NCBI GenBank assembly: GCA_002719395.1
Contig: PBHM01000009.1
Location: 7,797-46,338, forward strand
Length of the DNA stretch: 38,542 nucleotides
Direction: 5' to 3'
DNA from: Methanobacteriota archaeon
GTDB lineage: Archaea > Thermoplasmatota > Poseidoniia > Poseidoniales > Poseidoniaceae
Shown here: positions 1 through 38,542 of the stretch, one piece after another
How positions within the stretch are numbered: position 1 is the first letter of the stretch
Layout of the letters: every line of letters starts with the position of its first letter
Notes under the pieces: model-generated
The model's input: only the letters and a program-made list of their open reading frames with translations
Databases searched by the model: none
Told to the model about the DNA's origin: nothing
Position numbers and translations under genes: made by a program

Positions 1-1362
1 ACCTCCTCCGTTGGAAAATGCCCATTGCCAAGTTCCTGTGTGCGATAGTTGGGCAATGTAAAAATCATCATAGGAATTAGAGGTTCGGTTTGCAAGGTGA
101 TATCCAAACCTGATATCCCTTTCGTGCCAACCCCCAACTTGGATTTGACCTTTCGGATTTACTGAAAGTGATTCAACCCGGTCATCACCGGGGCTGCCTC
201 CATGCGAATTCCATATCGCTTTACCGTCAACACTGATGCGCATCACAAACACATCCCATACTCCTTGGGATGCAGCTTGAACTACACCATTAATGCGATA
301 ATCTTGCAAAAATTGTCCGCCTGCAACAATGCCCCCAAATGGATGTACAATGATATTATTGAAATAAGCCCCACAATTACTCCCTAATCCACATGCACTT
401 GAGTCAACTGAATGAATCCATTTGAGGGTGCCATTTGTCGAATACTTTGCAACAACTGCAGCCCATGTACCGGAAGGGTTTGAGGAATTGTTGAATGCAT
501 AGTCCTCGTTACCATTATTGTAACCTGCCGTATATATGCCGTCATCAGTGTGGTCAACAACAACTTGAAACGCTGTTGAATAACCGTAGCCACGCGTGGT
601 TTTGACCCAAACAAATTCTTGTTGCGTGACGTTGAAATAGGTCAAAAAGTAACGATAGACGTTACCTTGACTAAGAGCAGTAACCGCTCCCGCACCCCCA
701 AAAAACGAGGTGTTTTGAAAAAATCCAGTAATGGCAAGATTCCCTTTGGAATCCACTGCCACATCCCATCCTACATCGATATCATCGCCACCAAATGTTC
801 GAACCCATTCCCATTCTCCTGCTGGGGATATTGCTCCAATCCAACCATCCCAACCGGGATTAACCAGAACAGAAACATTACCAAATTCCATTTGTTCTCT
901 GATATAACCTGTGGCATAAATGGTGTCATTGGCCGCAACATCGATACCTCTGCAAGCATCCACAAACGCAGGGCTTCCAACTACTGTCGCCCATTTCCAA
1001 ACTCCAGACCCTGATAATTTTGCAATTAAGATATCTCCATTTCCATAAACCTCAAGCAAAATCGAACCGAGTTGAGTCGCATTTTCTACTCGCCCACAGA
1101 TAACCAAATCACCTTGAGAATCTTCCATCATTTCAAAAATAGTGTCATCACCTGCTCCACCAGCAACTTGGGTCCAGTTGGTGTTGCTACCTCTAGTGAA
1201 ACCTGACGAGGAAAGAGCAGTTTTTTGTTCTGGAGTTAATTCTACAGAATGAATATCATCAAATTCACCAGAAATTTCCTTTTCAGGTTCAACCCAACTC
1301 ATTTGGCTGTATGATGCACCTAGTAAAATAACCATCAAGAATACGGGTATCATTCGGCTCAT
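1..1362 (-). CDS. Secreted repeat (SBBP/propeller-like) protein, 3' end cut off by window edge
   Basis: An uninterrupted minus-strand frame runs from an ATG at 1362-1360 to base 1, giving 454 codons with no stop, so the C-terminus lies outside the window. The product starts MSRMIPVFLMVILLGASYS, which looks like a signal peptide. The rest is a Gly/Asp/Trp-rich series of degenerate repeats of roughly 50-60 residues with cores such as GGDDIDVGWDVAVDSKGNL, GYGYSTAFQVVVD and PGDDRVESLSVNPKGQI, followed by ITG or AGG turns. This is the style of SBBP/beta-propeller repeat proteins, which are exported. Several N-x-S/T sites fit a surface location. It lies 53 bases downstream of gcvT on the same strand but has no obvious functional link to it. 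The ligand is unknown. The secreted repeat assignment is fairly firm; the exact fold is inference. Confidence 0.8.
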   Translation of the reverse strand, partial: MSRMIPVFLMVILLGASYSQMSWVEPEKEISGEFDDIHSVELTPEQKTALSSSGFTRGSNTNWTQVAGGAGDDTIFEMMEDSQGDLVICGRVENATQLGSILLEVYGNGDILIAKLSGSGVWKWATVVGSPAFVDACRGIDVAANDTIYATGYIREQMEFGNVSVLVNPGWDGWIGAISPAGEWEWVRTFGGDDIDVGWDVAVDSKGNLAITGFFQNTSFFGGAGAVTALSQGNVYRYFLTYFNVTQQEFVWVKTTRGYGYSTAFQVVVDHTDDGIYTAGYNNGNEDYAFNNSSNPSGTWAAVVAKYSTNGTLKWIHSVDSSACGLGSNCGAYFNNIIVHPFGGIVAGGQFLQDYRINGVVQAASQGVWDVFVMRISVDGKAIWNSHGGSPGDDRVESLSVNPKGQIQVGGWHERDIRFGYHLANRTSNSYDDFYIAQLSHTGTWQWAFSNGGG

Positions 1363-1415
1363 ACATACCGCTGGAACTTATCCGAAATAAGGCAATGCAT
1401 TATTCGTTCATGATT

Positions 1416-2519
1416 TCACACGAATGGCGGCCGTACTACCTTAGCCCGTATGCGCTTCTTTGGTGAAGATTGTATGAGCACCTCATCACCAGCAGAGACC
1501 CCTTTGATATACCCCATTCCGATACCTGTTCTATCCAACGAGGGAGAAGGTGCGCCAGACGTCAGCCGCCCACATACTTCACCATCCAAGGAAAGTATCT
1601 CTTTGCCAGGACGAGGCATTGGGCCTTTTTCTAGTTGAACAAGTCCCCACCAACGGGCATCATCGGTTCCATGGGAGACAACCTTTTCTTTACCAACAAA
1701 TTCATGCTCAAGGTGTAAACCAAACGGAACGTTTGTCTCCCATGAATCACGGTGAAGAAAAGAATCACCATTCAATTTTGACCATGCAAAATCCTGACCA
1801 GATAGCAGATATCCTTTCTCTAATCTTAAGGTATCTCTCGCTCCTAATCCGATAGGAGTAGAACCTGCCGCTACTAACGAAGACCAAAGCAGCGGTGCCT
1901 GCTGGTTTGGAATAAAGATTTCATACCCATTTTCACCAGTATACCCAGTTCCTTGAATCCATCCATCAATGCTTAGTTCATTCGTCGATAGTGGCTTCCA
2001 CCTGAAACGTCCAATATGATTTTCCTTTCCAAGTACCTTTTCGCAGACATCCTTTGAAGTAGGGCCCTGTAGCGCGATAATGCTGTATTCAGATGAAAGA
2101 TTTTCCAATGTAATTCCTTCTGTCAGGTGGGCATCAAACCAATCCTTCATCACATCAATCATACTTGCATTTGGTACACCAAGAATTTCGTCATCTGAAG
2201 TAACAGCAAAGATCATGTCATCGATAATACATCCTGACTCATCCATAAAATGCGTGTAGGCACAACGCCCAGATTCAATTGCTGTTACTTGTTGACTTGC
2301 CAGACCCTGCAACCATTGTTTTACGCCATGACCAGAGAATCGGAATACCCCCATGTGACTTACATCAAAAATACCACTTTCACGTCGACAAGCGAGATGT
2401 TCCTGAGTAATACTAGTGTACCAAATAGGTAATTCAAAACCATGAAAATCAACAATATTGCCGCTGAGTTTCAAGTGTTCCCCATATAGGGCTGTCCGTA
2501 CAGGTTTTGAAGTTTCCAT
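1416..2519 (-). CDS. gcvT: Aminomethyltransferase (glycine cleavage T protein)
   Basis: GcvT takes the aminomethyl group from lipoyl-GcvH and transfers the methylene group to tetrahydrofolate, releasing ammonia, in the cytoplasm. The 367-residue product is the usual family length. It shows the N-terminal signature of the family (LYGEHLKLSG, then FELPIWYTSI and GIFDVSHMG at about 50-57), the Asp pair of the folate site in GCIIDDMIF (D100/D101), and a C-terminal beta-barrel ending in KKRIRAKVVRPPFV. The start is the ATG at 2519; there is no clear Shine-Dalgarno sequence, so it may be leaderless or re-initiated. It lies 38 bases after the decarboxylase gene on the same strand. GcvH and GcvP are not in the window, so the rest of the system must be elsewhere, or this is a stand-alone folate-dependent relative. 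The family is clear; the exact substrate is inferred. Confidence 0.92.
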   Translation of the reverse strand: METSKPVRTALYGEHLKLSGNIVDFHGFELPIWYTSITQEHLACRRESGIFDVSHMGVFRFSGHGVKQWLQGLASQQVTAIESGRCAYTHFMDESGCIIDDMIFAVTSDDEILGVPNASMIDVMKDWFDAHLTEGITLENLSSEYSIIALQGPTSKDVCEKVLGKENHIGRFRWKPLSTNELSIDGWIQGTGYTGENGYEIFIPNQQAPLLWSSLVAAGSTPIGLGARDTLRLEKGYLLSGQDFAWSKLNGDSFLHRDSWETNVPFGLHLEHEFVGKEKVVSHGTDDARWWGLVQLEKGPMPRPGKEILSLDGEVCGRLTSGAPSPSLDRTGIGMGYIKGVSAGDEVLIQSSPKKRIRAKVVRPPFV

Positions 2520-2557
2520 GCTTTGAGCAAAAAGGTGGATAACTTAAGGGTGCCTCT

Positions 2558-4012
2558 TCATTTGTGTGGCAATTCCTTTTCGATTTCTTCTCCGAGGCGG
2601 ACGACCTCTTCGATAAAATTGTCAAGGGAGGATGTCGTAATTTCTGGATTTGAAATCACCAAGCGAATGATGTACATCCCATCTATCATCGCTTTACTAA
2701 CCATAAAATTTCCATTTTGCATTAAACGTTTTCTGAGTTCTTTATTCAATGCATTTTGGTCGATAATCTCTGAACTATATCTAAAACAAATGTTTGTCCA
2801 CTCTCGCGGAGAGACCAACTCTAAACGAGCATGGAGGGATATTTTTGATTCGACATAATCGGCAAGCTTCATGTAAGTATCGATGAGTCTTGACCAACCT
2901 TCATCCCCCTTTTGCCTCCAGGCGAGAAAAAGCTTAAGCGCATCATTTCTCCTCCCACACTGAAGTGAATAATGACCAAGATCATTGGTTTTTTCTTCAC
3001 TTTGAAAGAGGTAATGTGCTGATTTTGTGTGGTTACACACTTTTGCCAGAATGGATTCATCTTTAACAAGAAATGAAGAGCAGATTAACGGGATTCCCAT
3101 CATTTTGTGAGCATCCCAACACACTGAATCTGCAAGGTCAATACCGTCCATTAAGTGAGTGTGTTTTGAACTCAGTAACGCACTACCTCCCCAAGCGGCA
3201 TCCACATGGAGCCAAATATTTTCTCGAAAACAAACTTCAGCCAACTCTTTTAGTGGATCAAACGAGCCTTTCACAGTAGTACCAGAGGTCGCGATTACAC
3301 AAAACACGTCCTTACCTTCGGCCCTCAAATGCTTAATTTCCTCTGCCAAAGCATCAGCCCGCATTCTGCCAAATGAATCTGATTTAATTGAGATAATATT
3401 TTCTTTTCCAATTCCAATAACATTTCCTGCCATTACTACTGAGTAATGCGACTCCTCAGAAACTAAGGCTACTAAATTTCGATTATCATAACCAGTGTGC
3501 ATTCCCATCGGATTATGCTTCAATCGTGCGCAAAGCATACCGAGCATATTTCCATTTGAGCCACCCGTTGTGAAAGTACCAGCGCCATCGGGATAACCAA
3601 CATAGCCAAGCATTTTGGAAATGATAGATTTCTCGATTACAGTTCCTATCGGAGCGAGTTCAAAGGTGTACATTGAAGTGTTTGTGAGAGAGGTGATCAA
3701 TTCACTTGCGAGAGCAACAGTACTGATGCCCCCCCATAGAGGATTCATGAATCCTGATTGGTTTGTTTTTACACAATACTTGAGATAATGCTGAATATCT
3801 AACAATATTTGTTCGTAGGGCATAGGTCCATGTTGGAGATTAGTATCAGTAATTTTTTCTAAACTTTCAAAGTTTTGATAATCCACGAGCGGGCGTTCAT
3901 CATCGAGGTACGATACCGCTAACTCGTAAACAGAGTCTAGAAATTGCATTTCATCCATGCTTATGTGCGAATCGAGCCATATGAGTCTTATAATTCTAAG
4001 GTTTTCATTCAT
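2558..4012 (-). CDS. Group II PLP-dependent decarboxylase (aromatic amino acid / glutamate / sulfinoalanine type)
   Basis: This is a fold-type I, PLP-dependent amino acid decarboxylase of the pyridoxal-deC (group II) family, 484 residues from the ATG at 4012. Visible landmarks are the substrate loop SGFMNPLWGG near 86-95, TTGGSNGNMLGML around 148-160, the PLP-stacking His in SEESHYS (H189), HVDAAWGG (269-276, with the Asp that pairs with the pyridine nitrogen) and the Schiff-base lysine in CWDAHKMMG (K303). The start is uncertain: ATG 4012 has no Shine-Dalgarno sequence and may be leaderless, and an internal ATG at 3958 would remove 18 residues without touching the family core. The gene is divergent from the thiamine cluster and lies just upstream of gcvT. 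Substrate cannot be read from sequence; group II members act on Glu, aromatic amino acids, diaminobutyrate, Asp or cysteine sulfinate. Confidence 0.88.
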   Translation of the reverse strand: MNENLRIIRLIWLDSHISMDEMQFLDSVYELAVSYLDDERPLVDYQNFESLEKITDTNLQHGPMPYEQILLDIQHYLKYCVKTNQSGFMNPLWGGISTVALASELITSLTNTSMYTFELAPIGTVIEKSIISKMLGYVGYPDGAGTFTTGGSNGNMLGMLCARLKHNPMGMHTGYDNRNLVALVSEESHYSVVMAGNVIGIGKENIISIKSDSFGRMRADALAEEIKHLRAEGKDVFCVIATSGTTVKGSFDPLKELAEVCFRENIWLHVDAAWGGSALLSSKHTHLMDGIDLADSVCWDAHKMMGIPLICSSFLVKDESILAKVCNHTKSAHYLFQSEEKTNDLGHYSLQCGRRNDALKLFLAWRQKGDEGWSRLIDTYMKLADYVESKISLHARLELVSPREWTNICFRYSSEIIDQNALNKELRKRLMQNGNFMVSKAMIDGMYIIRLVISNPEITTSSLDNFIEEVVRLGEEIEKELPHK

Positions 4013-4080
4013 AAATTACACATATGCATAATGCATTTTTTTTGAGGAATATTGAATAACCAACACATAGTGAGGTGATC
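4013..4080. promoter_or_regulatory. Divergent promoter region of thiR and decarboxylase, with paired ATGCAT palindromes
   Basis: This 68-base gap separates two divergent genes. It holds two copies of the self-complementary hexamer ATGCAT, at 4024-4029 and 4031-4036, one base apart, followed by a T-run. The site lies about 11-24 bases upstream of the decarboxylase ATG and about 45-57 upstream of the thiR ATG, so it could act as an operator or as part of a TATA region for either side. AT-rich sequence near 4046-4058 could serve as the thiR TATA box. A GAGGTGA Shine-Dalgarno sequence (4072-4078) precedes the ATG at 4081. Binding by ThiR is only a suggestion from position and symmetry. Confidence 0.4.
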
Positions 4081-4947
4081 ATGCTTGGGGAAAATGGAAT
4101 GAGATGGCTGGAAAGGTTGCATATGCAAATTGCTAGAGAATTGCGAGCAAAGGAATGGTCTCAAGCCGAAATCGCCAATATTTTAGGTACAACACAATCT
4201 ACAATATCTCGTCAATACGCGAGACCTTTACCAGAGTTAGCTGGCACGGCTGATGAACTTATGATTGACGGATGGGCAACTGAAATCTCAAATGCTCTTC
4301 GCGTGTATGGGTCGGATGCAAAACTTACCAAACAACGATTCGTAGTTGAACTCGCTTTTGGACCTGGCCAAATATTGCAATTTAACAAATCACTTACCGG
4401 CGTTGATTTGGAGTCAGGACAAAAAGAGAGAGCATTACTCAAAAGACTTGAATGGGCCGTGAGCAGAATTGATCCTCAAAGGATCAAAAACTGGATACCC
4501 GCAGTTGGCAGCAACATTGCTTCTTGTTTGGAAGAGGCAAGTGATTTGGAAGATGTGGCTGCTTTTCCGGGAAAAATATCAGTGATTGACAATAAAATCC
4601 GACATTTCGACACTCCCTCATTTGGTGCCTCAAGCCATCTCGCATCTGTTTTATTGAACACAAAAAAAATCGACGATAATGCCAACGCTTTGATCAACAT
4701 AGCCGCACCGATGAAAGAGAAAGGGGTAAACATGGATAAAATTGATTCATTCATTGAAGAACTTGGCTGGTCTATGGCTCGAATTGAAAATGGAAACATA
4801 CTCAACACAGAAAGCACCAATCGCATTGATTGTCTTCTTGATGAAGGAGGATTTGCATGGGACCCAGGATTATACATCACAGCCCACAATCCACTTGAAC
4901 TCGTGGATAAGTGCCATCGCGCCCTCAACACACTCGAGGCGATTTGA
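4081..4947 (+). CDS. thiR: ThiR-type regulator: HTH plus ThiN domain
   Basis: The product (288 residues from ATG 4081) has an N-terminal helix-turn-helix (about residues 15-48, with WSQAEIANILGTTQSTISRQ as the core) joined to a ThiN-like domain over the C-terminal two thirds. ThiN landmarks are IPAVGSNIASCL, VAAFPGKI, SFGASSHLASVLL and the closing DEGG. Archaeal HTH-ThiN proteins (ThiR) are known as thiamine-responsive regulators that reuse the thiamine-phosphate synthase fold as a sensor. Here the ATPase-free synthase motifs near the end (the GKEPMIRI-like segment of ThiN enzymes) are replaced, which favours sensing over catalysis. The ATG at 4081 is chosen because GAGGTGA lies just before it; a GTG at 4075 would overlap that site. 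Its stop overlaps the thiB start by one base (TGATG), so it is the first gene of the thiamine uptake operon and probably controls it. Confidence 0.87.
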   Translation: MLGENGMRWLERLHMQIARELRAKEWSQAEIANILGTTQSTISRQYARPLPELAGTADELMIDGWATEISNALRVYGSDAKLTKQRFVVELAFGPGQILQFNKSLTGVDLESGQKERALLKRLEWAVSRIDPQRIKNWIPAVGSNIASCLEEASDLEDVAAFPGKISVIDNKIRHFDTPSFGASSHLASVLLNTKKIDDNANALINIAAPMKEKGVNMDKIDSFIEELGWSMARIENGNILNTESTNRIDCLLDEGGFAWDPGLYITAHNPLELVDKCHRALNTLEAI

Positions 4948-6056
4948 TGAAACACATTCTCCTCACATTCATTTTTGTCACTGCATCAATGTCAGGGTGC
5001 ATTGGAACAGATGAATCAAATGAAAAAAAAGAGATTACTATCCTTACTTATGATAGCCTGGGTTTCAGTGACAAGTTATTTGATGGCTTTGAGACCAAAA
5101 CCGGTATCGAGGTAAAAATAATTCGGGCAGGTGATGCAGGAGGTATCTACAATTACCTCCTCCAAACAAAAGACAGCCCACAAGTCGATATTGTTCTCGG
5201 ATTGGACAACACATATATCCAATCAGCCATCGATGCTGATCTGCTTGAGCCTCTAGCAAATAATGCCTCGACAGAATTATTCAGAGAAGACGGCGAATCA
5301 ATAGAATTGATTGACATTGCACTCAAGGATAATCTCGGATTTGGTATGCCATATGACCACGGTTACATTTGCCTCAATTATAACTCCGAACTAATCGGAG
5401 GCGAAAATCAAAGCAACATTCCTACATCATTATGGGACCTCACTTTACCAGAGTGGAATGGAAAGGTGGCCATACCAAGTCCGCAAAGCAGCAGTCCTGG
5501 CAGAGGTTTTCTCATAGGAACGACACATTACTTTGACCACGATGCTGACCAAAATACAACTTACATTGATTGGTGGCAACAGATGAGAGATAATCAAGTG
5601 ATTATTACACCCGGCTGGAGTGATTCATATGAGGTCCACTATTCAGGCGGGTATGGTGTATGGCAAGACAACCACATAGGAGATGCAGATCTGACTGTCT
5701 CGTATTGCCACTCCCCAGGTGTAGAGGCTTGGTTTGCTGATAACAACACAATTTCTAAGCCGCTTGACATACCTTCATATGCCTTTCATCAGGTTGAATA
5801 CGTGAGTATTGCTAGAGGTAGTGATTCAGGTAACTTAGCCAATGAATTTATTTCTTACCTGATATCGAAAGAAGTGAATAAAGATATGCCGGTAGAAAAT
5901 TGGATGTATAGTGTTCTTCAAGGTGAAAATTTACCCTCTGAAAAAGGATATGAATTTCATGCAATCATTCCCCAAGACCCCGTGTATATGAGTTCAGCAA
6001 CCATCAATCAAAACCTCACTACATGGCTCAATGAATGGGGAACTGTGTTTTCATGA
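4947..6056 (+). CDS. thiB: Thiamine ABC transporter, substrate-binding lipoprotein
   Basis: The product is an extracytoplasmic solute-binding protein for thiamine (or its phosphates), 369 residues. From the ATG at 4947 it has a short lipoprotein signal peptide with lipobox MSGC (Cys18). The ThiB family start follows: ITILTYDSLGF, then ADVVLGLDN-like text seen here as VDIVLGLDNTY, and later LWDLTLPEWNGKVAIPSPQSS and WADN-like ligand loops. A longer upstream frame exists, but it lies inside thiR and would destroy the signal peptide, so 4947 is preferred. The gene overlaps thiR by one base and thiP by four bases (ATGA), showing translational coupling. Iron- or spermidine-binding relatives are possible, but the ThiN regulator and ThiP/ThiQ neighbours favour thiamine. 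Confidence 0.88.
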   Translation: MKHILLTFIFVTASMSGCIGTDESNEKKEITILTYDSLGFSDKLFDGFETKTGIEVKIIRAGDAGGIYNYLLQTKDSPQVDIVLGLDNTYIQSAIDADLLEPLANNASTELFREDGESIELIDIALKDNLGFGMPYDHGYICLNYNSELIGGENQSNIPTSLWDLTLPEWNGKVAIPSPQSSSPGRGFLIGTTHYFDHDADQNTTYIDWWQQMRDNQVIITPGWSDSYEVHYSGGYGVWQDNHIGDADLTVSYCHSPGVEAWFADNNTISKPLDIPSYAFHQVEYVSIARGSDSGNLANEFISYLISKEVNKDMPVENWMYSVLQGENLPSEKGYEFHAIIPQDPVYMSSATINQNLTTWLNEWGTVFS

Positions 6057-7720
6057 AGAGTCGTCAATTCCATTTGATTCACTTTTTTTCAATTGGGAGT
6101 TTCATATTGCTCATTTTGCTTCCACTATTCCTTGGAATGAAAAGAATATTATTCGCTTCTGAAGGATGGAGTTTTTCTTACATCCATTCTTTTCAAACGC
6201 ATAACCTAACCTCTGGAGTGTTATGGTTTACCTTCTTACAGGCCACACTTTCCACATTACTAACCATAATTATTGGCTTACCTCTTGCATGGATTTTAGC
6301 TCGATATCACTGGAAGAAAGCACCGCTTATGAGAGCCATCTTAACAATGCCTTTCGTGACTCCCACCATCGTTGCAGCAATGGGTTTTCTTGCAATTATT
6401 GGAAGAGGAGGTCTGAATCTTATTGGAAATGAAGATTACAGATTCATGGCTCTTATACTAGCCCACGCTTGGTTCAATATTGCTCTCATTATTCGATTTG
6501 TTGAGCCAGTCATCTCAAGAGTACACCCCTCTATGGAAGAGCAACTGAGGTTTCTACAAATGGGAAGGACGCCGTATCAGAGGATACGATGTTTCTGGAT
6601 TCCCATACTTTGGCCATCAATTTTGAGTGGTGCCATTTTGACCTTTACTTTTTCATTTACCTCATTCGCAATGATAAGATGGATTACACCAGGTAATTTA
6701 TCCCTTGAATCCTTCATGGCCATACACAGTTCTGGTGTAGGAATCCCCGGTTATCTGGTCGAGATTAATCAACTTATTTTGGCAGCGTTCCTTTTACAAT
6801 TAACAATTTTAGTGATCGGTCTTGGTGCAATCGGCATCCTTCAGAAAAAACTCAGTTCAGTCATACCACTTGTCGATGAGAAATATGAAAAACCAAAGCC
6901 TCAAAAAATCAGATTAATCCTTTATCCGGCCTTGCTATTTGTAGTCACACCGCTCATTTCGGTTATTGTAGGTTCATTTCGAATCCAAGATCGAACCAAA
7001 AGAGGCACCTACTTTTGGGGATTAGATGGGTGGAAGCGAGCAATTAATGGCTCTTATGCCCATACTGATATCATCGATGCAACCATGCAGTCATTGGTTT
7101 ATGCTTCAATGACAGTCATTATTGCAGTACCACTAGGTTTGTTGATTACTAAATCCCTCATTGAACTCGAAAAAAGAAGCAATCACAAAGCTCGAATTGC
7201 AGAAACCTTTCTTATGCTTCCATTTTGTATATCTGCCGTCATGATTGGACTGGGAATATTGATTGGATTCATGAAATGGCAACCGGATTTAATGAGCCAT
7301 TGGTGGATTCCAGTACTACCTCATATTATCATAGCAACTCCATTTGTCATCCGAATTTTCTTATCCACATACAGGTCAATTGATGGTGAATTGATCGAAC
7401 ATGCCAAAACACTTGGATTAGCCAATTGGGCATTGTTTTGGAATATTGAATGGCATTATATTCGTCCTCCTCTTATCGTGGCCTCATTATTTTGCGCAGC
7501 CATCTCTCTGGGCGAATTCGGTGCATCATGGATGCTAGCAAGAGATGGTTCCTTTGACACTCTCTCCGTGTTAATTGACCAAATTATGTCTAAGCCTGGG
7601 TTTGACCCTCTCACATACCCAACGGCTATGGCCGTAGCAACCGTTTTAATGATCATCACATTGAGTTTTTTTACCATTGCAGAAAAATGGAGAGATGAAC
7701 ATAATGGAGGGGGATTTTAA
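6053..7720 (+). CDS. thiP: Thiamine ABC transporter, permease (duplicated two-domain)
   Basis: This is a polytopic inner-membrane permease of 555 residues, made of two homologous halves of the binding-protein-dependent transport type, as in ThiP and FbpB. The first half has helices from about residue 10 and the coupling loop EEQLRFLQMGRTPYQRIRCF; the second repeats this with DGELIEHAKTLGLANWALFW, the EAA-like motif that contacts the ATPase, then SLGEFGASWMLA. The start at 6053 (MKSRQFHLI) overlaps the thiB stop as ATGA; an upstream in-frame ATG at 6035 would sit inside thiB. The stop overlaps the thiQ ATG by one base (TAATG). It should form the channel that carries the ThiB ligand inward, energised by ThiQ. 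The family is clear; thiamine specificity comes from context. Confidence 0.88.
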   Translation: MKSRQFHLIHFFSIGSFILLILLPLFLGMKRILFASEGWSFSYIHSFQTHNLTSGVLWFTFLQATLSTLLTIIIGLPLAWILARYHWKKAPLMRAILTMPFVTPTIVAAMGFLAIIGRGGLNLIGNEDYRFMALILAHAWFNIALIIRFVEPVISRVHPSMEEQLRFLQMGRTPYQRIRCFWIPILWPSILSGAILTFTFSFTSFAMIRWITPGNLSLESFMAIHSSGVGIPGYLVEINQLILAAFLLQLTILVIGLGAIGILQKKLSSVIPLVDEKYEKPKPQKIRLILYPALLFVVTPLISVIVGSFRIQDRTKRGTYFWGLDGWKRAINGSYAHTDIIDATMQSLVYASMTVIIAVPLGLLITKSLIELEKRSNHKARIAETFLMLPFCISAVMIGLGILIGFMKWQPDLMSHWWIPVLPHIIIATPFVIRIFLSTYRSIDGELIEHAKTLGLANWALFWNIEWHYIRPPLIVASLFCAAISLGEFGASWMLARDGSFDTLSVLIDQIMSKPGFDPLTYPTAMAVATVLMIITLSFFTIAEKWRDEHNGGGF

Positions 7721-8313
7721 TGCTTGAAATTAAAGATGTGAGTAAGTCATTTTCAAAGACACTGTTTCAAAATATCTCTTTCACAATTGAACAGGGTCAG
7801 AGACTTTCAATTATGGGCCCTTCTGGTTCTGGAAAAACGACGTTATTACGATGCATATGCGGACTGGATTCTTTTGATAGTGGTTCAATTAATCTCGATG
7901 GTGTAAATATTCAAGAAACACCAACAGAAAAAAGAGGCATTGGACTCATATTCCAAAAACCAGTCTTGTATCATCACTTGGATGTGAGCGGAAACATAAA
8001 ATTAGGAAACAAAAACGCCAATGTGAAAGAAATTCTTGAACTTATTCAGCTACCGGGATATGAAAATAGAAGAGTGGATGAATTGTCAGGAGGAGAGGCA
8101 CAGAGATTAGCATTAGGCCGATCCATTGTTGCTGAACCTCGGTTTTTACTCTTAGACGAACCTTTTTCATCCTTAGATGAAACACTCAGAAAAAAATTGC
8201 TCCAAGATACCATTGAGTTGTTGGAACAAAGAAAAATCGGTTCGATTCTCGTCACCCATAACCATGAAGAAGCGCAATTGTTTTCAGAAAATTCTATTCT
8301 TCTCGGATATTAA
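7720..8313 (+). CDS. thiQ: Thiamine ABC transporter, ATP-binding protein
   Basis: A short ABC ATPase of 197 residues that would energise ThiP. It shows Walker A GPSGSGKTT (33-41), a Q-loop (IFQKPVLYHH), the signature LSGGEAQRLALGRS, Walker B FLLLDEPFSSLDE and the H-loop VTHNHEEA. The ATG at 7720 overlaps the thiP stop and is preceded by a GGAGGGGG Shine-Dalgarno run. The protein ends soon after the H-loop and lacks the C-terminal regulatory domain of longer relatives such as MalK; the small size fits ThiQ. It is the last gene of the thiR-thiB-thiP-thiQ cluster; the next gene begins 46 bases later and looks unrelated. Confidence 0.88.
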   Translation: MLEIKDVSKSFSKTLFQNISFTIEQGQRLSIMGPSGSGKTTLLRCICGLDSFDSGSINLDGVNIQETPTEKRGIGLIFQKPVLYHHLDVSGNIKLGNKNANVKEILELIQLPGYENRRVDELSGGEAQRLALGRSIVAEPRFLLLDEPFSSLDETLRKKLLQDTIELLEQRKIGSILVTHNHEEAQLFSENSILLGY

Positions 8314-8359
8314 ATCCCCAACTAATACTCAAAACCATTATGATTTACCAGACTAACCG

Positions 8360-8890
8360 ATGACCATGGTAGGAACCCCACTCGACTTGATTCCTTATGT
8401 TCGAGGCGTTCAACTCATTCTTTCTGGTTACTCTGGATATGCCAAGGGAAAAAGAATGGAAGTCGACCAGCTCGTGCGCGAAGAAATTATTCGAGCAGGG
8501 GGGCGAGTTCGCTCTCATATGCAAAATATTCATGACACAGCATTCAGAGAAGACAAACTACAGGAAACGAGAGCGGCAAAGCAGTGTATGGAAGAGTGTG
8601 ATATGTTAACAAATGATGTAGAGAAATCTGTTTCTGGCATGGAGCATGCATTTTTTTCAGGACAGCGCTCACCATCAAATGCTGATTTGAAGAAATTGAT
8701 TAAACATGACCACGATGTTATTGATATGATCACGAAAGCGGTAAATCTTGCCAACAGCGCAGAACACATTCTCGCGACTGGAGAGGAAGATTTGCTTACA
8801 GTTATACGTCAAACTACACAAAAAATGACTTCATGTCGTGGATTCTTCGGAGCAAGAAATAATGTTCTTAACGGGTTGAGGAAAAAATAG
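8360..8890 (+). CDS. Small helical protein of unknown function, partner of SPFH-like gene
   Basis: I do not recognise this 176-residue protein. It has a hydrophobic N-terminal stretch (LDLIPYVRGVQLILSGYSGYA) that could be an amphipathic or membrane-touching helix, followed by charged, helix-forming sequence rich in Glu, Lys and Met, and a basic C-terminus (NNVLNGLRKK). There is no signal peptide and no catalytic motif. The ATG at 8360 has no Shine-Dalgarno sequence, so initiation may be leaderless; a second ATG follows two codons later. The stop is 11 bases before the next gene, which encodes an SPFH-like coiled-coil protein, so the two are probably co-transcribed and may act together at the membrane. 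That link is inferred from spacing only. Confidence 0.7.
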   Translation: MTMVGTPLDLIPYVRGVQLILSGYSGYAKGKRMEVDQLVREEIIRAGGRVRSHMQNIHDTAFREDKLQETRAAKQCMEECDMLTNDVEKSVSGMEHAFFSGQRSPSNADLKKLIKHDHDVIDMITKAVNLANSAEHILATGEEDLLTVIRQTTQKMTSCRGFFGARNNVLNGLRKK

Positions 8891-8901
8891 GAGTTGAAAA
8901 A

Positions 8902-10146
8902 ATGGCAATGTATCGATGGAGAGACCACCCTGATGTGGTGGCAAGGTTAGTGAATGCAGATAAGATCAAGACTTTTTCAAAGCAACAAGTTGTACTCAAA
9001 CCAAATGAAGCGCTCGCTATGATTGTCGATGGCAGAATCGGCGATATTCTTTCCGAGACCATACTTAGCAACATGGCTGGAGGATTCAGCAGATGGATTG
9101 GGGAACAAATGGGCCTAACGGCTACAGACCGAAGGTTACTCTTCGCTATGACCGGTCCGATGGATTACAGCATTCCCTTCAATGCCCAAATGGGTGATGG
9201 TCATGTTGCCCAAGGTTTTGCAAATCTAAGATTAAAAATCAATAAAGACGATTTGCCGAAAATGTTGAACATTTTCGCTAACCGAGCACCGACATTAACC
9301 AGGCATGATGTGGGCCTCATTATTTCGACAGAGTTACAAAACCGAGTGATTATTCCCTGTATCGCAAAGTGTCAGACCAGTGCAGACCTAAGAACCCCTC
9401 AATTCCAAGAAAGATTTGAGATGACGGCTGAAATGGAGATGAGAAATCTTCTTTCAAATATGGGTTTCACACTACTCAAGGCCTTTGCGATTACAAATCC
9501 TACCGATATGGAATTGGTAGAAAAGCATCGAGCAAAACTCAAGGCAACCGCAGCAGGGGAACAAGCAAATGCTGAACATGCTGCAGAATTATTCAAGCAT
9601 CAAGAAACAAGTGCCCTCGCTCGAATTGAGATGGAGGTAAATATCCAAAGAGCACAGGCAAACGGTAGAGTTACCGTTGAAATGGAAACCGAGCTCAAAG
9701 AACTAAGAAAGATGGAGGCACATTGGGAAGCAGAACTTCAACGAGATAAGGCCAGATATGAATTAGATTTTCAAAAGCAAAAAGACACGCAAGACCTCGA
9801 GATGCAAAAAGAAGATGCGAAAATGGATAGAGCCATGGCAATGTTTGAACAAGTTCAAGCCAAAAAAGCAGATAGAATCAATCAAATGCACAATCATCAA
9901 TCTAACAGAATGGACAAACAAAATGATTTGCAAATGCAAATGATGGCAATGGCCAAAGAAGCCGGTGCACTAACGCCTGAAGTTATGGCTGAATTCCTAA
10001 AACAGCAAACTGCGCAAAAAGCCATTGATGGGGATGGAACCGAGAACCGCCAAACACAAGCCCCAACACAAATGCATCAATCATGTTGTAATATCTCAAT
10101 ACAACCAGGATGGTCAGCATGCCCAAGTTGCGGTAAAATGTTCTAA
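8902..10146 (+). CDS. SPFH-like domain protein with coiled coil and C-terminal zinc-ribbon remnant
   Basis: The 414-residue product has three visible parts. Residues about 20-210 read like an SPFH (band 7, virion-core-like) domain: QQVVLKPNEALAMIVDGRIG, a GPMDYSIPFNAQMGDGHV segment, then NLLSNMGFTLLKAFAIT. Residues about 215-370 are a long Glu/Lys/Gln/Met-rich coiled coil. The last 25 residues carry SCCN and CPSCGK, a zinc-ribbon-like end whose first Cys pair is adjacent rather than spaced as CxxC. SPFH proteins oligomerise on membranes or as large rings and scaffold partner enzymes. An AGGAGTTG Shine-Dalgarno sequence supports the ATG at 8902. No transmembrane segment is evident, so membrane contact would need the upstream partner. 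The SPFH call comes from motif reading and is moderately certain. Confidence 0.65.
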   Translation: MAMYRWRDHPDVVARLVNADKIKTFSKQQVVLKPNEALAMIVDGRIGDILSETILSNMAGGFSRWIGEQMGLTATDRRLLFAMTGPMDYSIPFNAQMGDGHVAQGFANLRLKINKDDLPKMLNIFANRAPTLTRHDVGLIISTELQNRVIIPCIAKCQTSADLRTPQFQERFEMTAEMEMRNLLSNMGFTLLKAFAITNPTDMELVEKHRAKLKATAAGEQANAEHAAELFKHQETSALARIEMEVNIQRAQANGRVTVEMETELKELRKMEAHWEAELQRDKARYELDFQKQKDTQDLEMQKEDAKMDRAMAMFEQVQAKKADRINQMHNHQSNRMDKQNDLQMQMMAMAKEAGALTPEVMAEFLKQQTAQKAIDGDGTENRQTQAPTQMHQSCCNISIQPGWSACPSCGKMF

Positions 10147-10160
10147 AGAGGGGCATCTTA

Positions 10161-10895
10161 TTGTTTTCTAAGCCATGGCCTATTTGGGAGAAGAATTGGG
10201 CAGTTAGGTCGGAGAAAAAAATCCTTTTTTCTCGGATGCTGTTCCTTTTCCTGATTTTTCTCCTGATACCATACATCGGGATCAACCAAATTTCACAATT
10301 TAGAAATTATAGCCTCTTTGACCCATCACTCTCAATTGATTCATGGATGCCATTTGTTCCGTGGATGATTTTGATTTACTTCTCTTTGTATTTGTATTAC
10401 CCATTATCGGCATGGTACGGAATAGGCGATGATCGAAGAGTGCGGGAAATGTTTGTATTTCACCAAGGTATGTTTACCGTATCGGCATGCATTTACCTTA
10501 TTTTTCTCGTTGCCCCAGTCGAGGTTCACCTCAGAGAACAAATCACCGAAAAAGAACTTCAGGGTACAGGGTTGCTATCGACATTCTATTCTATGCTTCA
10601 CCTTGGAGATGCGCCATACAATGCTTGGCCTAGTCTCCATGTGGTACAGAGTTTCCTTATTCTCAAGGTTCTGGAGCGATGGAATGTTTGGAGTCATAAG
10701 ATTCAGATTTTGGCATGGTTTGCTTGGTTCTTGATGATGATTTCAATCATGACAACCAAACAGCACTTCTTCTTTGACCTCATAACAGGACTCATCACAG
10801 CCATTTACTCATGGCTGTATTGGATTAAACCCTCATTGGACTCCTGCCATGATAATTTGTGGTCAAATAAACTACAATCATCAAGAGATGATTGA
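10161..10895 (+). CDS. PAP2-superfamily membrane phosphatase/phosphotransferase
   Basis: A 244-residue polytopic membrane protein with about six hydrophobic segments. It has the second and third PAP2 phosphatase motifs: WPSLHV (H160) and TTKQHFFFDLITG, where H202 and D206 give the HxxxD pair that forms the phospho-enzyme site. The first PAP2 motif (KxxxxxxRP) is not obvious, as in Aur1/inositol-phosphotransferase-like members. Such enzymes remove or exchange phosphate head groups on membrane lipids. The start is TTG at 10161, with AAGAGGGG about eight bases upstream; the next ATG (10236) would cut into the first membrane segment. Its 3' end overlaps by 15 bases with the convergent thioredoxin-CcdA gene. 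Substrate unknown. Confidence 0.75.
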   Translation: MFSKPWPIWEKNWAVRSEKKILFSRMLFLFLIFLLIPYIGINQISQFRNYSLFDPSLSIDSWMPFVPWMILIYFSLYLYYPLSAWYGIGDDRRVREMFVFHQGMFTVSACIYLIFLVAPVEVHLREQITEKELQGTGLLSTFYSMLHLGDAPYNAWPSLHVVQSFLILKVLERWNVWSHKIQILAWFAWFLMMISIMTTKQHFFFDLITGLITAIYSWLYWIKPSLDSCHDNLWSNKLQSSRDD

Positions 10896-12413
10896 TGCGA
10901 CCAACTCAGGTTGAGTGAGATAGATGATCAGCCCAAGCCCGGCGAACATCATCATCCATGAGCCTACGGCTTTGATGAGGTTAGTACTTTTTCTTAACAC
11001 TGATATGAATCTTTGTTGACCAAAACCTACAACGGTTGTAACAGCAATCATCAGAAAACTAACGGAAATCATAAGTCCGAAAAGACCTGTCCAAGTAGCC
11101 GAACCTCCAATGATGGCAAGATAACCAATGAATGGTATAACGGCTGCGGCTGTACAATCAATAGATGCTGCTGAATAACCAATTCCCCATAGGTACATGT
11201 TTCTTTTTGGGGTAAAACGCTCATCCATTTCCGTCGTTGACCATTTATCTACCAATTTTTGAACGAATCCAAGTAAGTGAGCCGTCCCTCCAGTTAGCAT
11301 AAAGGCTCCAAGAATGACCAACAAAACGGCTACAATAAGGGCAAAATAATGTAATAATCCTGTTAGATCAAAAATTTCCCCCAAACCTACAACAATCAGA
11401 CCAATGATGAGAAAGAACGTGAGTTGGCCTAAAGCTGCAAGTCCACCAAGTACCAAATGGTGAGGCATTTTCGACTGAATCTTTCCAGCATCTAGCAACT
11501 CATCTTGCCTTTGTCCTAATCCAACATAATAAGAGATATACCCGGGTAAAACTGGAAATGCACAAGGGGAAAAATAAACCAAAATTCCCAGTAAGAGGCC
11601 CATAACAAATATTGCACCTGCTGAGCGGTCAACTTTTTTTAAGGAAAAACGCAAATCTTCGGCTTCTCCTTGATTAGCCAACTTGACAGCCTCATCGAAA
11701 GAATTCCAACCATCCAGAGGTGTCCCTGTCTCTTCTCTTGCGACAATATATCCCTCATGATCGATCACATAAACTTGAGGAATGACTTGAGCACTGTATT
11801 GTTCTACCATATCTCCTCTTTCCCCTGTACTGAGATTGACAATAACAGAATCATCAGCACCGGTCCCCACAAGCCAAGGCATGAACTTACTCGATTGGGG
11901 GTCTCCAAAGGTTTCATTCAGGTCCTCAATCGTTTCAGGCCTTGTATACCAACTGCCCACTGAAACGATGATGACGGGGTAATCTCCACTCAATTCCTCC
12001 CACTCTGTTTGTCGAATTTCTAAATGCTCCTGAACAAGGTGACAACTTTGGCAATCCACTGCCATGAAATCTATGATGACTATTTTTCCGCGATGCTCAG
12101 AGAGTTGAAACCAGCCTGAATCATTTGTCAAATCAGTTTCAAAACCAGTCCTGTTAAGAGTCAGCATCTCAAAATCTGGTGCAAGCCTTGCAGTAGATCG
12201 GTCAACACCATATGAATCCGACGTTAAGCCAAAAACTGAAAGACCAGCATAACCAATAAGTGAGAATAAGATGATACCGATTCCAAATGCTTTCCAAGTG
12301 TTAGACTCTTTGAACACTGAAAAATCCATACCGAGTTTCATCTGAATTTTTTGCGATAACGATGTTTTTTCGTTCTCTGCCACTTGTGATATCGAATCAT
12401 TTGGTGGCTCCAT
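10881..12413 (-). CDS. Thioredoxin-like domain fused to CcdA/DsbD-type transmembrane electron carrier
   Basis: The product (510 residues from ATG 12413) has a short cytoplasmic N-terminus, one membrane helix (about 40-62), a thioredoxin/TlpA-like domain with redox motif VDCQSC (C121, C124) and a cis-Pro segment IPQVYVID, then a CcdA/DsbD-like bundle of six helices. The bundle has the two intramembrane cysteines of that family: FSPCAFPVLPGY (C284) and SIDCTAAAV (C420). CcdA/DsbD proteins pass electrons from cytoplasmic thioredoxin across the membrane; here the fused outer domain would be the acceptor. The order (Trx first, CcdA second) differs from DsbD, whose Trx domain is C-terminal. ATG 12413 follows GTGGGA; a TTG at 12428 has no Shine-Dalgarno support. 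It lies 30 bases after the radical SAM gene. Confidence 0.85.
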   Translation of the reverse strand: MEPPNDSISQVAENEKTSLSQKIQMKLGMDFSVFKESNTWKAFGIGIILFSLIGYAGLSVFGLTSDSYGVDRSTARLAPDFEMLTLNRTGFETDLTNDSGWFQLSEHRGKIVIIDFMAVDCQSCHLVQEHLEIRQTEWEELSGDYPVIIVSVGSWYTRPETIEDLNETFGDPQSSKFMPWLVGTGADDSVIVNLSTGERGDMVEQYSAQVIPQVYVIDHEGYIVAREETGTPLDGWNSFDEAVKLANQGEAEDLRFSLKKVDRSAGAIFVMGLLLGILVYFSPCAFPVLPGYISYYVGLGQRQDELLDAGKIQSKMPHHLVLGGLAALGQLTFFLIIGLIVVGLGEIFDLTGLLHYFALIVAVLLVILGAFMLTGGTAHLLGFVQKLVDKWSTTEMDERFTPKRNMYLWGIGYSAASIDCTAAAVIPFIGYLAIIGGSATWTGLFGLMISVSFLMIAVTTVVGFGQQRFISVLRKSTNLIKAVGSWMMMFAGLGLIIYLTQPELVASIIS

Positions 12414-12443
12414 ATCATTCCCACACAATGACAGGTTAGAACA

Positions 12444-13529
12444 TTAACGGTGTTCATTGAGATGTACGAGAGATACTTCAAGGCGGTCGTAAGTAGGATG
12501 AACCTCAACCATCTGTACACAAACACTTACCTCATCGGCGATTAGTGTCGCAATTTCAAGTGGAAGTTCGATGCGAAGCATTTTCGCATTATATCGAATC
12601 CAACCATTAGGCAAACCAAGCATTTGCTGCAATTCTAAAAGATCGTCCGATGCATTTTCTAGCGAAGTGGGGATGGCTCCAAACAAAATGGTATCATCTT
12701 CACTCAAAACTTCGTATGGCTGCATATTTACTTCCGCCCGCCTTCTGAATCGATGGCGTAATTGGCCAGCATCCTTGTATGAAGAGGTGCAAAATTTGAT
12801 GTGATAAGTGTATTTTTCACCCATTGATTTTAGTTCTGAGGCTAATTCTGCGCTACCTTCTGCCGCTGCAGTAAGAGCCCCTGCAAGGTTAAAACCTCGA
12901 ATGTCCATTTCATTTTGATTTCCTACAGTAATCTCTAATTCATTTAAGTTGACAAAATCAACCGGCAATGTGTCCACATCATCTAATAGATTTTTCAACT
13001 TCTCAGCCTTATCTGGTTCAACCGGCAACTCGATTCCAACGACAATCCCTTCATTGGAACAATGAATAATTGAATTTTGATATTGTGTCGTAGTAAGATC
13101 GAGTAAATGAAATCTAATTTCATCTAAACCCGCCTTTGCAAGAGTCCGACATTTTTCCTCATCAATTGGAATAGAGGTGTAGCAATGAATGTGATGTTGT
13201 TGTCCAAAGGATTTTTTCAATTGTTGAATTGCCTCAACTGTTTTTTCAAAATCCAACATGGGGTCACCTCCAGTAATTCCAGTGCCCGTGGCTTGCATGG
13301 CTTCTGCTTCTTGAATGACTTCCTCCCAGGATTCGCATTTCTTTTCGTTGGCAAACATAAATGGCGTTTCCCTTCGATTATCTGAGAGCGGACAATAATC
13401 ACATCCCCAATGGCATTTTCCTGTCACAAACAAAACCAATTTCGAGCCTTGTTGACATTGTATACAGCCTTCTGCCTCTGCTTGTTCAGGAGGGACAATC
13501 GATCCTAACATCGGCAGGTGAATGGTCAA
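12444..13529 (-). CDS. Radical SAM enzyme of unknown substrate (PFL-activase-like archaeal family)
   Basis: A 361-residue radical SAM protein. The [4Fe-4S]-SAM motif is KCHWGCDYC (C39, C43, C46), and TGITGGDPM is the GGE-like SAM-binding motif. Ahead of it, GCIQCQQG (C22, C25) provides an extra CxxC pair that could bind metal. The C-terminal third (about 265-361) has no familiar domain. Archaea have an uncharacterised pyruvate-formate-lyase-activase-related family that this resembles; the substrate is unknown. The start is taken as TTG 13529, which overlaps the pdxT stop as TTGA and has GGAGG seven bases upstream; a GTG at 13559 would overlap pdxT by 34 bases and has no better signal. It is coupled to pdxT and precedes the thioredoxin-CcdA gene. 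Confidence 0.83.
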   Translation of the reverse strand: MTIHLPMLGSIVPPEQAEAEGCIQCQQGSKLVLFVTGKCHWGCDYCPLSDNRRETPFMFANEKKCESWEEVIQEAEAMQATGTGITGGDPMLDFEKTVEAIQQLKKSFGQQHHIHCYTSIPIDEEKCRTLAKAGLDEIRFHLLDLTTTQYQNSIIHCSNEGIVVGIELPVEPDKAEKLKNLLDDVDTLPVDFVNLNELEITVGNQNEMDIRGFNLAGALTAAAEGSAELASELKSMGEKYTYHIKFCTSSYKDAGQLRHRFRRRAEVNMQPYEVLSEDDTILFGAIPTSLENASDDLLELQQMLGLPNGWIRYNAKMLRIELPLEIATLIADEVSVCVQMVEVHPTYDRLEVSLVHLNEHR

Positions 13530-14182
13530 GGTGTGGCCTCCATTTCTCTTATCAACCACCGATGAAATCGTCTATCTTGCGTTAATTCTGGATGGAATGT
13601 TAGTCCCAACCTATTTTCATCTCTAATTCCAACGATTTCATCGTTGAGGTAAACAACTGCTTCGGCCTTACAATCATCAAATCTGGGGGCCCTGATAAAG
13701 ATACCAAGGAATTCATTGGACTCAGGTGGTGCTTCAGGCCACATTGGCAAAGGTTGGTGGCCAAAATGATCCCTTCCCAGTGATTGGGACTTTACTGATT
13801 TGATTGATTCATCTGGAAGTAATACTTTGAGTGGAGAGGAAAAAGAATCAATTTGGCGTCCGAAAGCATTACGAGAAATGGTTGCGTTCAAGAGATTATT
13901 TTGACAAAGCAAAATCGTGCCAGCACACGTTGACAGAACCGGTATTTTTGTTTGACGAATGAAAGAAAACACTTCTTCGAGCAAACCCTCATTCTGCGTA
14001 GCAATTTTCATACTGGTAGATTCACCACCTGGAAAAATAATCCCATCAATGGCTTCTAAATCTGTTGATTTTCGAATAGGTCTCATCTCTACTTCTAGAC
14101 CAAGTTGGTCAGCAGCAGTCATCATGGCTTCCATGTGTTCACTTCTCCCCCCTTGAATCATAAGGATGCCAACACGGAGCAT
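13526..14182 (-). CDS. pdxT: PLP synthase glutaminase subunit
   Basis: PdxT releases ammonia from glutamine and channels it to PdxS, which builds pyridoxal 5'-phosphate from ribose 5-phosphate and glyceraldehyde 3-phosphate. The 218-residue product has the class I amidotransferase features: GIIFPGGESTSM, the nucleophile in VLSTCAGTILL (Cys86), RNAFGRQ, GIFIRAP, and the catalytic His/Glu in LTFHPELT. The start is ATG 14182 (MLRVGILMIQGG), matched to family length and preceded by GGGGATGAT; a longer frame from 14233 adds 17 non-family residues. pdxS is not next to it, which is less usual than a pdxST pair. It is the first gene of a minus-strand set with the radical SAM enzyme, whose start overlaps its stop. 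Confidence 0.92.
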   Translation of the reverse strand: MLRVGILMIQGGRSEHMEAMMTAADQLGLEVEMRPIRKSTDLEAIDGIIFPGGESTSMKIATQNEGLLEEVFSFIRQTKIPVLSTCAGTILLCQNNLLNATISRNAFGRQIDSFSSPLKVLLPDESIKSVKSQSLGRDHFGHQPLPMWPEAPPESNEFLGIFIRAPRFDDCKAEAVVYLNDEIVGIRDENRLGLTFHPELTQDRRFHRWLIREMEATP

Positions 14183-14257
14183 ATCATCCCCACAAGTAAT
14201 TCCTTTTTGACTCCGACTATTCCATAGGTTCATTCACTTGTTGATGTTGGAAGATTC

Positions 14258-15442
14258 ATGGAACACGTTGGAGATTGTTTTCTGGTACCCGGCCCAACGC
14301 GTATGTCGGAGGCCTGTAGAGAATCGATGGCAACGGCTACCATCACCGCAAGGGGTTCGGAATTTAGAGAAATAATGGCTCGGTTAAACAGCGGTTTGCG
14401 CTACGCATTCAATTTATCTCCAAGTTCTGATAAACGAGGTCAAGAATCTTGGGAAGGAAATGATGGTTACAAGGTGATTGTGGTATCTGGAAGTGGTACT
14501 GGAGCTATGGAAATGATCATTGCCAATAGATTTGGAAAACAAGACAATGTATTGATTCCAACAAATGGAAAATTTGGAGAACGTGTTGCTGAGATGGCCA
14601 TGAGATATTGTAACGTAACCCACATCCGTTATGAGTGGGGACAATCTTTTGATATTGAACAATTAGAACAACTTTCGAAAAACAATAACTTTGAATCGCT
14701 CATTATTTGCCATAATGAAACAAGTGCCGGCATAACTCAAGATGCAAAAGCACTATCCACGCTCGCTTCTTCATATGGAATGGGATTCATACTCGATGGA
14801 ATAACAAGCGTTGGAGGAATTGAGGTGTGCCCAGAGGCATGGAATGCTGAAGCGGTAGTGGTTGGTGCTCAAAAGTGTACAGCTGGGCCAAGTGGAATTG
14901 CAGCCATTGCAATTAATGAGAAATACATTTCAGAGAGTAATCATCGACGTGAAAACCAATTACTTCATCCCGCATATTATTTTGATTTACAATTTGCTCT
15001 AAATAAAGGAGATGATGACCAAACGCCTTGGACTCCATCCATTATCGCAGCCCAAGGATGGGCAACCTCACTCGAAATACTCAAAAATGAGGGATTAGAA
15101 AATCGAATTTCCCGTTGTGCAAATATGGCAAAAGGGGTTCGTAAATTGTTCTTAGATGCTGGATTTAGATTATTGGCAGATAATAAACAGCGCTCTGACA
15201 CGGTCACGGCTATCTTGTATCCTGAGGGTATCGACGATAAGTGGAGATCTCGGCTCAAGGAAACATACCAGACACAGGTCATTGGAGGTCAAGATCACCT
15301 CAAAGGAAAAATGTTCAGAGTGGGCACCATGGGTGAAACGCCTATTGAAGAGATCATTGAGGGATGTAAGAGGATGATGCTTTGTTTCAAAGACATGGGG
15401 CATTCAATAAAAGAATTGGATGTAGAGTCCTACTTCAGGTGA
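14258..15442 (+). CDS. Class V aminotransferase (alanine-glyoxylate / serine-pyruvate type)
   Basis: A PLP-dependent fold-type I aminotransferase, 394 residues. The N-terminus LVPGPTRMSEACRESM is typical of the alanine-glyoxylate/serine-pyruvate/aspartate aminotransferase group. SGSGTGAMEMII binds the PLP phosphate, CHNETSAGI is the substrate segment, ILDGITSVGG contains the Asp that holds the pyridine nitrogen, and VVGAQKCTAGPSG holds the Schiff-base lysine (K206). Archaeal members have been linked to serine, alanine or aspartate transamination, so the exact pair of substrates is open. It is divergent from pdxT, whose pathway makes its cofactor, and is followed after four bases by nadM, whose Shine-Dalgarno sequence overlaps its stop codon. 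Confidence 0.87.
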   Translation: MEHVGDCFLVPGPTRMSEACRESMATATITARGSEFREIMARLNSGLRYAFNLSPSSDKRGQESWEGNDGYKVIVVSGSGTGAMEMIIANRFGKQDNVLIPTNGKFGERVAEMAMRYCNVTHIRYEWGQSFDIEQLEQLSKNNNFESLIICHNETSAGITQDAKALSTLASSYGMGFILDGITSVGGIEVCPEAWNAEAVVVGAQKCTAGPSGIAAIAINEKYISESNHRRENQLLHPAYYFDLQFALNKGDDDQTPWTPSIIAAQGWATSLEILKNEGLENRISRCANMAKGVRKLFLDAGFRLLADNKQRSDTVTAILYPEGIDDKWRSRLKETYQTQVIGGQDHLKGKMFRVGTMGETPIEEIIEGCKRMMLCFKDMGHSIKELDVESYFR

Positions 15443-15446
15443 AGGC

Positions 15447-15977
15447 ATGCATATCGTATTAGGAAGATTTCAGCCATTTCATTGTGGGCATGCGTGGCTT
15501 GTGGAACAAGCCCTTGAAAGAGGAGACGTCACCATTGCTATTGGGAGTGCACAGGCCGGTGGAGAGGTGAATAATCCATGGACAGCCAATCAAAGGCATG
15601 CAATGATCAAGGCATGGCTTGGGAATAGAGATGCTCGCATCGTGGAAATTGATGACATCAATGACCCACCTCGTTGGGTTGAGCATGCAAAAAAATTTCA
15701 TGGAGAGGGAATCTTAGTCACATCTGATGAGGAAACGGCTTCGTTGTATGAGCAAGCATCATTCGCCGTTTTAGAATTGCCTCGGGAGAGACGAGAAAGC
15801 CTTGAAGGATGGAGAATCAGAAAAACACTCACGATGTTATCAACCATACATGATGATGATGCTGTGAGAGAAGTTATGAAAGGTCTCCTTCCAATCGAAA
15901 TCACAAATTGGCTCATTGATAATGATGCCATGTATATTCTCAATGTAATCGGCCAAGAACAACCATACACTGGTTAG
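15447..15977 (+). CDS. nadM: Nicotinamide-nucleotide adenylyltransferase, archaeal NadM type
   Basis: NadM joins NMN (or NaMN) with ATP to form NAD(+) and pyrophosphate in the last step of NAD synthesis. The 176-residue product matches the short archaeal family. It begins MHIVLGRFQPFHCGH, where H12-x-x-H15 is the nucleotidyltransferase HxGH site; IAIGSAQ and NPWTANQRHAMI follow as in archaeal NadM, and EGWRIRKTL sits where the second ATP-binding motif (SxxxIR) is expected, though its Ser/Thr is not conserved. AGGTGAAG just before the ATG serves as ribosome binding site and overlaps the stop of the aminotransferase gene, suggesting coupled translation. A hairpin terminator follows the stop codon directly. 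Confidence 0.92.
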   Translation: MHIVLGRFQPFHCGHAWLVEQALERGDVTIAIGSAQAGGEVNNPWTANQRHAMIKAWLGNRDARIVEIDDINDPPRWVEHAKKFHGEGILVTSDEETASLYEQASFAVLELPRERRESLEGWRIRKTLTMLSTIHDDDAVREVMKGLLPIEITNWLIDNDAMYILNVIGQEQPYTG

Positions 15978-15980
15978 GGA

Positions 15981-16006
15981 AAAATCAACTATTTAGTTGA
16001 TTTTTT
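15981..16006 (+). terminator. Perfect hairpin with T-tail after nadM
   Basis: A perfect 11-base inverted repeat, AAAATCAACTA at 15981-15991 and TAGTTGATTTT at 15994-16004, separated by two T residues and extended by further Ts to 16006. It begins three bases after the nadM stop. It looks like an intrinsic terminator. Archaeal RNA polymerase needs mainly the T-run, so the hairpin may also protect the mRNA 3' end. It separates the aminotransferase-nadM pair from the RCC1 gene. Confidence 0.65.
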
Positions 16007-16052
16007 AACAGAAAAGGGGTAATGTTGAAAAGAATCATAGCGAGGGAAACTC

Positions 16053-18110
16053 ATGAGAAAGGCCACTATTGTGCTTGTGCTTCTCTTTTGCTTGAGTAGT
16101 TTGAACACATTTCAGGCATCTAATGTAAATCACCAATTCTCCGAAGATGCATTCAAATGTTCGCAGCAAAACGTTTCAGAAGGCGCCAGCATAGATTGCG
16201 AAATTACTGACCTAAATTTCACGAACGTAAATCAGATTCGATATCGTTTTGTGGCCGATGAATTTGATCAAGAAATCAAGTCTGTTCCTGGTAAAAACTT
16301 GATTTCAACCGGATATGTACACACTTGCGCAATCTTAGATAATGCTTCTACAATGTGTTGGGGATCTGATGGGGATGGAAGACTAGGTAACGGTGGAGAG
16401 GATAATACAATATCAAAACCAACTGATTATGTAATCAATCCTGAGGGAGAGACATTCAAATCGATTCATGCAGGTCACGAGAATACCTGCGGAATTACCG
16501 ATTCTGGAAAACTCTATTGCTGGGGAAATAATAACAACGGGAAAAATGGAATAGGATCCACGAACACCGAAAAGTTACCATTTACACCAGTGACATTTGA
16601 ACAAGATACAATCATCGAGAAAATAAGCATTGGACTGTACCACAGTTGCGCGATTGATTCCGAAAATGCAGTATGGTGCTGGGGAAGAGCATGGAATGGA
16701 AATCTTGGCTCTGGAGATGATGCTACGGACCAATATACACCGGTTAAAGTTGAACTTCCCGGAGCAAATGACTTTGCGACAGAAATCGCTGCTGGTGAGA
16801 GATTCACATGTGCGCTGCTTGGAAATGGGGCCATTTCATGCTGGGGATATGATGGAAACTACCAATTGGGAGACTCTCTAGAAACAACAGCAGACCAAAA
16901 TACCCCTCAAAGTTACGTCTCGCTTCCATCCGGAAGAATCGCAGTTGACGTCGATGCTGGTCAACACCACGCATGCGCTGTTTTAGACAATGGGAGTATT
17001 GTTTGCTGGGGGCACAATAATTACGGCATGTTAGGATTTGGTCCCTATTCTTCAATAGCAAACAGCCTTCCTCAATATATCAACACAACCCAGAACGTAA
17101 GTTTCACACAAGTTTCAGCAGGGTATGACCACACTTGCGCACTTTTAGAAAATGGTACGGGGATGTGCTGGGGGCGAAATACCCACGGACAATTAGGAAA
17201 TGATAGCACGACAAACACCGATTACCCAGTTTACATCAATCAATCACAAACCGGTCCATTGATTGCCATTTCTACAAGTTATCTTCACACTTGTGCAATC
17301 AATGCATCAGGAGGAGCATTTTGTTGGGGTTCGGCTAATTCAGGTGCACTCGGTAATTCTGTTAATCACCACAAATCTTGGGCCTATGAATTAGCACCGA
17401 CTCCTGTAACCTGGTCTGGTATGGCTTGGTCAGGAACAATCGGACCGGTTGCAGACAAGGAATGGAACACTGGAAGTTGGCTGAAAGGTTACATGCAAAA
17501 TGATGGTACAAACACATACAACATCAGCATTGACATACCATTAGGATCTATTTATGGAAATTATTCAGTCGAGATTTACATGCTTATGAAAGATGGACAG
17601 CGAAATAGTGCTACCTTCCAAAATGTATTCAAAGTACTCGAGAAGGATAGCGATGGAGATTCTGTTGTTGACTCAGAAGATGCATTTCCTAATGATACCT
17701 CACAATGGGCAGACACAGATAATGATGGTTATGGTGATAATCCAAATGGAACTAATCCCGATGCCTATCCTGATGACCCAGAACGCTGGGAATTAATCGA
17801 CGCCGGTATCGGCTCCGAAGCAGAAAGCCGGTTATCTAACCAAGCAATTTACATTGGCGTAGGGTTAATGCTTGTATTGACATTTTTCCTATTCAGATTT
17901 AGTTCAAAGAAGTCTGATAAGAAAGAATACTCGTCCTCTGTGGATGTATTTGGAATAGATGGAGTCGCGCAGGGTGCAGACTTGACGGAAGTTTCAGAAC
18001 AAGTTGATGCGGTCGTAAATCAACTTGAAAATCTAAAAGATACCATCAGTGAATTGGAAACTAAGAATGAACCTCTTGAAGATGAATATCGGTCTAAGGA
18101 TAAATTCTGA
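16053..18110 (+). CDS. Surface-anchored RCC1-repeat protein with calcium-type repeats
   Basis: The 685-residue product has, in order: a signal peptide (MRKATIVLVLLFCLSSLNTF), seven RCC1-like repeats (about residues 85-455), an Ig-like or beta domain (about 465-530), an Asp-rich thrombospondin-type-3-like segment (DSDGDSVVDSEDAFPND and DTDNDGYGDNPNG, about 532-580), one membrane helix (about 598-616) and a cytoplasmic tail with a short Leu/Glu coiled coil. Each RCC1 blade carries a C(A/G)I or CAL motif and, about ten residues later, a CWG motif, so each blade could hold its own disulfide. GAGGG before the ATG supports the start. RCC1 propellers bind proteins or ligands; here the propeller would face outside. 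The domain reading is firm, the function unknown. This architecture is typical of Poseidoniales surface proteins as far as I recall. Confidence 0.85.
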   Translation: MRKATIVLVLLFCLSSLNTFQASNVNHQFSEDAFKCSQQNVSEGASIDCEITDLNFTNVNQIRYRFVADEFDQEIKSVPGKNLISTGYVHTCAILDNASTMCWGSDGDGRLGNGGEDNTISKPTDYVINPEGETFKSIHAGHENTCGITDSGKLYCWGNNNNGKNGIGSTNTEKLPFTPVTFEQDTIIEKISIGLYHSCAIDSENAVWCWGRAWNGNLGSGDDATDQYTPVKVELPGANDFATEIAAGERFTCALLGNGAISCWGYDGNYQLGDSLETTADQNTPQSYVSLPSGRIAVDVDAGQHHACAVLDNGSIVCWGHNNYGMLGFGPYSSIANSLPQYINTTQNVSFTQVSAGYDHTCALLENGTGMCWGRNTHGQLGNDSTTNTDYPVYINQSQTGPLIAISTSYLHTCAINASGGAFCWGSANSGALGNSVNHHKSWAYELAPTPVTWSGMAWSGTIGPVADKEWNTGSWLKGYMQNDGTNTYNISIDIPLGSIYGNYSVEIYMLMKDGQRNSATFQNVFKVLEKDSDGDSVVDSEDAFPNDTSQWADTDNDGYGDNPNGTNPDAYPDDPERWELIDAGIGSEAESRLSNQAIYIGVGLMLVLTFFLFRFSSKKSDKKEYSSSVDVFGIDGVAQGADLTEVSEQVDAVVNQLENLKDTISELETKNEPLEDEYRSKDKF

Positions 18111-18145
18111 TCACCACGTTCTTCGACATAATTTAAGAGATGTCT

Positions 18146-18709
18146 TCATGATGAAACAACGACTTTAGCGGCTTGCAAGACCCTTTCTTTGAACATGTAT
18201 CCTTTTTCTAGGACTTCAACTACTGTGTTGGTTGGATATTCATCAGAGGCCGGGATTGTGGCGATGGCCTCCATTTTAGAAGGGTCGAATATATCGCCAA
18301 CATTTCCTACCGAGACCAAACCTTCAGATTCGAGCTCCGCCCAAAATTTCTTTCTCACCAAAGTGAAGCCTTCACTGATTGAAGAATCATTTTCAAGATT
18401 GTTAATCGCCCTATCAAAATCATCAAGAACACCAATCATCCTCCTTGATAGCCCCATTGAGCCATACTTGATTGCAGTGGCTTTTTCTGCCATCATACGT
18501 TTTCTCACATTTTGAATTTCAGCCTCTTTGTATGCAATTTCTTTTTCTGCCTTTTCTGCTCGGGCTAAAGCTTGTTCGAGGGGATCCGCCTCTTCTTGGA
18601 TGGTTTCAACAACCACATCAACTTCATCTGAGGTGACAATTTCCTTGTCTTGGACAAGTTCATCATCGACTTGTGAGGATGTATCTCCATCTGAATTGAT
18701 TTCACCCAT
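18146..18709 (-). CDS. grpE: GrpE, nucleotide exchange factor for DnaK
   Basis: GrpE drives ADP release from DnaK during protein folding. The product (187 residues from ATG 18709) has an acidic disordered N-terminus, a long helix (about 45-95, with EQALARAEKAEKEIAYKEAE and NVRKRMMAEK), the family segment VLDDFDRAINNL, and the C-terminal beta domain with GDIFDPSKMEAIATIP and GYMFKERVLQAAKVVV. ATG 18709 follows GGGTG; a TTG at 18739 that overlaps the upstream stop as TTGA is an alternative adding ten residues, but has no Shine-Dalgarno sequence. dnaK and dnaJ are not in the window. It follows an unknown gene on the same strand and converges on the RCC1 gene. Confidence 0.9.
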   Translation of the reverse strand: MGEINSDGDTSSQVDDELVQDKEIVTSDEVDVVVETIQEEADPLEQALARAEKAEKEIAYKEAEIQNVRKRMMAEKATAIKYGSMGLSRRMIGVLDDFDRAINNLENDSSISEGFTLVRKKFWAELESEGLVSVGNVGDIFDPSKMEAIATIPASDEYPTNTVVEVLEKGYMFKERVLQAAKVVVSS

Positions 18710-18735
18710 GCCAGCACCCAATTGATTGACCTTAT

Positions 18736-19401
18736 TCAATCAGACGCTTCAAGTAAAATCTTTAGGTTCCAATTTCCATGTCCCCAATCCTTTGCATCAA
18801 GGTGTTCTCGACCGAGAATTTGTACACAATTTTGACGATTGACGGCGTGATGTAATTTTCTCGCAGCCTTATCATGGGCTTCAAATGTTGGCATAATATG
18901 AGGATCTTCTCTTTCATCAAGTGTTTCCCCCAACGCCTCTCTGCGTTTCATCCAATTTTCACAAACATCTTTTGCGAATTGATCTTCGCCAATAATTCTA
19001 AGGTTTTCATTTACCTTTTCCCAACATAATTCATCATACATGTCATCAACGTGTTCGATTGGATTACCAATAGCCTGCTCAAGATAAATGAAACAGCGAC
19101 CTTCCCAAGATTCCCAATGACCAAATGACGCCCATTCCATAAGGAGGAGTAAAAGCGAGTGATTCTTCTGCATCTTCAATACATCAATAACACGACCCTC
19201 ACCGACAGCTTGGTCCATGAGGTCAAGGATATCTGATTCAGCATCAATATCGAATGAACGAGATAACTTGGTGTCTTTTGGAGGCCTTTTTTCTCGCAAA
19301 AGCCCTTTTTCAAGTTGAACATACATTTCATTCCAATGAAGATTCAGCAAAAAATTGAGACTTTCTTCATCTATCAGATGAAGACGCATTTCGATGCCCA
19401 T
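18736..19401 (-). CDS. Conserved-looking acidic protein of unknown function upstream of grpE
   Basis: I do not recognise this 221-residue protein. It is acidic, probably soluble and mostly helical, with no signal peptide or membrane segment. Features that stand out are a Trp-rich centre (LLMEWASFGHWESWEGRCF, about 87-105), ELCWEKVNENL, a His-rich stretch (HDKAARKLHHAV) and a final DWGHGNWNLKILLEASD. The last codons overlap a possible TTG start of grpE, so the two are probably translated together. An in-frame ATG four codons later (MRLHLID) could be the real start; neither has a good Shine-Dalgarno sequence. A link to protein folding is suggested only by the grpE neighbour. Confidence 0.65.
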   Translation of the reverse strand: MGIEMRLHLIDEESLNFLLNLHWNEMYVQLEKGLLREKRPPKDTKLSRSFDIDAESDILDLMDQAVGEGRVIDVLKMQKNHSLLLLLMEWASFGHWESWEGRCFIYLEQAIGNPIEHVDDMYDELCWEKVNENLRIIGEDQFAKDVCENWMKRREALGETLDEREDPHIMPTFEAHDKAARKLHHAVNRQNCVQILGREHLDAKDWGHGNWNLKILLEASD

Positions 19402-19510
19402 GTTACTGCGGACGACTCCTCACGTTTGAGGGCATCGTTTGTCTTAAGTCAAGCCTTGGTGTGAAGAGCATTCAAGAAGCCTCTATCATTCCCCTTGCAT
19501 AGGGAGAGAG
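19402..19510. other. Divergent intergenic region between unknown gene and DRG GTPase
   Basis: This 109-base gap must hold the promoters of two divergent units. I see no strong TATA box, tRNA or small open frame. AGGGAGAGAG at its right end is the ribosome binding site for the GTPase gene. Confidence 0.4.
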
Positions 19511-20626
19511 ATGGCTACCATCAAAGAGCAAATTCAGATGCTCTATGATGAGATTAATAAAACCCAAAAAAACAAAGCAACTAATGCACACATTGGTAAG
19601 CTTAAAGCAAAGATTGCTCAATTAAAAAATAAAGAAGAAAAAGCTGCAGCTTCAGCAAAGGCATCCGGTCCCGCCAAAGGATTTGAAGTTCGAAAATCCG
19701 GTGATGCCACCGTTGCGTTAGTTGGTTTTCCAAGTGTTGGAAAATCAACACTTATCTCTAAATTAACCGATGCAAAATCAGAGACTGGTAATTTTGAATT
19801 TACAACTTTAACATGTATTCCGGGGCTAATGGAACATCGTGGTGCAAAGATTCAAATTTTGGACTTGCCGGGTCTAATCAAAGGAGCTGCGGAAGGTAAA
19901 GGAAGAGGAAAAGAAATCCTTGGAGTTATACGTTCTGCGGACATGGTGTTATATATTGTCGATCCATTTCAAAAGTCACATTTTGCTGTTTTGAATAGAG
20001 AACTTGAAAACGCAGGCATGCGACTAAATGAAGTTAAGCCAGCGGTTTTTATCAAAAGAACAGACCGTGGAGGTATTGATGTACGTTCTACCGTTGAACA
20101 AACGCAATTGAGGGACGAAGAGATTGGTGAAATCATTCGGAGTTTCGGGTATACATCAGCGGTTGTCACGCTAAGATGTGACGTAACACCCGACCAAATC
20201 GTAGATGTTCTTGCTGGGAATCGAGTATATTCTCGCTCTGTTGTGGCGGTTAACAAAATAGATATCGCTGAAGAAAAATCAATTGTCTCTATGGAAAAAA
20301 GTTTACCTCAAACATGGCCAGTAATGAGAATTTCAGCTTACAAGGATATTGGCTTGGATGCGTTGAAAGATTTCATTTATGATAATCTAGGGTTTATGCG
20401 AATTTACCTCAAACCTCAAGGACAAGAGGCAGATATGGTGGAACCGCTCATTGTGAAAGATGATTCTACAGTTGAAATGATTTGCAATAGACTTCACAGA
20501 GATTTCGTGAGAAAATTTAGGTTTGCCAGATTAAAAGGACCGAGTGCAAAATTTGATTGGCAAAGAGTTGGACTCGATCATCTTCTCAAAGATGGTGATG
20601 TATTATCCATCATCGTCAAGAGATAG
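19511..20626 (+). CDS. DRG-family (Obg-related) GTP-binding protein with TGS domain
   Basis: A 371-residue archaeal DRG (developmentally regulated GTP-binding) protein, a cytoplasmic translation-linked GTPase. It has a basic helical N-terminus (about 1-55), the G domain with G1 GFPSVGKST (72-80), G3 DLPGLIKGAAEGKGRGKE and G4 NKID, the S5D2-like insertion typical of DRG proteins, and a C-terminal TGS domain (about 290-371, ending in LKDGDVLSIIVKR). Length and order match archaeal and eukaryotic DRG1/DRG2. The start has a strong AGGGAGAG ribosome binding site. It is 60 bases upstream of groES but probably a separate transcription unit. Confidence 0.93.
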   Translation: MATIKEQIQMLYDEINKTQKNKATNAHIGKLKAKIAQLKNKEEKAAASAKASGPAKGFEVRKSGDATVALVGFPSVGKSTLISKLTDAKSETGNFEFTTLTCIPGLMEHRGAKIQILDLPGLIKGAAEGKGRGKEILGVIRSADMVLYIVDPFQKSHFAVLNRELENAGMRLNEVKPAVFIKRTDRGGIDVRSTVEQTQLRDEEIGEIIRSFGYTSAVVTLRCDVTPDQIVDVLAGNRVYSRSVVAVNKIDIAEEKSIVSMEKSLPQTWPVMRISAYKDIGLDALKDFIYDNLGFMRIYLKPQGQEADMVEPLIVKDDSTVEMICNRLHRDFVRKFRFARLKGPSAKFDWQRVGLDHLLKDGDVLSIIVKR

Positions 20627-20642
20627 TGGGTCAAACGTCAAC

Positions 20643-20650
20643 TTCAAATA
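20643..20650 (+). promoter_or_regulatory. Possible TATA box for groES-groEL
   Basis: TTCAAATA lies about 40-46 bases upstream of the groES start in the short gap after the DRG gene. Its position suits an archaeal TATA element with a short leader. There is no clear inverted repeat of the CIRCE type seen upstream of many bacterial groE operons. The call rests on sequence and spacing alone. Confidence 0.25.
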
Positions 20651-20688
20651 GGACCGGACTATGTAACCACCAGTTCAGTAGTTGAGTG

Positions 20689-20964
20689 ATGGAAATGAGT
20701 GTAGGAATTGAACCTTTAGCAGCAATGGTGTTACTTGAAAAAGAAGCCGCACCTGAAAAAACACAATCTGGCCTACTTCTTCCCGAGGAAGCCAGAGAAA
20801 AAATGAACGTCGGAGTTATTCTCGCTGTTGGTCCTGATGTGGAACATGTTTCCGTCGGTGATCGAGTTATTCATCGCTCATATGGAGGAACAACCATCGA
20901 ATGGTTAGGAATTGAATATTTGCTCATCAAAGAAGAAGATCTTCAAGCAAAGGTAGGTAACTGA
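20689..20964 (+). CDS. groES: GroES co-chaperonin (bacterial type)
   Basis: GroES caps the GroEL ring during folding. The 91-residue product has the Cpn10 pattern: an N-terminal strand (GIEPLAAMVLLEKE), the mobile loop APEKTQSGLLLPE, then VGVILAVGPD, VSVGDRVIHRSYGGTTIEW and a closing YLLIKEEDLQA. The start is uncertain among GTG 20686, ATG 20689 and ATG 20695; none has a strong ribosome binding site, and ATG 20695 (MSVGIEPLAAM) is closest to the family start. It is 15 bases before groEL. Archaea usually rely on thermosomes, which need no GroES, so this gene marks a bacterial-type system. Confidence 0.92.
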   Translation: MEMSVGIEPLAAMVLLEKEAAPEKTQSGLLLPEEAREKMNVGVILAVGPDVEHVSVGDRVIHRSYGGTTIEWLGIEYLLIKEEDLQAKVGN

Positions 20965-20976
20965 ATAGAGGTGTAG

Positions 20977-22632
<1,656 letters not shown>

Positions 22633-22640
22633 TTCGTCAG

Positions 22641-22958
22641 TTATTCCCAGATACCCATATCCATTCTCGCATCCTCAGTAGCATGAACCCGAGGGTCCCA
22701 TCTCGGTGACCAGACCAGATTTACGTGAACAGAATCTAAACCTTCCGTTTTGAGAGCCGCTCGATGTGTTGCTGCCATTATTTCAGGTGCGGACGGGCAT
22801 CCCGGGCTTGTCAATGTGATATCGATTTCAGCATGCATTTGGTCCTCTTTATCGATGATTCTTACGCCATAAACCAGTCCCAAGTCTACGATTGAGATTT
22901 TCAATTCTGGATCTTCTACCTCTGAAAGGCTTTTCATTATCATATCCTGATCTAACAT
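22641..22958 (-). CDS. MIP18-family (DUF59) Fe-S assembly protein, SufT/PaaD-like
   Basis: A 105-residue cytoplasmic protein of the MIP18/DUF59 family, which takes part in Fe-S cluster maturation. It has the family core DPELKISIVDLGLVYGVRI and the TSPGCP motif with the conserved Cys (C54), then a short acidic and basic tail. The ATG at 22958 overlaps the sufE stop (TGATG) and follows GGAGA; a TTG at 22961 is a weaker alternative. As the last gene of the suf operon it probably acts as a SufT-like maturation factor. It is not a phenylacetate-oxidation PaaD, because no paa genes are near. Confidence 0.87.
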   Translation of the reverse strand: MLDQDMIMKSLSEVEDPELKISIVDLGLVYGVRIIDKEDQMHAEIDITLTSPGCPSAPEIMAATHRAALKTEGLDSVHVNLVWSPRWDPRVHATEDARMDMGIWE

Positions 22959-23368
22959 CAAAATTTCTCCTTAACCTCTGATTGAATCATATCGAACATG
23001 GTTCGAAATCCATTCGAACGACTTGGAGTCAACGAATTAAGTATTCCCATGTCAATGGCAAATTGAGGGGTTAATGAAAGGACAAATGCTGGAGACTTTC
23101 CATTCATTACAACGGACAATATTCCCATTAAACCCTGAACTATCTTTGCATCCGCTGCAGCTCTTGTATGCACCAAACCTTCTCGGTTTTCGACAACAAT
23201 ATGTGCTTGGGATTGGCAGCCTCTGACAAGATTATCATCGCTCCATTCATCAAGCGTTAATTCATCAACCTCATCTGCGAAATCCATAAGCAACTCAAGA
23301 CGTTCCATCGCATCATCTATCTCAGAGAATTCTTCAACTAATTCCTCCAAAGAAGGTGTGTCATTCAT
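22958..23368 (-). CDS. sufE: SufE, sulfur acceptor for SufS
   Basis: SufE takes persulfide sulfur from SufS and hands it to SufB. The 136-residue product has the conserved acceptor Cys in LVRGCQSQAHI (C51, the same number as E. coli SufE), then ADAKIVQGLMGILSVVMNGKSP. The ATG at 23368 overlaps the sufS stop as ATGA and follows GGAGAGG. A much longer in-frame opening up to 23497 lies inside sufS and lacks family sequence, so it is rejected. Tight coupling with sufS and the MIP18-type gene supports one operon. Confidence 0.92.
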   Translation of the reverse strand: MNDTPSLEELVEEFSEIDDAMERLELLMDFADEVDELTLDEWSDDNLVRGCQSQAHIVVENREGLVHTRAAADAKIVQGLMGILSVVMNGKSPAFVLSLTPQFAIDMGILNSLTPSRSNGFRTMFDMIQSEVKEKF

Positions 23369-24561
23369 GAGAACCTCTCCACAATGCTTTCGATGGTCGA
23401 TAACATCGTTTCCACTTCTTCTTGTGTATTGTATAGGTAGAATGAGGCCCGCAAAGTCCCGTTGACTCCAAGTTTTTCCATGAGCGGTTGCGCACAATGA
23501 TGTCCAGTTCTCAATGCGATGCCACGAGCATCGAGCAATCTTGCCATGTCTTCAGGATGCACCTTATCATGAATAAAGGATACTACAGCAGAATCACCAT
23601 CAGTGTGCTGACCAAAAACGGTCATGCCTGGTATTGCTCTCAACCGATTTGCGGTGTGTCTTGCCATATCCAATAACCTTTCGTGTTCAAATTGCAAATC
23701 GATCTTGGAGAGCCAATTTATCGCTGCGTCCCATCCAACTGCCTCTGCAATCTTGGGCGTCCCTGCCTCAAATTTATGTTCATTTTTCTGATAAGTCGAG
23801 CCTTCTAAAGTGACGGTTTCAATCATATCTCCCCCTCCCATGAAAGGTTCCATTTCCAGAAAAGTTCCTGGCGAAACCAACAAACAACCAATTCCGGTTG
23901 GGCCACACATTTTGTGAGCACTGCAGGCAAGGAAATCAATATTCATTGAAGTAAAATCAATCCTTGAATGAGGAACAGCTTGTGCAGCGTCGATGAGAAC
24001 TTTGGCACCGTGCTTTTTGGATATACTTACGATTTCTTCTACTGGGTTTCTGGCCCCCAATACATTGCTTGTATGAACGAAGCAAACAAGTTTTACACCT
24101 TCCATAGATGCCCTGAGCAATTCCATATCGAGCGTGTGATCCTCGGCTACGGGCACATAACGTAATTCCACACCTATCTCTCGAGATAACATCTGCCAAG
24201 GGACAATATCACTATGATGTTCCATCTCTGTAAGTAGAACAACATCTCCCTTGTTCAGATTATGTTTTCCCCATGCATGAGCTGCTAAGTTAATCGCTTC
24301 TGTGGTACCGCTTGTAAAAATGACTTTTTCTGCGCTAAACCATTTTCGTAGGTTTTCTCTACAGGATTCATATGCTTCTGTTGACTCTCCAGCAAGAGTA
24401 TGAACCGCCCGATGAACATTGGCATTCATCGATTGATAATAATCGGTCATCGCATCGATGACTACCTTTGGTTTCTGAGTTGTTGCGGCATTATCGAAAT
24501 AGATAAGTGAACGTCCATTCACTTCTCGCTGAAGAATAGGGAAATCATCTCTGATAGCCAT
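23365..24561 (-). CDS. sufS: SufS cysteine desulfurase
   Basis: A PLP-dependent group II cysteine desulfurase that turns cysteine into alanine and an enzyme persulfide. Counting from ATG 24561 (398 residues), IRDDFPILQREVNG and FDNAATTQKP open the protein, TEMEHHSDIVPW holds the PLP-stacking His, VLIDAAQAVPH the pyridine-binding Asp, ACSAHKMCGPTG the Schiff-base lysine (K217) and RTGHHCAQPL the active-site Cys (C356). The start 24561 makes a TAATG overlap with sufD and has GGTGAT before it; ATG 24576 would add five residues. Sulfur goes on to SufE and the SufBCD scaffold. Confidence 0.94.
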   Translation of the reverse strand: MAIRDDFPILQREVNGRSLIYFDNAATTQKPKVVIDAMTDYYQSMNANVHRAVHTLAGESTEAYESCRENLRKWFSAEKVIFTSGTTEAINLAAHAWGKHNLNKGDVVLLTEMEHHSDIVPWQMLSREIGVELRYVPVAEDHTLDMELLRASMEGVKLVCFVHTSNVLGARNPVEEIVSISKKHGAKVLIDAAQAVPHSRIDFTSMNIDFLACSAHKMCGPTGIGCLLVSPGTFLEMEPFMGGGDMIETVTLEGSTYQKNEHKFEAGTPKIAEAVGWDAAINWLSKIDLQFEHERLLDMARHTANRLRAIPGMTVFGQHTDGDSAVVSFIHDKVHPEDMARLLDARGIALRTGHHCAQPLMEKLGVNGTLRASFYLYNTQEEVETMLSTIESIVERFS

Positions 24562-25577
24562 TAAATCACCAGACATTGTAAATGCAAAGTTAACTCATCT
24601 CTCAAAAAAGCGACCACTTCTTTGTTACGAATTTCTCTAAAAGCGTCGATAAGAAAACCCTCTGCAATAAGAGCAACTGCTTCTTCTTGATTCATTCCTC
24701 GACTCATCAGGTAATGGATTTGAGAGGGATTTACTGGTGCTGATGCAGCCCCGTGCCCTGCTTTTACATCATCTGCCAAGACCTCAAGTTCTGGAATAGA
24801 TTCCGCACGAGCCTTTTCTGAGAGGAGAAGGTTTCTAAAAACTTGATTTGCATCGCTCTGATGACATTGCTCATCTATGGTAAGCATTCCAGTTCCAATG
24901 CTTCTGGATGCACCATCGCATGCAGCATGTGAGACCAACGTTGAATTCGTATTTGGGGAAGCATGGTGAATTTCAAAATGGTGGTCATCATGCCTTTTTT
25001 CACTACCATAAATAGCAGCACCTACGGCACATTCAGACCCTTTATATGCTAAATTAATTCGAACATCTGATTTGCAGGTGAGACCCCCTCCAGATAGCGT
25101 TGCATGTTCAATTCGAGCGTCTCGGTGAATGACCCAATCTTCGCTTCTCAAAAAAACCGAATCAGAGGTGAGTTGATTGACAAATCCAACGCTTAGACAT
25201 CCTCCAGAGAGTACTTCTCCATGAATTCGAAGGCCAACCCAACCTGCTTCTCCAACTAAACGAATCATCAGTTGAGCGTGTCCTTTTGCGACAATTTTCA
25301 AAGAAGAAGCAGTGATATGACCAGATGCTTTTACATCAATAGTCATGCATTCATTTGCGATGACAAGTTCTTCTCCTTTACTCATTTCATGTAAAAGAGA
25401 CCTTGATATTTCTTCGCTTGCAGGCAATTCTGAAGGAATTAATTCTGCCCCAGTAATACTCATTTGTCTTGATTCTGGAACATCGTGAGGCTCTGTAGGG
25501 TGCATTCTTTTCCAAGGCGTATAGCGCCATAGGTGTTCAGAAAGATGAGGTATGAGAATTTCAGAATGAGATTTCAA
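24561..25577 (-). CDS. sufD: SufD, SufBCD scaffold subunit
   Basis: A 338-residue SufB/SufD-family protein that pairs with SufB and SufC in the Fe-S assembly scaffold. The N-terminal segment [11 protein letters not shown] matches the RYTP region of SufD; the middle is the parallel beta-helix with [20 protein letters not shown]; the end has [34 protein letters not shown], the conserved SufB/D C-terminal helix. The start is TTG 25577, which overlaps the sufB stop as TTGA and follows GGAGGG at nine bases; the next ATG would remove the conserved N-terminus. This TTG is one of several non-ATG starts in the window. Confidence 0.91.
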
Positions 25578-26974
25578 CCGATGGAACCCTCCATCTCTAA
25601 CTCAAGGAGCCGGTTTAATTCAACGGCATATTCCATTGGCAGTTCACGTGTGAATGGTTCAAAAAATCCATTGACAATCATTGCCATGGCTTCATCTTCA
25701 GCATGACCTCTACTCATCAAGTAAAACAACTGATCGTCGCTTACCTTTGACACGCTTGCTTCATGCTCTAAATCCGATGATGCATTTCCAATTTCCATGG
25801 TTGGATAGGTGTCAGATTGACTGTCTTCATCCAACAAAAGTGCATCACAGACGACCTTTGAACGACAGTTCTTGGCTTTTGGAGATACTTTTAGTAGGCC
25901 TCTGTAAGACGACCTTCCACCATACTTCGAAATTGATTTTGACAAAATGTTTGAAGTTGTATTCGAGGCCAAGTGGTGAACTTTTGCTCCAGCATCTTGG
26001 TGTTGCCCCTTTCCTGCATAAGCAACGGAAATCACTTCAGCATGGGCTCCCTCTCCTTTCAATATAACAGCGGGATACTTCATTGTCAATTTTGAACCGA
26101 TGTTTCCATCTACCCACTCTATCACAGCATCCTCGTGTGCTATTCCCCTTTTCGTTACCAAATTGTAGACATTTGCCGACCAATTCTGAACGGTTGAGTA
26201 ACGAATTTTTGCACCTGGTAAAGCAATTAATTCCACCACTGCAGAGTGCAGACTTTCAGTTGAATAATTTGGAGCCGTACATCCCTCTACATAATGAATG
26301 GAACTACCTTCGTCAGCAATAATCAACGTACGTTCAAATTGACCCATATTTTTCGCATTAATTCTGAAATATGCCTGCACTGGCATGGTAACATGGACTC
26401 CTTTAGGAACATAAATGAATGATCCTCCGGACCATACAGCTGTGTTGAGGGCTGAAAACTTGTTATCCGAATAAGGCACCACTGAACCAAAATATTTCTT
26501 GACTATTTCCGGATGTTCCTTAAGACCTGAATCCATGTCAAAGAAAAGAACTCCCTGAGAGGTTAGGTCTTCTCGGATAGAGTGATAAACAGCCTCCGAT
26601 TCATATTGCGCAGTTACTCCACCGAGCCATTTTTGTTCAGCCTCTGGAATACCCAAGCGGTCGAAGGTTCGTTTGATTTCTTCTGGAACATCATCCCAAT
26701 CACGTTCTGTTCCTTCACTCGAACGAAGGAAATACGTTACTGCCTCAAAATCAATCGATTTTAGCATACCTGTGTTTCCCCAATCAGGCATTGGTCTTTC
26801 GATAAAATGCTTGTAAGCCTTGAGCCTTATTTCAGTCATCCATTCGGGTTCATCCTTAAGAGCTGAAATATCTCTAACGACTTGTTCAGACAATCCCTTA
26901 TCAAACCGTATGGTAGCGTTTTCTGAGTCATGAAAGCCGTACTTGTAGTCACCAATTACATCATCTTGAGTCAT
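25574..26974 (-). CDS. sufB: SufB, Fe-S cluster scaffold
   Basis: SufB is the scaffold on which the nascent Fe-S cluster is built with sulfur from SufE. The 466-residue product is of usual length and has [20 protein letters not shown], the [11 protein letters not shown] stretch with a conserved Cys, the beta-helix [35 protein letters not shown] and [18 protein letters not shown]. The ATG at 26974 overlaps the sufC stop as ATGA and has a near-perfect GGAGGTGA ribosome binding site inside the end of sufC. SufB and SufD are distinct here, as in bacterial sufBCD operons. Confidence 0.95.
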
Positions 26975-27729
26975 GTCTTCACCTCCGACTGTGGTTCGAG
27001 CCAGTCATAACCGTTGGCTTCTAATTTATGAGCGAGATCAGGACCACCAGATTTTACAAAACCTCCGGCAATCATTGCATGAACATAATTCGGTTTTACA
27101 TAATCAAGCAAACGCTGATAGTGAGTAATTACAAGACATGCTGAATCTTCGAGCACGCTGTTAATGCCTTCTGAAACAACTTTCAGAGCATCAATGTCCA
27201 ATCCAGAGTCGGTTTCGTCAAGGATGATCAACGAAGGTTCCAAAAGTAGTAATTGCAATATTTCCAGCCGCTTTTTTTCGCCACCAGAAAATCCATCGTT
27301 TACGTAGCGAGATAGGAATGATTTGTCCATGTCAAGCATTGCCATTTTCTTAGATAACAATTTACGGAATTCCCGTGCACTAGGCGCATGTTCTCCTTTG
27401 ATGCTGTTGACCGATTTTCTCAAAAACGTACCAACTTGTACTCCTGGAATCACGCTAGGATACTGGAAAGAGAGGAAGATGCCTGATCTGGCCCGCTCAT
27501 ACACTTCCATTTCAAGCAAAGATTTCCCCTGATAAACGATTGAACCCGAAGTGACCTGATAATCAGGATGTCCCATGAGTACATTTGCGAGGGTTGATTT
27601 TCCTGAACCATTTCTGCCCATGATTGCATGAATTTCCCCCTTGTTGATGGTCAAATTTAGGCCTTGTATGATCTCAACATCATCAACACTCACGTGCAGG
27701 TCGTTGATTTCAAGCACTACATCGGCCAT
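26971..27729 (-). CDS. sufC: SufC, ATPase of the SufBCD complex
   Basis: SufC is a soluble ABC-type ATPase that drives changes in the SufB-SufD scaffold. The product (252 residues from ATG 27729) shows Walker [10 protein letters not shown] (38-46), the Q-loop [12 protein letters not shown], the signature [15 protein letters not shown], Walker [13 protein letters not shown] and the H-loop [12 protein letters not shown], all typical of SufC. ATG 27729 matches family length and follows GGGATT; a GTG at 27774 would add 15 residues and read through an inverted repeat. It is the first gene of the sufC-B-D-S-E-MIP18 operon. Confidence 0.94.
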
Positions 27730-27815
27730 GCTAATCCCACGCGATTCACCCTTATGAATCACCGTATTGTCCACTGGAGGGCAAGACTTGAATTATCGCC
27801 GCTGTAGCCCACTAC
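27730..27815. promoter_or_regulatory. Divergent promoter region of suf operon and nfu-like gene, with inverted repeat
   Basis: This 86-base gap separates two Fe-S assembly units. It contains a perfect 6-base inverted repeat, GATTCA at 27743-27748 and TGAATC at 27755-27760, spaced by six bases and 14-31 bases upstream of the sufC ATG. Its place fits an operator near the suf start site, but no regulator is encoded nearby. Short repeats of this size can occur by chance. Confidence 0.35.
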
Positions 27816-28253
27816 ATGGATGACGACCTTGTTGCCAAATATCGGGCGGAAGCGGAAGCGGCAATGAGTCAAGAATCTGAGCGTCGAAGACAGGAATATA
27901 TCGATCCTGTTGAAGAGGACCGTCTTCGAAATCTCTCTCTTTACGACGTTGATGATTTAATCCCCGCACTCATGGCAAGACTCGGCGATGTTCGTCTTGC
28001 GCTTGATGGCCACGGAGGCGGGATTGAAATCGTTTCAAGAGTGAAAACCGAAGATGGACTTGACCTTGTGTTGGATCTTTCTGGGGCTTGTTTGGCTTGT
28101 GGAGCGGCTCCTGGTACCCTTGAAGGCATCAAATCAGATTTAGAGAATGATAGTCAAATCTCTCGCATCCGTTTCTCCAAGAAATTACTGCAAACATTTG
28201 ACGAAATAAGTCGTGAATTTGTTGAGAAACACAGTCAAGTAGAATTCGTTTGA
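27816..28253 (+). CDS. NifU C-terminal-domain (Nfu) Fe-S carrier protein
   Basis: A 145-residue protein with a charged helical N-terminus (about 1-40) and a NifU C-terminal domain. The domain has ALDGHGGGIEIV and the cluster-binding CxxC in SGACLACGAAPGTLEGI (C92, C95). Nfu proteins carry an assembled [4Fe-4S] cluster from the scaffold to target enzymes. The N-terminal extension is not a known domain. It is divergent from sufC and shares the short promoter region, so co-regulation is likely. The ATG at 27816 lacks a clear ribosome binding site, which suggests a leaderless or short-leader transcript. Confidence 0.88.
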   Translation: MDDDLVAKYRAEAEAAMSQESERRRQEYIDPVEEDRLRNLSLYDVDDLIPALMARLGDVRLALDGHGGGIEIVSRVKTEDGLDLVLDLSGACLACGAAPGTLEGIKSDLENDSQISRIRFSKKLLQTFDEISREFVEKHSQVEFV

Positions 28254-28290
28254 CAAGCACCCTCAAGAAGAAATCACCAGAGGAAGAAAC

Positions 28291-30357
28291 ATGGCTGCAT
28301 GGAATATTCAAGAGCGGCCTGCCCCCGAACCCTGTAAAGAAAATGATACGGGCGTCTTTGAAATTACCTGCAGAGATGGGAGAGCAAGACTAGGGAAAAT
28401 TCATACTCAACACGGCATTGTCAACACGCCATGCTTACTTCCCGTCATTAATCCAAACATACAAACCATTTCGCCTCAAGATATGTGGTCCGATTATGGC
28501 ATTGAGGCACTCATCACAAACTCTTACGTTATCTGGAAGCATGAACATCTCAAAACAAAGGCGCTTGCTGAGGGAGTGCATGCTCTCTTGAATTATCCTG
28601 GTGTCATCATGACCGATAGTGGAACATTTCAATCCTACATGTACGGCGATGTGGAGGTCGGAGTCGAAGAGATTATTGCTTTCCAAAGAGACATAAGCGT
28701 TGACATTGGCACCATGCTTGATGTTTTTACTCGACCTGATATGGATGAAAACGAGGTAGAATTCGCTGTCGAAGAAACACACAATCGAGCTAAAATTTCC
28801 ATCCAGACAGCCAAAGGCATGATGCTCAATGGACCAATACAAGGAGGTATTTTTCCTGAGTTGAGAAGGAAAAGCGCCCGACTCATGGGAGAAGAGACTT
28901 TCACCGTCCATCCAATTGGGGGCATCGTTCCAATTATGGAGCAACACATGTACGAAAAACTTGCAGAAATTATTCTCGAAACAAAACCATACCTTCCTGC
29001 AAATCGTCCAACCCATCTCTTCGGGTGTGGTCATCCGATGCTATTTCCGATGGCGATTGCTCTTGGTATCGATTTATTTGATAGCGCGGCTTATGCACTA
29101 TTTGCTCGAGATGACCGGTTACTTTGCCCTTGGGGCACTGAGAAATTTGACCAAATAGTCGAATGGCCAATCACCGTTCCTTGCGTGCAATCAATAACAC
29201 CAAAGCAAGTCAGAGAAATGAGCAAAGAAAGGAAAACTGAAATCCTTGCAAGATTTAATCTCGAAGTTACTTTGGCTGAACTTTCTCGCTGTCGGCAAGC
29301 TGTTAGAGATGGACGCATTTGGGACCTCGCAAGAATGCGCAGCAGGCAACATCCTGCCTTGAAAAAAGCATGGGAATTCATCGAAAAACAACAAAAACAA
29401 TGGATTATCTCAAGCCAAAATATCTCCAACCAAGGAGGGTGGATGTATGAAAATGGGTGCGAAAAATCAGATCCAAGAATTATCAAGTCTTTGGAAAATT
29501 TACATCAAAATTGGCGAAGTACCACCCATGAAAAATGTATCATTTTTTACGGTGCACCTAGCCCATGGCGAAATAAATTAAATGACATAATTTTGAAAAT
29601 CAGAGGGATAAATGAAAACATACTCATCCTCATATCTACACCAATTGGACTTATTCCATACAGCATCGAGGACCTCCATCCATTTGCCCACATAGAAGCA
29701 GAAGATGAAAAGTGGACTAATCCGCCGGAAATGGAATTTATTGACCAGCAGTTAATCGCCCTCGGCATTGACTCGAAAAGTCATTTGATCGTTGATATGA
29801 ACCACGAGCACATGTATGCAAAAATCTGCGACTATCTCGGCAAGGAAATCCAAAAATCTGCGCATAGAGATGTATTGTTTAGGGAACAATTGACAGATAA
29901 GATGCAACTATTTTTTGGTGTAGAACCAGAGACATCTGCAGATTTAATTTCTGAGGTCTCTTTCATAGTAGGCGGCACGGGACGGGTTCGGAATGTACTT
30001 GACAAAGAAGGTAACCATCTTTTCAGCCCTAGTTTGACCAACGGAAGCCTTGCTGCAACAGCCTTGGGAGGTCTTTGGCTCTCGAAGCAAAAACCCCGTC
30101 CTCCTGGTGTGGTCGTGGATGAACATGCTGAACCCTTTGTCAGGAAAGGTCGAAACGTATTCCACGGGTTTATTTTGTCTGTCGACAAAGAAGTAAAACA
30201 AGGCGACATATGCTTAATTTACAACCAAAGTGGCGAATATATTGCAATTGGGAAAGCGGAATGTGAAGCAACTGAGATGACTTTGTTCAAGAAAGGAATC
30301 GCAGTAAGAGTAAGAGATGGATTGAAAAACGTCGAGGGACATGATTCAAAGACTTGA
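28291..30357 (+). CDS. tgtA: tRNA-guanine(15) transglycosylase, archaeosine type, with zinc site lost
   Basis: Archaeal TGT swaps guanine-15 in the tRNA D-loop for preQ0 on the way to archaeosine. The 688-residue protein has the catalytic barrel (MTDSGTFQSYMYGDVEV with D109; GIDLFDSAAYAL with the nucleophile Asp, about D264), a middle ArcS-related region (IPYSIEDLHPFAHIE; RVRNVLDKEG) and a C-terminal PUA domain (VVVDEHAEPFVRKGRNVF to GIAVRVRDGLK). The zinc site expected as PCxCxxC plus LHNL is changed: the sequence reads VPCVQSITPKQV, leaving one Cys (C298), and ARFNLE puts Phe322 in place of the His. The spacing is four residues shorter than the canonical segment. GAGGAAG before the ATG supports the start. 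The gene overlaps no neighbour upstream and runs into the ABC cassette. Confidence 0.9.
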   Translation: MAAWNIQERPAPEPCKENDTGVFEITCRDGRARLGKIHTQHGIVNTPCLLPVINPNIQTISPQDMWSDYGIEALITNSYVIWKHEHLKTKALAEGVHALLNYPGVIMTDSGTFQSYMYGDVEVGVEEIIAFQRDISVDIGTMLDVFTRPDMDENEVEFAVEETHNRAKISIQTAKGMMLNGPIQGGIFPELRRKSARLMGEETFTVHPIGGIVPIMEQHMYEKLAEIILETKPYLPANRPTHLFGCGHPMLFPMAIALGIDLFDSAAYALFARDDRLLCPWGTEKFDQIVEWPITVPCVQSITPKQVREMSKERKTEILARFNLEVTLAELSRCRQAVRDGRIWDLARMRSRQHPALKKAWEFIEKQQKQWIISSQNISNQGGWMYENGCEKSDPRIIKSLENLHQNWRSTTHEKCIIFYGAPSPWRNKLNDIILKIRGINENILILISTPIGLIPYSIEDLHPFAHIEAEDEKWTNPPEMEFIDQQLIALGIDSKSHLIVDMNHEHMYAKICDYLGKEIQKSAHRDVLFREQLTDKMQLFFGVEPETSADLISEVSFIVGGTGRVRNVLDKEGNHLFSPSLTNGSLAATALGGLWLSKQKPRPPGVVVDEHAEPFVRKGRNVFHGFILSVDKEVKQGDICLIYNQSGEYIAIGKAECEATEMTLFKKGIAVRVRDGLKNVEGHDSKT

Positions 30358-30373
30358 GCAACAAGGGAGAATC

Positions 30374-31336
30374 ATGGTCGAGTCACTTCTCATCGAGACG
30401 AAGAACTTGACCAAATCTTATGGTCCACACGTTGCATTGGATGATTTAAACCTCAGCATTCCTCATGGTGCAACCGGTCTTTTGGGACCCAACGGTGCTG
30501 GGAAATCGACCTTTCTCAAAACAATGCTAGGACTCATTCAAGTGACCTCTGGAGAAGGAAGTATCCTCGGTCATGACATCCGCACAGAAGGCGAACAAAT
30601 CCGTTCAAAAATCGGATATATGCCAGAATATGATGCCCTCAATCCGAAGATGGATGCAATCTACCAGGTCAAATACAGTGGAGAATTATTGGGAATGAAT
30701 CCAAATATTGCTCTATCAAGAGCACATCAAGCCCTTGAATACGTAGGTTTGGGAGAACAAAGGTACCGGACAGTTGAAACATTTTCCACAGGCATGAAAC
30801 AGGCTACAAAATTAGCCTGTGCTCTTGTGCATGATCCTAATTTAATTATTGCCGATGAGCCTTCGAACGGATTGGATGCAAAAGCCAGAGAATTCATGCT
30901 TCAAACCTTAGAAAACACGGTCAGGCAAGGTCAAAAATCAGTATTAATGGCTTCACATCTTATGGAAGATGTTGAAAGGGTTTGTGAGAACATTGTTCTT
31001 CTTCACAAAGGTAAACTTGCTGCTCAAGGGAAAATAGAAGATCTCAAGGCCATAGACAAAGAGGTTGAAATCCATGTTTGGGGTCATGCAACAAAAATGG
31101 AAGAAGGATTGCTCGACAAGGGGATGAATGTACGTCGAGAAGGAAGGGTTATGCGTGTTCGATACCAAGATGAATCCACTTACCATACAATCCTTTCAAT
31201 TGCAGCAAAATGTGGAACTCAAATTCGAAAGATGCATGATCACGAAGCATCTCTTGAAGATTTATTTCTCGTAATCATGGAACGATTGGGCTATGATGTG
31301 AAGGGTAGTGAAGCGCTTTTAGGTGATTTATCATGA
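30374..31336 (+). CDS. ABC exporter ATPase 1 (ABC-2/NosF-like)
   Basis: An ABC ATPase of 320 residues for an ABC-2-type exporter. It has Walker A GLLGPNGAGKST, Q-loop IGYMPEYDALNP, a signature FSTGMKQATKLA, Walker B LIIADEPSNGLD and H-loop MASHLMEDVERV, plus a roughly 90-residue C-terminal domain (EIHVWGHATKME onward) seen in this family. The ATG at 30374 follows GGGAG; an upstream in-frame ATG at 30341 lies inside tgtA. Its stop overlaps the first permease start as ATGA. Two ATPase-permease pairs follow each other, so the cassette may form a heteromeric exporter. Substrate unknown. Confidence 0.87.
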   Translation: MVESLLIETKNLTKSYGPHVALDDLNLSIPHGATGLLGPNGAGKSTFLKTMLGLIQVTSGEGSILGHDIRTEGEQIRSKIGYMPEYDALNPKMDAIYQVKYSGELLGMNPNIALSRAHQALEYVGLGEQRYRTVETFSTGMKQATKLACALVHDPNLIIADEPSNGLDAKAREFMLQTLENTVRQGQKSVLMASHLMEDVERVCENIVLLHKGKLAAQGKIEDLKAIDKEVEIHVWGHATKMEEGLLDKGMNVRREGRVMRVRYQDESTYHTILSIAAKCGTQIRKMHDHEASLEDLFLVIMERLGYDVKGSEALLGDLS

Positions 31337-32346
31337 GTGAAAACACCATGCTACATCCTGAATCGCCTGTCACTGGTCAAACGAGAATGGATAGCGCTTG
31401 GGGTTCCCAAACAGGCGACGAGGATGTGCATGCAAAGGTTACACAGGCAAATGTAGATGCAGGCCAAATCTTCGAACAAGAGTACAAACCATGGGATGGT
31501 AAACTCAATCCTAGGTGGATGAGGAATTGGGCAATTTTGAGGCATCACCTCCTCGGAATTGTATTCAAGGGCCATCGCCCTTGGGGTGTTATTACAAGAA
31601 TTGTCCTTCTTCTCATCTTTTTGGGTAGCCTTAGTTCAGCAGCGATGGTGTTACTGTCTGGTGTAGTGGGTGACTCGACGTTAGTTTCAATGTGGGGAAT
31701 AAACAGGGAAAATTTGTATGGTCACGTGCTTGGATTCTTCCCAAGAAATATCATTTTTTATCCAATCATTGCCGCTATCTTGGTCGGAGGGATGATCAGC
31801 GAGGACCGTTCAAACGGGACATCTGCGCTTTACTTCTCTCGACCAATTTCTCGAGTTGACTACACCAGTATGAAATTCCTATCGATTGCTATCATCTTGT
31901 TTTTCGTAATTGATGGGACTCTTGCTGTGTATTACTTTTCTGAGGTATTGGTCATGGGGCGAGGTTGGTCGTGGATTCTTGATACATTTCCGATGTTTTT
32001 ACTCGCAGCCTTCAGTGGAATATTGCTAGCCATCACATACACTTCAATTGGCTTGGCACTCTCTAGCCTAAGCAAAGGTAGGTTCTTTCCAGGCATTGGT
32101 CTTCTGGCTGTGATCATGGGGACAAAAACATTAGCTGCAATTATAGAAGCCCTCTTTGATAAGACTATTTTGTATGTTATATCGCCATACGATTGCATTG
32201 CTCATATCGCCCAATCACTGATGTCAATTGAAAGTACTTATCAACATCCTTGGACTTGGAGTTTGGCGTCGATTGTTTGCATCAATATTGGTGCTTTGTA
32301 CATTCTCACTGCACGAGTATCTACGTTAGAGGTGACACGAGAATGA
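31333..32346 (+). CDS. ABC exporter permease 1 (ABC-2/NosY-like)
   Basis: A 337-residue membrane protein with a polar cytoplasmic N-terminus of about 85 residues and six predicted membrane helices. The motif GGMISEDRSNGTSALYFSRPISRVDYTSMK is the ABC-2 permease segment after the second helix that contacts the ATPase. The N-terminal extension is longer than usual and contains no known domain. The start overlaps ATPase 1 and its stop overlaps ATPase 2 (both ATGA), so the genes are translationally coupled. It should move an unknown substrate outward. Confidence 0.83.
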   Translation: MSENTMLHPESPVTGQTRMDSAWGSQTGDEDVHAKVTQANVDAGQIFEQEYKPWDGKLNPRWMRNWAILRHHLLGIVFKGHRPWGVITRIVLLLIFLGSLSSAAMVLLSGVVGDSTLVSMWGINRENLYGHVLGFFPRNIIFYPIIAAILVGGMISEDRSNGTSALYFSRPISRVDYTSMKFLSIAIILFFVIDGTLAVYYFSEVLVMGRGWSWILDTFPMFLLAAFSGILLAITYTSIGLALSSLSKGRFFPGIGLLAVIMGTKTLAAIIEALFDKTILYVISPYDCIAHIAQSLMSIESTYQHPWTWSLASIVCINIGALYILTARVSTLEVTRE

Positions 32347-33332
32347 TGCCCGATTTTACTCAAACCGGGAAATCCGAGGATACAACATCGACGACAAAAG
32401 ATAACGTTCCAGTTGTAGTGTTCAAAAATGTAAGTAAACAATATGGACAAATCAGTGCATTAACTGACATATCACTGGCCATATCGGGTGGAGTCACCGG
32501 AATTTTGGGGATGAATGGGGCTGGAAAATCTACATTATTCAAGATCATCATGGGAAAAATAAGACCGTCCGGTGGTCAAATTCGTTTGTTTGGAGAAGAC
32601 CCTTGGAAAAATCAGTCTCCTTACGCTCGAACTGGTTTCGTACCAGAGCATGAAAAAATGCACGACTGGATGACTGCTATCGATTTTGTAACCACCTTTG
32701 CAAGATTGAACGGAATGACAAGAGAAGAGGCAAGACTTGAAGCCGAGCGAGTTCTAACTTTCGTCGAACTTGCCGACGTGATGCACAAACAAATTGGCAG
32801 ATTTTCCAAAGGAATGCGTCAGAGGGTTAAAATCGCTCATGCATTGGTGAACGATCCTGATTTAATCGTACTCGATGAACCACTACAGGGTTGCGACCCC
32901 TTGGCACGAACTTCGATTATGAATGTCATTAGAGAATTGGGGCGATTGGGGCGAACCGTTTTGGTATCCTCTCATATTTTATCTGAAATTGAGCGAATTA
33001 CAGAGCAAATTGTCATTCTACACAAAGGACGACTCCTCGCCATCGGTAATTTACATGCAATCAGGGATTTGCTGGACCAACATCCTCACAAAATAGCCAT
33101 TCGCTGTGAGCAACCAAAACGATTGGCAAAAGATTTGATTGACATTGATGAGGTTACGACGGTTTCTATTCCCGCAAAAGATGAATTAATTGTGGAAACA
33201 AAACATTTTGGCGTTGTGCACAACCTATTACCGAGCATTATCGTGAAAAACAATCACCACGTATGGGAAATCGACAACCCTGATGACAATCTTCAGAGTA
33301 TTCTTGAATATCTTACTGGAGGTTTACCATGA
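32343..33332 (+). CDS. ABC exporter ATPase 2
   Basis: A second ABC ATPase, 329 residues from the ATG at 32343, which overlaps the permease 1 stop as ATGA. It has an N-terminal polar stretch of about 25 residues, Walker A LGMNGAGKST, Q-loop TGFVPEHEKMHDW, signature FSKGMRQRVKIAHAL, Walker B LIVLDEPLQGCD and H-loop VSSHILSEIERI, then a C-terminal domain. It differs clearly in sequence from ATPase 1, so this is not a recent duplication. A longer frame to 32250 lies inside permease 1 and is rejected. Its stop overlaps the start of permease 2. Confidence 0.87.
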   Translation: MMPDFTQTGKSEDTTSTTKDNVPVVVFKNVSKQYGQISALTDISLAISGGVTGILGMNGAGKSTLFKIIMGKIRPSGGQIRLFGEDPWKNQSPYARTGFVPEHEKMHDWMTAIDFVTTFARLNGMTREEARLEAERVLTFVELADVMHKQIGRFSKGMRQRVKIAHALVNDPDLIVLDEPLQGCDPLARTSIMNVIRELGRLGRTVLVSSHILSEIERITEQIVILHKGRLLAIGNLHAIRDLLDQHPHKIAIRCEQPKRLAKDLIDIDEVTTVSIPAKDELIVETKHFGVVHNLLPSIIVKNNHHVWEIDNPDDNLQSILEYLTGGLP

Positions 33333-34690
33333 GTGAAGAAACCGAAAGAGCTTGGGCCAAACTCGATAGAAAGGCTACAGCCATCGCAGAATTTACTCTG
33401 CGCCAATACAGAACTCGCCTTTCAACTTGGGTTGTACTGAGTGTTAGTGTCGGAGCGATGATGTTGCTGAATTTGTTCTATCTCGATTTTATGACGACGG
33501 AGCTACGGATGAATGATAACGATGGAGATTCACACGACTATGATGGTGATGGCTATCCAACTGGTCAAGAAATCCTACTCGGGACTGACCCGTTCAATGA
33601 GTTATCGTACCCAGAAGGCGTCACTCCTGATCCTGCTTCCAAATACATCAATGAAGATGACTTTGATTGGGATAATATCACAAAAGACTCCTTTCAATCC
33701 ATTGGTTATGATGATGATGGCGATTGTACAAGAGATGGGCAACTGATAACTGACTCGCAAAAAGATAACAATGGAAATCTTATTCCTTGTGATATTGCAG
33801 TATATTACAGCAATTTTTCCCAAGTTTATATCATTAGCACTGATGGCAACGTAGACGAAGACCCTAACGAAGATAAGTTCGGGAAAGAAGCCATTCATCG
33901 AGCATATATCCTCAGTGTTGGAAAAATGGGTATCGTTTACCTACTTGGAATCTTTTTGCCCCTCTTTCTTGCTTCAGGCTTGGTTCGTAATGAAATGAAC
34001 GATGGTACGATGCACTTTATGCTTGCAAAACCAATATCTCGTGGCGAAGTGCTCCTGTATCGAATGTTAGGATATTTAGGGATCGTATGGCCTTTTATCA
34101 TCGGTCTTTGCATCTTAATGGCTCTAATTACTGGTTTTCTGGGCCCAGGAGAAGGATTTTTCCGATTTTCTGACCTTGGAGTTTGGGTTTCGATTTGTTT
34201 TGCGGCCATGCTTGTAAGCATGGTATATGGAATGATCTTTTGTGTATTCGGCATTCTTTGGAAACAAGGCATGGTCCTTGCAATTATTTTGGCTGCATGG
34301 GAGCTGGGTATGGCGTTTGTTTCTGTCCTTGCTGGAGGAGATACGTACATCCAATGGTTTTCTGTAATCGGCTGGGGTCTCATGATCGTCGATATTGGAG
34401 CCGCACTTAACTGGCAAGACTTGCCGATTCTGATTGAAATGGGGAACTGGCATGGTGGTTATCCTAGCGAAAATTCTGGTTGTTATTACCAATTTAATGA
34501 AGCATACGACATTTGTGAATCTGAAAAACTACCCGGAACAGAACCACTCGAGTTCTTTGCGTCAACCCATGGTTTAGGCGTGGGGAACTGGCTCGCAGCC
34601 ATCGTCGCATCCTCTGTGCTAGTCATCCAAGCATTCTTGGCTTGGGTCATTGGTCAAGCAATTTTCAAGAGTAAAGAAATGGAGGTATAG
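33329..34690 (+). CDS. ABC exporter permease 2 with Asp-rich calcium-type outer loop
   Basis: A 453-residue ABC-2 permease. The first membrane helix (about 32-52) is followed by a loop of about 140 residues (53-195) outside the membrane. The loop has an Asp-rich thrombospondin-3/EF-hand-like repeat, NDNDGDSHDYDGDGYPTGQE then GTDPFNE (62-91), and a second acidic segment, YDDDGDCTRDGQ to NGNLIPCD, with two Cys (C133, C154) that may form a disulfide. The permease core follows: SGLVRNEMNDGTMHFMLAKP is the ATPase-contact segment, with several more helices and a second outer loop with two Cys (GCYYQFNEAYDICE) near the end. The ATGA overlap with ATPase 2 fixes the start. Such a loop is unusual in an ABC permease and could bind calcium or a partner protein. 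Confidence 0.83.
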   Translation: MSEETERAWAKLDRKATAIAEFTLRQYRTRLSTWVVLSVSVGAMMLLNLFYLDFMTTELRMNDNDGDSHDYDGDGYPTGQEILLGTDPFNELSYPEGVTPDPASKYINEDDFDWDNITKDSFQSIGYDDDGDCTRDGQLITDSQKDNNGNLIPCDIAVYYSNFSQVYIISTDGNVDEDPNEDKFGKEAIHRAYILSVGKMGIVYLLGIFLPLFLASGLVRNEMNDGTMHFMLAKPISRGEVLLYRMLGYLGIVWPFIIGLCILMALITGFLGPGEGFFRFSDLGVWVSICFAAMLVSMVYGMIFCVFGILWKQGMVLAIILAAWELGMAFVSVLAGGDTYIQWFSVIGWGLMIVDIGAALNWQDLPILIEMGNWHGGYPSENSGCYYQFNEAYDICESEKLPGTEPLEFFASTHGLGVGNWLAAIVASSVLVIQAFLAWVIGQAIFKSKEMEV

Positions 34691-34691
34691 A

Positions 34692-35810
34692 ATGGACCGT
34701 TTTCTTGGCGATTTGGACCAACTGTGGACCTTGCAAAATCGCCCACCTCTACACCATTTGACATGGGATTGGTGGTGGTGGCTTGTGATGCTGGAAGGTG
34801 ATGAACAAACACCTCATGGAAAGCAATTAATGGTGTTGTGGTCAACTAAAGACAATCCCCTGGTCGAAGTGAATGGTATCGAATGGAAGCCGAGTGGAAG
34901 ACCGGGCTTTGACGAAGAAGGAGGAATTGCAATGGAAGGCATGGTCGCAGCATGGTGGTTTGACGGAGAAAAAATGCTCGAGCCCTTGGTATTAACATCA
35001 ACAAGAATTATCGTTCTTGGCGGGAATCACTCCCAATGGCCCGACAAGAAGGGGGGGGCCGTAGTAGCCGTTACTGAAAATGAGTTATCAATGGGTTTGA
35101 ACGGTGATGAGAATGAGTTTTGGCTACGATTGGAAACTGACCATGATTGTTTTGATTTGAAAATGACACCTTGGAACAAACCAATGAGCACCGCTCGGTT
35201 TGCGAGTGCCTCATATACGAAGAATATGGGATATGAGATACTAAGGCTTCACGGTGCCCTCTGTGAAGGAAAAATTGGAGCAGAGGAAGTTCAAGGGACT
35301 GCATATTTTCAGAAAGTTTGTGTTCAGGCACCCTCGCCTCCTTGGTTTTGGGGCATGCTCCATTTTGACGACGGGTCATATCTTGATTGGTTTATTCCTC
35401 ATCTATCACCTACAATCTCGGCAAAGAATTCATTGGCATGGAAGAAGAGAGATTTATCTCATTGGCCACTTTCAAAAGGCGGACTGTTTCATGACGCCGA
35501 ATATCAACGCACTGAGATATTCACAAACCTAAACATTGAGCATCGACAAAAAAACGAGGATCTACCTGAATTTTTTGTAGAACTCGAAAATGGAAGAACC
35601 TCAATCAAAGCACACGTGTGTGCAGTTAGTCGAGCGAAATGGGAGTTCAACCAACCAACACGAGCGGGAGCATGGAGTCATTTAACATACAACGAATACC
35701 CGCTGGCAATCAAATCATTAATCATTGAAAATGAATTTGGAGTTCGTACCTTGAAAAATTGGAATACCATCCATGGAAATGCAGAACATTCATGGGGTAT
35801 TTTGCATTAA
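34692..35810 (+). CDS. Trp-rich protein of unknown function linked to ABC cassette
   Basis: A 372-residue soluble-looking protein with no signal peptide and no obvious membrane helix. It is rich in Trp, with WDWWWW at 25-30, and appears mostly beta-stranded. The segment PWFWGMLHFDDGSYLDWFIP (about 225-245) faintly recalls the WDWFxxxLDDG motif of CrtC/AttH-like lipocalin-fold proteins, some of which lie beside ABC transporters in bacteria; this match is weak. A clean GGAGGTAT ribosome binding site precedes ATG 34692, one base after the permease stop, so it is part of the same operon. A role in making or handling the exported lipid or polyisoprenoid substrate would be a guess. Confidence 0.7.
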   Translation: MDRFLGDLDQLWTLQNRPPLHHLTWDWWWWLVMLEGDEQTPHGKQLMVLWSTKDNPLVEVNGIEWKPSGRPGFDEEGGIAMEGMVAAWWFDGEKMLEPLVLTSTRIIVLGGNHSQWPDKKGGAVVAVTENELSMGLNGDENEFWLRLETDHDCFDLKMTPWNKPMSTARFASASYTKNMGYEILRLHGALCEGKIGAEEVQGTAYFQKVCVQAPSPPWFWGMLHFDDGSYLDWFIPHLSPTISAKNSLAWKKRDLSHWPLSKGGLFHDAEYQRTEIFTNLNIEHRQKNEDLPEFFVELENGRTSIKAHVCAVSRAKWEFNQPTRAGAWSHLTYNEYPLAIKSLIIENEFGVRTLKNWNTIHGNAEHSWGILH

Positions 35811-35863
35811 AACCTACACAAGGTTCTTGACCCCTTTGGCTCGTAGCGTAAGTAGGTGGCCCT

Positions 35864-36862
35864 ATGAGCGAAGAAGAAAGCCCCGAGCCAGTCGAGGAAG
35901 AAACACCTCCTGCAAATGAACCTGAACCGGAAAAAGAAGAACCAAAAGAAAACAATCGTGAGTTTCTTGTAAAGCGTTTTCGACTTACAAACGACGAAGA
36001 AGTACTCATGACGCAAAAACCATCCTTTTTTGCGTTCATAGAGTTACACATCTTGGCATTATTGGTCATTGGAATTCACGTTCTTGTAGGCCAACTACAT
36101 TCAATGGTAGACGGAGATGATGTGAGTATATTCCTAAAGATTCTCGGATTCATTATGGGAGGTCAAATCGGACAAATCACAGGCGTGGTATTCCTCATGC
36201 TTGGTTTGACATGGATCAACCGTATGCTCAACACGCCTGGAAGCGGAGGATGGGTGACAACCTATCTCTTATTCGTAGCCATTTCTCCGATATTGTTGGG
36301 AATTGATGAGGTACTCGCCGCCTTCACTGAAGACGGTCAAGGAGTCATGCCATTCAACATCGATTATAACGCAACTACTTTCGGTATCATATTTGGAGTC
36401 TTGATGAGCGCTTTTACAATATTTTACCAAAGAAGTTTCCTATATGCAATCACAAATCACCGAGTCATATACACCCAACACCTGTTTATACCAGGCGATG
36501 GAAGGAGAATCTTGTATGAAAATATCAACGAAGTGCGCATCCAAAGAACTCTGCTTGGTACCTTCTTGGGATATATGACAATCATTACAGATACCGGAAA
36601 TCAAATGGAAATGGTTGAAGAAGGTATGAGCGTTTCTGCTGGGGGCGCGAGCGACAAAAAGAAAGGAATTTTTGGCAAAATTTTTGCATTCGTAACATAC
36701 CAGAGAACAAGAAAAATCGAACGCCCAGATCCAAAAATATGCTTTTATCAGGTCCGCAATTGGAGAGCAACTGAAACCCTACTCAATGAAATGCATCAAA
36801 AGCACAGCCAATCTGGAGCCTTGAAAGATTTACAAGAGAAGCTCGAAAACGCCATGAGTTAA
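35864..36862 (+). CDS. Membrane protein with bacterial PH-like (bPH2) domain
   Basis: A 332-residue protein with an acidic, Pro/Glu-rich N-terminus (about 1-35), four predicted membrane helices (about 57-77, 90-115, 130-150 and 168-190) and a C-terminal PH-like domain of the bPH2/DUF304 type. The PH signature is YAITNHRVIYTQHLFIPGDG followed by RILYENINEVRIQRTLLG and a second strand set. Such domains sit at the cytoplasmic face and bind lipids or proteins. AGGTGG precedes ATG 35864. The gene follows the ABC cassette after a 53-base gap and probably has its own promoter. The exact role is unknown. Confidence 0.78.
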   Translation: MSEEESPEPVEEETPPANEPEPEKEEPKENNREFLVKRFRLTNDEEVLMTQKPSFFAFIELHILALLVIGIHVLVGQLHSMVDGDDVSIFLKILGFIMGGQIGQITGVVFLMLGLTWINRMLNTPGSGGWVTTYLLFVAISPILLGIDEVLAAFTEDGQGVMPFNIDYNATTFGIIFGVLMSAFTIFYQRSFLYAITNHRVIYTQHLFIPGDGRRILYENINEVRIQRTLLGTFLGYMTIITDTGNQMEMVEEGMSVSAGGASDKKKGIFGKIFAFVTYQRTRKIERPDPKICFYQVRNWRATETLLNEMHQKHSQSGALKDLQEKLENAMS

Positions 36863-36902
36863 GTCACATAGCATTCAAGAACCTAAACCATGCCCACCGG
36901 GC

Positions 36903-37418
36903 ATGTCAGATGACAAAATGCAAGAAGCGGGGATGGCCCTCGCACGTGGAGACTTTACCAACGCAATGCAACTGTTCGATGTATTAAGAGAAGAAATGCC
37001 AGAAAATGCTGCCGCTCACTACGGTTGGGCAGAAGCGGCCTTCATGCGACTCTCGATGGATATGGAAGAAGATGTGCCTGCGGGGAAAATCATGCAAGTA
37101 TACAAGAAAGCCATGCAACTTGATGAAGAAAATCTAGAGTACGTCGCTTCTTTTGCGAATTTCTGCTTGGATTGTGGTCGTATTCCAATGGCCATTAAGG
37201 AATATCAACGTCTTGAGAAAATGGCTGAATTGGAAGAAATTCCTGTTGAAGATACACTTTTTGATGCGAGTCGTCTCATTGTTGAAGCCATCGACCGCGT
37301 TGGACAAGGACGAGACAATGCTATGGTCAAACCTTGGATTCGCCAGGCATTGGTATGGGCAGTCGGCGGCTTAGGATACAACGCAGAAGATGCTGCAGAA
37401 ATGCTCACGAGTGAGTGA
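36903..37418 (+). CDS. TPR-like protein
   Basis: A 171-residue soluble helical protein with tetratricopeptide-like repeats: DKMQEAGMALARGDFTNAMQ with NAAAHYGWAEAAFMR, then KIMQVYKKAMQLDEENLEYV with FANFCLDCGRIPMAIKEYQR. TPRs mediate protein-protein contacts. It is followed by truA, whose GTG start overlaps its stop as GTGA, so the pair is probably co-translated. No ribosome binding site is seen before ATG 36903, suggesting a leaderless start. Partners are unknown. Confidence 0.78.
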   Translation: MSDDKMQEAGMALARGDFTNAMQLFDVLREEMPENAAAHYGWAEAAFMRLSMDMEEDVPAGKIMQVYKKAMQLDEENLEYVASFANFCLDCGRIPMAIKEYQRLEKMAELEEIPVEDTLFDASRLIVEAIDRVGQGRDNAMVKPWIRQALVWAVGGLGYNAEDAAEMLTSE

Positions 37419-38281
37419 TTCAGGTGGAAAGCGCTACGGCGCGGATTTTTTTTCGTTTTGGCCACATTGGTGAAGGTTTTCACGGAAGCCAAATGCAACC
37501 CGGCCTCAGAACCGCTCAAGGGGAATTATTGGACATATTCTACAAATGCAAGTTTATTGACAATAACAAGGCCATACAGATGGCAAGCAGAACGGATGCA
37601 GGAGTCAATGTAAGGCAAAATGGCGGCATCGTTGATATGAAACGCTCAAAGTGGGATCCAATGGGAGAGAAAGGATTCATGAAAGCAGTAAGAGATCGGC
37701 TTCCAGGCGACATGGCTCTCTTTGATGCTATGGAAGTGGAGGAAACTTGGTTGCCAAGAAGAAATGCTACTAGGACATATCTTTATCGATTAGAAGCCGT
37801 TGAAAAGTGGAAACAACCAGATCTTGTCGATTTCAAAAATTGGTGCCAAATCTTCGTAGGAGAACATAATTGGAGTAATTTCTCACGTGTTGAAGAGGGT
37901 AAAACATACGTTAGAGAAGTACTTGAATGTGATCCTTGGGTAGATGAAAATCGAATCATCGGCTTCAAAATTATCGGCACTGCATTCGTATGGAATCAGG
38001 TCAGACGAGTTGCTTCAGCCCTTGTTGGTCTTTCAAATGGAACCCATGATTTTGAAAAAGTGAAGGCAGCCTTGCACCAACCAAACCAATACATCGATCT
38101 CGGATTATGCCCACCTGATTGGCTAACACTATGGGATGTTGAGTGGGATAACATTCCAACAATAGGTGCTGAGATACCAGCGCTGACAAAGCCTATTGGT
38201 GTCTTCAAACGATGGCTTGAATTGGCTAAATTAGAGCAAAAACAAATGCTTCATACTTCATGGTCAACAACTGGTAGTTGA
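37415..38281 (+). CDS. truA: tRNA pseudouridine synthase A
   Basis: TruA converts uridines at positions 38-40 of the tRNA anticodon arm to pseudouridine. The 288-residue product has the catalytic Asp in MASRTDAGVNVRQNG (D61), the RTYLYRLEA segment, the central FVGEHNWSNFSR region and FVWNQVRRVASALVG near the end, all typical of TruA. The GTG at 37415 overlaps the TPR gene stop; a GTG three codons later is an alternative, and neither has a clear ribosome binding site. Its 3' end overlaps the convergent ribK gene by 31 bases. Confidence 0.93.
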   Translation: MIQVESATARIFFRFGHIGEGFHGSQMQPGLRTAQGELLDIFYKCKFIDNNKAIQMASRTDAGVNVRQNGGIVDMKRSKWDPMGEKGFMKAVRDRLPGDMALFDAMEVEETWLPRRNATRTYLYRLEAVEKWKQPDLVDFKNWCQIFVGEHNWSNFSRVEEGKTYVREVLECDPWVDENRIIGFKIIGTAFVWNQVRRVASALVGLSNGTHDFEKVKAALHQPNQYIDLGLCPPDWLTLWDVEWDNIPTIGAEIPALTKPIGVFKRWLELAKLEQKQMLHTSWSTTGS

Positions 38282-38542
38282 ACCACAACTTCATCCCCAT
38301 CTGTGACTTCAAGTGCCTCTCTGAGAAATACACTACAAATGATTTCTACAACATCTTCGTGTCTGGTTAAATCAGGAATCAAAACAGCGCAATCAATTTC
38401 TTGTTTGTCTCTTGATATTGTCGCCGTGTAGGCAGTAGCTCCCCCAAAAGAAACACCATCTCTAACAAAACCCTCGATTTTTATAGGTTTTTGAGAACTT
38501 GAAACACCAGTTTCGATACCTGCTGAAACACGGAGTTGACGA
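38251..38542 (-). CDS. ribK: Riboflavin kinase, CTP-dependent archaeal type (3' part only)
   Basis: The minus strand from the right edge is open to a stop at 38253-38251, giving the last 96 residues. IKIEGFVRDGVSFGGATAY, IDCAVLIPDLTRHEDVVEII, and VFLREALEVTDGDEVVVQL match the C-terminal half of archaeal RibK (DUF120), where these segments read IPERTHY, VIAPVKLRE and LKDGDEVEI in Methanocaldococcus. RibK phosphorylates riboflavin to FMN with CTP instead of ATP. The N-terminal part, which often carries an HTH domain, is outside the window. It is convergent to truA, with a 31-base overlap of coding ends. Confidence 0.9.
   Translation of the reverse strand, partial: RQLRVSAGIETGVSSSQKPIKIEGFVRDGVSFGGATAYTATISRDKQEIDCAVLIPDLTRHEDVVEIICSVFLREALEVTDGDEVVVQLPVVDHEV

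Follow-up and report, generated by a model that had tools for sequence, protein, structure and literature searches.

The window, by which we mean the whole stretch of 38,542 nucleotides that was analysed, carries on its + strand an open reading frame (28291-30357) of 688 residues that encodes a full-length TgtA, the archaeosine tRNA-guanine transglycosylase (ArcTGT). The protein reached 456.8 bits with the equivalog model TIGR00432, for a cut-off of 350, and matched PF01702 (4.6e-72) and the PUA domain (4.4e-17), the latter sitting after the archaeal C-terminal region. A tree built without the zinc loop placed it among the TgtA proteins of its phylum. It scored 94.4 bits with the ArcS equivalog NF040592, far from the cut-off of 440. 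One PF01702 gene was counted in the window genome, whose assembly is 77% complete; a second, zinc-bearing TGT was considered and rejected, as none was found in this assembly. The region directly upstream of tgtA (23365-28253) holds genes for a class V aminotransferase (SufS-like), two SufBD-core proteins, a SufC-like ATPase and a NifU-domain protein; the NifU gene lies on the same strand as tgtA and the SufS-like, SufBD-core and SufC-like genes on the opposite one. The features of tgtA are listed below, with the equivalent residues of Pyrococcus horikoshii ArcTGT (1IQ8).

28291..30357, + strand: tgtA, archaeosine tRNA-guanine transglycosylase (ArcTGT), predicted to be zinc-less (TIGR00432, PF01702, PUA, model compared with 1IQ8)
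28378..29355, + strand: TGT catalytic TIM-barrel domain, residues 30-355 (PF01702, profile positions 2-356 of 357 covered)
28615..28617, + strand: Asp109, general acid/base (D95 of 1IQ8), kept (MTDSG aligned; invariant column in alignment A2)
29080..29082, + strand: Asp264, catalytic nucleophile (D249 of 1IQ8), kept (LFDSA aligned; invariant column in alignment A2)
29170..29172, + strand: Ile294, replacing zinc ligand Cys279 (pairwise and multiple alignment)
29176..29178, + strand: Val296, replacing zinc ligand Cys281 (pairwise and multiple alignment)
29182..29184, + strand: Cys298, the sole Cys of the loop, opposite the non-ligand V283 of 1IQ8 (alignments)
29185..29187, + strand: Val299, replacing zinc ligand Cys284 (hydrophobic, V/I/L/F, in 62/62 loci of the order)
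29254..29256, + strand: Phe322, replacing zinc ligand His307 (pairwise and multiple alignment)
30109..30324, + strand: C-terminal PUA domain, residues 607-678 (PF01472, 62 bits)

The P. horikoshii enzyme (TgtA; 1IQ8, 1J2B), the best relative with a solved structure, shares with the window protein the domain order with a terminal PUA, a zinc loop that aligns without gaps and the same catalytic Asp pair. Both catalytic motifs (MTDSG and FDSA) were found, D109 falling opposite D95 and D264 opposite D249; an earlier note on this DNA had described the nucleophile and substrate-binding motifs as kept. Of the two features by which tRNA-guanine transglycosylases are usually recognised, the zinc domain is treated as one, and in 1IQ8 the site is made of C279, C281, C284 and H307. 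All four ligands are replaced in the window protein: the pairwise alignment gave C279 to I294, C281 to V296, C284 to V299 and H307 to F322, and the same replacements were reproduced in a MAFFT multiple alignment. Since IVVF stands where the CxCxxC...H pattern would give CCCH, we file the protein as a predicted zinc-less variant of the known enzyme TgtA. The segment reads ...EWPITVPCVQSITPKQVREMSKERKTEILARFNLE..., with a single Cys and a Phe at the position of the ligand His, and in this respect the earlier reading agrees with both the sequence and the 1IQ8 alignment. The same note had proposed that four residues were cleanly deleted. However, the alignment with 1IQ8 is gapless over query residues 231-363 and the 28 residues from C279 to H307 are also 28 from I294 to F322, so that the site was lost by substitution and not by deletion. 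The spacing of 24 reported previously had been counted from Cys298, which aligns with the non-ligand position V283 and is Ser, Ala or Thr in many relatives.

A sequencing error had been named as an observation that could overturn the loss. We rejected it as the cause of the missing ligands, as I, V, V and F recur at these positions in G054, the one further species of the genus that was found, and dN/dS is low. The two proteins are 86% identical, and dN/dS between the two genes was 0.09 over the gene, 0.06 over the TGT domain and 0.05 over residues 290-326, the last being a rough figure from 37 codons. The zinc loop is under strong purifying selection.

The TGT was extracted from 149 loci of Thermoplasmatota and the four ligand columns were read; the phyla beyond were represented by 1IQ8 and two Thermococcaceae loci. 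The order of the window comprises two families (f1 and f2), presumably the two families of Poseidoniales. The Cys triad was absent from all 62 loci of this order, covering all 22 genera, in contrast to 48 loci of other families that carry CCCH. The loss in the order is beyond chance, and it is lineage-wide, as the earlier note had suggested from the single sequence. The ligand His is kept in 26 of the 31 f2 loci, and Phe or Tyr occupies its position in 25 of the 31 f1 loci. The loss had also been presented as singular among TGTs, which did not hold: the Cys are likewise absent from families outside the class, namely f22 (Thermoplasmatales; 18/18 loci), f20, f29, f36, f44 and f18, and from two genera of the presumably MGIII-like family f3, which is split, g23 and g24 lacking the Cys in 11/11 loci and g25 showing CCCH in 3/3. 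About 30 other Thermoplasmatota families retain the zinc Cys (CCCH). Among named records (L157, L173, L174), Cuniculiplasma reads ISYH and Aciduliprofundum YSLH, and the methanogens of the phylum and the Thermococcaceae read CCCH. Aligning the window protein with Pyrococcus, Thermoplasmatales and Poseidoniales, a check that had been suggested for it, thus confirmed the ligand loss and, judged by sequence, the CxCxxC...H site is not universal in TgtA. The catalytic Asp pair was kept in all sampled loci whose motif aligned; in L078 alone, the second of the two motifs was unaligned. We take the f20 and f22 genomes to include Aciduliprofundum boonei, Thermoplasma acidophilum, T. volcanium and Ferroplasma acidiphilum, and we take G400, whose TgtA reads QSYH at the ligand positions, to be T. 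acidophilum, which also fits its family position. One genome (G250) carries two full-length TgtA; the zinc loop of one of them (L069, G250:C8:25232-27925) matches another genus (g13: L033, L090), and C8 is probably a contaminant contig.

The tree of TgtA was computed on 296 columns and 125 rows, with the zinc loop omitted. The proteins of the order formed one clade (SH-aLRT 100) and those of f22, f20, f29 and f36 another (SH-aLRT 96). Five changes of zinc state were needed, at least three of them forced by well-supported branches, the exact number being uncertain given a quick method and long branches. Very probably, the ancestor of the window's order lost the site, and several further independent losses took place elsewhere in Thermoplasmatota. 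We found no earlier description of this zinc loss in the open literature; the 2016 paper on T. acidophilum ArcTGT may mention it.

The residues that took the place of the ligands differ between clades. In f1 the columns are mostly hydrophobic or aromatic (I, M, V, L or F at 279; V, I, L or F at 284; F or Y at 307), giving for instance IVVF, IMIY and MMVY, while f2 follows a pattern of a hydrophobic residue, S/T, L and H. The f22 proteins have Ser at 281 and His at 307, with a W-S-P at 280-282 that is invariant in 18/18 loci, and g23 of f3 shows S/G/N, F, A/F and H. Every clade has a conserved replacement of its own, which speaks against plain decay. An AlphaFold model of the window protein, computed from a 33-row alignment, had a mean pLDDT of 91.5, with 95-97 over residues 291-330, and adopted the fold of 1IQ8 over its full length (TM 0.92 by target). 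The modelling that the earlier note had called for thus gave a confident zinc loop, and suggests that a metal-free loop is compatible with the fold, bearing in mind that AlphaFold models contain no metals and may simply reproduce a family fold. We propose that zinc serves to brace the C-terminal portion of the TGT domain and that packing has taken over this role. The loop has kept its length and would keep its fold, with hydrophobic or Ser/Thr side chains where the three Cys and the His used to be; in the family of the window a small packed core may sit where the metal would be. The enzyme would then exchange G15 of the tRNA for preQ0 by the usual double displacement, with Asp264 as nucleophile and Asp109 as acid/base.

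The window genome encodes an ArcS homologue, in which the PCx3KPYx2Sx2H motif is present, and also QueC. The score of the ArcS homologue was below the curated cut-off in every genome searched, G400 included. ArcS (TgtA2) is itself a distant homologue of TgtA in the same pathway, distinguished from the window protein by this motif and by the 94 against 440 bits of the equivalog comparison. Bacterial Tgt and the eukaryotic QTRT1/QTRT2 share the TIM-barrel TGT fold, but they retain the zinc domain that the window protein lacks (PMC6165067, PMC4425180), act on G34 and are devoid of the archaeal C-terminal domains. Functionally, the weightiest evidence is offered by a relative, T. acidophilum, in whose tRNA archaeosine was first found (PMC11298593). 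Its ArcTGT is a multisite enzyme, shown to be active on G13 and G15 (PMC6313347, citing Kawamura et al. 2016). The sequence that we attribute to it through G400 likewise lacks the three loop Cys, but it keeps a His at 307, its loop reads W-S-P-L where the window protein is hydrophobic at the ligand positions, and its loss is a separate one on the tree. If G400 is T. acidophilum, then the QSYH of this genome together with the activity of the T. acidophilum enzyme would mean that an ArcTGT devoid of the zinc site has already been proven functional. The premise that all characterised TGT enzymes hold zinc becomes doubtful on the same ground. The window protein is very likely an active ArcTGT without zinc, as had been suggested earlier; the kept Asp residues, the PUA domain, the ArcS partner, the purifying selection and the T. 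acidophilum parallel all point to activity, and the absence of metal and the packing brace are our reading of alignment and model. Since the zinc clasp has been lost across archaeal groups, presumably including the active T. acidophilum enzyme, we infer that zinc is a dispensable prop and not a necessity in ArcTGT.

Two rival explanations can be given for the cause of the loss, either of which fits an active zinc-free enzyme. The first, whose chances we put at about even, is that zinc is simply unneeded in the archaeal enzyme, so that the site decays at times and is repaired by local packing, with no benefit from saving zinc. In agreement with it, the site was lost several times independently, with other replacement residues from clade to clade and in unlike habitats, and the extra C-terminal domains of the archaeal enzyme may stabilise the protein. 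However, the replacements are conserved within clades (W-S-P in 18/18 f22 loci, a hydrophobic 284 in all 62 loci of the order), so that the loop cannot vary at will, and about 30 families have kept CCCH.

The second explanation, which we consider doubtful, is one of zinc economy: in surface-ocean Poseidoniia, dissolved zinc being scarce, the archaeosine pathway would have been made zinc-poor through both TgtA and QueC. QueC, the preQ0 synthase, of the window's order and of the MGIII-like g23 reads SSSD (variants SASD, SSTD and CSSD; G000:C7:60450-61130, i.e. L249, and L250-L254 and L280-L291), while the other QueC of the phylum read CCCC, including those of f10, f13, f14 and f18. The zinc-less form of the order scored about 120-157 bits with the QueC model versus 220-277 bits, and it grouped with the zinc-less QueC of Flavobacterium phage immuto and of marine viral contigs, not with the phylum's own QueC; the lower score and this grouping suggest that the order acquired its QueC by replacement from outside the phylum. 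The viral clade itself (L292-L302, L309, L310; IMG/VR contigs and Flavobacterium phage immuto) has SDSS for the zinc Cys and a loop insert. Within f3 the zinc states of the two proteins go together, g23 being zinc-less in both TgtA and QueC, and g25 showing CCCH in TgtA (L052, L102, L103; G018-G020) and CCCC in QueC (G016), seen in different genomes. The MGIII-like family may thus serve as a built-in control, one genus keeping both zinc sites and another having lost both. Surface-water Poseidoniales moreover carry a zinc transporter that is absent from the deep genera (PMC6461757).

Several observations weigh on the other side. A genome-wide purge of zinc was rejected, as the zinc Cys of the ribosomal ribbons S27e and L37ae are intact in Poseidoniales, and zinc economy is weakened by the same fact; the zinc bound by TgtA is also little compared with that of the ribosomes. 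In Thermoplasmatales, Aciduliprofundum, f29, f36, f44 and f18 the site of TgtA is lost but QueC is of the zinc type, and the acidophilic members of this set live elsewhere than in zinc-poor sea water. Because Thermoplasmatales pair a predicted zinc-less TgtA with a zinc QueC, scarcity in sea water cannot, as these sequences read, account in general for the loss in TgtA. The earlier suggestion of zinc saving in the ocean keeps some ground in the zinc-less QueC of the order and of g23, and loses it with the Thermoplasmatales and the ribosomal proteins. That marine Poseidoniia adapted to surface water poor in zinc by means of a zinc-reduced archaeosine pathway, with a QueC foreign to the phylum, is a tentative proposal, and we think it rather unlikely.

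A third alternative bears on the brace and not on the cause: another metal could hold the loop, or another set of Cys and His, the latter having been named in the earlier note itself as a way of refuting its reading. Three Cys are conserved in the TgtA proteins of the order, Cys15 (28333-28335), Cys246 (29026-29028) and Cys334 (29290-29292). The rest of the phylum has hardly any Cys at the positions of Cys15 and Cys334; that of Cys246, in HLFGCGHP, is shared by the zinc-less MGIII-like rows and by 15% of zinc-bearing rows. As candidate ligands they have their conservation in their favour, but all three are outside the loop, Cys246 belongs to the HLFGCGHP substrate motif and Cys334 lies 12 residues along helix 312-339. 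A scan of the columns of the order's TgtA found no loop column that gains a conserved Cys or His, and we regard such a set, or another metal, as very unlikely. That the protein has changed its function or is a dead paralogue, zinc loss being the sign of it in a family for which zinc binding counts as a hallmark (PMC6165067), is highly improbable given that it is the sole TGT gene found in its genome, that the catalytic residues are retained in all sampled loci with an aligned motif, that tgtA is under strong purifying selection and that an ArcS partner is encoded in the same genome.

We thus retain a probably active, zinc-free ArcTGT as the preferred reading. The repeated loss of the site within one phylum, with catalytic residues kept, would make the role of zinc testable through natural zinc-free enzymes, be it as a folding brace, at the dimer interface or in the tRNA platform. 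The parallel loss in QueC of the same marine lineages may, in addition, provide a concrete and falsifiable case of metal economy in abundant archaea of the ocean.
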